Origin: Bradyrhizobium sp. SK17 | GTDB lineage: Bacteria; Pseudomonadota; Alphaproteobacteria; Rhizobiales; Xanthobacteraceae | NCBI RefSeq assembly: GCF_002831585.1 | Contig: NZ_CP025113.1 | Coordinates: forward strand, 2,232,001 to 2,296,000 | Length of the DNA stretch: 64,000 bases | Direction: 5' to 3' | In this document: piece after piece, positions 1-64,000 of the stretch | How positions within the stretch are numbered: position 1 is the stretch's first letter | Layout: the number at the start of each line of letters is the position of its first letter | Position numbers and translations under genes: made by a program | Notes under the pieces: model-generated | What the model saw: the letters and a program-made list of their open reading frames with translations, nothing else | Database searches by the model: none | Told to the model about the DNA's origin: nothing

Positions 1-725
1 CAGCACGCCCCGATCCAGCGCGGCCTTGTGCCACGCCTCGGCCAGAGCCGTCAGTGACCGGCCGCTGGGTTTTGATCGCGCATGCTCGAATGGCCGGAAG
101 CGCTTGGCGTAGCCATCTGTTGCGAAGTCGCCATCTGCATTTCGCGAGAGCTTCCGCGCCGCTTCCGACAAATCGCGAGAGGTCCATTCGATCAACTTCC
201 AGCGGCTTGCGTAGTCTGTGACGACGCCACGACGGGCGAGGAAGACGTCAGCCATCCTGCCGAACCGCTCTTCCATAGATGCGCGGTGACGCTCCTCTGG
301 CGACCCGTGGATGCCCAACCGTGCGGTTGCCCCGTACTCACCTCGTCGAGCTTGCTCATTCAGCTCTGCAACGCGGAGCCACTGCTCGGTCGTCGGGACG
401 GATGTATCCTCAAGGGCTTCGGCGAATGCCCCGTACAACTCCCCGGAGAGAGCGCTGATTTGCTTATCAGTGAGCGGCTTTGGTCCGTCACGCAGCGCAG
501 ACATCGTGCGTTCCACCTCAGCCGCGACCTCCGGGCACTTCGCCTTGGCCGCGGTGCGGTCAGCGGTCCTGAGCGAGATGCTGATGTGATCCTTGAACCA
601 GTTCGGCGGACGCCGATCTTTGGCAACTTCGCCAAGATCGCTTGAACATCTTTCGGGATACGCTTGCGGTAGTACCAGTTGTCGGAACCGCGTCGCTTGG
701 TAGGGCAGGCCATTCGCAAAACCAT
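1..725 (-). pseudogene. Tyrosine integrase, N-terminal part, frameshifted and cut by window edge
   Basis: Phage/island-type tyrosine recombinase, which would catalyse site-specific integration at the adjacent tRNA. The reading frame opens at 725 (or 713), with an N-terminus containing RRGSDNWYYRKRIP, the DUF6538-type start common in rhizobial integrases. At about position 618 the frame breaks: after AILAKLPK the homologous sequence continues in another frame (DRRPPNWFKDHISISL, later RTADRTAAKAKCPEV), which stays open to position 1. A single missing base explains it. The catalytic domain (R-H-R-Y) lies outside the window. It runs away from the 3' end of tRNA-Thr, the usual arrangement for an integrase beside its attachment site. 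A sequencing error could mimic the lesion. Confidence 0.82.
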
Positions 726-805
726 CGTGTAGCACCCGTGTGTATCAGGCGCGGTACGAAAGGCTCAACGATATCAGTAAGCTGCTGATGTCGCAGGGGA
801 AGGCC

Positions 806-880
806 TGGTGCTGCCAGACAGGATTGAACTGTCGACCTCTCCATTACCAATGGAGTGCTCTACCACTGAGCTACGGCAGC
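806..880 (-). tRNA. tRNA-Thr (GGT), CCA encoded
   Basis: On the minus strand the sequence folds as a full cloverleaf. The 7-bp acceptor stem begins GCTGCCG. The D-arm is GCTCAGTGGTAGAGC. The anticodon stem CTCCA/TGGAG encloses the loop TTGGTAA with anticodon GGT. The T-arm contains GTTCAATCC. The genome encodes the CCA end (806-808). Its 3' end faces the broken integrase at 1-725, so it is the likely chromosomal attachment site of an element extending left of the window. Confidence 0.96.
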
Positions 881-1022
881 GTGCCCGGGAAAAATTGAAT
901 CGGCCCAGAGGGCCCGTCCAAGCGGGCGGTTCTTGCCACAGGCCTCCCCTTCGCGCAAGCGAAACAGCGCCCCTCCCGCCGGGCAAATCGGCAGAAATCA
1001 CGTTCCGCGTCGATCATTGCGG

Positions 1023-1050
1023 CCAATCCGGCCGATTTCGGCCGGATTGG
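1023..1050. other. Perfect hairpin in the tRNA-Thr upstream region (gap 881-1197)
   Basis: The 317-base stretch between tRNA-Thr and the next gene holds no convincing gene. It carries an 11-bp perfect inverted repeat (CCAATCCGGCC ... GGCCGGATTGG) with a 6-base loop and no T-run. It could be a repeat or a factor-dependent stop signal. The tRNA promoter should lie just above 880 on the minus strand, but no clear -35/-10 pair was picked out. Confidence 0.5.
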
Positions 1051-1197
1051 GTTCCCGATGGTGCCGGAAGGCTCCCGATCCACCAACCGCCGAATCATGC
1101 CGTCGCGCGCAACTGGCCGGCCGGGCAGGGTGCGCGGGTCGCGGCCATTGTCTATGCTTGGGGTGCGCAAGGCGACGGCGGTTCGAGAAATTTTGCA

Positions 1198-1407
1198 ATG
1201 ACGGGCGATCAGGACAGAGGCGGCGGGCAGGCCGGAGCCCGCGTGAAGGATGCACGACAGGATCGCCTCAAGCTCGCGCTGCGCGAAAACCTGAAGCGGC
1301 GGAAATCGCAGGCGCGCGGTCGCGAGGATGTGGCTTCCGAGCCGGCCGACGGCCCGCTAGATGTCGGCTCGCCGGACGATACCGGCGCAAATGGGCCGGA
1401 CCGTTGA
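1198..1407 (+). CDS. Small conserved basic protein, unknown function
   Basis: A 69-residue protein starting MTGDQDRGGGQAG. Its core, KDARQDRLKLALRENLKRRK, is a highly charged helical motif that I recall in short uncharacterised alphaproteobacterial proteins. The open frame continues upstream to 808, but that part is antisense to the tRNA, so the ATG at 1198 is the sensible start; a GAGAA stretch lies 5-10 bases upstream. The C-terminus is acidic and low in complexity. No membrane segment or signal peptide. It ends shortly before the flavoprotein gene and may be co-transcribed with it. No function can be assigned. Confidence 0.68.
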   Translation: MTGDQDRGGGQAGARVKDARQDRLKLALRENLKRRKSQARGREDVASEPADGPLDVGSPDDTGANGPDR

Positions 1408-1444
1408 TCCGGCAGGTGTGACGAAAGAAAAGCAGGTCGCCGAG

Positions 1445-3142
1445 ATGGCAGTGGACGAGACGACGATCAATCGCCTGAACGCAACTGCCTACGCCTTCCC
1501 GCGCCATGAGCAGACCTTTCCGACCCTGACCGCACACGAGATCGAGCGCATGCGCCGTTTCGGCGAGCCGCGCTCGTACAATGACGGCGAGGCGCTGTTC
1601 GAGACCGGCACGCCGGGCCCCGGCATGTTCGTGGTGCTGTCGGGCAACGTGTCGATCACCCAGCGCGACGGCCTCGGTCGTGTCACGCCGGTCATCGACC
1701 AGGGGCCGGGGCAATTCCTCGCCGAGATCGGCCAGCTCTCCGGCCGCGCCGCGCTGGTCGACGGCCATGCCGACGGCACTGTGGAGACATTGCTGCTGCC
1801 GCCGGACCGGCTGCGCGCGCTGCTGGTCGCCGAAGCCGATCTCGGCGAGCGCATCATGCGCGCGCTGATCCTGCGCCGGGTCAGCCTGATCCAGGGCGGC
1901 GCCGGCGGCCCGGTGCTGATCGGCTCGGCGTCGGTCGGCAACATGGCGCCGTTGCAGAACTTCCTGGCCCGCAACGGCCAGCCGCATCACGTGCTCGATC
2001 CCGCGGCCGACACCGATGCCGCCGAGATTATCGCGCGCTATTCGCCGACCCGCGCCGAGCTGCCGCTGGTGGTCTGTCCCAACGGCACGGTGCTGCGCAA
2101 TCCGTCCGAGATCGCGCTGGCGATGGCGCTCGGCATGGTCGGCAGCGGCACGCAGGACAGATTGTACGATGTCGCCGTGGTCGGCAGCGGTCCGGCCGGG
2201 CTCGCCACCGCGGTCTATGCCGCGTCCGAGGGATTGTCGGTCGCGGTGTTCGATTCCCGGGCGTTCGGCGGCCAGGCCGGCGCCAGCATGCGGATCGAAA
2301 ACTATCTGGGCTTCCCGACCGGCATCTCCGGCCAGGCGCTGGCCGGGCGGGCTTTCAACCAGGCGCAGAAATTCGGCGCCGAGATGTTGATCCCGGTCTC
2401 GATCAAATCGCTCGACTGCTCCAAGACATCAGGTGCGTTCGCGCTCGCCACCGGATGCGGGCACACGCTGCGCGCCAAATCGGTGGTGGTGGCGAGCGGC
2501 GCGCGCTATCGGCGGCCTGTGATCGACAATCTCGAGAATTACGAAGGCCGCGGCGTCTGGTACTGGGCCTCGCCGATCGAGGCGCGGCTCTGCGCCAACC
2601 AGGACGTCGTCCTGGTCGGCGGCGGCAACTCCGCGGGCCAGGCGGCGGTTTACCTGTCGGCACATGCCCGCAAGGTCAACATGATGATCCGCGGCGGCGG
2701 GCTCGGGGCCAGCATGTCGCGCTATCTGATCGAGCGCATCGAGGCGACGCCGAACATCGAGCTGATGTTCAACACCGAGGTGATCGGGCTCGACGGCGCG
2801 GAGACGCTGGAGCGGGTGCGCTGGCGCAGCCGGCTCGCTCCCGACGCGTTCACGATGGATATCCGCAACCTGTTCCTGTTCGTCGGCGCCGATCCGGCGA
2901 CCGCCTGGCTCGAAGGTTGCGGCGTGGAGGTCGATCGCGGCGGCTTCGTCAAGACCGGCGTGCAGAACGGCGAGGGCACGCCCGCCGTGCCGCTGCTCGA
3001 AACCACGGTGCCCGGCGTGTTCGCGGTCGGCGACGTCCGCTCCGGATCGGTCAAGCGGGTCGGCGGCGCGATCGGCGAAGGCGCCCAGGTCGTCGCCGCG
3101 CTGCACGGCTATCTCGCCGATGCCGGCAGTCCGTCGTTGTAG
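1445..3142 (+). CDS. Cyclic-nucleotide-binding domain fused to thioredoxin-reductase-like FAD oxidoreductase
   Basis: About 565 residues from the ATG at 1445; the frame is open from 1361 but that would overlap the previous gene. The N-terminal third is a cNMP-binding fold (GEALFETGTPGPGMFVVLSG, LAEIGQLSGRAALVDG). The rest is a pyridine-nucleotide disulfide oxidoreductase: FAD motif VGSGPAGLATAVYAAS, then FGGQAGASMRIENYLGFP, second dinucleotide motif VVLVGGGNSAGQAAVYLS, and a final GDVRSGSVKRVGGAIGEG that contacts FAD. Classical thioredoxin reductases have a CATC active site between the two nucleotide motifs; here that segment reads GVWYWASPIEARLC, so the CxxC pair is absent. Probably a redox sensor or NAD(P)H oxidase rather than a true thioredoxin reductase. 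The next gene, a UBP zinc finger, is likely its partner. Confidence 0.88.
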   Translation: MAVDETTINRLNATAYAFPRHEQTFPTLTAHEIERMRRFGEPRSYNDGEALFETGTPGPGMFVVLSGNVSITQRDGLGRVTPVIDQGPGQFLAEIGQLSGRAALVDGHADGTVETLLLPPDRLRALLVAEADLGERIMRALILRRVSLIQGGAGGPVLIGSASVGNMAPLQNFLARNGQPHHVLDPAADTDAAEIIARYSPTRAELPLVVCPNGTVLRNPSEIALAMALGMVGSGTQDRLYDVAVVGSGPAGLATAVYAASEGLSVAVFDSRAFGGQAGASMRIENYLGFPTGISGQALAGRAFNQAQKFGAEMLIPVSIKSLDCSKTSGAFALATGCGHTLRAKSVVVASGARYRRPVIDNLENYEGRGVWYWASPIEARLCANQDVVLVGGGNSAGQAAVYLSAHARKVNMMIRGGGLGASMSRYLIERIEATPNIELMFNTEVIGLDGAETLERVRWRSRLAPDAFTMDIRNLFLFVGADPATAWLEGCGVEVDRGGFVKTGVQNGEGTPAVPLLETTVPGVFAVGDVRSGSVKRVGGAIGEGAQVVAALHGYLADAGSPSL

Positions 3143-3170
3143 CGATGATGCGGCGGGGAAGCTCTATTCC

Positions 3171-3306
3171 CGTCATCCCCGCGCAAAGGCTTCGCCTTTG
3201 TCGCTGGAGGTGCGAGCGAAGCGAGCCTCGAAGGATGCACGGCCCCGCCTGTGGCCGATTCATCCTTCGAGACACGCGTTCCGCGCTCCTCAGGATGACG
3301 GGTTAA
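3171..3306. repeat. Intergenic palindromic repeat
   Basis: Lies between the flavoprotein and zinc-finger genes. It includes the small palindrome CAAAGGCTTCGCCTTTG and an 11-bp inverted repeat, CTCGAAGGATG (3227-3237) with CATCCTTCGAG (3261-3271). It opens with a CGTCATCCCCGC-like end and closes with CTCAGGATGACGG. Elements with these ends are scattered through Bradyrhizobium genomes (from memory). No coding potential. Confidence 0.7.
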
Positions 3307-3334
3307 AAAAGACTCACAAGCACGAGGCCCGCAA

Positions 3335-3643
3335 ATGCAAAAAGGTTGCACCCATATCGCCGGCATCCAGGACGTCACCCCGAGCGCGCTCGGCTGCGAG
3401 GAGTGCCTGAAGATCGGCAGCCCGTGGCTGCATCTGCGGATCTGCCGGACCTGCGGCCATGTCGGTTGCTGCGACGACTCGCCAAACCGGCATGCAACCG
3501 CGCATTTCCACGCCACCGGCCATCCGGTGATCGAGGGTTACGATCCGCCGGAAGGCTGGGGCTGGTGCTATGTCGACGAGGTGCTGTTCGACCTGTCGAA
3601 GCGCAAGACGCCGCATAACGGGCCGATCCCGCGCTATTATTGA
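3335..3643 (+). CDS. UBP-type zinc finger protein
   Basis: A 102-residue stand-alone ZnF-UBP domain. The metal ligands are visible in order: CTHI near the N-terminus, then GCEEC, CRTCGHVGCCDD, and HATAHFHATGHPV, the Cys/His array of the family. In eukaryotes this fold binds the free C-terminus of ubiquitin; bacterial members have no proven ligand. The C-terminal half is aromatic (GWGWCYVDEVLFDL). It follows the cNMP-flavoprotein across a repeat-containing gap of about 190 bases. I recall the same pairing in other proteobacteria, which suggests a shared role in redox signalling, but this is inference. Confidence 0.88.
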   Translation: MQKGCTHIAGIQDVTPSALGCEECLKIGSPWLHLRICRTCGHVGCCDDSPNRHATAHFHATGHPVIEGYDPPEGWGWCYVDEVLFDLSKRKTPHNGPIPRYY

Positions 3644-3795
3644 TTCAACATCTCACGCGGTGCACGCGCCGCGGCGCGCCGCTTTCAAGCCACCGCAGCG
3701 GAAATGGGCTGTCAGTCGTCCTGCCATCGAACCATGTAGCAATTCTCGGAGATGCATCGTAACGTGGTGTGGGTTCTCAACGGGGAGTGCGCCAC

Positions 3796-4296
3796 ATGAC
3801 GACGTTGGTGCTTGTGCACGTTATCATCAGCCTGATTGCGATCGTCTCCGGTGTGATCGTGATGTTCGGCCTGCTCGGTTCGCAGTCGAGACCCGGGCTG
3901 ACCGCGATCTTCCTGCTGCTCACGATCCTGACCAACGCCACCGGCTTCCTGATCCCGCCGCTCGTGACCGAGAAGCTGCTGCCGTCGCACATCATCGGCG
4001 GCCTCTCGCTGGTGCTGCTCGCGATCGCCTGCATCGCGCTGTATGCGATGCAGCTCAAGGGCGCCTGGCGGCCGATCTACATCGTGACCGCGCTGGTCTC
4101 GCTCTATCTCAACGTCTTCGTGCTGGTCATCCAGAGCTTCCTCAAGATCCCCGCGTTGCAGGCGCTGGCGCCGGCCGTGCCGCCGAACCCGCCGTCAGGG
4201 CCGGTGTTTGCCGCCGTGCAGGGCATCGTGCTGGTGTTCTTCGCCGTGATGATCATCGGCGCCTGGCGCCGGTTCAGGCCGGCTGCGTTCGCCTGA
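3796..4296 (+). CDS. Small integral membrane protein
   Basis: A 166-residue hydrophobic protein. The start at 3796 has a GGGGAG ribosome-binding site 8 bases upstream. About five membrane segments can be read: VLVHVIISLIAIVSGVIVMF, TAIFLLLTILTNATGFLIPP, GGLSLVLLAIACIALYAM, PIYIVTALVSLYLNVFVLVI, and VFAAVQGIVLVFFAVMIIGA. No charged catalytic motif. It resembles uncharacterised alphaproteobacterial membrane proteins; function unknown. It stands 150 bases after the zinc-finger gene, with its own gap and probably its own promoter. Confidence 0.82.
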   Translation: MTTLVLVHVIISLIAIVSGVIVMFGLLGSQSRPGLTAIFLLLTILTNATGFLIPPLVTEKLLPSHIIGGLSLVLLAIACIALYAMQLKGAWRPIYIVTALVSLYLNVFVLVIQSFLKIPALQALAPAVPPNPPSGPVFAAVQGIVLVFFAVMIIGAWRRFRPAAFA

Positions 4297-4438
4297 TCCG
4301 GGGCGGATGACATCAATTCGAGGCGACACAAGGCATAGAAGATGATGGGCGGTGGCATGTCGACGATGCGCCGCCGCCCGAGGTCCGTTCACGTCTTGCG
4401 CGTCGAGGCCGACAGGTCGCAACAAAAGGAGCAACCCA

Positions 4439-5263
4439 ATGCCCACCATCACCACCAAAGACGGCGTCGAGATCTTCTACAAGGATTGGGGTTCGGGTCA
4501 GCCGATCGTGTTCAGCCATGGTTGGCCGCTGTCGTCGGACGACTGGGACGCCCAGATGCTGTTCTTCCTCAATCACGGCTTTCGCGTCATAGCCCATGAC
4601 CGCCGCGGTCACGGCCGCTCGGCCCAGGTCGCCGACGGCCACGACATGGACCACTATGCCGACGACCTCGCCGCGGTCACCGCGCATCTCGATCTCAGGA
4701 ATGCCGTCCATGTCGGCCATTCCACCGGCGGTGGCGAGGTCGTGCACTACATCGCCCGCCATGGCGAGAGCCGGGTGGCAAAGGCGGCGATCCTGAGCGC
4801 CGTGCCGCCCTTGATGGTGCAGACGGCGAACAATCCCGGCGGCCTGCCCAAATCAGTGTTCGACGGCTTGCAGGCGCAGCTCGCGGCCAACCGTTCGCAG
4901 TTCTATCGCGATCTGCCGGCCGGGCCGTTCTATGGCTACAACCGGCCCGGCGTAAAATCGTCGGAAGCCGTGATCCAGAACTGGTGGCGGCAGGGCATGA
5001 TGGGCGGCGCGAAAGCGCATTACGACGGCATCGTTGCGTTCTCGCAGACCGACTTCACCGAGGATTTGAAGAAGATCAACGTGCCGGTGCTGGTGATGCA
5101 TGGCGACGACGACCAGATCGTGCCCTACGCGGATTCCGGCCCGCTCTCGGCCAAGCTGCTGAAGAACGGCACGCTGAAGACCTACAAGGGCTTCCCGCAC
5201 GGCATGCCGACCACGGAGGCCGAGACCATCAACGCGGACCTGCTGGCGTTCATCAAGGGGTGA
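4439..5263 (+). CDS. Alpha/beta hydrolase, non-heme chloroperoxidase (perhydrolase) family
   Basis: A 274-residue alpha/beta hydrolase of the cofactor-free haloperoxidase group. These enzymes make peracids from carboxylic acids and peroxide, or act as esterases. The start at 4439 is set by AAAAGGAG nine bases upstream. Visible parts: oxyanion-hole region FSHGWP (25-30), DRRGHGRS, nucleophile elbow [10 protein letters not shown] with Ser95, acid [11 protein letters not shown], and C-terminal His in [12 protein letters not shown]. The full triad is present. The gene stands alone, followed by a long inverted repeat. The substrate cannot be read from sequence. Confidence 0.9.
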
Positions 5264-5299
5264 GGCGAGCGCAAACACCATCGCAGTTCGGTGCGACCA

Positions 5300-5376
5300 G
5301 GTGAGGGAGCCACCAGCGGTAGGGTTCCCTCCCCCTTGCGGGGGAGGGAGCCTGACGAGCGTGCTCACCTGACGAA
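5300..5376. repeat. Short copy of the CCTCCCCC/GGGGGAGG repeat family
   Basis: Contains the palindrome CCCTCCCCCTTGCGGGGGAG followed by GGAGCCTGACGAGCGTGCTCACCTGA. The same blocks occur in reverse orientation, in a longer version, at 63306-63430. It is a non-coding mobile-type repeat. The 160 bases between it and the next gene show nothing further except a TATAAC close to the start at 5539. Confidence 0.72.
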
Positions 5377-5538
5377 TTTGCCCGACGTGCCAGGTTACCT
5401 TGTCGAACGCCGTCGCCGTCAGCTCCTTTGCATGGGGTTGTTTTCGATATTTTGCTCGTGCGCGGCCGGTTCCCCCGAGCGGCATTTCCTCGGCGCCGCG
5501 TGGTACCTCTGGCTGCCGAACGCGCTATAACCGCCGCT

Positions 5539-5967
5539 ATGTCCCCGCCCGCGCCCCTGAAGCTGATCGCCCTCGATGCCGATGACCTCGCGGTCATCTC
5601 CGCCCATGTGCAGGACGCCCGCGTCCAGCCCTCCGATATCGTCTGGCGCCAGGACGAGAAGCGCCTGGTGGTCGGCCTGAACCGGCTCGACTGGGAGCAG
5701 ACCCTGTCGGGCGGCACCTGCTCGCGGCGGATGGTCGCCGCGCTCCGGTTCGACCGGGTGCTGGCCTGCAAGTCGCGCAAGATCGACCTGGCGGCCCCGG
5801 ACGCCCCCCTGGAACTGCTCGGGATCGAATTCCATGTCTCCAACCCGCCCAGCGGCAGCGCGCTCCTGATGTTCGGCCATGGCGGGGCGCTGCGGCTGGA
5901 TGTCGAGTGCCTGGAGTGCGAATTGACCGATCTCGGGGCTGACGATCTCGGGATGCCGCCGGCGTAA
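5539..5967 (+). CDS. DUF2948 family protein
   Basis: A 142-residue protein starting MSPPAPLKLIALDADDLAVI. The pattern ALDADDL at the N-terminus, a central VWRQDEKRLVVGLNRLDWE and a C-terminal LRLDVECLECELTDLG are typical of the DUF2948 family, which I know mainly as a neighbour of hisD in Hyphomicrobiales. Function unknown; no membrane segment or known catalytic motif. The gene precedes hisD by 87 bases and is probably part of the same transcription unit. The frame is open upstream to 5428, but the ATG at 5539 is where family similarity begins. Confidence 0.85.
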   Translation: MSPPAPLKLIALDADDLAVISAHVQDARVQPSDIVWRQDEKRLVVGLNRLDWEQTLSGGTCSRRMVAALRFDRVLACKSRKIDLAAPDAPLELLGIEFHVSNPPSGSALLMFGHGGALRLDVECLECELTDLGADDLGMPPA

Positions 5968-6054
5968 CGCTCAGCCCGCCGCGTCCCAAGGGTTGACGGC
6001 CATTATCCGCCGCGCCATTGAGCAGGGACCCAGAGTTCTCTTCAGAAAGCCGCC

Positions 6055-7350
6055 ATGCCCGTTCGCCTGGACCGACAGAGCGCCGATTTCGAGCAGCGTT
6101 TCCGCGATTTCCTGGCGGCCAAGCGCGAGGTCTCGGCCGACGTCGAGCGTGCCACCCGCGCCATCGTCGACGACGTGGCCGCCCGCGGCGACGCGGCGCT
6201 GCTCGAGGCGACCAGGAAGTTCGACCGGCTCGATATCGCCGCCGCTGGCCTGCGCATCACGCCGGCCGAGATCGACGCTGCGGTCGCGGCCTGCGACCCC
6301 AAAACCGTCGAGGCCCTGAGCTTCGCGCGCGACCGGATCGAGACCTTCCATCGCCGCCAGCTGCCGAAGGACGAGCGCTTCACCGATGCCGCCGGCGTCG
6401 AGCTCGGCTGGCGCTGGAGCGCGGTCGATGCGGTCGGGCTCTACGTGCCCGGCGGCACCGCGGCCTATCCGTCCTCGGTGCTGATGAACGCGGTGCCGGC
6501 CAGGGTCGCCGGGGTGCCGCGGGTGGTGATGGTGGTGCCGGCGCCGGACGGCAAGCTCAACCCGCTGGTGCTCGCGGCCGCCCATCTCGGCGGCGTTTCC
6601 GAGATCTACCGCGTCGGTGGTGCCCAGGCGGTGGCCGCGCTGGCCTATGGTACCGCGACGATCGCGCCGGTGGCGAAGATCGTCGGTCCCGGCAACGCCT
6701 ATGTCGCGGCCGCCAAGCGGCTGGTATTCGGCAAGGTCGGCATCGACATGATCGCCGGCCCCTCCGAGGTGCTGGTCATCGCTGACGACACCGGCAATGC
6801 CGACTGGATCGCGGCCGATCTGCTGGCGCAGGCCGAGCATGACGTCAGCGCGCAGTCGATCCTGATCACCGATAGCGCGCGGCTCGCCGCCGATGTCGAG
6901 CGCGCGGTCGAGGCGCAGCTTGTGACGCTGCCGCGCGCCGAGATCGCCCGCACCTCGTGGAATGATTTTGGCGCCGTGATCAAGGTGGCAAAGCTGGACG
7001 ACGCGGTCGAGCTTGCCAACGCGATCGCGGCCGAGCATCTCGAGATCATGACCGCCGACGCCGAGGCCCTGTCGAACAAGGTCCGCAATGCCGGGGCGAT
7101 CTTCCTGGGGCCGCATACCCCGGAGGCGATCGGCGACTATGTCGGCGGCTCCAACCACGTGCTGCCGACCGCGCGCTCGGCGCGGTTCTCTTCCGGCCTC
7201 GGGGTGCTTGACTTCATGAAGCGAACCTCGATCCTGCGCTGTGGGCCGGATCAGCTCCGTGCGCTCGGGCCCGCCGCGATGACGCTCGGCCAGGCCGAGG
7301 GTCTCGATGCCCATTCACGTTCCGTCGGATTGCGCCTCAATCTCCCATGA
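6055..7350 (+). CDS. hisD: Histidinol dehydrogenase
   Basis: Catalyses the last two steps of histidine synthesis, L-histidinol to L-histidine with two NAD+, using one zinc per subunit. 431 residues, the normal length. Recognisable pieces: [40 protein letters not shown], then [13 protein letters not shown] carrying the zinc-binding Gln and His, AAEHLEI with the catalytic Glu-His pair, [13 protein letters not shown], and the C-terminal [10 protein letters not shown] with the last His ligand. The stop overlaps the next start by four bases (ATGA), so translation is coupled. Confidence 0.97.
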
Positions 7351-7850
7351 CCCAGCCTCCAGCCGACGATTCCGACAATCGCATCGTCGCGGTGACGCTC
7401 GACGAGGAATCGATCGGCCGTTCCGGGCCCGACATCGAGCATGAGCGGGCGATCGCGATCTACGACCTGGTCGAGCAGAACCTGTTCGCGCCCGAGGGCG
7501 CCGCCGGGCCGGGTCCCTACACCCTGCATATCGCGATTACCGGCAACCGGCTGATGTTCGATATCCGGAGAGAGGATGGCGCGCCGGTGGTGGCGCATCT
7601 GTTGTCGCTGACCCCGTTTCGCCGCGTCGTGAAGGACTACTTCATGATCTGCGACAGCTACTATCAGGCGATCCGCACCGCGACGCCGGACAAGATCGAG
7701 GCCATCGACATGGGGCGCCGCGGCATCCATGACGAGGGCTCGCGCACGTTGCAGGAGCGGCTCAAGGGCAAGGTGCGGGTCGATTTCGAGACTGCGCGGC
7801 GGCTGTTCACGCTGATCACTGTGCTGCACTGGAAGGGTGAGGGCGCATGA
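7347..7850 (+). CDS. UPF0262 family protein
   Basis: A 167-residue cytoplasmic protein with no known biochemical role, conserved directly after hisD in Hyphomicrobiales. Features seen: [20 protein letters not shown] at the N-terminus, [15 protein letters not shown], and a C-terminal [20 protein letters not shown]. It overlaps the hisD stop by four bases. Its own stop codon (7848-7850) lies inside a 12-bp palindrome arm (see repeat at 7842-7913), so the repeat has inserted at, or supplied, the end of the gene. Confidence 0.92.
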
Positions 7851-7913
7851 TCCCGAAAAGTGGGTACCGGGTTTCGGATCGGATCATGCGCCAAAACAAG
7901 AGGCGCATGATCA
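7842..7913. repeat. Palindromic repeat overlapping a stop codon
   Basis: Perfect 12-bp inverted arms GGCGCATGATCC (7842-7853) and GGATCATGCGCC (7881-7892) enclose CGAAAAGTGGGTACCGG..., and a further GGCGCATGATC follows at about 7902. The central CCGAAAAGTGGGTACCGG block is a repeat I recall from many Bradyrhizobium and Rhodopseudomonas intergenic regions. The left arm contains the UPF0262 stop codon. Confidence 0.78.
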
Positions 7914-7964
7914 GCGACGCGATGATTGACGGGGGCGTACCCCGGTCGAAAAAAGCCTGATCGG

Positions 7965-8429
7965 ATGGAAGCGCCGCGCGCGCGCAACCCGCAGGCCGTG
8001 CTGTTCGCATGCGGCCACAACGCCGTGCGCTCGCCGATGGCCGAAAGCCTGTTGCAGCAGATGTTCCCGCAAGGCCTCTATGTCCGCTCCGCCGGCGTCA
8101 AGAAGGGCGAGCTCGATCCATTCGCGGTCTCTGTGATGGCCGAGTTCGGCCAGGACATTTCCGGCCACAAGCCGCAGACCTTCGAGGAGCTCGAGGACTG
8201 GGAAGGACTGAACTTCGACCTCATCATCACGCTGTCGCCGGAGGCGCATCACAAGGCATTGGACCTGACCCGAACGCTCGCCGCCGATGTCGAATACTGG
8301 CCGACCCATGATCCGACCGGCACCAGCGGCAATCGCGAGCAGAAGCTCGCCGCCTATCGCGAAGTCTGCGACGGCCTCCTGATGCGGATCCGCCGCCGCT
8401 TCGCCAAGACTGGCGCTGCGAGCGGCTGA
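7965..8429 (+). CDS. Low-molecular-weight protein-tyrosine phosphatase / ArsC-like family
   Basis: A 154-residue enzyme of the LMW-PTP fold. The P-loop is CGHNAVRS (Cys16, Arg22), matching C-X5-R. The general-acid Asp sits in PTHDPTG. The start at 7965 is preferred because the upstream open frame crosses the repeat. Homologues in this position are annotated as arsenate reductase or phosphatase. Without the extra redox cysteines of thioredoxin-coupled ArsC being clear here, phosphatase activity is the safer guess. It belongs to the conserved hisD-yacG block. Confidence 0.86.
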
Positions 8430-8608
8430 CGTTCCGCGTGTTCCGATTGGCGGGACCGCCCGTTGTCGCCAGACTGACAAACAGCTGTGCTTATGGGGCC
8501 TTGTCTCAGCGGGCGCGCGATTCGCAGCCGGTTCCAAGGTTGTGCATCGATGCCCCATCCGATAGGTTCCGCCCGCGTCCGTCCCCCCGATTCAGCCCCA
8601 AAGCCCGC

Positions 8609-9238
8609 ATGCTAGGCCGTCCCAAATTCGTTCTTGCTTCCGGTTCGCCGCGGCGGCTGGCGCTGCTCAACCAGGCCGGCATCGAACCCGATGCGCTGCG
8701 TCCGGCCGATGTCGACGAGACCCCGCGGCGCGGAGAGTTGCCGCGCGCCTGCGCCAACCGCCTGGCGCGTGCCAAGGCCGACGCCGCGCTGAAATCGGTG
8801 CAGCTTGACGACGACTTGCGCGGCTCCTTCATCATTGCCGCCGACACCGTGGTCGCGGTTGGCCGCCGCATCCTGCCCAAGGCCAACCTGGTCGACGAGG
8901 CCGCGCAATGCCTGCGGCTGCTGTCGGGCCGCAATCACCGCGTCTACACCGCGATCTGCGTGGTGACGCCGCGCGAGGCGTTCCGCCAGCGCCTGGTCGA
9001 GACCCGCGTGCGCTTCAAGCGGCTCAGCGAGGACGACATCCAGGCCTATATCGGCTCCGGCGAATGGCGCGGCAAAGCCGGCGGCTACGCCGTGCAGGGC
9101 ATCGCCGGCTCCTTCGTGGTCAAGATGGTCGGCTCCTACACCAACGTGGTCGGCCTGCCGCTGTATGAGACCGTGACCTTGCTCGGCGGCGAAGGCTTCC
9201 CGATCCGCTACGGCTGGCTCAACACCGCGGCGGTGTGA
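8609..9238 (+). CDS. maf: Maf family nucleotide pyrophosphatase
   Basis: A 209-residue Maf/HAM1-fold house-cleaning pyrophosphatase that hydrolyses non-canonical or excess nucleoside triphosphates. Motifs: [16 protein letters not shown] at the N-terminus, [17 protein letters not shown] (metal/substrate loop), and [20 protein letters not shown]. The frame is open from 8438, but family similarity starts at [13 protein letters not shown]. infA, which sits in front of maf in several relatives, is absent here. No strong Shine-Dalgarno is seen. Confidence 0.92.
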
Positions 9239-9309
9239 GGCAACTCAGAGCAGCGCGGAACATCCGGCCGCATGCTTGATCGCCAGACGGTATAGGCTAA
9301 GTCCCAGCC

Positions 9310-9492
9310 ATGACCGACCAACCCCGAACGCCCCCGGCCACCCCGCGCGCCTGCCCGATCTGCGGCAAGCCCGTCGAGCAGGCCTTCCGCCCGTTCTGCT
9401 CGCCGCGCTGCCGCGACGTCGACCTCAACCGCTGGCTGACCGGCCGCTATGTCGTCCCCGGCCGCGAGGACGACGCGGAAGACCCGGAATAG
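9310..9492 (+). CDS. yacG: DNA gyrase inhibitor YacG
   Basis: A 60-residue zinc protein, the normal size. The zinc knuckle is CPICGKP followed after about 15 residues by FCSPRCRDVDLNRW, and an acidic tail (REDDAEDPE) follows. In E. coli YacG binds GyrB and blocks DNA binding by gyrase. It closes the maf-yacG pair and is followed by tRNA-Phe. Confidence 0.94.
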   Translation: MTDQPRTPPATPRACPICGKPVEQAFRPFCSPRCRDVDLNRWLTGRYVVPGREDDAEDPE

Positions 9493-9631
9493 CCAAGTTT
9501 TCCCAACAAGTTGGGGAAAGATGACGGGACGGGCCGCGCCCGGCGGAGTGTTTCGCGAAGCCGGGTGGACACAGCGCCCCGACCTCTCTATAAACCGCCC
9601 GCTCGCACCGGCCTTTCGGCCCCGCGGGTAT

Positions 9632-9707
9632 GCCCAGGTAGCTCAGTTGGTAGAGCATGCGACTGAAAATCGCAGTGTCGGTGGTTCGATCCCGCCCCTG
9701 GGCACCA
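9632..9707 (+). tRNA. tRNA-Phe (GAA), CCA encoded
   Basis: Full cloverleaf: acceptor GCCCAGG/CCTGGGC, D-arm GCTCAGTTGGTAGAGC, anticodon stem TGCGA/TCGCA around CTGAAAA (anticodon GAA), and T-arm containing GGTTCGATCCC. CCA is encoded. Its last 26 bases are repeated exactly at 9787-9812. Confidence 0.97.
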
Positions 9708-9765
9708 TCCCCCCTCAATGCTGCCGTAGCCCGTAATCGCTCCACGCGGACACTCGTCCCGGCGT

Positions 9766-9830
9766 AGCCCGAAGGGCGAAGCCGGATGGTTCGATCCCGC
9801 CCCTGGGCACCACGCTTCACCCTTCGGGCT
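9766..9830. repeat. Second copy of the tRNA-Phe 3' end inside an inverted repeat
   Basis: Positions 9787-9812 are identical to the last 26 bases of tRNA-Phe (9682-9707), T-arm through CCA. The copy is flanked by inverted arms AGCCCGAAGGGCGAAG (9766-9781) and CTTCACCCTTCGGGCT (9815-9830), matching at 15 of 16 positions. Exact duplication of a tRNA 3' end is the mark left by tRNA-targeting integrases. With only 79 bases between the copies, an element has presumably been lost, or only an att site was left. Confidence 0.85.
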
Positions 9831-9858
9831 GCACGTGGCGGAGCCACGCATCAGCCGC

Positions 9859-10662
9859 CTACCGATAATCCTTGTTGTCGATCGTCTTGCTGTCCTTGCC
9901 GCCGTCACCGCCGGTCGGCATGCACTCGACCTGGACGAGGTCGGGATAGAGCTCCCAGGATCGCACCAGGAATTTTCTGCGCACGCCGTAGGAGGTGATG
10001 ACGCAGCGGTTCAGCACCGGGCTGACGGCGGCGGCGACGTAGCCGGGATAGAACAGCGAGCCGTGGTGGAGGATGCTCCAGAGCTCGTTGAACCAGGTCG
10101 AGCGCACCCGGAACGTCACGGTGTTCTGCTCGGTGCAGGGCAGCGTCTCGCAACCATAGACCTCGTGGACCTCGAGGCCTTCGGTCTGCGAGCTGGAGAG
10201 GTTTTGCGAGTTGGAGAGATAGAGCTGCTCGTCGTGCCGCACCGTGGCCAGGTACCAGGGCAAGGTCGCCGCGACCGTCACCGCGCCATAGACGAGGTAG
10301 CAGACGGCGATCGTCGCCAGGATCATGATGCCGCCGCGCGCTTTGCTGAACTCCGGGTCGCCATAGGCGTCCTTGGCGTAGACGCAGCGCGCCCAGAGCG
10401 CGCGGTAGCCGGCGAAGAGCCAGCGCACGAAGCGGTAGAGCCGCCAGGTGACGGGCGCGATCAGCGTCAGGTAGATCCAGCCGCAGGAGCGGACGAATTG
10501 CGACCAGAACCGGCCGAGCAGGGTCAGGTCGCGATGGGCGCGCCCGAGCTCGGACTGGTCGTAGGTCTTCTTGGCCTCATAGGCCTTGGTCTTGAAGTCG
10601 GACAGCGTCTTGTCGATGCCGTCCAGCAACGCGTTGGCGTCGTCATGCGGCTTTTCGGTCAT
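9859..10662 (-). CDS. Membrane protein of the Clp-like operon
   Basis: A 267-residue protein starting MTEKPHDDANALLDGIDKTL, with a soluble amphipathic N-terminus. There are two hydrophobic stretches, one around IYLTLIAPVTWRLYRFVRWL and a clearer one at IMILATIAVCYLVYGAVTVA. A roughly 120-residue C-terminal domain with a Cys pair (YGCETLPCTEQ) is probably outside the cytoplasm. No family recognised. Its start overlaps the end of the upstream AAA+ gene by 20 bases, indicating coupled translation and a joint function. It could anchor the ATPase complex to the membrane. Confidence 0.8.
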   Translation of the reverse strand: MTEKPHDDANALLDGIDKTLSDFKTKAYEAKKTYDQSELGRAHRDLTLLGRFWSQFVRSCGWIYLTLIAPVTWRLYRFVRWLFAGYRALWARCVYAKDAYGDPEFSKARGGIMILATIAVCYLVYGAVTVAATLPWYLATVRHDEQLYLSNSQNLSSSQTEGLEVHEVYGCETLPCTEQNTVTFRVRSTWFNELWSILHHGSLFYPGYVAAAVSPVLNRCVITSYGVRRKFLVRSWELYPDLVQVECMPTGGDGGKDSKTIDNKDYR

Positions 10663-12856
10663 GGGGGATCCAGCTCGACGTGAAATTGCGGCTCGTCGCA
10701 TCGAAGCCGATGTCGAGCGTGCCGCTGAAGGCGGGGTCCGCCATCGTCTTGTCGACGATCATGGCCTCGATGCGTTTGATCCGCCCCGGCAGGCCGCGGG
10801 CGCCGATCTCGGGCGAATAGGTCTTGTCGCAGAACTCGCGCAGCTGTGCTTCGGGGAAGCGCACCTCGATCGATTGCGCCAGGTAGAAGGCGTTGATGCG
10901 CGAGATTTCGCGGAACACGATCTTCTCGATCGTGTCCATGTTGAGCTTGTGGAACAGGATGATGTTCTCGCGCCCCTCGAAGCGGTTCAGGAATTCGGTC
11001 CGGAACGCCTTCTTCAGGTCGCGGATGGTAAGCTCATAGGCCTCTTCCTGGCTCAGGTCGCCGGGACCGGTGCCGACGCGCAACGCATGATCCGCGCCGA
11101 TATTGGTGGTCATCGGCATCACCACGTCGCCGAACTCGACCTTGCGGCCGAGATTGTCGCGGCAGCGTCCGTCGTCGAGGATGTTGAGGCAGATGTTGAA
11201 GATGTCGGGGTGAGCCTTCTCGATCTCGTCCCACAGCATGACCTGATACGGATTGGCCCGCACCGAGTTGGTCATCTCGCCGCCGGCCGCGAAGCCGTCA
11301 TAGCCCGGAGGCGCGCCGATCAGCTTGGTGACGTCGTTCTTCTCCATGAACTCGCCCATGTCGTAGCGGTTCAACGCCTTGTCGGTGTCGAACAGCGCTT
11401 CCGCCAGCCCCTTGGCGACCTCGGTCTTGCCGACGCCGCTGGCGCCGCAGAACAGGAACGGCAGCGGCCGGTCGGTGCGCCGTCCGCGCCGCCAGACCTT
11501 GATCGCGCGATCGACGTGATCGAGCACGTCGTCCTGGCCGAACACCCGCCGTTTCAGTGATCCGTGCAGGTTGAGCAGCTTGACGGCGTCGTTCTGCTTG
11601 AGCTTGGAGGCATCGATGCCGGAGATCAGCGAGAACTCGTCGATCACCATGTCGGCGGTGAACAGCAGGCGGTCGTTGATCTCCCTGGTGACGGCCTTGT
11701 ACTTCACCCGGTTCTCGTCGACGGCCGCCTGGGTCCGCGCGATCTCGCCGCGCAGCTGGAGAATCTCGGGCGTGGCATAGCCGGACGCCCTGGCGATCAG
11801 GTCGAAGTCGGCATCGCCGGCGGAGGCCTTGCCGGCAGGTTCATCGAGGTGCCGCTTCTTCTCCTCGTCCTCGAGGGTGCGCAGTTGGGTTTCCATATGC
11901 GCGATCGACTTCTCGCCCTCGCGCTGCGCCGCGTAGTAGCCCTTGATCCTGGTCTGGTATTCGGCGAACTCGGCCTTGTGGCGCGCGATCGCGGCGCGCA
12001 CGGCGGCGGCCTTCTGCTCGCTTCCGGCGGCGGCGCCGCTGGCGGTGAGACGCGCCAGCTCCGCTTCCAGCTGCGCGAGCAACGGCGGCGTCGAATGCGC
12101 CCGCAGCAGATAGCGCGCCATGCCGCGATCGAGCAGGGTGCGGGTGCGTGCGGGCTGCGCCGCGGTCAGCCCGGTGTCGAGCGAACGATACTTGCTCGTC
12201 ATGTCGATGGCGGCCTTGACCGCCGGCGGATCGATCCGGACCTCGTAACTCTCCTCGAGATCGCCAGCGCCGTGCAGCGCGATCTCCTCGAGCTCGGCGC
12301 CGGCCGGCTCGGTCAGATCCATCAGCGTGAAATGATCGCGGAAATCGGAATGGCACTTGAGCACCTGGGTCAGGTCGGCCTCGCGCACCTCGAGGAAGAC
12401 CTGCGTCTTCTTCGCCTTCACCATCGCCGTCAACGCGTTGACGATGTGCATCAGCCCGCTGTTGCGCAGCGCGTCGATCAGATCGAGCGTATCCTCGACG
12501 ATCAGGACGCTGTCGGGGGTGCGGTTCAGGATCGCGAAGATCGCCTTGAACTGCTTGACGATGGCGTCGTTGTCGCCGAGGCCGAACAGGCCGTCGGTGT
12601 CGAGCCAGAACAGCCGCTTGTTGACGATGTCGAACGGCGCATCGGCGTCGGCCTTGCGGGCTTGCAGCGCCAGCGCCAGCGTGGTGATGCCGACGCCGCT
12701 CGGACCGGAGACGATCACGCTGTTGGCTTCCATCCGCGTCAGGATGGTGCACAATTCCTCGAATTTCTCGGCACGGCCAACCAGCTTGAAGTTCTTCCGG
12801 TTGGCGAGCATGTCGCTGCCGGTGATCAGAAAATTGTCGGCCATGGGGATGTCCAT
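10643..12856 (-). CDS. Clp/ClpB-like protein with two AAA+ modules
   Basis: A 737-residue protein. The N-terminal module (about 20-250) has a P-loop-like GPSGVGITT (51-59) that lacks the Walker A lysine, while acidic residues that could be Walker B appear in VLIVEDTLD. A coiled-coil region follows (about 280-350). The C-terminal module is a typical class-2 Clp AAA+ domain: Walker A GASGVGKT (471-478), pore-loop-like GAPPGYDGFAAGG, Walker B MLWDEIEKAHPD, arginine-finger region FRTEFLNRFEGREN, and sensor-2 region GARGLPGRIKR. So one ring should hydrolyse ATP and the first may only bind or be inert. Probably a protein unfoldase or remodeller for the operon partners. It lacks a ClpP-binding IGF/IGL loop that I can identify, and the ClpB N-domain. 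Start at 12856 or 12844. Confidence 0.86.
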   Translation of the reverse strand: MDIPMADNFLITGSDMLANRKNFKLVGRAEKFEELCTILTRMEANSVIVSGPSGVGITTLALALQARKADADAPFDIVNKRLFWLDTDGLFGLGDNDAIVKQFKAIFAILNRTPDSVLIVEDTLDLIDALRNSGLMHIVNALTAMVKAKKTQVFLEVREADLTQVLKCHSDFRDHFTLMDLTEPAGAELEEIALHGAGDLEESYEVRIDPPAVKAAIDMTSKYRSLDTGLTAAQPARTRTLLDRGMARYLLRAHSTPPLLAQLEAELARLTASGAAAGSEQKAAAVRAAIARHKAEFAEYQTRIKGYYAAQREGEKSIAHMETQLRTLEDEEKKRHLDEPAGKASAGDADFDLIARASGYATPEILQLRGEIARTQAAVDENRVKYKAVTREINDRLLFTADMVIDEFSLISGIDASKLKQNDAVKLLNLHGSLKRRVFGQDDVLDHVDRAIKVWRRGRRTDRPLPFLFCGASGVGKTEVAKGLAEALFDTDKALNRYDMGEFMEKNDVTKLIGAPPGYDGFAAGGEMTNSVRANPYQVMLWDEIEKAHPDIFNICLNILDDGRCRDNLGRKVEFGDVVMPMTTNIGADHALRVGTGPGDLSQEEAYELTIRDLKKAFRTEFLNRFEGRENIILFHKLNMDTIEKIVFREISRINAFYLAQSIEVRFPEAQLREFCDKTYSPEIGARGLPGRIKRIEAMIVDKTMADPAFSGTLDIGFDATSRNFTSSWIPHDRKAA

Positions 12857-12912
12857 CGGTCAGGCTGCATGCGGGAACGCCCGGACCGGCGGTGCCGGTC
12901 CGGGAAACAAGC

Positions 12913-14556
12913 TCAGATCTGCCCGAACGTGATCTCCTTGTCGTCGACCGGCTTCGGCGCCGCGGCAGCGGCCGCCGCGCCGGCTTCCTTGGCATCCATG
13001 CCGATGCTCTCCTGCAATCGCGCGCGCACCGTGGCGGTGACGTCGCTGAGCTCGCCGAGCCGGCTCTGGATGTTGGAGAGCCCGTCTTCGCGCAGCTTGT
13101 TGGCGGCTTGCAGCGATTCGGCGATGTTCGACATCGACTCGACCTTCTCCATGATCCGCTTGGAGGCCTCGTCGACCTGCAGCGCCTGACGGATCACCTC
13201 CTTGTTGGCGACGTCGTCGGTCACCGCATTCATCGCCCGCATCGAATCCCGCACGCTCTCGGAGGCTTCGTTGAGCGCAGAGTTGTTGAGCGCCTGGATC
13301 GTGGTGTTCAGGCTGGTGGCGACGCTGGCGATACCGTCGCTGGAGAGCTCGCGCAAATTGACGTTCTGCTTGCCGAGGGCGTCGTGGAAGGTGTTGGCGT
13401 CGACGGCGTCCTTTTCGAGATCGGCTACCGTCTTCTTGGTGCCGCGCCCGCTATCCAGCAGCGCCGTGACATGGCGTTCGAAATCGTTCTTCTTGCGCTC
13501 GCGCTCGAGGCGGCCAAGCGTATCCTCGCCCTCCTTCGGAGTCGACAGCGCCTGCACCTTCTCCTTGTTTGCCGTAGAGGCGAGGTCGATGCCCTTGTCG
13601 AGGATCGCGACCACCGTGATCATCTGCGAGTTGATCTTGACCAGCTTGTCGGCCTGGCCCTCGATTCCGCCGAGCTCGTCGCGCAGCTCCGAGACCGTGA
13701 CCTGCGACTTGTCGATGTAGTCGAGCGCGGCCTTGATGATGCCCTCGACGCGCTTGACGTGCTCGGGGCCGGAGATGTCGAGCATCTTGCGGACCTGGTC
13801 CTTCTCGGCCTTGAACTTGCCCTGCTTGGCGTCGTGCTCGGCCTTCTCCGTGATGATCGCCTGCGCCTTGTCGCGACAGGTCTTCAGCGCCTCGATCTGC
13901 TTGGCGATCAGGAGCTCCTTGGCGGCGATTTCGGCCTGCGCGGATTTCTTGATGCCGCCGAACAGGCCGGTCTGCGTCTTCAGCTTGGCGATGTCGCGCT
14001 CGAGCATGTCCTTGTCGGAGGTCGCCTGCCGCGCCTGGGATTCGACCTCCGAGGTCCGGCGGTCCCAATCGGCCTCGCGCTTGCGATCGTCCTCGATCTC
14101 CGCGAAGGTATCCAGCACGACATTGTCGCCGGCGGTGCGCAGCGTGTAGAGCGCATCGAGATTGTCGACCAGCGGGTGGATCATCTCGCGGAAGTCCAGC
14201 ACGCCCTTGTTCATGTCGGCAAAGGTCTGCTTCATCTTGGCGAAGACGGTCGTCGACGACAGCTCGATCAGCTTGCGCTGCATCAGCGTGCGCTGCTGCG
14301 CCAGATATTCCTTGTAGGCCTCGAGCTGCTTGACCGACGCCTTGCAGTCCTCGGCAAGATCCGGCGAGAGCAGCGCGCCGATCTGGCGGCTGCGTTCCTC
14401 GGGCGTGACTTCGGGATTGAAGACGATCTTGGCCACGGGATTGGCGGTGATGTCGACGGGCGCGGCCTGCGCCGCCTGCTTCGGCGCCATCCGCGCCTTG
14501 ATGGCCTCGTTGACGGCGGTCGATTCCGCGAGTTTCGGGGATGCAGAGGTGGACAT
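12913..14556 (-). CDS. Long coiled-coil protein, first gene of the Clp-like operon
   Basis: A 547-residue soluble protein, rich in Lys/Glu/Asp/Ala, with long heptad-like stretches (for example around ADWDRRTSEVESQARQATSD and AEKDQVRKMLDI). A Gly-containing break FGGIKKSAQAEI sits near residue 190. The N-terminus is Ala/Pro-rich and the C-terminus ends DDKEITFGQI after an Ala/Pro run. No signal peptide, membrane segment or enzyme motif. It has an overall resemblance to tellurite-resistance TelA-type helical proteins, but I would not assign that family. GGAG 9 bases upstream supports the start. A gap of 56 bases separates it from the ATPase gene, so it is probably the substrate, adaptor or scaffold of that ATPase. 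Confidence 0.84.
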   Translation of the reverse strand: MSTSASPKLAESTAVNEAIKARMAPKQAAQAAPVDITANPVAKIVFNPEVTPEERSRQIGALLSPDLAEDCKASVKQLEAYKEYLAQQRTLMQRKLIELSSTTVFAKMKQTFADMNKGVLDFREMIHPLVDNLDALYTLRTAGDNVVLDTFAEIEDDRKREADWDRRTSEVESQARQATSDKDMLERDIAKLKTQTGLFGGIKKSAQAEIAAKELLIAKQIEALKTCRDKAQAIITEKAEHDAKQGKFKAEKDQVRKMLDISGPEHVKRVEGIIKAALDYIDKSQVTVSELRDELGGIEGQADKLVKINSQMITVVAILDKGIDLASTANKEKVQALSTPKEGEDTLGRLERERKKNDFERHVTALLDSGRGTKKTVADLEKDAVDANTFHDALGKQNVNLRELSSDGIASVATSLNTTIQALNNSALNEASESVRDSMRAMNAVTDDVANKEVIRQALQVDEASKRIMEKVESMSNIAESLQAANKLREDGLSNIQSRLGELSDVTATVRARLQESIGMDAKEAGAAAAAAAPKPVDDKEITFGQI

Positions 14557-15116
14557 TGCAGTCGTCTCCAGGTGGGGCGACTCCGAAACGGAGCCGCATG
14601 TGCAGCGCAGACGTTCAGGCCGCGTTGCGGGAAATCGTCGTTGGGCAACTCACATGAAAATTCCGGCCGGCGCGGAAGCTAGATGCGACTCCTCGGTCGC
14701 ACAACCGTAGGGAGGTGCAATTAGCCCGTTTAACCAAACGAAGTCGCAACAGTGTGTACGCATCGTTTTATGATTGCTGAGAGTTTCAGCCCGGCAGGAA
14801 GCTCATTGTTGATGGCTGTTTTGTCGCTTCATGCCCGGTCTGGTTCGATTGAATCGTGATGGGCCTGTTCTGGATCGATGCGGAGGGAGCTTGGCATCGG
14901 ATGCTGAGGACATGCGCCCTCTGGTTGACGCGCGCAAGGCGCACACGGCGATTTGAACGCGCGGCGGTCACTCGGCCCGGAATCGATCGGATTTCAGGCT
15001 CTAAATATCTGAATCCATTTTCGAAATGCGCCCCGGCCTGTTGCGCAGGCAGGAACTCGGGTCGAATGTAACTTTATTCAGCCGCGGGCAATGAAGTTGC
15101 CAAGAATGGTGACGGC
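14557..15116. other. Intergenic gap of 560 bases
   Basis: Separates the Clp-like operon from the GGDEF-EAL gene, both on the minus strand. Short open frames exist on both strands, but none has a family pattern or convincing ribosome-binding site. The promoter of the Clp-like operon must lie near 14560-14780, where the sequence is less GC-rich (around TTAACCAAACG and CATCGTTTTATGATTG), but no clear -35/-10 pair could be fixed. Confidence 0.5.
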
Positions 15117-17660
15117 TCAAAGACTCTTCTGCTTCGGCTGCATCCGGGATGCCTCGCGCTCGATGCGGGCGGCGACCTGCGTCGCCTTGTCGGCTGCGAC
15201 GGGCGGGGAAAACACGAAGCCCTGCACCTGGTCGCAATCGAGCCCGCCGAGCACGTCCACTTCTGCCGGCAATTCGGCGCCCTCCGCCACCACGGTCATG
15301 CCGAGCCCGTGCGACAGCGCGATGATGCCGCCAAGCAGCTTGCGCTTCTCCGGCGCGGTGGAGATGCCATCCACGAAGGCCCGGTCCACCTTGAGGCAAT
15401 CGAACGGCAGGCGCGTCAGATAGCCGAGCGAGGAATAGCCCGAGCCGAAATCGTCCAGCGCGAGCCGGACGCCGAGATCGGAGAGCGCGGTCAGCGTGCG
15501 GCTGATCCGCTGCTCGGTGTGATCCACGAACAGGTTTTCGGTCAGCTCCAGGCAGAGCAGCTTGGCGGGAAAGCCGGTCTCCGCCAGCACGGCCGAGACC
15601 GCGGTCTCGAAATCCACGTTCCAGATCTGCGCCGGAGAGACGTTGACCGAGACGGCGCGCGGCGGCAATCCGGCATCCAGCCAGATGCGGCCCTGCCGGC
15701 AGGCCTCACGCAGCACCCACAGGCCGAGGTCGACGATCAGCCCGGAGCTTTCGGCGATCGGGATGAACTCCGCCGGCGAGATCGGCCCGCGCTCGGGATG
15801 AGTCCAGCGCAGCAGCGCCTCGAAGCCGGTGACGCGACCGGTCCTCAGGTCGAGCTGCGGCTGGTAATGGGCCTCGAGCGTGCCAGCCTCCACGGCGTGG
15901 CGCAGATGCCGGCCGAGATCGAGCCGTTGATCGACCGCCTGGGCATAGACCGGCTCGAACAGTTGCGCCCGGCCGCGTCCGGCCTCCTTGGCCATGTAGA
16001 GCGCGAGGTCGGCGTTGCGCGCGGCCGTCTCCGCCGTCGCGCCATGCTCCGGCAGGCGGGCGATGCCGATGGTGGCGCCGACACAAGCCTCGCCCTCGGT
16101 GAGATCGACGGGGACCGACAGCTTGACGATCAGCCGGTTGGCGAGTTCGGTCAGCGCGACGTCGGACATGCCGTATCCCTCCGCCAGCACGGCGAATTCG
16201 TCGCCGCCGAGCCGGGCGATGAAGGCGCGCGGCCCCAATTCCTGGCGCAGCGCGGCCGCCACTTGGACCAGCAATTTGTCGCCGGCGGCATGGCCGAGGG
16301 AATCATTGACCTCCTTGAAGCGATCGAGGTCGATCAGCAGCAGCGCGCCGCGGCGGTCTTGCTGGGCGCAACCTTCGATCAGGGTTGCGAGCTGGCGCGT
16401 GAACAGCGCGCGATTGGCAAGCCCGGTCAAAGGATCGGTGTAGGCGAGCTGCTCGAGCTGGCGCTCGGCCTCCTTGCGCTCGGTGACGTCCTGCACGGTG
16501 CCGATGATGCCGATGACCTTGTCGTGGGCGACCTCCGCCTTGCAGATCACGGCCAGATCGCGGGGAGTGCCGTCCGCGTGCACGATGCGCAGATCGGTGG
16601 CTTCGGTCGCACGGGTGCGGAGAACCCGCTTTTGCACGTCGCGGAAGCGGTCGGCGTCGGCGCCGAGGAAACGGGGCCTGATCGTCTCATCGGTCGGCTC
16701 GAACGTGTCGGGATCGAAGCCGAGCAGCTGGTAGAGTTCGGACGCCCAGGTCGTGCGCCCGGTGTCGAGCCGATAGCTCCAGGTGCCGATCTTGCCGAGC
16801 CGGTGCGCTTCCTCCAGCGCCCGCGTGCGCTGGTCGAGCAGCGCCTTGGCCGCCCTGAGCTGGGTGATGTCGCTGGCGGTGCCGCGATAGCCGAGAAAGC
16901 TGCCATCGTCGGCGTAGATCGGCTTGCCGCTGGTGCAGATGCTGACGCGCGACCCGTCCTTGCCGATCAACGTATAGATGAAGTCGCGAAAAGGGCGATG
17001 GGCCTCCATGTCGGCCCGGTGCTGCGCCATGCCCTCCGCGTCTTCGGGCGCATAGGCCAGCTCCCAGCGCGCTTTCCCGCCGGAGGCCACGGTCTGGAAC
17101 GCGGCATTGCCGGGAAGCGATCTGGGATAGGGCAGCAGCCGATGGTCGGGGGCGCTCTCCCAGCACCAGTCCGAGGCGGTGGAGACAAAATCGGCCAGCC
17201 GTTGCTCGCTCTCGGCCAGGCGTCGCAGCGCGGAGGTCTCCTCCGTGACGTCGCGGACGATGCCGGAGACGCGCCGGACCTGACCGCGGGCGTCGAATTC
17301 CGGCTCGCCATGGACCACGCAGTCGAGCACGCTGCCATCGGACTTGCGGAGCCTGGTTTGCACGGCGTAGGGCTGCCCGTCCGCCCAGCAGGCGGCGTAA
17401 TGCGTTTCCAGGACTTTCCGGCTTTCAGGCAAATAACGCCCGCGCACCGTGGCGATCGGGATGAAGCCGTCGACTGTCTCGAACTCGTAGAAGGCGGCGA
17501 ATTCGGGCGATATCCAGACATCGGTCGCGGCCGCACTGTGTGATTCCCAATAGCCCATGCGGGCCATCCTGATGGCACACCGCAGCGACCGTTCCTCATT
17601 CCAGCGGCGACGCGCTACCCGTGTGGGGGCCTGCCCTTGCGGCAATCTACGAGCGGCCAT
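15117..17660 (-). CDS. PAS-PAS-PAS-GGDEF-EAL cyclic-di-GMP enzyme
   Basis: An 847-residue cytoplasmic signalling protein with about three PAS/PAC units over residues 25-420; PAC ends are seen as GIVRDVTEETSALRR, YRGTASDITQLRAAK and GTVQDVTERKEAERQ. A diguanylate cyclase domain has an intact GGDEF at 485-489, and a phosphodiesterase domain has an intact EAL at 614-616. The later EAL motifs NVSPAQ, ENLFVD, LDDFGSGYSSL (about 733), LKVDRAFV and VAEGAE are also present. Both catalytic centres look competent, so the PAS part probably decides between making and degrading c-di-GMP. No membrane segment. GGGGA precedes the start. Monocistronic. Confidence 0.95.
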   Translation of the reverse strand: MAARRLPQGQAPTRVARRRWNEERSLRCAIRMARMGYWESHSAAATDVWISPEFAAFYEFETVDGFIPIATVRGRYLPESRKVLETHYAACWADGQPYAVQTRLRKSDGSVLDCVVHGEPEFDARGQVRRVSGIVRDVTEETSALRRLAESEQRLADFVSTASDWCWESAPDHRLLPYPRSLPGNAAFQTVASGGKARWELAYAPEDAEGMAQHRADMEAHRPFRDFIYTLIGKDGSRVSICTSGKPIYADDGSFLGYRGTASDITQLRAAKALLDQRTRALEEAHRLGKIGTWSYRLDTGRTTWASELYQLLGFDPDTFEPTDETIRPRFLGADADRFRDVQKRVLRTRATEATDLRIVHADGTPRDLAVICKAEVAHDKVIGIIGTVQDVTERKEAERQLEQLAYTDPLTGLANRALFTRQLATLIEGCAQQDRRGALLLIDLDRFKEVNDSLGHAAGDKLLVQVAAALRQELGPRAFIARLGGDEFAVLAEGYGMSDVALTELANRLIVKLSVPVDLTEGEACVGATIGIARLPEHGATAETAARNADLALYMAKEAGRGRAQLFEPVYAQAVDQRLDLGRHLRHAVEAGTLEAHYQPQLDLRTGRVTGFEALLRWTHPERGPISPAEFIPIAESSGLIVDLGLWVLREACRQGRIWLDAGLPPRAVSVNVSPAQIWNVDFETAVSAVLAETGFPAKLLCLELTENLFVDHTEQRISRTLTALSDLGVRLALDDFGSGYSSLGYLTRLPFDCLKVDRAFVDGISTAPEKRKLLGGIIALSHGLGMTVVAEGAELPAEVDVLGGLDCDQVQGFVFSPPVAADKATQVAARIEREASRMQPKQKSL

Positions 17661-17858
17661 CGGTCCCCAGCCAAAAATGAGCCAACGTACAAATTATACG
17701 GCAAATTCGATAGCATATCGCGCGGCAACCTTGGAGCGACCCAGGTCACAGTCCGGGGTTCTTCCGCAGATTTGGTATAGTATCGGTGAATCCCGCAACG
17801 GGTGGCGGGTCTACGGAGGAACTCGGTCGCGGCGTCGGCCCGTTCGTGGCCCGCAGGG

Positions 17859-18290
17859 TTACTTGTTGCAGCGGCGGATGAACGTCACGTTCCTGGCGTA
17901 CAGGTATGTGTAAGGATCCACCTGATCGAGCGCATGGTGCTTCAGAACCCAGTCGCGCACCGCGGGCGCATAAGACGACATCATCAGCTGAGTCTCACCG
18001 GGGTTGATGCTGCGGTCACCGTGATGCGCGGCGTGAAACATGAAGTAGCCGTTCGGGGTAATGCAGATCTTGTTGAGGGGGACGGTTCCGAGCACCGTCG
18101 TACAGGACGATTTGCAGCGACCATCGATCACCACGCGATCATACTCCGCATTGACCCGCGTGTAGGTGTAGATGTGCGCAGCGGTGTTGCCGCCGGGATC
18201 GTGAAGATAGTAGATCTTTTCCGCGCAGGCGGGACGCGCCATTGCCAGCGTGACGATGCTGAAGCAGATCATGGCCAGTAACCGGTACAT
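17859..18290 (-). CDS. Secreted ClpP-like periplasmic protein
   Basis: A 143-residue protein with a signal peptide (MYRLLAMICFSIVTLAMARPACA). The mature part begins EKIYYLHDPGGN. The stretch VVIDGRCKSSCTTVLG, then YFMFHAAHHG, resembles COG3904-type periplasmic proteins related to the ClpP/crotonase fold, where Cys-x-S-x-C precedes the helix that would carry the catalytic Ser. Activity is not proven for the family and the triad cannot be confirmed here. It follows the caspase-like gene by 98 bases on the same strand, so the two may be co-expressed. Confidence 0.72.
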   Translation of the reverse strand: MYRLLAMICFSIVTLAMARPACAEKIYYLHDPGGNTAAHIYTYTRVNAEYDRVVIDGRCKSSCTTVLGTVPLNKICITPNGYFMFHAAHHGDRSINPGETQLMMSSYAPAVRDWVLKHHALDQVDPYTYLYARNVTFIRRCNK

Positions 18291-18388
18291 ATCATCGCCC
18301 TCTCATCTGTCGAAATCGTGCAAGCGTTCGCAAGCCTCACGGACTGGTCTTCTCGACCTCAACGCGCCGCTGTATCGCGTCATGCGCC

Positions 18389-19546
18389 TCACTCCACGCT
18401 CCGCTTCCAATACCCAGTCCCGAGCTTGCCGGTGATCACGGCGGTCGCGTCATGGACTTCGTAGGAGCCGGCGTCGCTGTAATTGCGCAATCCCCTCAGC
18501 GCGTGCAGGGTCCAGCGGCCGTTGGCGAAGGTGACCGTGCCTTCATGCGATCGCGCCGAGCGGAACGGCTCGGCGTGGAATCTGTAGGTGCCGTCGGCCA
18601 GGATCTGCCAGATCCAGCGCGACTGGCCGCGGCCGCTCGCCACCATGATCTCCCAGGTGCCGACCAGCGCGGGATCGATGGCGCCGGCCGGGGGTGCGGG
18701 CGGCGGCAATACAGGAGCCGCCGCCGGTGCGGCGTTCGCTTGCGTCGTGGCGGTTGCGCCGACCGCCGGCTCTCCAGCCAGATAGATCGCCTTGCGCGAC
18801 AGCGAGCCGTAGACGAACGGCTGCTGCTCGTTGCGTGTCGCCTCCATCACGTCGTCGCGGACGTTGCGGAACATGAAGGTGACCTCGACGCCTGGCGCCT
18901 CGATGTTGTGCAACAGCGCCGCGGCGAACGGGCTGTTGCGGCCGTCGCCGTCGAGCGCGGTGGTGCCGTCGCGCGCGGCATAGGCCACCAGCACGTTGCC
19001 GACCGGCTCGATCCGGCCGAGCCCGTTGCTGGGGGCGGCGCGCATGGCCAGCGAACGGTTCATCTTCGCGGCGAACGGATTGTTGCGGCAGGCATCGAGG
19101 ATGACGAGGCCGAGACTCGTGGTGCTGGAGACTTGCAGCATGACGCTTTGCAGGTTGATGGCCTCGTTGGCGGCATCGGTATCCCGTTTCAGCTCGGCAT
19201 CGACCGGGATCAGCCAGTTGTCGCCATTGATCTCCATGCCGTGGCCGGCGAAGTACACCGCCGCCATGTCAGCGCCCGCGGCCTCGCGGCCGAATGCGAT
19301 CAGCCCGCGCCGCATGTCGTCGAAGCCGCCGTTCCGGATCAGGCTGACGGCGAAGCCAAGACGTTGCAGCGCGGCGGCGACATCGCCGGCGTCGTTCGGC
19401 GGATTGGTCAGCGCCGGCACGCTCCTGTAGGCGCCGTTGCCGATCACCAGCGCCACCCGCTTGCCGTCGGCCGCCGCCGTCGCCGGGGCAAAGCTCGTGA
19501 GCGCTGCGGCGATGGCCAGTCCCGAGACGAAGGCGCGGCGGTTCAT
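18389..19546 (-). CDS. Caspase-like (peptidase C14) secreted protein
   Basis: A 385-residue protein. MNRRAFVSGLAIAAALTSFA is a twin-arginine-type signal, so the start at 19546 is preferred to the in-frame ATG 30 bases upstream. The caspase/metacaspase core runs from KRVALVIGNGAYRSVPAL, with catalytic His102 in YFAGHGMEI and catalytic Cys153 in ILDACRNNPF. Later blocks are VAYAARDGTTALDGDGRNSPF and NEQQPFVYGSL. A Pro/Ala linker (about 280-300) leads to a C-terminal beta-rich domain starting LVGTWEIMVASG. Probably a periplasmic protease or regulator; substrates unknown. Confidence 0.9.
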   Translation of the reverse strand: MNRRAFVSGLAIAAALTSFAPATAAADGKRVALVIGNGAYRSVPALTNPPNDAGDVAAALQRLGFAVSLIRNGGFDDMRRGLIAFGREAAGADMAAVYFAGHGMEINGDNWLIPVDAELKRDTDAANEAINLQSVMLQVSSTTSLGLVILDACRNNPFAAKMNRSLAMRAAPSNGLGRIEPVGNVLVAYAARDGTTALDGDGRNSPFAAALLHNIEAPGVEVTFMFRNVRDDVMEATRNEQQPFVYGSLSRKAIYLAGEPAVGATATTQANAAPAAAPVLPPPAPPAGAIDPALVGTWEIMVASGRGQSRWIWQILADGTYRFHAEPFRSARSHEGTVTFANGRWTLHALRGLRNYSDAGSYEVHDATAVITGKLGTGYWKRSVE

Positions 19547-19718
19547 GCTGGACCCGATCCGACGTGACGGGGACACGCTACCTCAGCGGCCGCCGGCAGG
19601 CCATCGGAATGGCTTGCGCGGTCGCGTCTTGTCGTCGTTGTTGTCGGCGTGGTCTAATCCTGTGAGCGGCGGGCCGCGAACCGAAGAAAAATCGCCCGCG
19701 ATGTCTGGTGGGGAAACA

Positions 19719-20990
19719 ATGAGAAAAATCGTCATGGTCGCGGCTGCGGCCGCCACAAGCCTTGCCTTCAACATCGCTCGCGCCGCGCCGCCGCTCCCGG
19801 AAGCCGCCGCGCACCAGGTCGGCTTCTCGGACCAGGGGCTGGCGCGGCTCGACGACTTCTTTGCCCGCGAGATCGCGGCCAAGCGGGTCCCCGGCGCCGT
19901 GGTGGCGATCGCCCGCGACGGCAGGCTGGTGCATTACAAGGCCTATGGCCAGCTCGATCCGGTCAAGGGCACGCCGATGCCGATCGATGCGGTCTTCGCG
20001 CTCGCCTCGATGACCAAGCCGATGGCGGCGGTCGCCGGTCTCACGCTGATGGAGCAGGGCAAGTTGCCGTTGCAGGCGCCGGTCGCCGAATATTATCCGG
20101 CGTTCGCCGACATGAAGGTCGGCGTGCAGCAGGCCGACGGTTCGCTGACCATGGAGCCGCAGGCGCGCCCGATCTTCATCCACGATCTCTATCGTCACAC
20201 CTCAGGCCTGATGTATGGCGGCCGGCCCGACAGTTCGAGCGCGCTGGCGCGGCTCTATCCCGACGGCACGGCGCCGGCCATCGAGGGTGATACCCAGGCC
20301 TTCATCGATCGCATCACCCAGTTGCCCCTGGTGCATCAGCCCGGCACCGAGTTCGAATATGGCTTCTCGATCGACGTGCTCGGCGCCGTGGTCGAGAAGG
20401 TGTCCGGCCAGCGGCTCGGCGACTATCTCAAGGCCAATGTCTGGACGCCGCTCGGCATGACGGACGCGACCTTCCATCCGACCGATGCCCAGCGCCCGCG
20501 GCTGGCGCGCCCGTTCGCCAGCGACCCGCTCACCGGCAAGCCGCAATCGATCAAGCTGCTGGATACACCGACCAGGTTCGACTGCGGCGGCGCCTGCTCG
20601 TTCGCCACCGTCGGCGACTATCTCCGCTTCGGCCAGATGCTGCTCAACGGCGGCGAGCTCGACGGCAAGCGTATCCTCGGTCCCAAGACCGTGCATCACA
20701 TGACGTCGAACCATCTCGGGCCCGAGATCAAGAACAACGTCGCCGCGGTCGAGCCGCATCGCGCCGGCTTCGGCTTCGGGCTGGCGGTCGCAGTGCGGAC
20801 CAGCGAAGGCCTGTCGTCGGTGCCGGGCAATCCCGGCGAGTTCACCTGGAACGGCGCCTATGGCACGCAGTTCTTCTGCGATCCGAAGGAGCGCCTCGTC
20901 GTGGTGGTGGGAACCGCGGCACCGGGCGAGCTGCGCAAATATTATCGCGAGAACGTACAGGACATCGTCTACGGCGCGATGGTGAAGTAA
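19719..20990 (+). CDS. Serine hydrolase, class C beta-lactamase/esterase family
   Basis: A 423-residue exported protein. The start at 19719 is set by GGTGGGG upstream and by the signal peptide MRKIVMVAAAAATSLAFNIA. The catalytic SxxK motif is SMTK (Ser97, Lys100) in ALASMTKPMAA. The second motif region is YRHTSGLMYG. The C-terminal part has GNPGEFTWNGAYGTQFF with a GxY-type beta3 element. Family members are beta-lactamases, D-aminopeptidases or esterases; length and motifs fit the esterase-like group. It is divergent from the caspase-like gene and followed by a terminator. Confidence 0.92.
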   Translation: MRKIVMVAAAAATSLAFNIARAAPPLPEAAAHQVGFSDQGLARLDDFFAREIAAKRVPGAVVAIARDGRLVHYKAYGQLDPVKGTPMPIDAVFALASMTKPMAAVAGLTLMEQGKLPLQAPVAEYYPAFADMKVGVQQADGSLTMEPQARPIFIHDLYRHTSGLMYGGRPDSSSALARLYPDGTAPAIEGDTQAFIDRITQLPLVHQPGTEFEYGFSIDVLGAVVEKVSGQRLGDYLKANVWTPLGMTDATFHPTDAQRPRLARPFASDPLTGKPQSIKLLDTPTRFDCGGACSFATVGDYLRFGQMLLNGGELDGKRILGPKTVHHMTSNHLGPEIKNNVAAVEPHRAGFGFGLAVAVRTSEGLSSVPGNPGEFTWNGAYGTQFFCDPKERLVVVVGTAAPGELRKYYRENVQDIVYGAMVK

Positions 20991-21004
20991 CGCCGCGTCG
21001 CATG

Positions 21005-21035
21005 GGCTGTCGGGACGACGGGGTTCCCGACAGCC
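21005..21035 (+). terminator. Terminator-like hairpin after the serine hydrolase
   Basis: An 11-bp perfect stem GGCTGTCGGGA (21005-21015) with TCCCGACAGCC (21025-21035), starting 15 bases after the stop codon. No U-run follows, so it is probably an imperfect intrinsic stop. Confidence 0.6.
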
Positions 21036-21274
21036 AGCCGTGCACCCAACCGAAAATGCATTTCATCCAAAATCGATCGATCCAGCGAAACGTCTGACGC
21101 GCGATCGTGCGTTCATGCCGAACATGCGCGCAGAGCGAGCGCCGTCGCAGAGAAACGGATTCTCTGGCAAGCGTTCGTTGCTGCATCGCCGCCGACCTCT
21201 CGACACATGCGCGCTCCATCGCCGGCGATATTTCGGCTGCGCAGCAGCAATCGACGCGTTTCGCGCCAACAAGA

Positions 21275-21288
21275 GAATACCGCTATTC
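21275..21288. promoter_or_regulatory. Candidate LysR-type operator upstream of the sulfone operon
   Basis: Perfect inverted repeat GAATA-CCGC-TATTC with an ATAC...TAT core, about 100 bases before the leader peptide. LysR-family sulfur regulators (CysB, Cbl) bind dyads of this general shape. No other gene is convincing in 21036-21385. A recognisable sigma-54 site was not found. Confidence 0.35.
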
Positions 21289-21385
21289 CAGATCCGGCCA
21301 AAAAGAGTTTGGCTTGGACTCGCTCGCCCGCATTTTCTCTGAGACTATTGATTGCTCGCCGATAGCGCTTGCGAGGGGAATGCGG

Positions 21386-21463
21386 ATGACTTGCACGGAC
21401 CTCCTGGATATCTCTCGAAGCCGCGTTGCGCCTCGCGCGCGATGTTGCGCCGGCTGCTGTTGA
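21386..21463 (+). CDS. Cysteine-rich leader peptide of the sulfone operon
   Basis: A 25-residue ORF: MTCTDLLDISRSR, then VAPRARCCAGCC and stop. GAGGGG lies 7 bases before the ATG at 21386; an in-frame ATG at 21380 is too close to it. Five of 25 residues are Cys, four in the last six. An Arg-rich, Cys-terminated peptide placed about 195 bases before a sulfur-starvation operon fits a translated leader: ribosomes stalling at the Cys codons when cysteinyl-tRNA is scarce would change folding of the following RNA. Polycysteine leader ORFs are known as cysteine-responsive attenuators in mycobacteria; the DLLDISRSR part also recalls actinobacterial putative leader peptides. Function here is inference. 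Confidence 0.68.
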   Translation: MTCTDLLDISRSRVAPRARCCAGCC

Positions 21464-21480
21464 CGCATCGGCGGCGTCCC

Positions 21481-21502
21481 GCGGATCAGCAGGGCTGACC
21501 GC
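21481..21502 (+). promoter_or_regulatory. Hairpin after the Cys-rich leader (possible attenuator)
   Basis: GCGGATCAGC and GCTGACCGC can pair with one bulged A, 18 bases after the leader stop codon. Its distance from the Cys codons would let a stalled ribosome alter its folding or that of competing stems. No U-run follows directly, so control could be by Rho or by translation rather than intrinsic termination. Confidence 0.4.
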
Positions 21503-21657
21503 CCCCACTCTCGAATAATCCCGAACAGACGACGGCAACAGAGCCGCGTCCGGACTCGCTGACATCGCGCAGCGTGAACGCATCGTGCTGCCTGCTTCCC
21601 GTCACGCCTTTCGTCGCCTGCCAACCGATTCACCCTTGAGGACACGAGGACATCCAG

Positions 21658-22758
21658 ATGACCACCAGCCATGATCCGATCAAGTTCGCCTATTGGGTGC
21701 CCAACGTCTCCGGCGGATTGGTCATCAGCAAGATCGAGCAGCGAACCGGTTGGGACATCGACTACAACCGCCGCCTGGCGCAGATCGCGGAGGCGGCCGG
21801 CTTCGACTACGCGCTGAGCCAGATCCGCTTCACCGCCGGCTACGGCGCCGAATTCCAGCATGAGCCGGTCGCCTTCAGTCACGCATTGCTGGCTGCGACG
21901 ACGAAACTGAAGGTGATCGCGGCATTGTTGCCCGGACCGTGGAATCCGGCGGTGGCGGCCAAGCAGATCGCCACCATCAGCCAGCTCACCGAAGGCCGCG
22001 TTGCCGTCAACATCGTCAGCGGCTGGTTCCGCGGCGAGTTCACCGCGATCGGCGAGCCCTGGCTGGATCACGACGAACGCTATCGCCGCTCGGAGGAATT
22101 CATCCGCGCGCTGCGCGGAATCTGGACCCAGGACAATTTCACCTTCCGCGGCGATTTCTACCGCTTCTCGGATTACACGCTGAAGCCGAAGCCGGCCCAG
22201 CCGCTGCCGGAGGTCTTCCAGGGCGGCAGCTCGCGCGCCGCGCGCGACATGGCCTCGCGCGTGTCGGATTGGTACTTCACCAACGGCAATTCGGTCGCGG
22301 AGATCAAGAAGCAGGTCGACGACATCAGGGCCAAGGCGCGCGCCAACAACCATTCGGTCAAGATCGGCGTCAATGCGTTCGCGATCGCGCGCGACAGCGA
22401 GGCCGAGGCGCGCGCCGTGCTCGACGAGATCATCGTCAAGGCCGATCCGGAGGCGGTCCATGCTTTCGGGCACGAGGTGAAGAACGCCGGCAAGGCCTCG
22501 CCGGAAGGCCAGGGCAATTGGGCGCAATCGAGCTTCGAGGATCTCGTCCAGTACAATGACGGCTTCAAGACCAATTTGATCGGCACGCCGGAGCAGATCG
22601 CCGAGCGCATCGTCGCGCTGAAGGAGGTCGGCGTCGATCTCGTGCTGCTCGGCTTCCTGCACTTCCAGGAAGAGGTCGAATATTTCGGCCGCCGCGTCAT
22701 CCCGCTGGTGCGTGCGCTGGAGGTGAAGACCGCCGCGCATGCCGAAGCCGCCGAGTGA
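21658..22758 (+). CDS. sfnG: FMNH2-dependent dimethylsulfone monooxygenase SfnG
   Basis: A 366-residue luciferase-like monooxygenase. SfnG oxidises dimethylsulfone to methanesulfinate with FMNH2 and O2, freeing sulfur under sulfate starvation. Family signs: FAYWVPNVSGGLVISKIEQR at the N-terminus, FDYALSQIRFTAGYGAEFQ, TEGRVAVNIVSGWFRGEF, DFYRFSDYTLKPKPAQPLP, and FQGGSSRAARDMA. The usual ribosome-binding site is weak (GAGGACACGAGGACATCC before the ATG). It heads an operon whose next five genes encode an ABC importer and whose last encodes a flavin enzyme. Confidence 0.95.
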   Translation: MTTSHDPIKFAYWVPNVSGGLVISKIEQRTGWDIDYNRRLAQIAEAAGFDYALSQIRFTAGYGAEFQHEPVAFSHALLAATTKLKVIAALLPGPWNPAVAAKQIATISQLTEGRVAVNIVSGWFRGEFTAIGEPWLDHDERYRRSEEFIRALRGIWTQDNFTFRGDFYRFSDYTLKPKPAQPLPEVFQGGSSRAARDMASRVSDWYFTNGNSVAEIKKQVDDIRAKARANNHSVKIGVNAFAIARDSEAEARAVLDEIIVKADPEAVHAFGHEVKNAGKASPEGQGNWAQSSFEDLVQYNDGFKTNLIGTPEQIAERIVALKEVGVDLVLLGFLHFQEEVEYFGRRVIPLVRALEVKTAAHAEAAE

Positions 22759-22774
22759 CGGGGAGCCCAGCAAC

Positions 22775-23692
22775 GTGACGGCGATGATGACGAATGCCGG
22801 CATCCTTGCGCTCGAGGCCGCTCCGGCGGAGGCCGCGGCGCGCGCGCTGGCGATCGCCGGTGCAGGCGATCGGGTGCGCGCGAAGGCCACGGATCGCGCG
22901 GACCGGCCGGTGCTGGCGCTCGCCGATATCGCGCTGACATTCGGTGGCGTCGCGGCGCTGCGCGGCGTCGATCTCGAGGTCGCGCCGAGGGAAATCCGCG
23001 CCGTGATCGGCCCCAATGGCGCCGGCAAGAGCTCGCTGCTCAACGTCATCAGCGGGCTCTACCGACCCGATCGCGGCCGGGTCTGGTTCGGCGCGCATGG
23101 GTTCGCGCAGGTACCGACGGCGGATCTCGCCGCGCACGGCGTCGCGCGCACCTTCCAGAACCTCGCGATCTTCAAGGGCCTGTCGGTGTTCGACAACGTG
23201 CTGATGGGGCTGGCACATCGCGTTCGCACCGGCTTCCTGCGCCAGATCATCGGTTCGCCGCTGGCGCGCCGGATCGAAGCGGAGAACCGCGCCGCTGCCG
23301 AGGACGTCATCGGCTTCCTGCATCTTGCCGAGGTCCGCGACCGCGCCGCGGGAACGTTGCCGTACGGCGTGCAGAAGCGGGTCGAGCTGGCGCGGGCGCT
23401 GGTGGCGCGGCCGCGGCTTTTGCTGCTGGACGAGCCGTTCGCGGGCGTCACGGCGGGCGAGAAGCGCGAACTGTCCGAGCATGTGCGCAATGCGCGCGAC
23501 AGCTATGGCGCCAGCATCGTGCTGATCGAGCACGACATCGGCGTGGTGATGGGATTGTCCGATCGCATCGCGGTGCTCGACGACGGCCGAAAGATCGCCG
23601 ACGGCACGCCCGGCGAGGTGCGGTCCGACCAGGCCGTGATCGACGCCTATCTCGGCGTCGCGCATGACGACGTGACGGAGCTCGCGGTCTGA
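22775..23692 (+). CDS. ABC transporter ATP-binding protein, LivG type
   Basis: A 305-residue ATPase of a branched-chain-type importer. GTG at 22775 with GGGGAG nine bases upstream is preferred; the frame extends to an ATG at 22739 inside sfnG. An unusual N-terminal extension of about 45 residues precedes the domain. Walker A is GPNGAGKS (79-86), signature region LPYGVQKRVELARAL (LPYGVQ in place of the usual LSYGQQ), Walker B LLLLDEPFAGV, and H-loop LIEHDIGVVMGL. The stop TGA shares its last base with the next ATG. Confidence 0.93.
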   Translation: MTAMMTNAGILALEAAPAEAAARALAIAGAGDRVRAKATDRADRPVLALADIALTFGGVAALRGVDLEVAPREIRAVIGPNGAGKSSLLNVISGLYRPDRGRVWFGAHGFAQVPTADLAAHGVARTFQNLAIFKGLSVFDNVLMGLAHRVRTGFLRQIIGSPLARRIEAENRAAAEDVIGFLHLAEVRDRAAGTLPYGVQKRVELARALVARPRLLLLDEPFAGVTAGEKRELSEHVRNARDSYGASIVLIEHDIGVVMGLSDRIAVLDDGRKIADGTPGEVRSDQAVIDAYLGVAHDDVTELAV

Positions 23693-24582
23693 TGTTCGAC
23701 TATCAGTTCTTCATCGAGGTCCTGGTCGGCGGCCTGCTGTCGGGGGTGATGTACTCGCTGGTCGCGATCGGCTTCGTGCTGATCTACAAAACCTCGGGCG
23801 TGCTCAACTTCGCGCAGGGCGCGATGCTGCTGTTCGCGGCGCTGACCTTCGTCAGCCTGGTCGAGCGCGGCATCGCGTTCCCGCTCGCGCTATTGATCAC
23901 GCTCGTGGTCATGGTCGCGCTCGGGGTGGCCGTCGAGCGCACGGTGCTGCGGCCGCTGGTCAACCAGCCACCGATCACGTTGTTCATGGCGACGCTCGGC
24001 CTGTCCTATGTGATCGAGGGCGCGGCGCAGCTGTTGTGGGGCACCCAGGTCCATGGCCTCGACATCGGCATCAGCGACGTGCCGCTCGACATCGCCGGTG
24101 TCTTCATCAGCCGGTTCGACCTGTTCGCGGCGGCGGTCGCGGGCAGTCTGGTGGCGCTGTTCGCACTGTTCTTCCGCTACACCCGGACCGGGCTCTCGTT
24201 CCGCGCCGTCGCCGACGATCCGTTCGCGGCGCTGGCCGTCGGGCTGCGGCTGCCGCGGGTCTGGGCCAGCGTGTGGACGGCCTCCGGCATCGTCGCGCTG
24301 GTCGCCGGGCTGTTGTGGGGCGCACGGCTCGGCGTGCAGTTCTCGCTCTCGCTCGTGGTGCTGAAGGCGCTTCCGGTGCTGGTGCTCGGCGGCTTCGATT
24401 CGATCGCGGGCGCGATCATCGGCGGCCTTCTGATCGGCGCGATCGAGAAACTCGCGGAGGTCTATGTCGGGCCGCTGTTCGGCGGCGGCATCGAGGCCTG
24501 GGCCGCCTATGTCGTGGCGCTGGTGCTGCTGCTGGTGCGGCCGTCGGGCCTGTTCGGGCAGAAGCTGGTGGAGAGAGTCTAG
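23692..24582 (+). CDS. ABC transporter permease, LivH type
   Basis: A 296-residue inner-membrane permease with about eight hydrophobic helices. The family loop GFVLIYKTSGVLNFAQGAML sits near residue 30 and the EAA-like region near the end (VLGGFDSIAGAIIGGLLIGA). It starts at the stop of the ATPase gene (TGATG). With the LivM-type partner it forms the channel for a sulfur compound, judging from the operon, not from its own sequence. Confidence 0.94.
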   Translation: MFDYQFFIEVLVGGLLSGVMYSLVAIGFVLIYKTSGVLNFAQGAMLLFAALTFVSLVERGIAFPLALLITLVVMVALGVAVERTVLRPLVNQPPITLFMATLGLSYVIEGAAQLLWGTQVHGLDIGISDVPLDIAGVFISRFDLFAAAVAGSLVALFALFFRYTRTGLSFRAVADDPFAALAVGLRLPRVWASVWTASGIVALVAGLLWGARLGVQFSLSLVVLKALPVLVLGGFDSIAGAIIGGLLIGAIEKLAEVYVGPLFGGGIEAWAAYVVALVLLLVRPSGLFGQKLVERV

Positions 24583-24585
24583 GCG

Positions 24586-25623
24586 ATGTCCGCAGCAGCA
24601 TCGACACGCGCCGTGTCTGGCCTCGCGACATTCGCGGGGATCGCCGCCGCCGTGGTTGCCTTTGGCGCGATCCCGTTTTTCGGCTCGGACTATCTGATGG
24701 ACGCGGTGCTGACGCCGTTCCTGGCGCTTGCGCTCGCCGCGGTCGGCCTCAATCTGCTCACCGGCTATGCCGGGCAGGTGTCGCTTGGCTCCGCCGCGTT
24801 CCTCGCGGTCGGCGCCTACGCTGCCTACAATCTCCACCTCCGGCTGCCGCAACTGCCGCTGCTGGTCGATCTGGTGCTGGCCGGCCTGGTCGCGGCCGCG
24901 ATCGGCATCCTGTTCGGGCTACCGAGCCTGCGGTTGCGCGGCTTCTACCTCGCGGTCTCGACGCTCGCGGCGCAATTCTTCGTACAGTGGGCGCTGACCA
25001 AGTTCGGCTGGTTCTCCAACGACAATCCGTCCGGCGTGATCGATGCACCCGCGCTGCGTGTCGCCGGCATCTCGTTCACGACGCCAGCGGGACGCTATCT
25101 GTTCTCCCTGATCGTCGTGACGACAGCGACTTTCCTGGCCTGGCGGCTGCTGCGCGCGCAGAGCGGCCGCAACTTCATCGCGGTGCGCGATCATGAGATC
25201 GCCGCCAAGGTGATCGGTGTGCCGCTGCTGCGCACCAAGCTGCTTGCGTTCGGCGTCTCGTCGTTCCTGATCGGCATCGCCGGCGTGCTGTGGGCATTCG
25301 CCTATCTGCGCACGGTCGAGCCAGCCGGCTTCAATCTCGATCGCTCGTTCCAGATCCTGTTCATCATCATCATCGGCGGGCTCGCCTCGCTGCGCGGCGC
25401 GTTTCTCGGCGCCGCCTTCATCGTGGTGTTCCCGCTGCTGCTGTCGCGCGCCGGCGCGGCGCTGCTCGGCGGGGTGTTCGATTCGGGCGTGCTCGAGATG
25501 AGCCAGCGCATCGTGATCGGCGCGCTGATCATCGCCTTCCTGATCGCCGAGCCGCGCGGGCTGATCGCGCTGTGGGACCGGCTGTGGGCGGCAATCGTCA
25601 AACGCGGCGCGGCGGCGACGTGA
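24586..25623 (+). CDS. ABC transporter permease, LivM type
   Basis: A 345-residue permease with about ten membrane segments. Family block ALAAVGLNLLTGYAGQVSLG near residue 50, and RNFIAVRDHEIAAKVIGVPL and IIGGLASLRGAFLGA in the second half. It begins 3 bases after the LivH-type gene. The C-terminus ends in a basic amphipathic tail, RLWAAIVKRGAAAT. Confidence 0.94.
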   Translation: MSAAASTRAVSGLATFAGIAAAVVAFGAIPFFGSDYLMDAVLTPFLALALAAVGLNLLTGYAGQVSLGSAAFLAVGAYAAYNLHLRLPQLPLLVDLVLAGLVAAAIGILFGLPSLRLRGFYLAVSTLAAQFFVQWALTKFGWFSNDNPSGVIDAPALRVAGISFTTPAGRYLFSLIVVTTATFLAWRLLRAQSGRNFIAVRDHEIAAKVIGVPLLRTKLLAFGVSSFLIGIAGVLWAFAYLRTVEPAGFNLDRSFQILFIIIIGGLASLRGAFLGAAFIVVFPLLLSRAGAALLGGVFDSGVLEMSQRIVIGALIIAFLIAEPRGLIALWDRLWAAIVKRGAAAT

Positions 25624-25651
25624 GATTTCCTTGAAAACGGAGAGGCTGAAG

Positions 25652-26980
25652 ATGATACGATCGCGAGTTCTGAAATTCGTTCTGGCCGCCGCGGCGGTGG
25701 TCTCGCTCGGCGGGGCACCGGCACGCGCCGACGAGCAGTTCTTTCCCCTGCAAAGCTACCGGGTCGGGCCCTATGCGGCCGGCGGCACCGGCTTCTTCGG
25801 CGGCTTCATCGACTATCTCAATTTGATCAACATCCGCGATGGCGGCGTCAACGGCGTCAAGCTGACCTGGGACGAGGGTGAGACCCAGTACGAGGTCGAG
25901 CGCGGCGTCGAGGTCTATGAACGGCTGAAGGGCCGGCCCGGCGTCGCCGCCTGGAATCCGCTGTCGGTCGGCATCGCCTACGCCATGATCGACCGCATCA
26001 CCAAGGACAAGGTGCCGCTCATCACCATCAATCACGGCCGCACCGATTCGACCGACGGCCGGGTGTTCCCCTACGTCTTCCCGCTGCTGCTCAATCCCTA
26101 CAGCGAGACCTCCGGCATCGTGAATTATATCGCGGGCCGCGAGGGCGGCATCGACAAGCTGAAGGGCAAGAAACTCGTCGTGCTCTATCACGGCTCGCCC
26201 TACGGCAAGGAGACCATCCCGATCTACAAGCTCTTGGCCGACAAGTATCAGTTCAGCCTGGAGCAGATCGAGGTGCCGCATCCCGGCAACGAGCAGCAAT
26301 CGCAATGGCTGTCGATCCGGCGCGCCAAGCCTGACTACGTGGTGCTGCGCGGCTGGGGCGTGATGAATCCGGTGGCGTTGAAGACCGCGCAGAAGGTCGG
26401 GTTTCCGGCCGACCACATCATCGGCAACGTCTGGTCCAACTCCGAGGAAGACGTGATCCCGGCCGGCGACGCCGCCAAGGGCTATATCGCAATCACCACG
26501 CAGGCCTCGGGCGAGCAGTATCCGGTGCTGCAAGAGGTGATCAAGACCGTCTACGGCGCCGGCAAGGGCAATCTCGACGACAAGAAGCGGATCGGCAGCG
26601 TCTACCACAACCTCGGCATCGTGAACGGCATCCTCAATGTCGAGGCGATCCGGATCGCGCAGGCGAAGTTCGGCAAGCGCACCTTGACCGGCGACGAAGT
26701 GCGTTGGGGCTTCGAGCATCTGCAACTCGATCCGGCGCGGGTCGAAGCGCTCGGCGCCAAGGATCTGTTCCATTCGATCAACGTCACCTGGGACAATCAC
26801 GAAGGCGACGGCCGCGTCACCTTCCAGCAATGGGATGGCAGCAGATGGAAGGTGGTCTCCGGCTGGATCGCACCGGACTGGGCCTTCCTGCGCCCGATCA
26901 TCGAGAAGTCCGCGGCCGCCTACGCCAAGGAGCACGGCATCAAGGTTCGCACCTCGGGTGACGACCCGGTCAGCAACTGA
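25652..26980 (+). CDS. ABC transporter substrate-binding protein
   Basis: A 442-residue periplasmic binding protein. The start at 25652 is supported by GGAGAGG and by the signal peptide MIRSRVLKFVLAAAAVVSLG, cleaved near ARADEQ. Type I (Leu/Ile/Val-like) fold: GTGFFGGFIDYLNLINIRDG, KLTWDEGETQYEVERGVEVY, and AYAMIDRITKDKVPLITINH. It is longer than amino-acid binding relatives and matches the group seen beside sulfone and sulfonate genes. The ligand is inferred from operon context. Confidence 0.92.
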   Translation: MIRSRVLKFVLAAAAVVSLGGAPARADEQFFPLQSYRVGPYAAGGTGFFGGFIDYLNLINIRDGGVNGVKLTWDEGETQYEVERGVEVYERLKGRPGVAAWNPLSVGIAYAMIDRITKDKVPLITINHGRTDSTDGRVFPYVFPLLLNPYSETSGIVNYIAGREGGIDKLKGKKLVVLYHGSPYGKETIPIYKLLADKYQFSLEQIEVPHPGNEQQSQWLSIRRAKPDYVVLRGWGVMNPVALKTAQKVGFPADHIIGNVWSNSEEDVIPAGDAAKGYIAITTQASGEQYPVLQEVIKTVYGAGKGNLDDKKRIGSVYHNLGIVNGILNVEAIRIAQAKFGKRTLTGDEVRWGFEHLQLDPARVEALGAKDLFHSINVTWDNHEGDGRVTFQQWDGSRWKVVSGWIAPDWAFLRPIIEKSAAAYAKEHGIKVRTSGDDPVSN

Positions 26981-27040
26981 GGTGTCGAGAGATCGCGGGA
27001 GCCGTCCGGCTCCCGCGTCCCCAACGGGATGGATCACGCG

Positions 27041-27829
27041 ATGAGCGACGTTCTGCTTTCGGTCGAAGGCCTTGCCGCGACCTACAACCACGCGATCGCC
27101 GCGGTCAGCGACGTCTCGCTCGCGGTGCGGCGGGGCGAGATCGTCGCCGTGCTCGGTGCCAACGGCGCCGGCAAGTCGACCACGTTGCAGGCGGTCTCGG
27201 CGTTGCTGTCCGCCCGCCGCGGCCAGGTCACCGCCGGCCGCATCGCGTTCGATGGCCGTGACATCGCCGGCGCGCCGGCGGCGGAGCTGGTGCGCGCCGG
27301 CCTGGTGCCGGTGCTCGAGGGACGGCACTGCTTTGCCTCGTTGACGGTGGAGGAGAATCTGATCACCGGCGCGATGGGGCGCGATGCGCGGCGGGCCGAG
27401 ATCGCCGTGGACCTCGACCGCATCTACGCATTGTTTCCGCGCCTCAAGCAGCATCGCCGCTCGCTGGCCGGCCTGACCTCGGGCGGCGAGCAACAGATGA
27501 CGGCGATCGGCCGCGCCTTGATGTCGCGCCCGCGGCTCTTGGTGCTCGACGAGCCCTCGATGGGTCTCGCGCCGCTGGTGGTCGAGGCAATCTTTCGCGC
27601 GCTCAAGCAGCTCAACAGCGAGCAAGGATTGTCGATCCTGGTCGCGGAGCAGAATTCGACGGTGGCGCTGCGCTTCTCCGACCACGCCGTCGTGCTCGAG
27701 AACGGGCGCAGCGTGCTGTCGGGCGCGGCGGCCGAACTGCGGCAGCGCGCGGACATCAAGACACATTATCTCGGCGGGTCGTCGCAGGACGATCTGAGCC
27801 GGAGGCAGCCGAGCCAGGCTGTCGTATGA
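27041..27829 (+). CDS. ABC transporter ATP-binding protein, LivF type
   Basis: About 262 residues. Walker A GANGAGKST, signature TSGGEQQMTAIGRAL (TSGGE rather than LSGGE), Walker B LLVLDEPSMGLAP, switch region VAEQNS. The ATG at 27041 follows GGGATGG by 8 bases; an in-frame ATG at 27029 is the alternative. It is the second ATPase of the importer, placed after the binding-protein gene. Confidence 0.92.
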   Translation: MSDVLLSVEGLAATYNHAIAAVSDVSLAVRRGEIVAVLGANGAGKSTTLQAVSALLSARRGQVTAGRIAFDGRDIAGAPAAELVRAGLVPVLEGRHCFASLTVEENLITGAMGRDARRAEIAVDLDRIYALFPRLKQHRRSLAGLTSGGEQQMTAIGRALMSRPRLLVLDEPSMGLAPLVVEAIFRALKQLNSEQGLSILVAEQNSTVALRFSDHAVVLENGRSVLSGAAAELRQRADIKTHYLGGSSQDDLSRRQPSQAVV

Positions 27830-27851
27830 TTGCAACCCGGAGAAACTGACC

Positions 27852-29048
27852 ATGGCCAACGACAATCTCGCACGCAAGATCGACGACGACGTTTATGCCA
27901 GGCTCGATGCCGCCATCGACACGACGGTGAAGGTCAATGCCGATCGCAACGATCGCGAAAGCCGTTTCCCGCGCGAGAACCTTCGCGCGCTGGCGGAGGC
28001 CGGCTGGACCGGTGTGCTCAACGAGCCGCAGTTCGGCGGGCTTGGCCTCAGTCATGTCGACTTCGCCGAAGCGGCCTACCGGATCGGGCAGGCCGATGCA
28101 TCGACCGGCCTCGTCTATGTCATGCATGTCGGGGCTGCCCAGACCATCAACCTGTTCGGCAACGCCGATCAGAAGGAGCGCTGGCTGAAGGCCAGCAATG
28201 GCGGCCTGCTCGGGACATACTCGACCAGCGAGCGCGCCACCGGCGGTCACTGGTGGTACAATCTGTCCGAAGCCTCGCGTGACGGCGACGACTATCGCGT
28301 CAACGCCGAGAAGTCATTCACGACGAGTTCGGGGCAGGCCGACTATTACGTGGTGCAAACCCGCACGCCCGGTGCCAAAGACCAGGCCGACATCATCTTC
28401 TTCATCGTCGACGGCAAGGCCAAGGGTATCGAGTCCAGGCCCTGGGATGCGCTCGGCGTTCGCGCCAACTCTTCCGGCCCGATCCGCTATAGCAACGTGC
28501 TCGTTCCGCAGCGCGACCGGCTCGGTGCCGAAGGGCAGGGCAAGGAGATCATCTATGACGGCGTCTCGCCGGTCTATCTGATCGGGCTCGGTGCGGTCTG
28601 GGAAGGCGTCGCGCGCGGTGCGCTGAACGCCGCGATCGCCCACACCACGAGCTTCGTGCACAAGGACAGGAACAAGAGCCTGTCCGATTATCAGGCGATC
28701 CGCCAGGAATTGGGCGCCGCCAAGGTGCTGGTCGAGACGCTGCGGCCGTGGCGCAACGAACTGGCAGGCAAGCTCGACGCGCTCTGGCGTGCCGGCAAGC
28801 CGCAAAGCGAAATCCTGATTCCGCTGACCGAGTTCAAGGTGCATGCCGCCGAGGTCGCCAACAAGGTTGCGGCGACGGCGCTGACGGTGACCGGCGGCTA
28901 CGGCTATCACCGTGGTCCGATCGAGCGCGCCTATCGCGACGCGCGCGCGGCGATCGCGATGGGACCGTCCAATGTCATCGCGCGCGACTGGATCGGGAAG
29001 GCGCTGGTCGGCCTGCCGCTCGAACTGTTTTACGAGGGCGGAGAATAG
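27852..29048 (+). CDS. Acyl-CoA-dehydrogenase-like flavoprotein of the sulfone operon
   Basis: A 398-residue member of the acyl-CoA dehydrogenase superfamily: N-terminal helical domain (FPRENLRALAEAGWTGVLNE), beta domain GTYSTSERATGG and NAEKSFTTSSGQADYYVVQT, and C-terminal helices ending TALTVTGGYGYHRGPIERAY. The catalytic Glu of true acyl-CoA dehydrogenases is not evident. Relatives in sulfur operons (SfnB/DszC-like) act as flavin-linked monooxygenases on organosulfur compounds, and I favour that here. It is the last gene before a bidirectional terminator. Confidence 0.9.
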   Translation: MANDNLARKIDDDVYARLDAAIDTTVKVNADRNDRESRFPRENLRALAEAGWTGVLNEPQFGGLGLSHVDFAEAAYRIGQADASTGLVYVMHVGAAQTINLFGNADQKERWLKASNGGLLGTYSTSERATGGHWWYNLSEASRDGDDYRVNAEKSFTTSSGQADYYVVQTRTPGAKDQADIIFFIVDGKAKGIESRPWDALGVRANSSGPIRYSNVLVPQRDRLGAEGQGKEIIYDGVSPVYLIGLGAVWEGVARGALNAAIAHTTSFVHKDRNKSLSDYQAIRQELGAAKVLVETLRPWRNELAGKLDALWRAGKPQSEILIPLTEFKVHAAEVANKVAATALTVTGGYGYHRGPIERAYRDARAAIAMGPSNVIARDWIGKALVGLPLELFYEGGE

Positions 29049-29085
29049 CCGTCGCGTTCAACGCGGAGTGCAGCGGCGCAAGCAA

Positions 29086-29120
29086 AAGGGCCCATCGCGC
29101 GAACCGAGCGATGGGCCCTT
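29086..29120. terminator. Bidirectional terminator
   Basis: A 13-bp perfect stem AAGGGCCCATCGC / GCGATGGGCCCTT with A-rich and T-rich ends (CAAAAGGG ... CCCTTGAATT) lies between two convergent genes: the end of the sulfone operon and the small secreted protein on the minus strand. Confidence 0.82.
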
Positions 29121-29131
29121 GAATTGCGTGG

Positions 29132-29416
29132 CTACCACTGCCGGTAGACGCCGGTCAGCGTGCCGTTGTTGTTGCCTTCAGGGCCGACGTCGCCCTGCGA
29201 CGAACTCGGCGTCGGATGGTTGCTGCCGTTCATCGTGCCATACCAGCCCGGCTGTGCCGGTTGGTACATCACGCGCGGTTGAACCGTGACATAGCGCGGG
29301 CCGTCGTAATAGGCACGCGAGTTCCCGTACGGATAATAGCCCTGCGCGAATGCGCCCGCCGTCGTTGCGATCAGCGATGCCGCGGCTAGGGACAATATCT
29401 TGGTCTTCCGTTGCAT
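29132..29416 (-). CDS. Small secreted Tyr/Gly/Asn-rich protein
   Basis: A 94-residue protein with a clear signal peptide (MQRKTKILSLAAASLIATTA, cleaved after GAFAQ). The mature part is GYYPYGNSRAYYDGPRYVTV, then Pro/Gln/Gly-rich, ending NNNGTLTGVYRQW. No known domain. Short Tyr-rich exported proteins of this kind are common in Bradyrhizobium; function unknown. It is probably monocistronic; 29417-29520 would hold its promoter. Confidence 0.8.
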   Translation of the reverse strand: MQRKTKILSLAAASLIATTAGAFAQGYYPYGNSRAYYDGPRYVTVQPRVMYQPAQPGWYGTMNGSNHPTPSSSQGDVGPEGNNNGTLTGVYRQW

Positions 29417-29882
29417 TCATACTCTCCATGCTGGGGTCACGACCAACGGCTGGCATGGGCCAGCGTTCCAGCCCTGCCATGCAGCCTGCGAAGGCAAAGC
29501 TGCGCGAGCGTCGGATCAGGAATTGGTGAGGAGGGCTTGCGCGCGTGCAGGCCGGCGCCGCTGATATGCCCGGTAGAATGCTTCCCCGCGGCCCGCTATG
29601 CCTTCTCGGCTATAACGACGGCCGCGGCCGAGCCTGCGGCGCTTCGAAAGCTCCGAGGGTGTTGTAAAAGGAAGCCCGCCGACCGGGGCGGGCAAGGTCT
29701 CAGGGAGGAAAACGCTCAGACAAGGGAGCGTGAAAGCGAGTTTCCTCGATTCGAGGGCAGCTGCGAAGATCGTATAACTACTGTCATCAGGGCCGGCATT
29801 ATGCCAATGCTCCCGGCAGGTCGCGGCCGACCTGCAAGGCAATGACAAGGCGCCATCACATGGCGCAAGACAGGGGAAATTC
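29417..29882. other. Intergenic gap of 466 bases
   Basis: Divergent promoter space between the small secreted protein and the sorbosone-dehydrogenase-like gene. Open frames on both strands here show no family pattern and no ribosome-binding site. No repeat or hairpin stands out. Confidence 0.5.
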
Positions 29883-31184
29883 ATGAGCACGTCTGGAGTT
29901 TTTGCCCGCGTCGTCGCGGCGATCGGGGCCGGCGCCGTGGCGTGGCGGCGGATGCAGGGCGCGCAGCCCGCGCCGGCCTGGGGCAGTGCGCCGCAGATTC
30001 CGGCAGCGAAATCGCAAGGCGCGATCCCGACCCTGAAGATGCCGACCGCGCGCGGCTGGGACAAGGGGCAGCTGCCGGTTGCCGCGCCCGGGCTCAAGGT
30101 CAACGCCTTTGCCACCGGGCTCGATCACCCGCGCTGGATCAACGTGCTGCCCAATGGCGACGTGCTGATCGCGGAGGCAACCCAGATCGCGGGCACCCCG
30201 CGCAGCGTCTTCCATTATGCGATGCAGGCGACGATGCGGCGCGCCGCGGCGCTCGGCGTCAGCGCCAACCGCATCACGCTGCTGCGCGACCGCGACGGCG
30301 ACGGTGTCGCCGAAAGCCGCGGGGCCTTCATGGAGGGATTGCGCCAGCCGTTCGGCATGGCGCTGATCGGCGACACCTTCTATGTCGGCAACACCGACGG
30401 CGTGGTGGCGTTTCCCTACACCGCGGGCGCGGACCGCATCACGGCGCAAGGACGCAAGCTCGTCACCTTCAAGCCCGACGGGCACTGGACCCGCAGCCTG
30501 CTGCCGAGCGCCGACGGCACGAAGCTCTATGCCGGCGTTGGCTCGCTGAGCAACATCGCCGAGAACGGCATGGCGGTCGAGGAAGGCCGCGCCGCAATCT
30601 ACGAGCTCGATCTCGCCGCTGGCACCAGCCGCATCTTCGCCGGCGGCCTGCGCAACCCGGTCGGGCTCGCCTGGGAGCCGACCACCAATGTGCTCTGGAC
30701 CGTCGTCAACGAGCGCGACGGCATCGGCGACGAAACGCCGCCGGACTATCTGACCTCGGTGCGCGACGGCGGCTTCTACGGCTGGCCCTATTGCTATTGG
30801 GGACAGACGGTTGACGATCGCGTGCCGCAGGATCCGGCGATGGTCGCCAAGGCGATCCAGCCGGACTACGCGCTCGGCGGCCACACCGCTTCGCTCGGCC
30901 TGTGCTGGATGCCGCAGGGCACGCTGCCGGGTTTCCCCGACGGCATGGTGATCGGCCAGCACGGCTCGTGGAATCGCTCGACGCTGTCGGGCTACAAGGT
31001 GGTGTTCGTGCCATTCGAGAACGGCCGCCCCTCCGGTCCGGCGCGCGACATCTTGTCGGGCTTCCTCGCGCCCGACGAGAAGGTGTCCTACGGCCGGCCG
31101 GTCGGCGTCGCGATCGGCCCCGACCGCTCGCTGCTGATGGCCGACGACGTCGGCAACGTGATCTGGCGCGTGACCGGAGCGTAG
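29883..31184 (+). CDS. L-sorbosone dehydrogenase-like (PQQ-type beta-propeller) protein
   Basis: A 433-residue protein. An N-terminal hydrophobic stretch (SGVFARVVAAIGAGAVAW) may be a signal anchor. The rest is a six-bladed propeller of the sorbosone/glucose dehydrogenase group: GLDHPRWINVLPNGDVLIAE, RQPFGMALIGDTFYVGNTDG, FAGGLRNPVGLAWEP, DGGFYGWPYCYWGQ, and GQHGSWNRSTLSGYKVVFVP near the end. Members oxidise sugars with PQQ in the periplasm; the cofactor is inferred. AGGGGAAA precedes the start. Confidence 0.9.
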   Translation: MSTSGVFARVVAAIGAGAVAWRRMQGAQPAPAWGSAPQIPAAKSQGAIPTLKMPTARGWDKGQLPVAAPGLKVNAFATGLDHPRWINVLPNGDVLIAEATQIAGTPRSVFHYAMQATMRRAAALGVSANRITLLRDRDGDGVAESRGAFMEGLRQPFGMALIGDTFYVGNTDGVVAFPYTAGADRITAQGRKLVTFKPDGHWTRSLLPSADGTKLYAGVGSLSNIAENGMAVEEGRAAIYELDLAAGTSRIFAGGLRNPVGLAWEPTTNVLWTVVNERDGIGDETPPDYLTSVRDGGFYGWPYCYWGQTVDDRVPQDPAMVAKAIQPDYALGGHTASLGLCWMPQGTLPGFPDGMVIGQHGSWNRSTLSGYKVVFVPFENGRPSGPARDILSGFLAPDEKVSYGRPVGVAIGPDRSLLMADDVGNVIWRVTGA

Positions 31185-31194
31185 CGGCGCGGGC

Positions 31195-31644
31195 TCAGCG
31201 TCGCTTGCCGATCGATTGCATGAAGCTGCGATCGGCGTCGGACAGCGCCTCGGTCCAGGCCGGTTCATCGCCGGGTTCGGGCAGTACGTGGCCGAACTCG
31301 ATCATCTGTCGCGGCTGCAATTCGTTGAGATACACCCAGACCGCGCGCGTGCTATCGACATTGGCGGCCGCTCTGATTGCGTCCGCCATCAGCCTGATCA
31401 TCCGTGTCTTGTCGACCGCGGCGCGGCCGGAGCGGATGTGGCCGTAGACGAAGATATGGTCATGCGCGACCGGGACGCCGCCCATGAACCAGTCGCCGGA
31501 AGCGACCTCGCTGAAGATCATCTGCGCGAAATAGCTCGGCGCGCCGGTCACCTCGGCGTGGATCCGGGTGATCTCGCTTGCGATCCGGCTTTTCTGTTCT
31601 GCGCTGAGGCGGCCCTCGGCGCTTGTGCAGGTATAGGTTGGCAT
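31195..31644 (-). CDS. Tautomerase family protein
   Basis: About 149 residues. The start is placed at 31644 because tautomerases use Pro as the first mature residue (MPTYTC), and GAGGTG lies 7 bases upstream; an in-frame ATG 9 bases earlier would hide the Pro. LSAEQKSRIASEITRIHAEVTG and PSYFAQMIFSEV match the 4-oxalocrotonate tautomerase/MSAD-like fold, followed by a second half with WVYLNELQPRQMIEFG. The substrate is unknown. It lies in a minus-strand group with two hydrolases. Confidence 0.84.
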   Translation of the reverse strand: MPTYTCTSAEGRLSAEQKSRIASEITRIHAEVTGAPSYFAQMIFSEVASGDWFMGGVPVAHDHIFVYGHIRSGRAAVDKTRMIRLMADAIRAAANVDSTRAVWVYLNELQPRQMIEFGHVLPEPGDEPAWTEALSDADRSFMQSIGKRR

Positions 31645-31739
31645 CTGCGTCACCTCGGCTGAATGTCGATTTCACCGAGCTTCGGCACAGGTGCCCGGGT
31701 CGTCAAGCCGGGACCCGCCCGTATTTTGCGCGTTCGGGA

Positions 31740-32594
31740 TTAGCGGCTCAGGAAGTCACGGATGTTGCGCGCGATCTCGGTGGCATGCGTCTCCAGCGCG
31801 AAATGGCCGGTGTCGAAGAACTGCACGACCGCCTTCGGATTGTCGCGCCTGAACGCCTCTGCGCCCGGCGGCAGGAAGAACGGATCGTTCTTGCCCCACA
31901 CCGCGAGGAACGGCGGCTGATGGGTGCGGAAGTAATTCTGGAAGGTCGGATACAGCGCGACGTTGCTCTTGTAGTCGCCGAACAGGTCGAGCTGCACGTC
32001 ATGCGCGCCGGGGCGTGCCATGTAGTAATTGTCCAGGTTCTGTCCGTCGGGTGAGACCGCCTCCGGATCGGTCGTGCCATGGGTGTACTGCCAGCGCGTG
32101 GTCTCCGGCGTCAGGAAGGCGCGCAGCGCGTCGCGGTTCGCCGGTGACGGGTCCTGCCAATAGGCCTTGATCGGAGTCCAGTCATCGCTCAGTCCCTCTT
32201 CATAGGCGTTGCCGTTCTGCGAGATGATGGCGGTGATCCGCTCCGGATGCTTGACCGCGAGGCGGAAGCCGGTCGGCGCGCCATAGTCGAACACATAGAC
32301 CGCGAAGCGATCGAAGCCGATCACCTCGGTAAAGCGATCGATCACGGCGGCGATGTTGTCGAATGTGTAAGCGAACTTGTCGCGCGCAGGCATGTCGGAC
32401 TGGCCGAAGCCGGGCAGATCAGGCGCCACGATGTGGAATCTGTCGGCGAGAAGCGGGATCAGATCGCGGAACATGTGTCCCGCGCTCGGGAAGCCGTGCA
32501 GCAGCAGCAGCTTTGGCGCGCCTGACGATCCGGCTTCGCGATAGGACACCTTGAAGCCGTCGACATCGGCGGTGCGATACTTGATCTCGGACAT
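31740..32594 (-). CDS. Alpha/beta hydrolase, haloalkane-dehalogenase-like
   Basis: A 284-residue enzyme. Oxyanion region LLLHGFPSAGHMFRDLIP. The nucleophile elbow VFDYGAPTGF places Asp103 where serine hydrolases have Ser, as in haloalkane dehalogenases and epoxide hydrolases. A cap-domain segment YEEGLSDDWTPIKAYWQDP is present, the acid is probably in WGKNDPFFLP, and the base His is in FDTGHFALETH. Related proteins are abundant in soil alphaproteobacteria and act on esters, epoxides or haloalkanes. The stop codon of the upstream hydrolase lies 33 bases before its start. Confidence 0.9.
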   Translation of the reverse strand: MSEIKYRTADVDGFKVSYREAGSSGAPKLLLLHGFPSAGHMFRDLIPLLADRFHIVAPDLPGFGQSDMPARDKFAYTFDNIAAVIDRFTEVIGFDRFAVYVFDYGAPTGFRLAVKHPERITAIISQNGNAYEEGLSDDWTPIKAYWQDPSPANRDALRAFLTPETTRWQYTHGTTDPEAVSPDGQNLDNYYMARPGAHDVQLDLFGDYKSNVALYPTFQNYFRTHQPPFLAVWGKNDPFFLPPGAEAFRRDNPKAVVQFFDTGHFALETHATEIARNIRDFLSR

Positions 32595-32627
32595 TTGTCG
32601 CTCCTTATGGTCGTCATCGGTGAGGGG

Positions 32628-33332
32628 TTAGGATCTGGTCTGCCCGGCAACGGCGCTGATCGCTTCCCGGACGATGGCCGTGACCAGCGCCGGCGCGGTG
32701 ACGATCGGGGTGTGATCGACGGCATGTGAACGCACGGCCGCTTGCATGCGCGCCGCCATGACGCGCTGCATCTCGGGCACGATCATCCGGTCTTCCTCGG
32801 CAACCAGGAACCAGTTCGGGACGTCCTTCCAAAGCGGGCGCCCGACCGGCGCGGTGATGCAGGCCGGCGAGATCGGCCGCTGCACGGCGGCCAGCACCGC
32901 GAGATCCTCCGTTCGCGCGCCTTGCGCGAAGGCCGACGCGAAGGCGGACTCGGGCAGCCAGATCAGGCCGTTGCCGTCGGGCGCGAGTTTCGGTGCGAAC
33001 GGGTGCGGCGGCAGGCCGTAGAACACGTCGGCAACGGTTTCGCCCTCGTCCGGCGCCAACGCCGCGACATAGACCAGCGCCTTGACGCGCGGCGAGCGGG
33101 TCTCGGCGATCACGGCGCCGGCATAGGCATGGCCCGCCAGCACCACCGCTCCCTCGACCCGCTCGAGCGTGCGGTTCAATGCGGCGACGTCATCTGCGAG
33201 CGAGGTCAGCGGCAGCGGCGCCGCCACCGCCTTGATGCCCTCGGCATCGAGCGCCGTGATCACCCGCGCCCAGCTCGAACCATCCGCCCAGGCGCCATGG
33301 GCAAGCACCACGCTGACATCCCTGATCGACAT
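32628..33332 (-). CDS. Alpha/beta hydrolase with replaced nucleophile
   Basis: A 234-residue alpha/beta hydrolase of the salicylate-esterase/hydroxynitrile-lyase-like branch (VVLAHGAWADGSSWARVI at the N-terminus). The elbow reads LAGHAYAGAVIAE, where family members have GHSYGG: Ala69 stands in place of Ser. The acid region (LVAEEDRMIVP) and the late VDHTP with the usual His are kept. It may be catalytically dead, act by another route, or bind a ligand. First gene of the minus-strand group, divergent from the CGNR regulator. Confidence 0.87.
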   Translation of the reverse strand: MSIRDVSVVLAHGAWADGSSWARVITALDAEGIKAVAAPLPLTSLADDVAALNRTLERVEGAVVLAGHAYAGAVIAETRSPRVKALVYVAALAPDEGETVADVFYGLPPHPFAPKLAPDGNGLIWLPESAFASAFAQGARTEDLAVLAAVQRPISPACITAPVGRPLWKDVPNWFLVAEEDRMIVPEMQRVMAARMQAAVRSHAVDHTPIVTAPALVTAIVREAISAVAGQTRS

Positions 33333-33368
33333 CGTCCGCTCCTCTGGTGGTAACCTTTAAAAAGCCAT

Positions 33369-33413
33369 TTGACAGGTTATGACGCTTATGATCCACTGTT
33401 CGTAACTTGTCAA
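33369..33413. promoter_or_regulatory. Divergent promoter region with inverted repeat operator
   Basis: TGACAGGTTATG (33370-33381) and CGTAACTTGTCA (33401-33412) form an inverted repeat matching at 10 of 12 positions. On the minus strand TTGACA (33413-33408) and CATAAG (33390-33385), 17 bases apart, make a plausible promoter for the hydrolase group. The repeat overlaps it, so a regulator bound there could control both sides. The adjacent CGNR zinc-finger protein is the obvious candidate. Confidence 0.45.
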
Positions 33414-33467
33414 CAGGCTTCAGTCAGGTTATTCGAGAGGCTCGAAAAGCCGCCAGGAGGCATCCCC

Positions 33468-34088
33468 GTGCAATCCCATCCGCCCGCGATGTTCATCGCC
33501 GACAGCCTGGGCCTCGATTTCATCAATTCGATCGCGACCCCGGTCGATACGCCGTTCGACTGGATCGCCGATGGTGATGGCCTGTTGCGTTGGCTCGCGC
33601 AGGCGAAGCTGGCGCCGCCGGACGTGCTCGACGCGCTCAAGGCCCGCGCGAAGCCGGGCGAACTCGATCACGTCGCCGGCCAGGCCCGCGATTTGCGCGA
33701 ATGGTTCCGCGGCTTCGTGCGCAAGCATATGGGCAAGCCGCTGACGCCGCGGGCGCTGAAGGAGTTGGAGGCGTTGAACCGGCTGCTCGAAAGCGACGAG
33801 GGCACCAGCCGCATCGTCCTGCATCATGACGATGGTGATGCGTTCGCATTGCAGCGGACGCGGCGCTGGCGCTCGGCCGGCTCATTGCTGCTGCCGATCG
33901 GCGAGGCGATGGCGAGGGTAGTTTGCGAGGAGAGCTTCTCCGACATCAAGGCGTGTGAAGGCCCGGCGTGCACGCTGATGTTCGCCGATCACACGCGGGC
34001 GCGGGCGCGCCGCTGGTGCAGCATGGCGGTGTGCGGCAACCGCGCCAAGCAGGCGGCGCATCGCAGCCGGATCAAGGACAGGGGCTAA
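33468..34088 (+). CDS. CGNR zinc finger transcription regulator (ABATE domain)
   Basis: About 206 residues from GTG at 33468, which follows CCAGGAGG by 7 bases; ATG at 33489 is an alternative. The N-terminal ABATE region is SLGLDFINSIATPVDTPFDW. The C-terminal CGNR treble-clef finger has CEGPACTLMFADHTRARARR followed by WCSMAVCGNRAKQAAHRSR, with all four Cys present. Such proteins are DNA-binding regulators, often of neighbouring detoxification genes. It reads divergently from the hydrolases and 28 bases ahead of the dehalogenase gene, so it probably controls both. Confidence 0.9.
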   Translation: MQSHPPAMFIADSLGLDFINSIATPVDTPFDWIADGDGLLRWLAQAKLAPPDVLDALKARAKPGELDHVAGQARDLREWFRGFVRKHMGKPLTPRALKELEALNRLLESDEGTSRIVLHHDDGDAFALQRTRRWRSAGSLLLPIGEAMARVVCEESFSDIKACEGPACTLMFADHTRARARRWCSMAVCGNRAKQAAHRSRIKDRG

Positions 34089-34116
34089 CAACAACCCAAC
34101 CAACAGGAGGCCAGAC

Positions 34117-34800
34117 ATGGCGCTTCCTCTGATTGTGTTCGACGTCAACGAGACCCTGCTCGACCTCGAGACCATGGAGCCGGTGTTCGCGCGCATCTTC
34201 GACGACAAGGGCGCGATGCGGCTGTGGTTTTCGAACTTCATCATGTATTCCGCCGCGCTCACGGTGGCCGGCTGCTACGTGCCCTTCACCGAGATCGGCG
34301 CCGCGGTCATGAAGATGCTGGCCGATACCCGCGGGATCAGCATCGACGACAACGACAAGAAGGAGCTGACCGAGAAATTCTCCACCATGCCGCCGCACGC
34401 GGATGTGCCGGCGGCGCTGCGCAAGCTGCGCGCGGCGGGCTTCCGGCTGTTCACGCTGACCGACAATCTGCTCGAGGTGCAGACCCGCCAGTTGACCCAC
34501 GGTGGCATCGTCGACCTGTTCGAGCGGCGCTTTTCCGCGGACGGCGTCAAGCACCACAAGCCGTCGCGGCAGGCCTATGGCTATGTCGAGAAGGAGCTCG
34601 GGGCCGGGCCCGCAGATTTCTGCCTGATCGCCTGTCACACCTGGGATACGCTCGGTGCGGTGGCCGCCGGCTGGGAGGCCGCGCTGATCAAGCGTCCCGG
34701 CAATGATGTGCTCGGCGTCGGGCCACAGCCGCAAATGGTCGGCAATGATCTCGACGATGTCGCCGATCAGCTGATCCGCCGCCATGGCGCGAAAGGGTAA
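34117..34800 (+). CDS. Haloacid dehalogenase type II (HAD superfamily)
   Basis: A 227-residue HAD hydrolase. Motif I is VFDVNETLLDL with the nucleophile Asp9; the substrate-loop Thr/Ser is in FTLTDN; Lys in HHKPSRQAYGYV; the acidic motif is replaced by LIACHTWDTLGAVAAGW. This is the L-2-haloacid dehalogenase pattern, which inverts 2-haloacids to hydroxyacids. AGGAGG lies 8 bases before the start. It sits in the CGNR/hydrolase group, which together looks like a small halo-organic or ester degradation module. Confidence 0.9.
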   Translation: MALPLIVFDVNETLLDLETMEPVFARIFDDKGAMRLWFSNFIMYSAALTVAGCYVPFTEIGAAVMKMLADTRGISIDDNDKKELTEKFSTMPPHADVPAALRKLRAAGFRLFTLTDNLLEVQTRQLTHGGIVDLFERRFSADGVKHHKPSRQAYGYVEKELGAGPADFCLIACHTWDTLGAVAAGWEAALIKRPGNDVLGVGPQPQMVGNDLDDVADQLIRRHGAKG

Positions 34801-34988
34801 CGGCCGCTGACGGATCGGGCGACCGAGCGGAACTCAACGCCCACCGGGCCCGATCGCTCGGAAGCGCATAAAACCGGAATGAATTCCATAGCGCTTCTCA
34901 ACCATGCCCCTTGAGCCTTCCTCAACTTCCGCGGCCGATGCTGCCCGCGCGGCAGGAAATCGAGACGGGATCGACAAGGAGCTTGAGC

Positions 34989-35348
34989 ATGCCGGCCAAG
35001 GCACGAACGACCGGACGAGCGACCGCGACCAACGCCACCGCGCAGGCGCGCGAGGATATTTTGAACGCGCGCGCCATCAGCACGCTGGGCGCCGGTGTCG
35101 TCAGCGCGATGAGTGCGGTCGGCGCCGCGGTCATCAAGAAGAACAAGGCCGCGCTCGACAAGAACCCGGACTGGTTCTGGCATATGTTCGCGAAATGCGA
35201 AGCCAAGGCGGCGCGCATCGCCGAGCAGGCCGCGCGCGATCCGCAAGGCTGCGGCGATGCGACCTTCATCGAGGCCTACGCCGGGCAATTGCCGAAGCTG
35301 ATGATGGCCGCGCTGGAGAGCCGCGACAAGGCGCTCAAGGCGAAGTGA
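34989..35348 (+). CDS. Conserved hypothetical protein, Ala/Lys-rich
   Basis: A 119-residue protein from the ATG at 34989, which has AAGGAG seven bases upstream; the frame is open earlier but without similarity. A basic N-terminus (MPAKARTTGRATATNATAQ) leads into a helical body with KKNKAALDKNPDWFWHMFAK and AYAGQLPKLMMAALESRDK. No signal peptide or membrane span is certain; the segment STLGAGVVSAMSAVGAAVI is mildly hydrophobic. No family recognised. Confidence 0.7.
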   Translation: MPAKARTTGRATATNATAQAREDILNARAISTLGAGVVSAMSAVGAAVIKKNKAALDKNPDWFWHMFAKCEAKAARIAEQAARDPQGCGDATFIEAYAGQLPKLMMAALESRDKALKAK

Positions 35349-35502
35349 TCCTGCGCAGATAAACAGCTTCCGCGTCTGTCGAACCGGCGCGTGCTGCGAC
35401 GAGGTGCGGCTGCGTGTGACCGGTGTCACGGCACTGGCAAGCGCCGCGGGCCATTGATGGCGCCATGAACGGGCGGTCGTCCCGTCAATCATGGAGCTGA
35501 AG

Positions 35503-36957
35503 ATGACGTCCACCCTTGCGATCAGCACTGCCGATGACAGCCTTGCTCTGGTGCCGGAGCACGACCAGGCCGCCGCGTCGCTCGTTCCCGCAGCGCCCCC
35601 GCAGCGCCAGTTCTGGGAGACCGAGCACACCCGTCCGGACTTCCAGCCATCGGATGATGCGGCGCCCGAGCTGGTCGCCGCGACCGCGAACTATCTCGGC
35701 GAATGCATGCGGCATCCCTATCTGCCGGTGTCGGAAATCCGCGCGCGACAGTTCGCCCGCATCAAGGAGCTGGTCGAGCTCGCCTATCGCGACATTCCAG
35801 TATACCGCGCCAAGTATGATGCCGCCGGCTTCAAGCCCGCGCATCTGCGCGATTATGACGACATCCAGAAGATCCCCGTGATCACCAAGCCGGAGCTGGT
35901 CGCCGCCTTCCCGGACCAGTGCGTCAACAAGGCGTACAAGCCGGAAAACCTGTTTCCGACCCGCTCATCCGGCTCGTCCGGCCAGACGCTCTTGATCCGC
36001 GTCGACTATGATGCCGTCATCACCGACACCATCCAGGGCGTGCGCCAGTTCGCGATGCAGAGCAGCGGCAATTACCGCGCCGAGGACCTGCTCGCCCATG
36101 TCTACACCGTGCCGTGGTGGTTCGATTCGATCGGCGGCGATTATCCGACCGCGTTCATCTCGAACCTGATCCCGCCGGCGCGCGTCGCCCAGCATCTGCG
36201 CTATCTCGGGCCGAAGATCCTGTCGCTGTATCCGTCGAGTCTCGACGCGCTGATGCCGCATGTCGACGAGTTCCGCTCTTCGCTCAATCTCGCGGTGACG
36301 CATTCGGAATACTCCTCGCGTGCCGCGCGCGCGGAATGGTCGCGCCAGCTCGGCGTCCCCGTGCTCGACGAATATTCCTCCGAGGAGGCCACGCGCATCG
36401 CGCTCGAAATGCCTGGCGGCCAGTATCACGTCTGCGAGGACACCGTGCATCTCGACGTGCTCGATCCCGTCACGATGCAGCCGCAGGCGCCCGGCCAGTC
36501 CGGCATCGCCGTGATCACCAACCTGCTCAACGAGGCGATGCCGTTCATCCGCTACGTGCAGGGCGACTACATCACCCAGCCGGCCAATCCGGCGCCGTCG
36601 GACATCAACTGGTCGCAGATCGCCAGCATCGACGGCCGCCTCAACGACGCCTTCGTCAATCGCGACGGCCGCAAGGTGCCGGCCGGCAGCATCCTGGATG
36701 CGACCTATCGCTGGATGTTCGACTGCAACCTGCATCTGGCGCAGTTCGAGATCGTGCAGCGCCGCGTCGACTTGGTCGAGGCCCGCGTCGTGCTCGGCCA
36801 GGACACGCCGATGGCGCGGCTGCGCGGCTCGGTCGCGCATCTCGAGGACCTGCTCGCGGCCTGCCTCGAGCATCCGGTGCGGGTACAGGCCAACGCGTTG
36901 CTGGCGTTTCCGCCCAAGGTCGGCAAGCGCCGCCCGATCCGCCGCGAGTTCGATTGA
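35503..36957 (+). CDS. Adenylate-forming enzyme, phenylacetate-CoA ligase/F390 synthetase-like
   Basis: About 484 residues. ATG at 35503 with GGAG six bases upstream is preferred to the ATG at 35491. The block TRSSGSSGQTLLIRVDY is the phosphate-binding P-loop of the PaaK-like ANL branch; DEYSSEEATRIALEMPGG and NEAMPFIRYVQGDYI are the adenylate-contacting motifs; GRLNDAFVNRDGRKVPAG is the hinge. The enzyme should activate a carboxylic acid as acyl-AMP. The substrate is unknown. It stands 23 bases before an ABC-2 exporter, so the product may be a metabolite or lipid that is then exported. Confidence 0.87.
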   Translation: MTSTLAISTADDSLALVPEHDQAAASLVPAAPPQRQFWETEHTRPDFQPSDDAAPELVAATANYLGECMRHPYLPVSEIRARQFARIKELVELAYRDIPVYRAKYDAAGFKPAHLRDYDDIQKIPVITKPELVAAFPDQCVNKAYKPENLFPTRSSGSSGQTLLIRVDYDAVITDTIQGVRQFAMQSSGNYRAEDLLAHVYTVPWWFDSIGGDYPTAFISNLIPPARVAQHLRYLGPKILSLYPSSLDALMPHVDEFRSSLNLAVTHSEYSSRAARAEWSRQLGVPVLDEYSSEEATRIALEMPGGQYHVCEDTVHLDVLDPVTMQPQAPGQSGIAVITNLLNEAMPFIRYVQGDYITQPANPAPSDINWSQIASIDGRLNDAFVNRDGRKVPAGSILDATYRWMFDCNLHLAQFEIVQRRVDLVEARVVLGQDTPMARLRGSVAHLEDLLAACLEHPVRVQANALLAFPPKVGKRRPIRREFD

Positions 36958-36980
36958 TAACGGCGATAGAGGTGCGCGCC

Positions 36981-37778
36981 ATGACCCAGTCGCTGAACCG
37001 CATCGCCGCCATGACGGCGCGCTATTACTACATCCTGCGCTCGTCATGGCTCCGGCTGCTGGAGATCGTCTATTGGCCGGCGATGCAGATGCTGGTGTGG
37101 GGGTTCCTCTACACCTACCTCTATGACAGCAAGTCGGCGATGGCCTCCACCGCCGGCCTCTTGCTCGGCGCCGTCCTGCTCTGGGACGTGCTGTTTCGCG
37201 GCCAGCTCGGCTTCACCTTCACCTTCCTGGAGGAGATCTGGTCGCGCAACCTCGCCAATCTCATGATGAGCCCGTTGCAGCCGTTCGAGCTCGCGGCCTC
37301 GCTGATGCTGATGAGCCTGATCCGGCTGGTGATCGGCACGTTGCCGGTGCTGCTGCTGACCTTCGTGCTGTTCGGCTTCAACGTCTTCGCGATGGGGCCG
37401 GGGTTGCTCGCCTTCTTCCTCAACCTGGTGCTGACCAGCTGGGCGATCGGGCTCGTGGTCGCCGGCCTCGTGATCCGCCAGGGCTTCGGCGCGGAGAGCC
37501 TGGCCTATTCGATCATGATCGTGCTGCTGCCGCTGTGCTGCGTCTATTATCCGGTTGCGGCGCTGCCGCTCTGGCTGCATCCGGTCGCCTGGTCGCTGAC
37601 GCCGACCTATGTGTTCGAGGGCATGCGCGCGGTGCTGCGCGACGGCAGCTTGCGCGCTGATCTGATGCTCGAATGCCTCGCGCTCAATGCCGTCTATCTC
37701 GGCGTGGGCTTCACCACATTCGTCGCCCTGTTGCAAAGCGCCCGCCACAAGGGCGGCCTGCTCACCATGGGCGAGTAA
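36981..37778 (+). CDS. ABC-2 type transporter permease
   Basis: A 265-residue permease starting MTQSLNRIAAMTARYYYILR, with six hydrophobic segments, for example TAGLLLGAVLLWDVLFRGQL and SLAYSIMIVLLPLCCVYYPV. The C-terminal region includes WSLTPTYVFEGMRAVLRDGS, typical of ABC-2 exporters for drugs, lipids or polysaccharide precursors. The start at 36981 has AGAGG upstream. It lies directly between the ligase and its ATPase. Confidence 0.9.
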   Translation: MTQSLNRIAAMTARYYYILRSSWLRLLEIVYWPAMQMLVWGFLYTYLYDSKSAMASTAGLLLGAVLLWDVLFRGQLGFTFTFLEEIWSRNLANLMMSPLQPFELAASLMLMSLIRLVIGTLPVLLLTFVLFGFNVFAMGPGLLAFFLNLVLTSWAIGLVVAGLVIRQGFGAESLAYSIMIVLLPLCCVYYPVAALPLWLHPVAWSLTPTYVFEGMRAVLRDGSLRADLMLECLALNAVYLGVGFTTFVALLQSARHKGGLLTMGE

Positions 37779-37790
37779 GGGGAGATAAAG

Positions 37791-38618
37791 ATGAGCCGTA
37801 TCGAACGCTTCCTGCCGCGTAGGCATCTGACATCCGTGTCGGCAAGCACCACGCCGGTCGAGACCAATGCGCCCGTTCGGCTCGACATCGCCGACGCGCC
37901 GGCCATCGCGGTCGAGAACCTCTGCAAGCAGTTCCGCAGCCATTGGGCCGTGGATGATGTGAACTTCATCGTGCCGAAGGGCTGGACCGTCGGCCTGCTC
38001 GGCGGCAACGGCGCCGGCAAGACCACCACCATCGCGATGATCATGGGTCTCGTGATCCCGAGCTTCGGCCGCGCCATGGTGCTCGGCCATGACATGGCGA
38101 TCGAGCGTCACAAGGTGCTCAGCCGGATGAATTTCGAAAGTCCCTATGTCGCCTTGCCGGGGCGGCTCACGGTGCGGCAGAACCTCATTGTGTTCGGGCG
38201 ACTGTACGGCGTTGCCGACCTCGAGGCGCGGATCGACGAACTGGTTGAGGATTTCGAGCTCGGTGACGTGCTCGACCGCGCCACCGGGCGGCTGTCGGCG
38301 GGCCAGAAGACCCGTGTCGCGGTGGCGAAGGCGCTGATCAACGATCCGGACGTGCTGCTGCTCGACGAGCCGACCGCGTCGCTCGATCCCGACCGCGCCG
38401 AATGGGTGCGCAGCCGGCTGCGCGGCTATCAGAAGCGTCGCGGCGCCACCATCCTGCTGTCCTCGCACAACATGACCGAGGTCGAGCAGCTCTGTGACTT
38501 CGTCGTGATCATGAGCCACGGCCGCGTCGTCGCGATGGGGTGTCCGCAGGAGCTCGCGGAGCGCTTCAAGTGCCGCGACCTCGACGAGGTCTTCATCCAT
38601 CTGGCGCGGGTCGCCTGA
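37791..38618 (+). CDS. ABC transporter ATP-binding protein (ABC-2 exporter)
   Basis: A 275-residue ATPase with a 35-residue N-terminal extension. Walker A GGNGAGKT (71-78), signature LSAGQKTRVAVAKAL, Walker B VLLLDEPTASLDPDRAEW, and H-loop SSHNMTEVEQL. It pairs with the permease 12 bases upstream to form an exporter of the NodI/DrrA type. GGGGAG precedes the start. Confidence 0.94.
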   Translation: MSRIERFLPRRHLTSVSASTTPVETNAPVRLDIADAPAIAVENLCKQFRSHWAVDDVNFIVPKGWTVGLLGGNGAGKTTTIAMIMGLVIPSFGRAMVLGHDMAIERHKVLSRMNFESPYVALPGRLTVRQNLIVFGRLYGVADLEARIDELVEDFELGDVLDRATGRLSAGQKTRVAVAKALINDPDVLLLDEPTASLDPDRAEWVRSRLRGYQKRRGATILLSSHNMTEVEQLCDFVVIMSHGRVVAMGCPQELAERFKCRDLDEVFIHLARVA

Positions 38619-38861
38619 GGGCGGCCGGTCGGTCCCCGAACCCTCGGCCGGATTGCTGGACCGGACCGCCCCTGGGTAGGCCCCAATCGGGCAGCCGGGT
38701 TGGTCCGCGCACCATCTTTCTGCCATCGAGGCATGGCGATTTGGTTGTTCTTGGCGTAAAGCACCCCAAATCGTCATGCGGCCGTGCCGCCTGCCGGGTA
38801 CGCAGCTTCAGGTCGTCCCGCTCGACGTTCCGCGCCCGGACCAATCAAGGTTTCCCATCTC

Positions 38862-40901
38862 GTGCCCTTTCCGACCACAAGTTCGCCGCTCGCCCGCGCC
38901 TTGGCTGAGCGCAACTATGAACAACCGACCCCCGTCCAGCTCGCCGTGCTCGCCGACGACGCCGTCGGCCGCGACCTGCTGGTTTCCGCCCAGACCGGCT
39001 CAGGCAAGACCGTTGCCTACGGTCTGGCCATGGCAAAGGACCTGCTCGGCGACGCCGAGCGGTTCGAGCCGGCCGCCGCACCACTGGCCCTGATCGTCGC
39101 GCCGACGCGCGAGCTCGCCTTGCAGGTTCAGCGTGAGCTGGCCTGGCTTTACGAGCATGCCGACGGCCGCGTCGTCTCCTGCGTCGGCGGCATGGATCCG
39201 CGCCGCGAGCAGCGCGAGCTGGCTGATGGCGCCCACATCGTGGTCGGGACGCCCGGCCGGCTGTGCGACCATTTGCGGCGCGGCCGGCTCGACATTTCGG
39301 GATTGCGGGTCGTCGTGCTCGACGAGGCCGACGAGATGCTCAATCTCGGCTTCCGCGAGGACATGGAGTTCATCCTCGAAACCACGCCGGACAGCCGGCG
39401 CACCCTGCTGTTCTCGGCGACGTTTCCGCGCGGCATCGTCGCGCTTGCCAAGCAGTATCAGCAGCAGGCGTTCCGCATCGAGGTCGCCGGCGACGAAGGC
39501 GGCCATGCCGACATCGAGTACCGCGCCATCCGGGTCGCCGCCGACGATGTCGAGCACGCGGTCGTCAACATCCTGCGCTTCCATGAGGCGCCGAGCGCGC
39601 TGGTGTTCTGCAACACCCGCGAAGCGGTCAGGCATTTGCAGGCGGCGCTGCTGGAGCGCGGCTTCTCGGTGGCCGCGTTGTCCGGTGAAATGACCCAGAA
39701 CGAGCGGACCCAGGCGTTGCAGGCCTTGCGCGACGGACGCTCCAGGGTGTGCGTTGCGACCGACGTCGCGGCGCGCGGCATCGACCTGCCGAGCCTCGAT
39801 CTCGTCATTCATGCCGACCTGCCGAAAGACCCTGAGGTGATGCAGCATCGCTCGGGCCGTACCGGCCGTGCCGGCCGCAAGGGCGTCAGCATCCTGCTGG
39901 TGCCCCCGGCGCGACGGCGGCGCGCGGAATTGCTGCTCGATCTCGCCGGTATCGATGTGGTCTGGGGTACCGCGCCGCAGCCCGATGAAATCCGCAAGCT
40001 CGACCACGATCGCCTGTTGCAGGATGCAGTGTTTTCCGAGGAGGCGACATCGGACGATCTGGCCCTCGCGCAGGCCCTGCTCGCCGAGCGGTCACCCGAG
40101 GCGATCGCCTCGGCGCTGGCCCGGCTCTACCGCGCGCGGCTGCCTGCGCCGGAAGACATCCTCGATCCCGGCGAGGGACGGGGCCGCGACCGCGGCGAGC
40201 GGGCGTCGCGCCGCGATGATCGCGCCGCCGGGCCGCGCGCGAAGACCGGCAAGTCTCCACGTCATGGCATGGAGGAAGCCACGGTCTGGTTCCGGGCCGC
40301 GATCGGGCGCCGCAAGAATGCCGAGGCGCGCTGGCTGCTGCCGATGATCTGCCGCCGTGGCGGCATCGACAAGCGTGACATCGGCGCCATCAAGATCATG
40401 GATACCACCACCGAGTTCGAGATCGCGGCGCGGGTCGCCGACTCCTTCGCGGTCAAGATCAAGCGTCCGGACAAGGAAGACAGCATCCGGATCGAGCCGC
40501 TGGCCGATGCCCCGAAGGCGCAGGCGTCCCCGGAAAAGCCGCCGCGCGGTTCATGGCGCGATGCGGACGAACCACGCCACAGCACGCCGCGCCGCGACGA
40601 GCGGCGGGACGATTCCGCAGCCAAGCGACGCGGCAAGCCGGACCGCGACGCGCGTGCGTTTGTGCGCGAAGCGGGCGGCGGTTCGCGCGACGAAGCAACA
40701 TCAAGGCAGGACTCCCGGGCCGCATCCCGCTTCGATCGAAGCGAAAAGGGCTCCAAGCCGAAATTCGGCAGCGAACCCGGCTTCGGCAAGAAAAAGAAAC
40801 ATCGCGGCAAGTCCGGCCACGCCGGAGCCTCACAATGGCCGGAGGTGTCGGCCGGGAAGCCGAAATTCGGCAAGAAGCCAAAGAAGAAGCATCGCGGCTG
40901 A
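38862..40901 (+). CDS. DEAD-box RNA helicase with DbpA-like RNA-binding domain
   Basis: About 679 residues from GTG at 38862; the frame opens at 38784, but helicase similarity begins with VPFPTTSSPLARALAERNYE. Motifs: Q-motif PTPVQ, Walker A AQTGSGKT (43-50), PTRELALQ, DEAD (154-157), SATF, and HRSGRTGRAGRKG. A DbpA-type RRM follows (VWFRAAIGRRKNAEARWLLP, then DIGAIKIMDTTTEFEI). A long charged tail ends in repeated GKPKFGKK and KKKHRG units. Likely an RNA helicase for ribosome assembly or cold growth. The 240-base 5' region may be a regulated leader. Confidence 0.94.
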   Translation: MPFPTTSSPLARALAERNYEQPTPVQLAVLADDAVGRDLLVSAQTGSGKTVAYGLAMAKDLLGDAERFEPAAAPLALIVAPTRELALQVQRELAWLYEHADGRVVSCVGGMDPRREQRELADGAHIVVGTPGRLCDHLRRGRLDISGLRVVVLDEADEMLNLGFREDMEFILETTPDSRRTLLFSATFPRGIVALAKQYQQQAFRIEVAGDEGGHADIEYRAIRVAADDVEHAVVNILRFHEAPSALVFCNTREAVRHLQAALLERGFSVAALSGEMTQNERTQALQALRDGRSRVCVATDVAARGIDLPSLDLVIHADLPKDPEVMQHRSGRTGRAGRKGVSILLVPPARRRRAELLLDLAGIDVVWGTAPQPDEIRKLDHDRLLQDAVFSEEATSDDLALAQALLAERSPEAIASALARLYRARLPAPEDILDPGEGRGRDRGERASRRDDRAAGPRAKTGKSPRHGMEEATVWFRAAIGRRKNAEARWLLPMICRRGGIDKRDIGAIKIMDTTTEFEIAARVADSFAVKIKRPDKEDSIRIEPLADAPKAQASPEKPPRGSWRDADEPRHSTPRRDERRDDSAAKRRGKPDRDARAFVREAGGGSRDEATSRQDSRAASRFDRSEKGSKPKFGSEPGFGKKKKHRGKSGHAGASQWPEVSAGKPKFGKKPKKKHRG

Positions 40902-40958
40902 GCAGCCGCCGGCGCGGCATCGATCGCGCCTGTTGCCGGCGTCGGTCGAACCATCCTC

Positions 40959-40990
40959 ACCGTCGTCCTGGCGATAGCCAGGACGACGGT
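40959..40990. terminator. Terminator hairpin between helicase and oxyR
   Basis: A 14-bp perfect stem ACCGTCGTCCTGGC / GCCAGGACGACGGT with a GATA loop, placed between two convergent genes. No long U-run; its location and stability suggest a shared stop signal. Confidence 0.7.
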
Positions 40991-41017
40991 CGTGACGGTG
41001 GCGTGCCGCCCGACCAA

Positions 41018-41974
41018 TCACCCAACCTTCCGCCGCCCAGCGCGTTTTACCGGCTCCTTCGCACCATCCCGCTTCGGTGCGCGCAGTTCCTCGGCGGCGA
41101 GTGAGACCACTTCGGAGATCTGCTGGAGCTGCGAGGCGAGCGGAGAGGTCTTGCGCCAGACCATGCCGATGGTGCGCGAGGGCTGCGGGTGCTTGAAACG
41201 CGACACCGTGACCGGCGCGGAACGGGTCTCCACCGTCACCGCCATCTCGGGGATCAGGGTGACGCCGATGCCGGCGCCGACCATCTGCACCAGCGTCGAC
41301 AGCGAGCTCGCGTCCAGCACCTCGCGCGGCGGCGAGGACTGCATGTTGCAGAACGACAGCGCCTGGTCGCGGAAGCAATGGCCTTCCTCGAGCAGCAGCA
41401 GCCGCATCTCGCGCAGCATCTCGGCGCTCGGCACCGGCGTGCTGGCATCCTCGCCCGGCCGCACCAGCAGGAAGTTCTCGGAGAACAGCGCGACCTCGGT
41501 CAGCGACGGTTCCGACACCGGCAACGCCACGATCGCGGTGTCGAGCCGGCCCTCGGCGACCTCCTTGATCAGCTTTGGTGTCAATGTCTCGCGGACGTGG
41601 ATGTCGAGCTCGGGATGCAGCCGTGCCAGCGTCTCGATCACCTTCGGCAGCAGATATGGCGCGATCGTCGGGATCATGCCGACCCGCAGCCGCCCGGCGA
41701 GCTTGTCGCGCGAGGCGCGGGCGAAGTCGCCGAGCTCGTCGACCGAACGCAGGATGTCGCGCACGCGGCGCAGCAGCTCCTCGCCAAAACTGGTCAAGGT
41801 GACCTGCCGCGCGCTGCGTTCGATCAGCACCCCGCCGACCGCCTGTTCCATCTCGCGGATCTGCATCGACAGCGCCGGCTGCGAGATCGCGCAGGCATCC
41901 GCGGCACGTCCGAAATGGCCGTGCCGCGCCAGCGCATCGAAATACCTCAGTTGCCGGAGTGTGACGTTTATCAT
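41018..41974 (-). CDS. oxyR: Hydrogen peroxide sensor OxyR
   Basis: A 318-residue LysR-family regulator. Helix-turn-helix at about 18-37 (FGRAADACAISQPALSMQIR). The redox pair Cys200 and Cys209 lies in EEGHCFRDQALSFC, matching the OxyR pattern. TPKLIKEVAEGRLDTAIVAL belongs to the sensor domain. Oxidation by peroxide forms the disulfide that activates transcription. It is divergent from katG with a 118-base gap, the classic arrangement. A basic tail (KRDGAKEPVKRAGRRKVG) follows. Confidence 0.96.
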   Translation of the reverse strand: MINVTLRQLRYFDALARHGHFGRAADACAISQPALSMQIREMEQAVGGVLIERSARQVTLTSFGEELLRRVRDILRSVDELGDFARASRDKLAGRLRVGMIPTIAPYLLPKVIETLARLHPELDIHVRETLTPKLIKEVAEGRLDTAIVALPVSEPSLTEVALFSENFLLVRPGEDASTPVPSAEMLREMRLLLLEEGHCFRDQALSFCNMQSSPPREVLDASSLSTLVQMVGAGIGVTLIPEMAVTVETRSAPVTVSRFKHPQPSRTIGMVWRKTSPLASQLQQISEVVSLAAEELRAPKRDGAKEPVKRAGRRKVG

Positions 41975-44258
<2,284 letters not shown>

Positions 44259-44280
44259 GCGGCGGACGGCAACAGACAGG

Positions 44281-44312
44281 ACAGGGCGGTGCTTCGGCGC
44301 CGCCCTGTTTCA
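44281..44312 (+). terminator. Intrinsic terminator of katG
   Basis: ACAGGGCGG (44281-44289) pairs with CCGCCCTGT (44300-44308), loop TGCTTCGGCG, followed by TTCATTT. It begins 22 bases after the katG stop. Confidence 0.8.
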
Positions 44313-44357
44313 TTTCAGCCATGCTGGTTGAAGAAGAAAGGCTTTCCGCGCTTCTGC

Positions 44358-44558
44358 TCAGTCGTGCAATTTCATATCGCGGATCATCTCGTCGAACTCA
44401 GCCTGGGTCGGCGCAGTCAACGCCATCTGCGGCGCGCTGTTGGTGGCATAGGGGACGTCGCACTGCGAGGCGTCGCGGCGGGGCTCGAGGATTGCCGTCA
44501 GGCTCGCCCAGCAGACGAACAGAGCCACGATCCAGTCCAGTAGGTTGGTCGCCGTCAC
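44358..44558 (-). CDS. Small membrane-anchored hypothetical protein
   Basis: A 66-residue protein with an N-terminal hydrophobic segment (NLLDWIVALFVCWASLTAIL) and a hydrophilic C-terminus ending EFDEMIRDMKLHD. The GTG start at 44558 overlaps the stop of a 9-codon ORF (MTMLMPVLP) read in another frame, suggesting re-initiation. Unknown function. The ribosome-binding site is weak, so existence is uncertain. The remaining gap up to 44677 shows nothing else. Confidence 0.42.
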   Translation of the reverse strand: MTATNLLDWIVALFVCWASLTAILEPRRDASQCDVPYATNSAPQMALTAPTQAEFDEMIRDMKLHD

Positions 44559-44677
44559 GGCAGCACCGGCATCAGCATTGTCATGCGGCGATGGTGCAGC
44601 CGCCGCGTCCCTTGCGCAATTCGGAAGCTACGAAACGTAACTTCGGCGTAGCCGAGACGAGCACCGGAGCTGCGATG

Positions 44678-45688
44678 TTAATCGGTCCGGGCCCGCCGTC
44701 CGTCGATCGGATAGGCCGGATCGTTGAAGCCCGGCGTCGAGGGATGGCCTGACACGACGAGGCGGTCGATCAGGGCTTCGTCCTCGGCGGTGAAGCGATA
44801 GTCGAGCGCGCGGATGTAATCGTCCCATTGCGCCTCGGTACGGGGACCTGCGATCACCGCGCTGACGAACGACGAGTTGAGCACCCACGACACCGCGAAT
44901 TGCCCGGCGGTGATGCCGCGGCTTTCGGCGTGGCGTTTGATCTCCTGCGCGAGTTGCAAGGATTCCGGCCGCCATTCGGTCTGCATCATGCGCTTGTCGT
45001 TGCGCCCCGCGCGGGTGTCCGCGGGCGGCGCGGCATCGGGCGCATATTTGCCGGTCAGCACGCCGCGCGCCAGCGGGCTGTAGGGCACGATGCCGAGGCC
45101 GTAATAGGCGCAGGCCGGGAAATGCTCGACCTCGGGCATCCGGTTCATCGCATTGTAATAAGGCTGGCTCGCGACCGGGCGGTCGATGCCGAGCCGATCG
45201 CAGATGTTGCAGATCTCGGCGACGCGCCAGGCGCGGTAGTTGGAGACGCCGAAATAGCGCACCTTGCCGGCGCGGATCAGGTCGCCCATCGCGCGCACCG
45301 TCTCGTCGAGCGGCGTCGCGTGATCTTCCTTGTGCAGATAGTAGACGTCGATGTGGTCGGTGCCGAGCCGCTTCAGGCTCGCGTCGGCGGCCTGCAACAC
45401 CCAGCGCCGTGACAGCCCGCCATGGTTCGGATCATCGCCGATCGGATTGGCCAGCTTGGTTGCGAGCACCCAGTTCGAGCGATTGTTCGCGATGGCGCGG
45501 CCGACGACCTCCTCGGACTTGCCGCCATTATAGGCGTCGGCGCTGTCGATGAAGTTGATGCCGGCCTCGCGGGCCTTTGCCACGATGCGCGACGAGGTCG
45601 CCTCATCGGTCGGTCCGCCGAACATCATGGTGCCGAGGCAGATCGGCGAGACCTTGAGGCCGCTGCGGCCAAGCTGGCGGTATTGCAT
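44678..45688 (-). CDS. Aldo/keto reductase
   Basis: A 336-residue (beta/alpha)8 NADPH oxidoreductase. MQYRQLGRSGLKVSPICLGT is the family N-terminus. Catalytic Asp and Tyr in INFIDSADAYNGGKSEEVVG, Lys in WVLATKLAN, and His in DVYYLHKEDH. The C-terminal NADP site includes VIAGPRTEAQWDDYI. The frame stays open far upstream through the thioesterase gene, but the Met at 45688 is the family start. The substrate is not predictable. It lies 11 bases after the thioesterase gene, so they form an operon. Confidence 0.93.
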   Translation of the reverse strand: MQYRQLGRSGLKVSPICLGTMMFGGPTDEATSSRIVAKAREAGINFIDSADAYNGGKSEEVVGRAIANNRSNWVLATKLANPIGDDPNHGGLSRRWVLQAADASLKRLGTDHIDVYYLHKEDHATPLDETVRAMGDLIRAGKVRYFGVSNYRAWRVAEICNICDRLGIDRPVASQPYYNAMNRMPEVEHFPACAYYGLGIVPYSPLARGVLTGKYAPDAAPPADTRAGRNDKRMMQTEWRPESLQLAQEIKRHAESRGITAGQFAVSWVLNSSFVSAVIAGPRTEAQWDDYIRALDYRFTAEDEALIDRLVVSGHPSTPGFNDPAYPIDGRRARTD

Positions 45689-45699
45689 CGGGAAACTCC

Positions 45700-46125
45700 C
45701 TAGCTGTCGTTCTTCAGAATCTTGAACACGCCATTGGCCATCGCGATGCAGCGCTTGTCGACGGTCACCTCGGCGGTGATGAAGATCAGGCTGCGGGTCG
45801 AACGCACCACGCGCGGCCGCGTCGTCAGGATCTCGCCGATCTTGCCGGCTTCGACGAAATGGGTGTCGAGCTGCACCGTCGCAAGCGTCGGCTTGCCCGA
45901 CACGAAGCGCGCCGCCATGCCGCAGGCGCGGTCGGCGAAGGTCATGATCACGCCGCCCTGCACGAGGCCGCGGCGATTGTGATGCTTGTCCTCGGTGATC
46001 AGCGCGAGCTCGAGCGAGCCGTCCTTCAGCCGCTCCCACAACGGACCGATCAGCGACAGGAAGCCCGTGGTTTCCGCGACCTTCCAGCCGTCGGATTTGA
46101 GTTTGTCCGCGGCCTTGGCCGTCAT
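45700..46125 (-). CDS. PaaI-family hotdog thioesterase
   Basis: A 141-residue hotdog-fold protein. HHNRRGLVQGGVIMTFADRA carries the substrate-binding helix, followed by TVQLDTHFVEAGKIGEI and SLIFITAEVTVD. Members hydrolyse acyl- or aryl-CoA esters. First gene of a two-gene operon with the aldo/keto reductase, divergent from the Nudix gene by 86 bases. Confidence 0.9.
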   Translation of the reverse strand: MTAKAADKLKSDGWKVAETTGFLSLIGPLWERLKDGSLELALITEDKHHNRRGLVQGGVIMTFADRACGMAARFVSGKPTLATVQLDTHFVEAGKIGEILTTRPRVVRSTRSLIFITAEVTVDKRCIAMANGVFKILKNDS

Positions 46126-46211
46126 GTGATGGAGCCCGTTCGTTGAGTGATCGCAGGAGGCATGTCGTTCCGGTCATTTCATCAAACGCTGACGTGGTGT
46201 AGTCAAGATCA

Positions 46212-46841
46212 ATGGTCCGCACATTTGACGATGCCACCCGGCGGAATATCGCAGAGCTCTGCGCCGCGTTCGCACGCCTCGCGCCGGCGGATGCGGCGCC
46301 GACGCTGAAGCGCGCGGCGGTCGCGATCGCGCTGACCGAAAGCGACGACGACGGCGGCACCGCGTTCCTGCTGACCCGCCGCAGCGCCAGCCTGCGCGCC
46401 CATAGCGCGCAATGGGCACTGCCGGGCGGCCGCTGCGATGCCGGCGAGACGCAGGCCGAGACCGCGCTGCGTGAACTGCATGAGGAGCTTGGGCTTGCGC
46501 TGTCCGCGCGCGACGTGCTCGGCATGCTCGACGATTATCCGACGCGGTCCGGCTATCTGATCACGCCGGTGGTGGTCTGGGCCGGCGCGCATGCGGCGAT
46601 CACGCCGAACCCGGACGAGGTTGCGTCGGTGCATCGCATCGGCCTCGATGCGATCGAGGCCAGCGACGCGTTCAGCTTCGTCATGATTCCGGAAAGCTCG
46701 CGGCGCGTGATCCGGTTCCGGCTCGGTGGCCAGCAGATCCATGCGCCGACTGCGGCGTTGATCTATCAGTTCCGCGAGGTGCTGGCCGGGCGCAACACCC
46801 GCGTCGCCGATCTCGAGCAGCCGGTGTTCGCCTGGAAGTGA
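46212..46841 (+). CDS. Nudix hydrolase, probable CoA pyrophosphatase
   Basis: A 209-residue Nudix enzyme. The Nudix box runs from GGRCDAGETQAETALRELHE into ELGL (72-95), preceded by LLTRRSASLRAHSAQWALPG, the extra UPF0035-type pattern seen in CoA/ADP-ribose pyrophosphatases (NudL/YeaB). All metal-binding Glu are present. The product of CoA cleavage would be 4'-phosphopantetheine and 3',5'-ADP. Next to a CoA thioesterase, though divergent. Confidence 0.9.
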   Translation: MVRTFDDATRRNIAELCAAFARLAPADAAPTLKRAAVAIALTESDDDGGTAFLLTRRSASLRAHSAQWALPGGRCDAGETQAETALRELHEELGLALSARDVLGMLDDYPTRSGYLITPVVVWAGAHAAITPNPDEVASVHRIGLDAIEASDAFSFVMIPESSRRVIRFRLGGQQIHAPTAALIYQFREVLAGRNTRVADLEQPVFAWK

Positions 46842-46996
46842 CGTTCATCAGACGCGACGGCGCACAGCTTCTCCACGATTCTGTGCGGGGAACACCGCAT
46901 TGTGGCGAAAATCCTGAACGTGATCGCGGCATCCCGCCGCCCGCGCCCCGAACAATTCCGGGCTGACTTCGCGGCCGCGCTTGCTACAACGAGGTC

Positions 46997-48193
46997 ATGC
47001 GCCCGCAATTGATTCGCCTCTCGTCAGGACTTGTCGCGCTTGCGCTCGTTGCCAGCGCGCCGTCGGTGTTGGCCGGCGAGGCCGATGCGCTGCCGCCTTC
47101 CGTCGCCAATGCGATGGCGCAGGCATCGCCGCAGGCGATCATGGAGTATCGCCGCAAGCTTCAGGAGTACCAGGAGGCGCGCGCCGCCTTCGAGCAGGAC
47201 GCCAGCGCCTATTGGGGTGCGATCGCCGACAAGCGGCGCGGCCGCAATGCCAAGCGCCGCGATCGCGTGCAGATCACGCTCGACGATTACGTGCTGCAAC
47301 AGCCGCCGGTCTATGAGGGGCCGAAGCGGCCGGTCAATCCTGCGCCGGAAGAAGAGGGCGGCAAGCCGCCGCGTCCGACGAAAACGCTGCCGGTGGCGGC
47401 GGATCTGGTCCGGGCGGCGGCCGAGCATTTCCAGTTCGCGCCGCAGCGGCCGACCTCGGAGGTCGAGTTCAAGCGCGCCTATGCGCGTTACGCGCGCGCC
47501 GCAGGGCTGACGCCGGAGCAGGCGGTGCGGGTCTATTCGTTCGAGACCGGCGGCACCGGCAATTACGACGTGCAGGCGGGCATCGAGCATGGCGGCAAGC
47601 GCGCCATCTCCACCGCGATGGGCTACAACCAGCTGCTCACCACCAACACCGTCGAGCTATTGGCCGAGCAGGGCCATGAATTCGTGCGCGACCTGACCGA
47701 GCGGGTGGCGCGGACGCAGGGGCCGGCGCGCAAGGCGATGGAGCACAAGCTCGCGGTGCTGAAGAAGATGGTCGCGTTCACGCGCACCGTGCCCGACGAC
47801 TGGTCGGCGCATGCGCGGCTGGCCGACACGCCGCAAGGCTGGGCGTGTCACGCCATGGTGCTCGACATCGATGTCGGCCCGATGCTGCAAACCCACAAGC
47901 TGCTGACCTCGGTGATCTTCGCGCGCAACAAGGGCTACAGCCGGCCGCTGACCGCGGCCGAGCTCGAGATGATGAACCTGACCGGCGACGGCACCGGGCT
48001 CGACATGGTGACCATGCCGCAGGCGATGCGCGAACAGGTGCCGACCGCGAACTTCTTCCAGCGCTCGGGCTACGAGCGCAACCCGGTCGCGATCCGCCAC
48101 AACACGGTGGCGAGGCTGCTCGCCGTCACCAACGAGCGGATGGACGTCAACAGCAACAAACCCGGCGCCAGGGAATTGGCCGCCGCGTTCTGA
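46997..48193 (+). CDS. Secreted lysozyme/transglycosylase-like hypothetical protein
   Basis: A 398-residue exported protein; signal peptide MRPQLIRLSSGLVALALVAS with a cut near VLAGEA. Residues 45-110 are basic and helical with a Pro-rich linker (VYEGPKRPVNPAPEEEGGKP). The second half contains VYSFETGGTGNYDVQAGIEH and AISTAMGYNQLLTTNTVELL. The Glu followed by G-N-Y and by A-M-G-Y-N-Q resembles the catalytic region of soluble lytic transglycosylases. I consider a murein-active enzyme likely but unproven. GAGG lies 4 bases before the start. Confidence 0.8.
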   Translation: MRPQLIRLSSGLVALALVASAPSVLAGEADALPPSVANAMAQASPQAIMEYRRKLQEYQEARAAFEQDASAYWGAIADKRRGRNAKRRDRVQITLDDYVLQQPPVYEGPKRPVNPAPEEEGGKPPRPTKTLPVAADLVRAAAEHFQFAPQRPTSEVEFKRAYARYARAAGLTPEQAVRVYSFETGGTGNYDVQAGIEHGGKRAISTAMGYNQLLTTNTVELLAEQGHEFVRDLTERVARTQGPARKAMEHKLAVLKKMVAFTRTVPDDWSAHARLADTPQGWACHAMVLDIDVGPMLQTHKLLTSVIFARNKGYSRPLTAAELEMMNLTGDGTGLDMVTMPQAMREQVPTANFFQRSGYERNPVAIRHNTVARLLAVTNERMDVNSNKPGARELAAAF

Positions 48194-48219
48194 ACTCTGC
48201 CGAAAACCGTCAGAGTATT

Positions 48220-48246
48220 TCCGGTTCTGATTGAATCAGGACCGGA
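48220..48246. repeat. Palindromic repeat/terminator
   Basis: TCCGGTTCTGATT and AATCAGGACCGGA pair with one mismatch. The CCGGTTCTGATTGAATC core is a repeat I recall from many Bradyrhizobium intergenic regions. It lies after the transglycosylase-like gene and before a convergent gene. Confidence 0.65.
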
Positions 48247-48312
48247 GCCCGAGACGCTTCTCTCGATGCGTTTACATCACGCGAACCGGCCTCAACTTCG
48301 CTCGAAAGCGCT

Positions 48313-48612
48313 CTAATTCGAGCCGAACATGAACTTTCCGCTGCCTTCGAGATAGGGACCGGAGCGCATGTAGAGCTGGCCGTTCTGGCCGATGAAGAAC
48401 AGCGTCCCCTTCGGCACCTTCTTGGCGCCCTTCAGCAAGGTGCCGGCATTGTTGGTCCCCATCTTGTAGGCCCAGGTCTTGCCGTCCTTGTCATAGGCGT
48501 AGCCCATGTCGGACTTCAACTCCCAGGGCGCGGCTTCCTGCGCGAATGCATATGTCGTCATCGCGGCAAGGGTTGCGGTCGTAAAAAAGGTCTTGGTCAA
48601 AAAATGCGTCAT
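48313..48612 (-). CDS. Small secreted protein, unknown function
   Basis: A 99-residue protein from the ATG at 48612 (GGAGG 4 bases upstream). Signal peptide MTHFLTKTFFTTATLAAMTT, cut near YAFAQ. The mature part has DMGYAYDKDGKTWAYKMGTN and FIGQNGQLYMRSGPYLEGSG, an all-beta-looking small domain. No family recognised. Divergent from the next secreted protein gene. Confidence 0.8.
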   Translation of the reverse strand: MTHFLTKTFFTTATLAAMTTYAFAQEAAPWELKSDMGYAYDKDGKTWAYKMGTNNAGTLLKGAKKVPKGTLFFIGQNGQLYMRSGPYLEGSGKFMFGSN

Positions 48613-48814
48613 GATCCCTCCGGCCGAAAAACGGCGTCGTCCCCACGCTTTTGAACAAATCACGAACGCCATTCGCGCGTCAATACGACAATCAGTCCGA
48701 CCGCTCACGGAGAACGGCGACTTTGTGATTTCCCGCATCAAGCTTGGCGACTATCTTCGCGTTACCGTCTACAAACGCTTCGATTGCCGGAAGCACCACC
48801 TTGGGATGATCAGG

Positions 48815-49294
48815 ATGAACCACGTCATGAAGATCGGTATCGGTGTCGCTCTGTCATTCGTGGCGCTGGCGTCAGTCGCGCAGGCGGATGAGTTCAAGCT
48901 ATCCAACAACCAGCGGATCTCCTGCAGCCGTGGCCTGTCCGCCGGCAAGCTCAAGACGTCGACCTGCAAATCCTACGCTTATTTGTTCAACGTCAAGACC
49001 TCGGAGTACTTCCGCTGCCAGGTGTCGCTGGCGCTGACGCAGGACAACAAGGAGGTCATCAACGTCCAGGCCGACGGCAGCTGCACCAAGAAGCCGCGCA
49101 TCTTCGAGACCGATGGCAATTATACGTTCGACGCCACCGAGACCGAGCCACCGAACACCAACTCGTTTTTCGGCACCGGCGGCTATGCGATCTGGGCAAG
49201 CGACACCACCACCCAGAAGATCCGTGGCTGCATCACGATTTCTTCCGGCCTCGGCTCCGACATCTCGAAATGCCTCGACATGACGTTTCAGTGA
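48815..49294 (+). CDS. Secreted Cys-containing hypothetical protein
   Basis: About 159 residues; start at 48815 (or 48827). Signal peptide within MKIGIGVALSFVALASVAQA. The mature part carries five Cys (RISCSRGL, TSTCKSY, FRCQVS, GSCTKK, RGCITI and a sixth in SKCLDM), suggesting disulfides. Blocks ETDGNYTFDATETEPPNTNS and YAIWASDTTTQKIRG. No known family. It ends 13 bases before the aldolase gene, so read-through is likely. Confidence 0.75.
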   Translation: MNHVMKIGIGVALSFVALASVAQADEFKLSNNQRISCSRGLSAGKLKTSTCKSYAYLFNVKTSEYFRCQVSLALTQDNKEVINVQADGSCTKKPRIFETDGNYTFDATETEPPNTNSFFGTGGYAIWASDTTTQKIRGCITISSGLGSDISKCLDMTFQ

Positions 49295-49307
49295 CGGTGA
49301 GGGCGGC

Positions 49308-50213
49308 GTGACGCGCAAGCTGCGCCCGGCCTCGCTGTGCCGCTCCTGGCTGTTTCTCGAAGGCGCCAACGAGCAGGTGCTGCAACACGCCGCCGCCAGT
49401 GGCGCCGACGTGCTGATACACGAGCTCGAGGACTTCACCCCGCCATCGCTGCGCCCAAAGGCGCGGGCGCTGGCGGCCGATCTCTACGCGGCCTGGCGCG
49501 ACCAGAGCGTGGTGGTCGCGGTCCGCGTCAACCCACTCGATCAGGACGGCATGGATGACCTTGCCGCCGTGATGCGCGGCGGTCCGGATATCGTCGCGTT
49601 GCCGAAGGTCGCCGAGCCGCACCATGTCGCCCGGCTCGACGAGGCGGTGACGCGGTTCGAGCGCGACTACGGCATCGCCGAGGGATCGACGTCGCTGTTG
49701 CCGAACATCGAGTTCGCGCGCGGCCTGGTGCAGACCGGGGCGATCGCGGTGGCGAGCCGGCGCACCATCGGCTGCCTGATGGCGTCGGAAGATCTCGCCG
49801 CAGATCTTGGTGCCGAGCGCGGCAGCGATGGCCTCGAGCTCGCCTACGCACGGCAGCGCTTCATCGTCGAATGTCGTGCCGCGGGCGTCGTCGCGGTCGA
49901 TTGTCCCTACACCTGGAGCGATGCCGACGGCGTCGCGCGCGACACCGCCTGGGCGCGGCGGCTCGGCTACACCGCAAAGAGCCTGGTCGATCCCGCGCAT
50001 GCCGCCATCGTCAACGGCGTCCTCACGCCGGGCGCGGATGCGTTGCGCGAGGCGGGCAGGATCGTGGCCGCGTTCGAGGCGGCGCGGACGCAGGGCCTTG
50101 GCCGCGTCGAGCTCGACGGCTCGCTGCTTGAAGTGCCGACCTATTCCAACGCGAAACGGCTGATCGCGCGCGGCGAAGCGCTGCGCACGATCGATCGTGA
50201 CACGGAGACCTGA
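49308..50213 (+). CDS. HpcH/HpaI aldolase/citrate lyase (CitE-like) family protein
   Basis: A 301-residue TIM-barrel lyase; GTG start with GAGGG upstream. Family signs: LCRSWLFLEGANEQVLQHAA, VLIHELEDFTPPSLRPKARA (metal-region residues), VAVRVNPLDQDGMDDL, and VALPKVAEPHHVARLDEAV. The C-terminal LGYTAKSLVDPAHAAIVNGV matches the CitE-like motif. Members cleave or form C-C bonds in acyl-CoA or oxaloacid substrates; exact reaction unknown. Confidence 0.9.
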   Translation: MTRKLRPASLCRSWLFLEGANEQVLQHAAASGADVLIHELEDFTPPSLRPKARALAADLYAAWRDQSVVVAVRVNPLDQDGMDDLAAVMRGGPDIVALPKVAEPHHVARLDEAVTRFERDYGIAEGSTSLLPNIEFARGLVQTGAIAVASRRTIGCLMASEDLAADLGAERGSDGLELAYARQRFIVECRAAGVVAVDCPYTWSDADGVARDTAWARRLGYTAKSLVDPAHAAIVNGVLTPGADALREAGRIVAAFEAARTQGLGRVELDGSLLEVPTYSNAKRLIARGEALRTIDRDTET

Positions 50214-50227
50214 CGCGCGGTGTCGCG

Positions 50228-51442
50228 TCAGGACGCCGATTCTTTTTCCGAGAAGTGCATGCGCGAGCGGGCGAACTTCTTGACGCCCATCGGCTTGCCG
50301 AACAGATAGCCCTGGACCTGATCGAAATCCATGTCGTGCGCGGCGAGAAAATCCGCGCGGGTCTCGATGCCCTGGGCCACCACCTGCGCGTCGCTGTCAT
50401 GGGCGAGCTCCACGATCCGCCGGCACACGGTCTGCTTCAGCCGCTGATCCGCGCAGCCGGTGACGTATTGATGGTCGACCTTGAGCTGGACGAAGGGGAA
50501 GTTCGGCAGTCCGAGCAGCGACGGCCAGTTGGCGCCGACATTGTCGATCGAGATGCCGATGTTGTGCAGCCCCACGCGACGCGCGACATCGGTCGCCAGC
50601 TCCAGATTGTCGACCACCTCGGTGCTGTCGATCTCGATCAGCAGGCCGCCGAACGCGGCGTGATCCGGCATCCGGCGGCACAGTTCGCGCACCGCGTCGT
50701 CGTCGGCGAGGAACGAGATCGGCAGATTGATCGAGAGATTGACCGGTCCGATCTGCTCCAGCAGATAGCGCCAGTCCTCGATCGCGCGATCGATCACGAA
50801 CTCCGACAGCGCATGGAAATGCGGATCGCCTTCATCGGGAATGAAATAGGCCGGCGGCACCACGCCCCAGGCCGGATGGCGCATCCGGATCAGCGCCTCG
50901 GCGCCGCTCGGAACCAGCGTCCGGAGATGGATTTTCTGCTGATACCACAGCTCCAGCCAGCCGGCCTTCAGCGCTTCGGGCACGTCCACCGCGGGGCTCG
51001 GCGCGGGCTCGAGCGGCAGCAGTGACGCCAGGCTGTCACGCAGGGTTCCGGCACTGAACGGGGTCGACAGCGCCGGCAGCATGGCGATGCCATATTCATC
51101 GCCGATCTGCCGGACCGCCTTGACGATGATCGAGTCCGGTTGCCCGATCACGAGGACCTTGCCGCCGTAGTCCTTTCTCACCAAAGTCTCGAGAATTTTA
51201 CTGACTTCGATGCCGTCCACGGAGACGCCGAGCACCAGAAGATCGGGCCGTTCCGCATCGAGAACGGCGTCGAGTTCCAATGCCTGACTGCATTCACTGG
51301 TGATGAAGCCGAGGTCTTCCAGGGCCTCTGCGAGGAAGGTTCGAAGGTGTTTTTTGCTGTCCGCAATGCATGCGCGCGGGGTCAGCTTGCGATGTCCGAA
51401 CCAGCCGGCCCGTGTGTGTGCGATGTGACTGATGTGATTCAT
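50228..51442 (-). CDS. Degenerate receiver-EAL domain protein
   Basis: A 404-residue signalling protein. The N-terminal receiver-like domain (about 20-145) has RPDLLVLGVSVDG where receivers have the phospho-acceptor Asp, so Gly replaces it. The C-terminal EAL domain has SGAEALIRMRHPAWG and NLSINLPISFLAD. The metal-binding DDFG motif is DNVGANWPSL, while LKVDHQYV and VVAQGIETR are kept. Loss of one Asp suggests weak or no phosphodiesterase activity. It may work as a c-di-GMP or protein-binding module. Monocistronic, upstream gap 51443-52119. Confidence 0.88.
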   Translation of the reverse strand: MNHISHIAHTRAGWFGHRKLTPRACIADSKKHLRTFLAEALEDLGFITSECSQALELDAVLDAERPDLLVLGVSVDGIEVSKILETLVRKDYGGKVLVIGQPDSIIVKAVRQIGDEYGIAMLPALSTPFSAGTLRDSLASLLPLEPAPSPAVDVPEALKAGWLELWYQQKIHLRTLVPSGAEALIRMRHPAWGVVPPAYFIPDEGDPHFHALSEFVIDRAIEDWRYLLEQIGPVNLSINLPISFLADDDAVRELCRRMPDHAAFGGLLIEIDSTEVVDNLELATDVARRVGLHNIGISIDNVGANWPSLLGLPNFPFVQLKVDHQYVTGCADQRLKQTVCRRIVELAHDSDAQVVAQGIETRADFLAAHDMDFDQVQGYLFGKPMGVKKFARSRMHFSEKESAS

Positions 51443-52119
51443 GCCCCGCCTTGTCCGTAGTTACCCCGGCCTGACTCGTACATCCTGGAGCGGCGGCAAT
51501 CATGGAATTTTCTGGTTCATACATTGATTGGCTCGCTAACCTTAAAGGATTCAATTCGAATCAAATGATGCTGGAATCGCCGTGTTTCTCCGCTGTCACG
51601 GGTGCAACAAATGCGTCATCCGACGTTCATGCGCGCGATCGAGCTGAATTCGAACGCGGGAAAAAAGCGCGCCGCGCATGTCTCATCGGGGGACGGCGTT
51701 AATGACTGTGTTGTCGCGCCAACGCCGGCGCCGAATTGCATCATTGTCGGACATCGGATCGCTTTCACGCGAGGTGATCCGTCGAATCGTCGCGGAGTTG
51801 CGACGGCGAATCGGATCACCGGTCGCGCGATGCCGACGCAGCACGCGTAACGTCGCGGTCGCCACTCGCAACGTCTCCGGCATCAAGGCACGGTCGCCGA
51901 TTGACCTCGAGACCTCGTCCCAGCGAGCGCCCGATGCATTGGCACGGCTGCAAGTAATACCTCGCGGCGTGATGGCCCATCTCCCAACCCGCTTGCGCGC
52001 AGAGTTCCCGTATCGGCCACGCGATGCGGCCTTCGGGATTTCAGTCACGTATGCGTCATTTGGATAGGTTGACCCGGCGGGGGTGTCCGGCCAATTTCCG
52101 GCCGGCTTAGGGGAGAATA
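51443..52119. other. Intergenic gap of 677 bases
   Basis: Divergent control region between the REC-EAL gene and the TAXI transporter genes. 51500-51580 is AT-rich and contains TTCGAATC dyads. Two open frames (51502-51702 and 51678-52067, plus strand) have no recognised similarity; the first starts MEFSGSYIDWLANLKGF with GGAG upstream and is a remote possibility. CCGGCC...GGCCGG near 52088-52108 could form a hairpin just ahead of the GGGGAG site at 52111. Confidence 0.5.
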
Positions 52120-53073
52120 ATGCTCATGAATTCAAGGTTGATGGCCGCTGCGATCGTGGCAGCCAGCGTTTTGTCGGCGCCCGTCGCGCAGGCCCAGCAG
52201 TTCATCAATGTGCTGACCGGCGGCACCTCCGGGGTCTACTATCCGCTCGGCGTCGCGATGGGGAAGATCTACGGCGAGAAGATTGCTGGCGTGAAGACCC
52301 AGGTGCAGGCGACCAAGGCTTCGGTCGAGAACCTGGTGCTGTTGCAGCAGGGCCGCGGCGAGATCGCCTTCACGCTCGGCGATTCGCTGAAGGCCGCCTG
52401 GGAAGGCGACGCTGAGGCCGGCTTCAAGACCAAGCTCGACAAGCTGCGCACCATCGGCGCGATCTATCCGAACTACATCCAGATCGTCGCCACCGCCGAA
52501 AGCGGCATCAAGACGCTGGCCGACCTCAAGGGCAAGAGCCTGTCGGTGGGCGCGCCGAAGTCCGGCACCGAGCTCAATTCGCGCGCGATCCTCGCGGCCG
52601 CCGGCATGAGCTACAAGGATCTCGGCAAGGTCGAGTATCTGCCGTTCGCCGAATCGGTCGACCTGATGAAGAACCGCCAGCTCAACGCCACGCTGCAATC
52701 GGCAGGCCTCGGCGTCGCCTCGCTGAAGGATCTCTCGACCTCGAGCGAGATCAACGTCGTCGCCGTGCCGAAGGAGACCGTCGACAAGATCGGCCCGCCC
52801 TTCGTTTCGGTGATCATCCCGGCCAATACCTATACCGGCCAGGACAAGGATGTGCCGACCGCGGCGGTCGTGAACTACCTGGTCACCTCCAGCGCGGTGT
52901 CGGACGACCTCGCCTATCAAATGACCAAGCTGGTCTACGAATCGTTGCCGGAACTCGCCAACGCGCATGCGGCGGGCAAGGAGATCAAGCTCGAGGCCGC
53001 CGCGACCGGCAGCCCGGTGCCGCTGCATCCCGGTGCGATCCGCTATTACAAGGAAAAGGGCTTGATCAAGTAA
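52120..53073 (+). CDS. TAXI family TRAP transporter solute-binding protein
   Basis: A 317-residue exported protein; signal peptide MLMNSRLMAAAIVAASVLSA, cut near AQAQQ. The mature start INVLTGGTSGVYYPLGVAMG and QATKASVENLVLLQQGRGEI are TAXI hallmarks, as is VGAPKSGTELNSRAIL. It delivers a substrate, often a dicarboxylate or amino acid such as glutamate, to the fused TRAP permease. GGGGAG 5 bases before the ATG. Confidence 0.95.
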   Translation: MLMNSRLMAAAIVAASVLSAPVAQAQQFINVLTGGTSGVYYPLGVAMGKIYGEKIAGVKTQVQATKASVENLVLLQQGRGEIAFTLGDSLKAAWEGDAEAGFKTKLDKLRTIGAIYPNYIQIVATAESGIKTLADLKGKSLSVGAPKSGTELNSRAILAAAGMSYKDLGKVEYLPFAESVDLMKNRQLNATLQSAGLGVASLKDLSTSSEINVVAVPKETVDKIGPPFVSVIIPANTYTGQDKDVPTAAVVNYLVTSSAVSDDLAYQMTKLVYESLPELANAHAAGKEIKLEAAATGSPVPLHPGAIRYYKEKGLIK

Positions 53074-53095
53074 GGCCGGTTGCGTTTCGAGGATG

Positions 53096-53176
53096 GATGG
53101 CCGGGCTTGACCCGGCCATCGATCTTTCTAAAGACTCTGATTTTCGATGGATGCGCGGGGCAAGCCCGCGCATGAC
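53096..53176. repeat. REP-like element with two palindromes
   Basis: GATGGCCGGG/CCCGGCCATC and GATGCGCGGG/CCCGCGCAT form two stems, about 40 bases apart. The same architecture (GCCGGGC...GGATGGCCGGG) occurs at 61230-61320. It sits between the binding-protein gene and the permease gene, so it may set their relative expression. Confidence 0.75.
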
Positions 53177-53244
53177 GTGCGAGGGGCGCGGTCGCGGCAC
53201 GACGCAGGTGCCCGGACCTCGTAGGCACGCCGGGGGACTGATAG

Positions 53245-55353
53245 ATGCAGCAGCAGGCTGGGGGCGTTGAGCCCGTCAAGGTCGAATTCGACAATTTCGA
53301 GCATGGCTTTCCGGAAGGTTTCGGCCCCGGCGCCTGGGGGCATCTGGCCTATGCCATCGGCCTCGCCTTCGCGGTGTTCCAGCTCTATGTCGCGGCCTTC
53401 AACTATTTGCCGAGCCAGGTGGTGCGCGGCGTCCATGTCGGCTTCCTGATCCTGTTGACCTTTGGCCTGATCGGCAATTTCACCGCCAAGACCGCGTTCG
53501 GCCGCGCGGTGAGCTGGATCGTCGGCGCGAGCGGCTTCCTCTGCGGCCTCTACCAGTGGATCTTCTATGCCGACCTGATCGCCCGTGACGGCGATCCGAC
53601 CCACATGGATCTCGCGGTCGGCACGCTGCTCGCTATCCTGATCTTCGAGGGCACGCGGCGGCTGATGGGGGCGGCACTGCCGCTGATGTGCGGCGCCTGT
53701 CTGCTCTACTGGTTCTTCGGGCAGTATCTGCCGTCGCCGTTCAACCATCGCGGCTACGATTTCGACCAGATCGTCACCCATCTCTCGTTCGGCACCGAAG
53801 GCTTCTACGGCGTGCCGATCTACGTGTCGGCGACCTACATCTTCCTGTTCATCCTGTTTGGCTCGTTCCTGGAACGTGCCGGCATGATCCAGCTCTTCAC
53901 CGATGTCTCGCTCGGCCTGTTCGGGCGCACCCGCGGCGGCCCCGCCAAGGTGGCGGTGTTCGCTTCCGGCATGATGGGCACGATCTCCGGCTCCGGCGTC
54001 GCCAACGTCGTCACCGTCGGCCAGTTCACGATTCCCCTGATGATCAAGTTCGGCTATCGCCGCGCCTTCGCCGCCGGCGTCGAAGCCACCGCCTCGATGG
54101 GCGGCCAGATCATGCCGCCGGTGATGGGCGCGGTCGCCTTCATCATGGCGGAGACGCTCGGCGTGCCCTATTCGGAGATCGTCAAGGCCGCCGTGATTCC
54201 GGCGATCCTGTACTTCGCCTCGGCATTCTGGATGGTGCATCTGGAAGCCGGCAAGCATGGCCTCGTCGGCATGAAGCGCTCCGAGATCCCGAGCGCCTGG
54301 AAGGCGCTGGTGGCGCGCTGGTACCTGGTGCTGCCGCTTGCCGCGCTGGTCTACATGCTGTTCGAGGGTTTCACGCCGCTCTATGCCGGCAGCATGGGTC
54401 TCGCGCTGACGGTGGCGCTGATCCTCGGCGCCAGCATCACGCTCGGCGTCTCCAACACCGTCGTGCGCTACATCTTCTGGATCGGGCTGGCGCTGGTGGT
54501 CGCCGCGGTGTCGCGCCACGGGCTCGAGATCGTCCCGGTCATCGGCGTCGTTGCCGGCCTCATCGCGATCGCCGCGATCACGCGCGGCGGCCGCGCCACG
54601 CTCAGGGCCTGTCGTGACTCGCTCGCCGACAGCGCCAAGTCGGCGCTGACGGTCGGCATGGCCTGCGCCATCGTCGGCACCATCATCGGCATGATGACGC
54701 AGACCGGCGTCGGCACCATCTTCGGCAGCTGGATCATCGGGCTCGGCGACAAGAGCCTGTTCCTGGCGCTGATCATGACGATGTTGCTGTCGATCCTGCT
54801 CGGCACCGGCATCCCGACGATCCCGACCTACATCATCACTGCCGCGCTCGCCGCCCCGGCGCTGGCCAAGCTGGGGGTGCCGCTGATCGCAAGCCACATG
54901 TTCGCGTTCTACTACGGCATCATGGCCGACCTCTCGCCGCCGGTGGCGCTCGCGGCATTGGCGGCGGCGCCGATCGCCAAGGAGAACCCGGACAAGATCG
55001 GCTGGGAGGCGATGCGGATCGCGCTTGCCGGCTACGTCATTCCCTTCATCTTCGTTTATTCGCCGGCCTTGATGTTGCAGGGCGGGGACCCGATGGCCGC
55101 GCAGCTCGGCTTCTACGGCGCGGTGGCGCTGGCGAGTTTCAAGGCGCTGGTGGCGATCGCGCTGTTCGGCATCGTCGCGATCGGGTTCCTGTTCACGCGG
55201 CTGAGCTGGATCGAGATCGCGGTCGCGTTCGGCGCCGCGCTCTGCCTGCTCGGCGATTTCCAGTTCTCGGATACGGCGGGCTTCACGCTCGCCGCCGCTG
55301 TCGTGCTGTGGCAATGGCGGCGACGTCCGCGCGATGCGGTGGCCGCAGCTTGA
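53245..55353 (+). CDS. TRAP transporter permease, fused DctQM-like (TAXI type)
   Basis: A 702-residue membrane protein of the fused TRAP family, with N-terminal small-subunit-like helices (residues about 30-190) followed by the large 12-helix part. Family blocks: SGMMGTISGSGVANVVTVGQ, EATASMGGQIMPPVMGAVAF, and ILLGTGIPTIPTYIITAALA. These GSGVAN and GTGIPTIP hairpins form the Na+/substrate site. Couples uptake to a Na+ or H+ gradient. GGGGGA precedes the start. The last bases overlap the DUF1850 gene. Confidence 0.95.
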   Translation: MQQQAGGVEPVKVEFDNFEHGFPEGFGPGAWGHLAYAIGLAFAVFQLYVAAFNYLPSQVVRGVHVGFLILLTFGLIGNFTAKTAFGRAVSWIVGASGFLCGLYQWIFYADLIARDGDPTHMDLAVGTLLAILIFEGTRRLMGAALPLMCGACLLYWFFGQYLPSPFNHRGYDFDQIVTHLSFGTEGFYGVPIYVSATYIFLFILFGSFLERAGMIQLFTDVSLGLFGRTRGGPAKVAVFASGMMGTISGSGVANVVTVGQFTIPLMIKFGYRRAFAAGVEATASMGGQIMPPVMGAVAFIMAETLGVPYSEIVKAAVIPAILYFASAFWMVHLEAGKHGLVGMKRSEIPSAWKALVARWYLVLPLAALVYMLFEGFTPLYAGSMGLALTVALILGASITLGVSNTVVRYIFWIGLALVVAAVSRHGLEIVPVIGVVAGLIAIAAITRGGRATLRACRDSLADSAKSALTVGMACAIVGTIIGMMTQTGVGTIFGSWIIGLGDKSLFLALIMTMLLSILLGTGIPTIPTYIITAALAAPALAKLGVPLIASHMFAFYYGIMADLSPPVALAALAAAPIAKENPDKIGWEAMRIALAGYVIPFIFVYSPALMLQGGDPMAAQLGFYGAVALASFKALVAIALFGIVAIGFLFTRLSWIEIAVAFGAALCLLGDFQFSDTAGFTLAAAVVLWQWRRRPRDAVAAA

Positions 55354-55727
55354 GCCTCTGCCTTGCCTCCGCAGGGGTCGTGAAGACGCTGCAGGTCGCG
55401 GCCTTCACGCTGGCCTGGACCCATTCGATCGAGAAGACCGCATGGCAGGAAGACTGGCTGGTCACGCCCGCCGGGCTCACGTTGCAGCAGGCCCGCATCA
55501 AGGGCACTGGCGCCGGCATGGAGCCGCCGCCGGAGGCACGCCTCGTCGACGGCTGGTTTCAATGGTCGCCGCAGCCCGTGCCGAGGGCCGAGGTCGTGCT
55601 CGGCAATTCCGGCGCTGCCGGCGAATGGCACCTGTGCGCGGCGGGACGCTGCCAGACGCTATCGGAGATTTTCCGGCATCCGATCGGTGCTAATGTCACC
55701 ACGATGAGAGCTTGCAACGATCGATAG
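55350..55727 (+). CDS. DUF1850 domain protein
   Basis: About 125 residues if started at TTG 55350, which overlaps the permease stop (TTGA) and opens LSLCLASAGVVKTLQVAAF; longer ATG starts would run inside the permease gene. Family blocks: FTLAWTHSIEKTAWQEDW, ARIKGTGAGMEPPPEARLVD, GWFQWSP. DUF1850 proteins accompany TAXI-TRAP permeases and are probably periplasmic-facing accessory proteins; the N-terminal stretch is hydrophobic. The start codon choice is by coupling and similarity. Confidence 0.8.
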   Translation: MSLCLASAGVVKTLQVAAFTLAWTHSIEKTAWQEDWLVTPAGLTLQQARIKGTGAGMEPPPEARLVDGWFQWSPQPVPRAEVVLGNSGAAGEWHLCAAGRCQTLSEIFRHPIGANVTTMRACNDR

Positions 55728-55822
55728 CCCGCATGAGCGGCGCGATATGCGGGAACACCGCCCCGGATATCGCGGCGCTCATCCGGCTACGATCGTCACA
55801 ACGACAAACGGGAGAACGACCG

Positions 55823-56629
55823 ATGGATCGGCTCAAGGGCAAGGTTGCGATGGTGGTCGGCGCGGGCTCGATCGGGCCGGGCTGGGGCAATGGCAAGGCG
55901 ACCGCCGTCACCTTTGCGCGCGAGGGCGCCAGCGTGTTCTGCGTCGATCGCAACGGCGCCGCGGCCGAGGAGACGGTCAAGATCATCACCGAGGAGGGCG
56001 GCAAGGCCGCCGCTTTCACCGCCGATGTCTCGCGCGCCGCCGAGGTCGAGGCGATGGTCGCGGCCTGCCTGAAGGCCTATGACCGTATCGACGTGCTCGA
56101 CAACAATGTCGGCATCGCCGAGGTCGGCAGCGTGGTGGAGGTGGCGGAAGCCGAGTGGGACCGCGTGTTCGCGGTCAATCTCAAGAGCGCCTATCTGTCG
56201 ATGAAGCACGTCATTCCGGTCATGATCAAGCAGGGCGGCGGCTCGATCATAAACATCTCCTCGATCGCCTCGATCCGCCATGTCGGCATCTCCTATGTCA
56301 GCTACAATGCGAGCAAGGCGGCGATGAACCAGATGACGCGCTCGACCGCGGTCGAGTTCGCCTCGAAACATGTCCGCGTCAACGCGATCCTGCCCGGGCT
56401 GATGAAGACGCCGATGGTGGCGCATTCGGCGGGGCTGGCGCAAAGCTACGCCAAGGGCGATGTCGAGGCGATGTGGCGCGCCCGCGACGCGCAGGTGCCG
56501 ATGGGCCACATGGGCGATGCCTGGGACGTCGCCAATGCCGCGCTGTTCCTGGCGTCAGACGAATCGAAATATGTCACCGGCATCGAGCTCGTGGTCGACG
56601 GCGGTATCACCTCGAAATCGGGCGCGTGA
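55823..56629 (+). CDS. Short-chain dehydrogenase/reductase (SDR)
   Basis: A 268-residue classical SDR with NAD(P) motif VVGAGSIGPGWGNGKATAV (an atypical Gly pattern), NNVGIAEVGS, catalytic Ser in IINISSIASIRHV, and YxxxK in YVSYNASKAA. The C-terminal part includes LPGLMKTPMVAHSAG and YVTGIELVVDGG. The start at 55823 follows GGGAG by 9 bases. Substrate unknown. It ends 12 bases before the direct repeat that bounds the island. Confidence 0.93.
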   Translation: MDRLKGKVAMVVGAGSIGPGWGNGKATAVTFAREGASVFCVDRNGAAAEETVKIITEEGGKAAAFTADVSRAAEVEAMVAACLKAYDRIDVLDNNVGIAEVGSVVEVAEAEWDRVFAVNLKSAYLSMKHVIPVMIKQGGGSIINISSIASIRHVGISYVSYNASKAAMNQMTRSTAVEFASKHVRVNAILPGLMKTPMVAHSAGLAQSYAKGDVEAMWRARDAQVPMGHMGDAWDVANAALFLASDESKYVTGIELVVDGGITSKSGA

Positions 56630-56677
56630 GCGCGGCTACGCCTCGACGCTGAGCTCGGCGCGGCAGGGAGCCAATAA

Positions 56678-56848
56678 TTGACAAAAGTGAATGAGGACAA
56701 GATTTCCGCCTCTCGACAGGGCGGCGATTCAGAAATGGTTTTGGTGCCTCGCATTCCTACTAAGGAAACGCTTAAGGCAGCGCGGGCAGAAGACGCGGCC
56801 CCGTGTTTAGGCTTCAATGATCGAGCCGCAATTATCCAGTCAGCATAG
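56678..56848 (+). CDS. Small protein of the island (VPRIPTKE type)
   Basis: A 56-residue ORF from TTG 56678 (AGGGAG 8 bases upstream); GTG 56687 and ATG 56735 are in-frame alternatives. The central MVLVPRIPTKETLKAARAED resembles a class of short rhizobial accessory proteins with a VPxxPTxEM core. Ends FNDRAAIIQSA. Function unknown. Its last 17 bases overlap the end of the convergent gene. Confidence 0.5.
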   Translation: MTKVNEDKISASRQGGDSEMVLVPRIPTKETLKAARAEDAAPCLGFNDRAAIIQSA

Positions 56849-57611
56849 GGAACCAAACGAGCGGTAAGGGCTGATTGCCCCTGAGACGATAGTGCAGAAA
56901 TCTGTCCATGATTGTCCATGCGCGTCGTCTGGACTCATGCACCGTTCTTGCAACAACTGCGATTTGATTCCCGTGTCGGGGCGCAAAAGAATTCTTGGTA
57001 ACGTATTCTACGTAGGGCTGGCTCACATTGAGAACCTTTTGCATGAGTTCCCATGCCTTTTTTCGTTCGTCACTTTTTTCGGTAGGTCCAGCAATAAGAA
57101 CGCGGATAGTTTCCACCGCTCTCGCGGTGTTGATTAGGCATTGAGTGACGATGACGTTGGCAATCACCAGATCATTTAAGGCCGACATGATCGCAGGCTC
57201 TATCATGATTAAATTCGCGACGCGTGAAAACCGTTCGTCTTGCCCGAAGGAAGTGCAGACTGGCTTAAGGATCGGGTCTGCTAGGGCAAATCCATCTTCC
57301 ACTCCCTGATCGTTAATCCACCTATCTATGATGGTGATTGCGCCAGCGCCCATCTGAAATGCGATCAAGTCGACGAGCCCCTGCACGATCAGAAGACACT
57401 GTTGCCAAAGTTCATAGGGGTGCGCCGGCGTCCGATTATCAAAGTAGCATAAGACTTCGATCGCAGAATCGACGATGCTAATATGGTACTCGGCCTTGAA
57501 CTGACCAGTCGATTCAATGAAACTTATGGGCGCTTGATTTTGGATTGAAAGTTTTATTCCGGTAGGATGGACGCGTCCGAAAAACTTTACTTGATGAGGG
57601 GCGGTTGCCAT
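56832..57611 (-). CDS. Hypothetical protein of the island
   Basis: A 259-residue protein, no family recognised. Codon use is less GC-biased than in neighbours (many A/T third bases). Mostly soluble; a helical middle includes LIVQGLVDLIAFQMGAGAIT and SALNDLVIANVIVTQCLINT. Basic C-terminus (RTVHESRRRAWTIMDRFLHY). Start ATG at 57611 with AGGTGAC 4 bases upstream on the minus strand, inside a CATATG palindrome shared with the next gene's start. Confidence 0.68.
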   Translation of the reverse strand: MATAPHQVKFFGRVHPTGIKLSIQNQAPISFIESTGQFKAEYHISIVDSAIEVLCYFDNRTPAHPYELWQQCLLIVQGLVDLIAFQMGAGAITIIDRWINDQGVEDGFALADPILKPVCTSFGQDERFSRVANLIMIEPAIMSALNDLVIANVIVTQCLINTARAVETIRVLIAGPTEKSDERKKAWELMQKVLNVSQPYVEYVTKNSFAPRHGNQIAVVARTVHESRRRAWTIMDRFLHYRLRGNQPLPLVWFPMLTG

Positions 57612-57752
57612 ATGTCACCTGAGGACGATCAAGCGCTAAATGCCACAAAGCGACTGATAGGAGATTTCGTGCGAGTGAAGCCGAAACCGCACGAAGAAAT
57701 GAATATCTCCGGGAAGCGGTCTTCCAAGAAGAAGAGCGCGCTGGGAAAGTGA
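57612..57752 (+). CDS. Small conserved rhizobial protein (PKPHEEM type)
   Basis: 46 residues: MSPEDDQALNATKRLIGDFV, then RVKPKPHEEMNISG, ending in a basic KRSSKKKSALGK. The PKPHEEM motif after an ALIGxxVRM-like helix is familiar from short Bradyrhizobium proteins of mobile regions; function unknown. GAGGGG about 9 bases before the ATG. A strong terminator follows directly. Confidence 0.72.
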   Translation: MSPEDDQALNATKRLIGDFVRVKPKPHEEMNISGKRSSKKKSALGK

Positions 57753-57756
57753 AAAA

Positions 57757-57795
57757 CGAAAGGCCCCACCGAAACTACTCGGTGAGGCCTTTTTA
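57757..57795 (+). terminator. Intrinsic terminator
   Basis: AGGCCCCACCGA pairs with TCGGTGAGGCCT (one side bulge), loop AACTAC, followed by TTTTT. It begins within ten bases of the small gene's stop codon. Confidence 0.88.
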
Positions 57796-57884
57796 GGGGT
57801 TGCCTAACGGTCCTTCGTAGCCCGTTCACATTCCCCCGTCGGTCCCCGAGGGGATAGAGTTTTAATATGGCGTTGGAACTGCTG

Positions 57885-58280
57885 CTAGGCAAGGTCCAAA
57901 GCGTGCTTCATTCCAACCGCGATGCGTTCCATATCCTGATCGTCGATTGACTCCAATTGGTTAACGCCGCCAATCTGGACGTTATCTAGCCGTGCATGGG
58001 ACATGCAGCTAATTACGTCGCAAAGCGCCCATGTGGGTTCTGTGAGGCATGCATACTTGGTGGCCGGGAACGGAACGTGTGCTGGCTTAATCTCGATTGG
58101 CTGCGTTGCCGAGAATGGAATTACCAAGCACCGCCCCGGGCCTTGACCGTGTCGATGGTTGTATGATCGCGGAGAGATAACAACCACTCGGCGCCCCTTC
58201 GTCATTTCAGGATGGATGCGCGCTAGATCAAAATTACAAATAAGAATACGCGCCCGCGGCGGTACAAAAGGTATAGGCAT
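57885..58280 (-). CDS. PemK/MazF-like toxin family protein
   Basis: A 131-residue protein. The start at 58280 has GGGGGTGAA immediately upstream. ARILICNFDLARIHPEMTKG then RRVVVISPRSYNHRHGQGPG matches the PemK/MazF barrel (usual pattern G-[DE]-[IV] ... PG-RP-VVVVS), with CLVIPFSATQP as the next strand. MazF toxins cut mRNA. No antitoxin gene is evident upstream within 400 bases or downstream. It could be an orphan or a non-toxic relative; its length is slightly above the family norm. Confidence 0.72.
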   Translation of the reverse strand: MPIPFVPPRARILICNFDLARIHPEMTKGRRVVVISPRSYNHRHGQGPGRCLVIPFSATQPIEIKPAHVPFPATKYACLTEPTWALCDVISCMSHARLDNVQIGGVNQLESIDDQDMERIAVGMKHALDLA

Positions 58281-58299
58281 TTCACCCCCGTACCAAGAG

Positions 58300-58305
58300 A
58301 TTATA
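58300..58305 (-). promoter_or_regulatory. -10 box of the MazF-like gene
   Basis: Perfect TATAAT on the minus strand, about 20 bases before the start codon; the -35 region is poor (GGCTCG at 17-base spacing). An AT-rich promoter of this quality is rare elsewhere in the window. Confidence 0.45.
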
Positions 58306-58371
58306 CAGTTTCTACTTGGAGTCGAGCCGTCTTCTCTATGCAATGAATCACTTGCAGCCTGTTTTGGGCGG

Positions 58372-58518
58372 CTAACCTTGGTTAATCGGCCGGTACGTCA
58401 GGCGCTTGCCCTCAGTACCTTTGAGAGCATTTGCCGTCTGTTCCCCATCGGTGACGCCAAGGCTAGAATGATTGTTGTAGCGGAAATCAAACTCCTTCAG
58501 ATGAGCCTCAAAGCCTTC
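58372..58518 (-). pseudogene. ISXO2/IS1595-type transposase, C-terminal remnant
   Basis: The minus strand encodes EGFEAHLKEFDFRYNNHSSL followed by GVTDGEQTANALKGTEGKRL and TYRPINQG, then stop. HLxEFDFRYNNR and GxxGKRLTYR are hallmark ends of ISXO2-like (IS1595 family) transposases. Upstream the frame soon hits a stop and the catalytic DDE part is missing, so only about 48 residues survive. No terminal repeats were identified. The rest of 58519-58689 shows no gene. Confidence 0.75.
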
Positions 58519-58689
58519 GCGGCCTTTTCCTCGTCGTAGAATTCAGGGCTCTGAAAACGGCTTTGGTCATCGAGATACTCCGATGGTTCCGTTATACAGA
58601 ATCTATCCACTTTTGTAAAGGATGTATTACTCTCCGGGAGAGGGAGCGCAGTGCCGTCGCGGCGACGATTCAACCCAATCTCTTCACGC

Positions 58690-60228
58690 TTACACCTCGG
58701 CGCTGAGCTCGGCGCGGTCGAGTTCCTCCTCGACCAGATGGAACGCGTCGTCGCCGATCGCCTCGGTGCGGCGCAAACCGAGCAGTGCCTGGCGCGCGGC
58801 GGCAATGGCGCGGCGCCGCAGCGGATCGGCCGGCAGCTCGCGCGAACTCAACCCGCCATCGGTCTCGGCGCGCAGCAGCACGGCGCGGTATTCGAGCCGC
58901 AGGATCTCGGCTTCCTCCGACGGATCGGTTTCGATCGCCTCGAGCGCGGCACGAAAGGCGATGCTGCGGGCATGCGCCGCCTCGCGCCCGACCGGATCGT
59001 CGTCATCGAAATTCAGCGCCAGGATCAGCGGCCGCAAGGTCAGGCCCTGGATCACCAGCGAGCCGAGCACCACGGCAAACGCCGTCAGCAGGATCAGGTC
59101 GCGATACGGAAACCATTCGGGCAGCGCGAACGCCGCCGCCAATGTGACGATGCCGCGCATGCCGCACCAGGACACGATGAAGCCGCGCTTCAGGGTCGGC
59201 ACCGCCTCCACCACATCGGCGGGCAGCAGATGGCGCGCCTTCAGCGTGCGCAGCAGCGCGCCGTACGGCATTACCCAGAGGATGCGGGCGAGGATCACCA
59301 CGGCGAGGATCGCGGCCGCGAAGCTGCAATATTTCCACCGCACCTCGGCGTCGAGGTCCGACCAGATCGGGCGCAATTGCAGGCCGATCAGCATGAAGGC
59401 CAGCACGTTGAGCACGAAGACCACGGTTTCCCACACCGCATAGGACGACACGCGCAACCGTGCCGAGGTGCGCGCCGGCGCGGTGCGGGCGATGGTGATC
59501 GCATAGGCGATGATGGTGAGGATGCCGGACAGCCCGAGATGCTCGGCGATTATCCACACCATGAAGGTGCCGCCGAACTGGGTGATGATCGCGCTCGGCG
59601 CCTCGGTGACGCGGCGGGTGATCATCATCCAGACCTGCGCAAACAGGTAGCCGGCAGCGAGGCTCCCGACCAGCGCGATCGTGATCGATGGCACGAACTC
59701 GCGGATCTTCATGTGCTCGGCGGCGACCAGGCCGACCGCGACCCGATAGATCAGCAGCGCGCTGGCGTCGTTGAGCAGGCTTTCGCCCTCGAGGATCTTC
59801 TGGATCCGGTAGGGCAGCTTGACCTGGCGCAGGATCGCGGTGGCGGCGGCGGCGTCCGGCGGCGCTACGATCGCGCCAAGCGCAATCGCAACCGGCCATG
59901 GCATGTCCGGCCGCAGCCAGCGCGCGACCACGGCGACCGCCGTCGTCGTGACGCCGACCGCGACCACGACCAGCGTCGAGACCGGCAGCCAGTTGTTGCG
60001 GAGATCGCGCAGCGAGGTGTCGAAGGCGGCGTCGAGCAGCACCGGTGCGACGAACAGCGCCAGCGCCAGTTCCGGTTCCAGCGCCCAGGTCGGCGCCCAC
60101 GGCAGCAGCGTCAACAGCACGCCGCCGATTGCCAGGAAGGTCGGGTAGGGCACCTTGATCCGCCGCGCAAGCGCCGACAGCGCCACCGCTGCGAGCAACA
60201 GGCCGATGATCCATTCGAATGTCAGCAA
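58690..60228 (-). CDS. Na+/H+ antiporter (CPA1 family)
   Basis: About 512 residues from TTG 60228, preceded by GGGGG; the frame is open further upstream but across the promoter and the divergent gene. Around a dozen membrane segments; the ion-site region reads ALGAIVAPPDAAAATAILRQ and LEGESLLNDASALLIYRVAV, the CPA1 signature with the NDA motif. A cytoplasmic tail of about 110 residues is charged. Exchanges H+ for Na+ or K+. Its last residues (RAELSAEV) lie in the repeat that bounds the island. Confidence 0.93.
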   Translation of the reverse strand: MLTFEWIIGLLLAAVALSALARRIKVPYPTFLAIGGVLLTLLPWAPTWALEPELALALFVAPVLLDAAFDTSLRDLRNNWLPVSTLVVVAVGVTTTAVAVVARWLRPDMPWPVAIALGAIVAPPDAAAATAILRQVKLPYRIQKILEGESLLNDASALLIYRVAVGLVAAEHMKIREFVPSITIALVGSLAAGYLFAQVWMMITRRVTEAPSAIITQFGGTFMVWIIAEHLGLSGILTIIAYAITIARTAPARTSARLRVSSYAVWETVVFVLNVLAFMLIGLQLRPIWSDLDAEVRWKYCSFAAAILAVVILARILWVMPYGALLRTLKARHLLPADVVEAVPTLKRGFIVSWCGMRGIVTLAAAFALPEWFPYRDLILLTAFAVVLGSLVIQGLTLRPLILALNFDDDDPVGREAAHARSIAFRAALEAIETDPSEEAEILRLEYRAVLLRAETDGGLSSRELPADPLRRRAIAAARQALLGLRRTEAIGDDAFHLVEEELDRAELSAEV

Positions 60229-60290
60229 GGCGAACCCCCGGATGCGGCTCCGAATGCGGTTGCAGGTGCAGCCGATCGTCGCAATTGACG

Positions 60291-60296
60291 TATAAT
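60291..60296 (+). promoter_or_regulatory. -10 box for the TPR/LprI-like gene
   Basis: TATAAT preceded by AATTGACG in the divergent gap between the antiporter and the TPR gene; no good -35 at standard spacing. Confidence 0.35.
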
Positions 60297-60378
60297 CCAG
60301 CGTGTGGTTTTGCGGCAAATGGCGTGCGGCCGGCAACGGGAGACCGGCGGGCCGCGCATCGAAGAGGACGTTGTCTCG

Positions 60379-61146
60379 GTGATCGACATGCGACGCAATT
60401 CTGCAACTCTGGGCGCGGCGCTGGTCTGCGTATGGTTCTCGGCCGGCGTTGCGTGCGCGACGAGCAGCGAGCCCGGCAAGGATGTGCAGGCCGATCCCGG
60501 CCCCTGCGTCGCGGCGGCTGCGGCGGCGGATGACGACAAGACCATCGAGGTCTGCGGCGCGCTGATCGACAATGAGAAGACCGCGAGGCCGGATCGGATC
60601 AAGGCCCTGACGGCGCGCGCGGGCGCCTATGACCGCAAGCAGATGATCGATCGGGCGATCGCCGACTACGACACCGTGCTCCGGCTCGATCCGTCGCTCG
60701 CCGATGCCCACAATGCGCGCGGCGAGCTGTGGCGCCGCAAGGGCGACCGGCCGAAGGCGATTATCGATTTCGGCGCGGCCGTCAAGCTCGACCCGAACCA
60801 TGCCGCTGCCAAGGCCAACTACAAGTCGCTGTCGCTGGAACTGGAGCGGATCGGCGCGATGATGGCGGTCGCCGGCAAGCCGAGCTTCGATTGCCGCAAG
60901 GCGCGCCGCCCGGTGGAAAAAGCAATCTGCGCCAATCCCGAGCTCGCCGATCTCGATCGCGAGATCGGCGCATCGACCTTTCGCGCGGTGCGCGAGGCAA
61001 AGGACCCGCGTCAGGCCCGCGAGTTGCAGCGCGCGCAGGATCAGTTCATCGTCCGCCGCAATGCCGAATTCGGCAAGCCGGGCTACGATCTGCAAAAAGC
61101 AATGCGCGAGCGGTTGCAGCAGATCAACGGGGTCGACGGCTATTAG
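60379..61146 (+). CDS. TPR protein with LprI-like C-terminal domain
   Basis: About 255 residues. GTG 60379 (AGAGGA 10 bases upstream) or ATG 60388. Signal peptide MRRNSATLGAALVCVWFSAG, cut near ACATSS. Two or more TPR units: RIKALTARAGAYDRKQMIDR, AIADYDTVLRLDPSLADAHN, AIIDFGAAVKLDPNHAAAKA. The end FDCRKARRPVEKAICANPEL with LADLDREIGA matches the DUF1311/LprI lysozyme-inhibitor fold with its Cys pair. Probably a periplasmic protein with a protective or scaffolding role. Confidence 0.86.
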   Translation: MIDMRRNSATLGAALVCVWFSAGVACATSSEPGKDVQADPGPCVAAAAAADDDKTIEVCGALIDNEKTARPDRIKALTARAGAYDRKQMIDRAIADYDTVLRLDPSLADAHNARGELWRRKGDRPKAIIDFGAAVKLDPNHAAAKANYKSLSLELERIGAMMAVAGKPSFDCRKARRPVEKAICANPELADLDREIGASTFRAVREAKDPRQARELQRAQDQFIVRRNAEFGKPGYDLQKAMRERLQQINGVDGY

Positions 61147-61229
61147 TGCTAACGTCGGTGAGTTTGCGGCTTGAATTATCGGTCGAGCCCATGACAATGA
61201 CCGCCAAAGATGACGAACCATCCGTGTTC

Positions 61230-61320
61230 GTCATGCCCGGCCTTGTGCCGGGCATCCACGTCTCTCTTTGCTTCGGCTTCGAAAGACGTGGATGGCCGGG
61301 CCAAGCCCGGCCATGACGCG
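61230..61320. repeat. REP-like element with nested palindromes
   Basis: ATGCCCGGC/GCCGGGCAT and GATGGCCGGGC/GCCCGGCCAT flank a larger pairing GCATCCACGTCT with AGACGTGGATGG. Same family as 53096-53176. Lies between the TPR gene and prpE. Confidence 0.78.
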
Positions 61321-61343
61321 AGGGATGCACTGGGAGAAACGCG

Positions 61344-63251
61344 ATGAACATTCAGCAGAGCCGGTATCATGAGGTGTATGCCCGCTCGCTTCGAGACCCC
61401 GAGGGCTTTTGGGCGGAAGCGGCGCGCGAGATCGACTGGATCGAGCCGGCCAAGAAGATCTACGATCCATCCACCGGCGCCTATGGACGCTGGTTCACCG
61501 GTGCAGTGGTCAACACCTGTTACAATGCGCTGGATCGCCACGTCGCCGGTGGCCGCGCCAGCCAGGTCGCGCTGATCCACGATTCCCCGCTCACCAACAC
61601 GATCACCAAATTCACCTATGCCGAGCTGCTGAAGGAAGTGCAGGCGCTCGCCGCGGTCATGCAGGATTTCGGCGTGGCCAAGGGCGACCGCGTCATCCTC
61701 TATATGCCGATGGTCCCGGAAGCCGTGGTCGCGATGCTGGCTTGCGCGCGGATCGGCGCCGTGCACAGCGTGGTGTTCGGCGGCTTCGCGGCGAAGGAGC
61801 TCGCGACCCGGATCGACGACGCCAAGCCGAAGCTGATCTTCTCGGCGAGCTGTGGCATCGAGCCCGGGCGCATCGTGCAATACAAGCCGCTGCTCGACGA
61901 AGCGATCCGTCTCGCCGGCACCAAGCCGGAGACCTGCATCATCCTGCAACGGCCGCAGCAGGCTTGCGAGCTCACCGCGGGCCGCGACCATGATTGGGCG
62001 ACGCTGCGCCGTGCCGCGCTCGACGCCGGCAAGATGGCGCCCTGCGTGCCGGTCGCCGCCACCGATCCGCTCTACATCCTCTACACCTCGGGCACGACCG
62101 GAATCCCGAAGGGCGTGGTGCGCGACAATGGCGGGCATCTCGTCGCGCTGAAATGGTCGATGTACAATCTCTACGGCGTCAAGCCCGGCGAGATCTGGTG
62201 GTGCGGCTCCGACATCGGCTGGGTGGTCGGCCACTCCTACATCGTCTACGGCCCGCTGATCCACGGCGCGACCTCGATCATGTATGAGGGCAAGCCGGTC
62301 GGCACGCCGGATGCCGGCGCGTTCTGGCGCGTGATCAGCGAGCACAAGGCGGTCGCCTTCTTCACCGCGCCGACCGCGTTTCGCGCGATCAAGAAGGAAG
62401 ACCCCGAGGGCAAGTTCATCCGCAACTATGATCTCTCCAGCTTCCGCACCTTGTTCCTCGCGGGTGAGCGCGCCGACCCGCCGACCGTGGAGTGGGCCGA
62501 ACAGCAATTGAAGGTGCCGGTCATCGATCACTGGTGGCAGACCGAGACCGGATGGTGCATCGCCGGCAATCCGGTTGGCCTCGGCCAACTGCCGGTCAAG
62601 CACGGTTCGCCGACGGTGCCGATGCCGGGCTATCAGGTCGACATCGTCGACGAGGCGGCGAAGCCGGTCGCGGCCGGCACCATGGGCTCGATCGTGATCA
62701 AGCTGCCGATGCCGCCGGCCTGCCTGCCGACGCTGTGGCAGCAGGACGATCGCTTCAGGGATGCCTATCTCTCGGAATTCCCCGGCTACTACAAAACCTC
62801 GGATGCCGGCTACAAGGATGACGACGGCTATGTCTGGGTGATGGGCCGCACCGACGACATCATCAATGTCGCCGGCCACCGGCTCTCCACCGGCGGCATG
62901 GAAGAAATTCTGGCCTCGCATCCGGATGTCGCCGAATGCGCCGTGCTCGGCGTCAGGGATGCGATCAAGGGCGAGGTGCCGTGCGGCTTCCTGGTGCTGA
63001 AGGCCGGCGTGACCAAGCCGCCGGATCAGGTCGAGAAGGAAGTCGTGGCGCTGGTGCGCGACAAGCTCGGGCCGGTCGCGGCGTTCAAGCTCGCGATCAC
63101 GGTGGCGCGGCTGCCGAAGACCCGTTCCGGCAAGATCCTGCGCGGCACCATCAAGAAGATCGCCGATGGCGAGCCCTGGACCATGCCGGCCACGATCGAG
63201 GACCCCAAGGTGCTCGACGAGATCGGCGAGGCGCTAAAGGGCAAGGCGTAG
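61344..63251 (+). CDS. prpE: Propionyl-CoA synthetase
   Basis: A 635-residue acyl-CoA synthetase that makes propionyl-CoA from propionate, CoA and ATP via an acyl-adenylate. Motifs: LYILYTSGTTGIPKGVVRD (P-loop), WWCGSDIGWVVGHSYIVYGP, DHWWQTETGW (A5), KTSDAGYKDDDGYVWVMGRT (A7), DDIINVAGHRLSTGGMEE (hinge A8), and PKTRSGKILRG with the catalytic Lys. Length and the NTCYNALDRHV block match PrpE rather than Acs. GGGAGAAACG precedes the start. Confidence 0.94.
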   Translation: MNIQQSRYHEVYARSLRDPEGFWAEAAREIDWIEPAKKIYDPSTGAYGRWFTGAVVNTCYNALDRHVAGGRASQVALIHDSPLTNTITKFTYAELLKEVQALAAVMQDFGVAKGDRVILYMPMVPEAVVAMLACARIGAVHSVVFGGFAAKELATRIDDAKPKLIFSASCGIEPGRIVQYKPLLDEAIRLAGTKPETCIILQRPQQACELTAGRDHDWATLRRAALDAGKMAPCVPVAATDPLYILYTSGTTGIPKGVVRDNGGHLVALKWSMYNLYGVKPGEIWWCGSDIGWVVGHSYIVYGPLIHGATSIMYEGKPVGTPDAGAFWRVISEHKAVAFFTAPTAFRAIKKEDPEGKFIRNYDLSSFRTLFLAGERADPPTVEWAEQQLKVPVIDHWWQTETGWCIAGNPVGLGQLPVKHGSPTVPMPGYQVDIVDEAAKPVAAGTMGSIVIKLPMPPACLPTLWQQDDRFRDAYLSEFPGYYKTSDAGYKDDDGYVWVMGRTDDIINVAGHRLSTGGMEEILASHPDVAECAVLGVRDAIKGEVPCGFLVLKAGVTKPPDQVEKEVVALVRDKLGPVAAFKLAITVARLPKTRSGKILRGTIKKIADGEPWTMPATIEDPKVLDEIGEALKGKA

Positions 63252-63305
63252 GTCGAACGTCTTGGCGTGCTTCGCGCGCATCCGGATCGACCACCCGTGT
63301 GGCAC

Positions 63306-63430
63306 CCCTCTCCCTAACCCTCCCCCGCAAGGGGGAGGGAACCCTTCCGCTATCGGCTCCCTCACGTCAGGTGAGCACGCGGGTCAGGCTCCCTCCCCCT
63401 TGCGGGGGAGGGTGGGGAGAGGGGTGGCCC
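63306..63430. repeat. Long inverted-repeat element (full copy of the CCTCCCCC family)
   Basis: Outer arms CCCTCTCCCTAACCCTCCCC and its near complement at the other end (GGGGGAGGGTGGGGAGAGGG) each hold an inner CCTCCCCCGCAAGGGGGAGG palindrome. Between them, CGGCTCCCTCACGTCAGGTG and AGCACGCGGGTCAGGCTCCC. This resembles a MITE-sized element; an inverted shorter copy lies at 5300-5376. Confidence 0.8.
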
Positions 63431-63565
63431 CGGGCGAGATGATCGATGAAGGCACCGACCGTGCAATCGAGCTACGCATCCGGAAGCAAAATGGCCTTGA
63501 TTTTGATGGATTGCCGGGTCATCCCGGCGTCCAACGCCATGACGCCACGAGCTACGGACCCACAG

Positions 63566-63838
63566 ATGCGATCCATTTCCGCACGCGCGCCCCTCGCATT
63601 GCTGCTCGCCCTGCCGCTGCTGGCAGGCTGCCTCGAGCGCGGGCGATCGCCGATCGCGGAGAGCATGGGCGACGACGATCAGTACTGCCAGGCGAATGGC
63701 AAGGTGGCGGTCGGCTCGCCCGAATATGTCGCCTGCCGCAAGGATCGCGACGTCCAGCGCCAGAACGCCGAAGCCCGTACCGATCGGCGGCAGCGCGATC
63801 TCGGCGAATACATGATGAACAATCCGGACCGGCACTAG
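63566..63838 (+). CDS. Small lipoprotein
   Basis: A 90-residue protein from the ATG at 63566. Signal peptide with lipobox LLAGC (MRSISARAPLALLLALPLLA, GC). The mature part is polar, ending RQRDLGEYMMNNPDRH, with two further Cys (YCQAN, ACRKD). Unknown function; similar small lipoproteins are common in Bradyrhizobium. The frame is open upstream to 63446 but without a signal sequence. Confidence 0.8.
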   Translation: MRSISARAPLALLLALPLLAGCLERGRSPIAESMGDDDQYCQANGKVAVGSPEYVACRKDRDVQRQNAEARTDRRQRDLGEYMMNNPDRH

Positions 63839-63882
63839 GCGCCGCGGCTACGGCGCGGATCCCTAAGGAAGGCGAGCTCGCG

Positions 63883-64000
63883 GTGCAGCGTGACAGGATC
63901 GGCGAGCTCGACGGTTTGCGCGCGATCGCGGTCCTGATCGTCGTCATCTGGCACTATTTCGGAACGCCTGATGGTCCCGACGGCTGGCCGTGGAAATTGC
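63883..64000 (+). CDS. Acyltransferase family 3 (OafA/YrhL-like), start only
   Basis: GTG start with AAGGAAGG about 12 bases upstream. The 39 visible residues, QRDRIGELDGLRAIAVLIVV then IWHYFGTPDGPDG, carry the RxxxLDGLRAIAxxxVxxxH signature of membrane acyltransferases that acetylate polysaccharides or lipids. The gene runs off the window. Confidence 0.9.
   Translation, partial: MQRDRIGELDGLRAIAVLIVVIWHYFGTPDGPDGWPWKL

Follow-up and report, generated by a model that had tools for sequence, protein, structure and literature searches.

The short open reading frame (ORF) that precedes sfnG in Bradyrhizobium sp. SK17 is quite probably a leader (uORF) through which ribosomes regulate the sfnG operon in response to cysteine, such that stalling at its terminal Cys codons would turn the operon on. 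The leader would in this way probably act as a switch that senses cysteine shortage. We observe the position of the ORF, its conservation, its enrichment in Cys and the scarcity of Cys in the operon behind it; its translation, the Cys-tRNA signal and the direction in which that signal works are what we infer. Throughout, the window is the whole stretch of DNA that was analysed, 64,000 nucleotides in length, and the positions of its features are collected in Table 1.

The description of the ORF in the original prediction was borne out by the sequence, namely 25 codons with a good ribosome-binding site, five Cys residues (codons 3, 20, 21, 24 and 25) and a CC-stop end. The distance to sfnG, claimed as about 195 bases, measures 194 from the leader stop to the sfnG start (21658). 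There is an alternative in-frame ATG at 21380, which lies one base from GAGGGG and is absent in several relatives. The frequency of such ORFs was assessed using 4000 regions of the same length drawn from a Markov model, of which 30 contained an ATG ORF of 15-40 codons having at least five Cys and 15 contained one ending in CC, with no Shine-Dalgarno (SD) sequence demanded of the random ORFs. Genome-wide, the pattern GAGG-N4..10-ATG-N45..75-TGYTGYTGA gives 15 matches, two of which are in-frame ORFs ending in CC. The second of these (L187) lies on the minus strand and overlaps, in a different frame, what by eye looks like a kup potassium-transporter gene. The leader peptide of the window has no NCBIfam match, and a search of Rfam 15 over 20900-21800 gave a miRNA family on the other strand, far below its cut-off, as the sole match.

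Table 1 Features of the leader region and the presumed sfnG operon in the window.
Feature	Position	Strand	Remarks
AAAAAGAG element 5' of the box	21300-21307	+	sequence
Conserved upstream box CTTGGACTCG-N13-TCTCTGAGA	21313..21344	+	core matches at sfnG loci of the genus
Shine-Dalgarno GAGGGG of the leader ORF	21373..21378	+	7 bases 5' of the ATG at 21386
Leader ORF MTCTDLLDISRSRVAPRARCCAGCC-stop	21386..21463	+	25 codons, stop TGA; sequence
Presumed regulatory Cys codons TGT TGC (GCC GGC) TGC TGT and stop TGA	21443..21463	+
Possible hairpin over the last Cys codons and stop	21456..21475	+	predicted
Untranslated stretch, leader stop to sfnG	21464..21657	+	no U-tract terminator, somewhat C-rich
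Second hairpin GCGGAUCAG...CUGACCGC	21481..21502	+	predicted
sfnG, dimethylsulfone monooxygenase	21658..22758	+	NCBIfam TIGR04021 equivalog, 614 bits against a cut-off of 382.95
Rest of the presumed operon, six genes	22739..29048	+	closely spaced, same strand

A search of the genus for sfnG (E <= 1e-150) gave 49 loci in 46 of 265 Bradyrhizobium genomes, with two copies that are perhaps incomplete (L122 has an internal stop, and L138 matches from residue 46 onward). By SfnG sequence, the nearest named relatives (96-97% identical) are Bradyrhizobium sp. CER78, B. tropiciagri and B. embrapense. We see a short ORF of 20-49 codons at all 49 loci, placed 62-75 bases 3' of the core of the upstream box. 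The leader ORF of each locus was picked by its SD and not by its Cys content, which gave 47 distinct ORFs and 46 distinct peptides. The best GAGGGG-like hexamer agrees at 6/6 positions in 29 loci, 5/6 in nine, 4/6 in nine and 3/6 in two, so that at least four positions match in 47 of the 49, and a short ORF with a ribosome-binding site, as a leader peptide would have, is general among these loci.

Cys accounts for 152 of the 1277 codons in the 46 distinct peptides (11.9%), compared with 5.2% and 3.4% when the stretch is read in its two other forward frames, 2.1%, 1.1% and 8.0% in the reverse frames, and 4.0 +/- 0.5% in base shuffles. All 46 peptides contain Cys, 44 contain at least two, and 43 have Cys among the last six residues. 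The original prediction expected support from conservation of the peptide end in front of sfnG across other Bradyrhizobium, and such conservation is indeed found over the 49 loci: 33 of the 46 distinct peptides have a C-terminal Cys, while 13 are exceptions that end otherwise. The terminal arrangement shifts between loci as Cys persists, with ends such as RCCAGCC, RCCCACLC, SRCSCAPGC and VCAWLC. Six of the peptides lacking a final Cys have diverged or frame-changed ends. In L105 and L106 the sole Cys near the end stands a few residues before it; L130 and L137 have an early stop, with a second overlapping frame that runs to the usual UGU-UGA; and in L134 and L138 the end is extended. When 24 peptides chosen from the 46 are aligned, one Cys column is invariant and the start region is similar, with the majority consensus M-x-C-x-x-L-x-D. 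With the exceptions noted, the Cys codons are both enriched and conserved, as regulatory codons should be.

Codon changes were counted in nearest-neighbour pairs within clades for 39 of the 49 loci, after L094, L100 and L120 had been dropped as near-duplicates and L105, L106, L116, L130, L134, L137 and L138 had also been left out. The rows are related within clades and the pairs are thus not independent, with 64 synonymous against 184 nonsynonymous changes in total. This indicates that the peptide as a whole is hardly constrained. Residue retention was highest for Cys (81/105), with 44/59 for Asp and 467/811 for all non-Cys residues together; the Cys codons are kept and the peptide drifts, as if selection acted on codons. 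Where the 47 distinct ORFs end in Cys, that last codon is TGT 32 times and TGC twice, whereas the 28 long ORFs of the window use TGT 17 times and TGC 88 times. Internal Cys codons of the leaders are mixed (TGT 57, TGC 41), and the 24 Cys codons that fall within the first four leader codons are all TGC. The near-fixed final TGT (32/34) points to an extra constraint at the RNA level, which this codon seems to carry in addition. The TGT-TGA end is present at 21458-21464 of the window and in relatives, and the base 3' of the stop is C in 28 of the 49 loci (TGAC).

The six genes after sfnG encode a LivG-like ATPase, two Liv/Urt-type permeases, a substrate-binding protein, a LivF-like ATPase and an acyl-CoA dehydrogenase family protein. 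The NCBIfam matches shown for these six genes are all under the curated cut-offs. The substrate-binding protein (449 aa) has no NCBIfam match and is named by its place among the ABC genes, and SfnB is among the weaker matches of the acyl-CoA dehydrogenase family protein. Judging from spacing, sfnG and these six genes are presumably co-transcribed. The seven operon proteins (21658-29048) contain one Cys and 21 non-initiator Met in 2437 residues, and SfnG itself has no Cys. In the 34 other ORFs of the window Cys makes up 0.98% and Met 2.11% of residues (operon Met is 0.86%), a depletion with P of about 1e-9 for Cys and about 1e-6 for Met. Low in both residues, the products of the seven consecutive genes make this an operon that spares sulfur. 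Cys is likewise missing from all 48 SfnG sequences counted in Bradyrhizobium and from 71 of 74 in other genera, so that its absence goes with the enzyme rather than with the leader lineage. The near-absence of Cys in the operon fits expression under cysteine shortage, and the leader would be the only Cys-rich product of the presumed transcript.

The original prediction also cited a hairpin after the ORF. Compared to shuffled sequences, the predicted hairpins of the window are not stronger (z -1.03, or -0.03 for the short piece 21461-21482 alone). Among 14 relatives from the same clade as the window (g1), the hairpin at the stop is paired in 67.1% of cells, in another register, and the second hairpin in 75.6%; the four helices taken together show no covariation above controls in these 14 sequences. 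No intrinsic terminator, i.e. a hairpin with a U-tract as in a classical attenuator, was found in 21200-21800, and TTTT or longer lies between the stop and sfnG in just 4 of the 49 leaders, which makes an intrinsic terminator unlikely. With z near zero, weak conservation in the clade and no U-tract, the hairpin is not upheld as an attenuator. What stands of the proposed Cys-codon leader is the ORF with its selected Cys codons, seen over 49 loci and ahead of a Cys-poor operon. In another clade (g2; eight sequences, one of which supplied the structure) 95.8% of cells are paired. Seven cells have two-sided changes, a value as high in 5/500 shuffles, and the covariation score is reached by 7/500, while the number of pairs with two-sided changes (53/500) and of pair types (267/500) is not unusual. 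Support for structure in this clade is modest and mixed, and no helix common to the clades is clearly supported. The best 60 nt before sfnG have a C-over-G value of 10.0 +/- 3.1, compared with 7.2 +/- 4.3 for 24 other upstream regions in the window, and this slight excess lends weak support to the involvement of Rho.

The core of the upstream box lies 295-364 bases 5' of sfnG in the 49 loci. Allowing at most one mismatch, the core TTGGACTCGCT is found 420-250 bases before sfnG in 37 of the 49 loci, and shuffled cores in at most one; with up to two mismatches, it is found in 46 (shuffled cores: mean 1.0, maximum 12). The other three loci have a core with three mismatches, which is within chance, as shuffled cores reach 10.3 loci on average. 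A longer box pattern (at most one mismatch) has matches in 92 of 251 genomes, with four for a reversed control, and the box is present as a single copy in its own genome. It is probably a promoter or activator site, and may bind a sulfur regulator. It fits no promoter class that we recognised: by eye there is no recognisable sigma-54 -24/-12 site, and a search for a sigma-70 promoter gave no clear candidate. The LysR-type dyad that had been noted upstream (GAATA-N4-TATTC, 21275-21288) is real in the window, yet was found in only one of the 49 loci.

Elsewhere in the genome, four tblastn matches to the leader (E 0.49 and weaker) lie in or beside unrelated long ORFs and were set aside. The 1500 bases upstream of three other alkanesulfonate-monooxygenase-like genes hold no SD-preceded ORF ending in Cys. 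Two screens were applied to 74 sfnG loci of other genera, the strict one giving one weak TTG candidate (L040) and the looser one giving one weak ATG candidate (L072); in Bradyrhizobium the same two screens recover an ORF with a final Cys at 38 of the 49 loci. The sfn genes of Pseudomonas are under the control of SfnR and sigma-54, with sfnG used under sulfate limitation, and the Pseudomonas sfnG loci screened differ in having neither the Bradyrhizobium-type box nor the leader. A search of the family (391 genomes) gave 11 matches in nine genomes of three other genera (L198-L208). In one of these genera, two of the three sfnG genomes have Cys-ended leaders (L198, RCRSC; L202, RRCRCC). No Cys-ended leader was found at L200, of the same genus, or at that genus' 59% identical second match L207, and the remaining matches gave no clear one.

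A further 40 places in the genus with matches to the box were examined, and the box was confirmed in 39 of them (at L174 there is none). Relics of the sfnG operon are present at 23 of the 40: sfnG fragments at 11 (L139, L143, L144, L150, L151, L154, L157, L161, L162, L165 and L169), the end of the acyl-CoA dehydrogenase gene at nine (L141, L145, L147, L152, L153, L160, L166, L170 and L171) and a permease piece at three (L156, L159 and L173). These deletion scars and decayed sfnG copies suggest repeated loss of the operon within Bradyrhizobium. Nine of the 11 loci with sfnG fragments still have a leader that ends in Cys or is rich in it, the exceptions being L139 and L165, so decay of sfnG is not clearly accompanied by loss of Cys. 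At the other 17 places no operon relic was found at that search sensitivity. A GNAT acetyltransferase-like gene lies about 250-580 bases behind the box at L140 (called by eye) and at L148, L149, L155, L161 and L163 (called by Pfam); at all of these except L161, we read it as a putative neighbour left after deletion. At L142, L164 and L167 the box is followed by a leader ending in Cys (MMRNNIFDIVIPLRAELVNDLCASFC), with nothing behind it that is recognisable as a piece of the operon, and these are either orphan leaders or diverged relics; at L142 and L164 the first 1.5 kb of the strand in question lacks a good coding frame. The box matches at L175-L178 look fortuitous. Among the 40 places no other operon was shown behind the box that would mark it as part of a wider regulon.

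Under the favoured reading, ribosomes would load on the leader soon after transcription starts. With ample Cys-tRNA, a ribosome would pass the terminal Cys codons and depart at the adjacent stop; the leader RNA would then be exposed, and operon expression would stay low. When sulfur is scarce, Cys-tRNA would be scarce in turn, and the ribosome would pause on the last Cys codons, where it would cover or refold the RNA just 3' of the stop and allow the operon to be expressed. The proteins made under shortage would require almost no Cys. As for the output step, Rho-dependent termination before sfnG seems to us a slightly better candidate than translational control of sfnG or an effect on mRNA decay. 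A model for this is E. coli tnaC, where an event at the last codons and stop masks a downstream Rho site and the TnaC peptide senses free tryptophan. An event at the last codons and stop of the sfnG leader would likewise mask a downstream Rho site, but the peptide sequence is not conserved as in tnaC, and the expected signal is charged tRNA-Cys. We tentatively extend this to a more specific proposal, doubtful as a whole, in which the box and a leader ending in UGU-UGA form a module of the Bradyrhizobium lineage where a ribosome held on the final Cys codon or on the stop keeps Rho from acting, giving a cysteine-sensing counterpart of tnaC that gates a nearly Cys-free, organosulfur-scavenging operon.

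The same Cys-sensing leader could have a translational output, with a stalled ribosome freeing the sfnG ribosome-binding site or changing mRNA decay and no premature termination. We consider this possible, though more doubtful than not. There is precedent in the cysteine genes of M. smegmatis, which a passage of PMC13236596 gives as translation-attenuated, and in clade g2 there is some covariation in the hairpins, while in the stall model the sfnG SD becomes more accessible in seven of eight members (from 0.18 to 0.69 in L108, and from 0.29 to 0.79 in L112). However, when a ribosome is modelled on the last Cys codon of all 49 leaders, the mean unpaired fraction of the sfnG ribosome-binding site goes from 0.44 to 0.46. 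Consistent masking of that site, freed by the stall, is therefore not seen over the 49, and by eye no anti-SD pairing is common to the clades.

It is also conceivable, if unlikely, that a conserved RNA or DNA element (the terminal CUGUUGA with the SD region) is what selection keeps, and that the Cys codons are a by-product. The preference for a final TGT against the TGC bias of the window would suit such an element, as would the g2 SD segment TTGACAGAG, which can pair with CTCTGTTGA in 98.6% of cells, most pairs never varying. The internal Cys codons are nevertheless enriched as well, at changing positions and in both codon forms; the enrichment is absent from the other frames of the same stretch, and helix 1 of g2 has no two-sided change. 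We regard a small Cys-rich protein with a function of its own as very improbable: the similar start region of the aligned peptides would agree with one, but the non-Cys sequence drifts by mostly nonsynonymous change, the lengths vary more than twofold (20-49 codons) and the peptide of the window is without a family match. The least credible alternative by far is a chance ORF in an untranslated region. GC-rich sequence is rich in spurious ORFs, and a five-Cys ORF did arise in 30 of the 4000 random regions, but a chance origin is rejected because the same place and the same Cys bias recur over 49 loci. Conservation thus argues strongly against it, and confirms that the leader ORF at 21386-21463 is no chance ORF and that the observation is real. 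The cysteine-responsive leader is the reading we retain.

Mycobacterial polycysteine leaders have reportedly been tested experimentally, by Canestrari in 2020, in work that by its title concerns leaderless ORFs. Whereas the mycobacterial Cys ORFs are leaderless, the Bradyrhizobium leader has an SD. That such attenuators were already described in mycobacteria is correct, as the relevant passages of Seliverstov 2005 (PMC1262725) present leaders with Cys runs close to their stop codons at mycobacterial cys operons, in P. acnes and at cbs of B. longum. Those passages describe no conserved terminator, give Rho as a weak prediction and name tnaC as a possible model. The sfnG leader resembles these actinobacterial leaders, as portrayed there, in being a short ORF before a sulfur operon with Cys codons near the stop, in lacking a conserved terminator hairpin and in leaving Rho as a possibility. 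They serve cys operons or cbs in the same passages, whereas the Bradyrhizobium leader serves an organosulfur-scavenging monooxygenase and transporter, and we claim no sequence relation.

The original prediction knew of no described case for alphaproteobacterial sfnG operons. No Cys leader at sfnG was found in the literature searched, which was largely without subscription journals, but a correction is due: a Cys-codon attenuator has been proposed at cysS of Rhodobacterales, where the passage concerned in PMC8632094 describes the leader uORFC-8-2, with conserved Cys codons and proposed stalling at Cys-tRNA shortage. Both are uORFs of Alphaproteobacteria with conserved Cys codons. As that passage has it, uORFC-8-2 has its tandem Cys codons within a stem, at around codons 14-15, with an intrinsic terminator with a U-run and a cysteinyl-tRNA synthetase gene behind it, whereas the sfnG leader has its Cys at the end, no U-run and another operon. 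Elsewhere, a passage of PMC13236596 cites Canestrari 2020 for the translation attenuation in M. smegmatis, one in PMC9094748 mentions Cys-rich regulatory sORFs of mycobacteria, one in PMC2965389 describes an attenuator-like element before a sulfonate transporter operon and names no leader, and one in PMC8079986 has a Streptomyces leader before metN with Cys among other residues. The relevant passages of PMC1273637 name no Cys leader, and the words cysteine and sulf are absent from the text available of PMC10117765 (S. meliloti small proteome) and PMC5082802 (B. japonicum sORFs).

In short, the sfnG leader looks like an additional Cys leader, on another kind of operon than the cys and cysS cases. 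If this is true, cysteine-codon leaders extend to organosulfur scavenging in a large genus of plant symbionts, where a Cys-rich sensor would be paired with an operon almost free of Cys. The reading offers a testable rule on the role of the Cys codons, along with 49 natural variants, and it poses anew the question raised in Actinobacteria, namely by what means a Cys leader that lacks a terminator could control the operon behind it.
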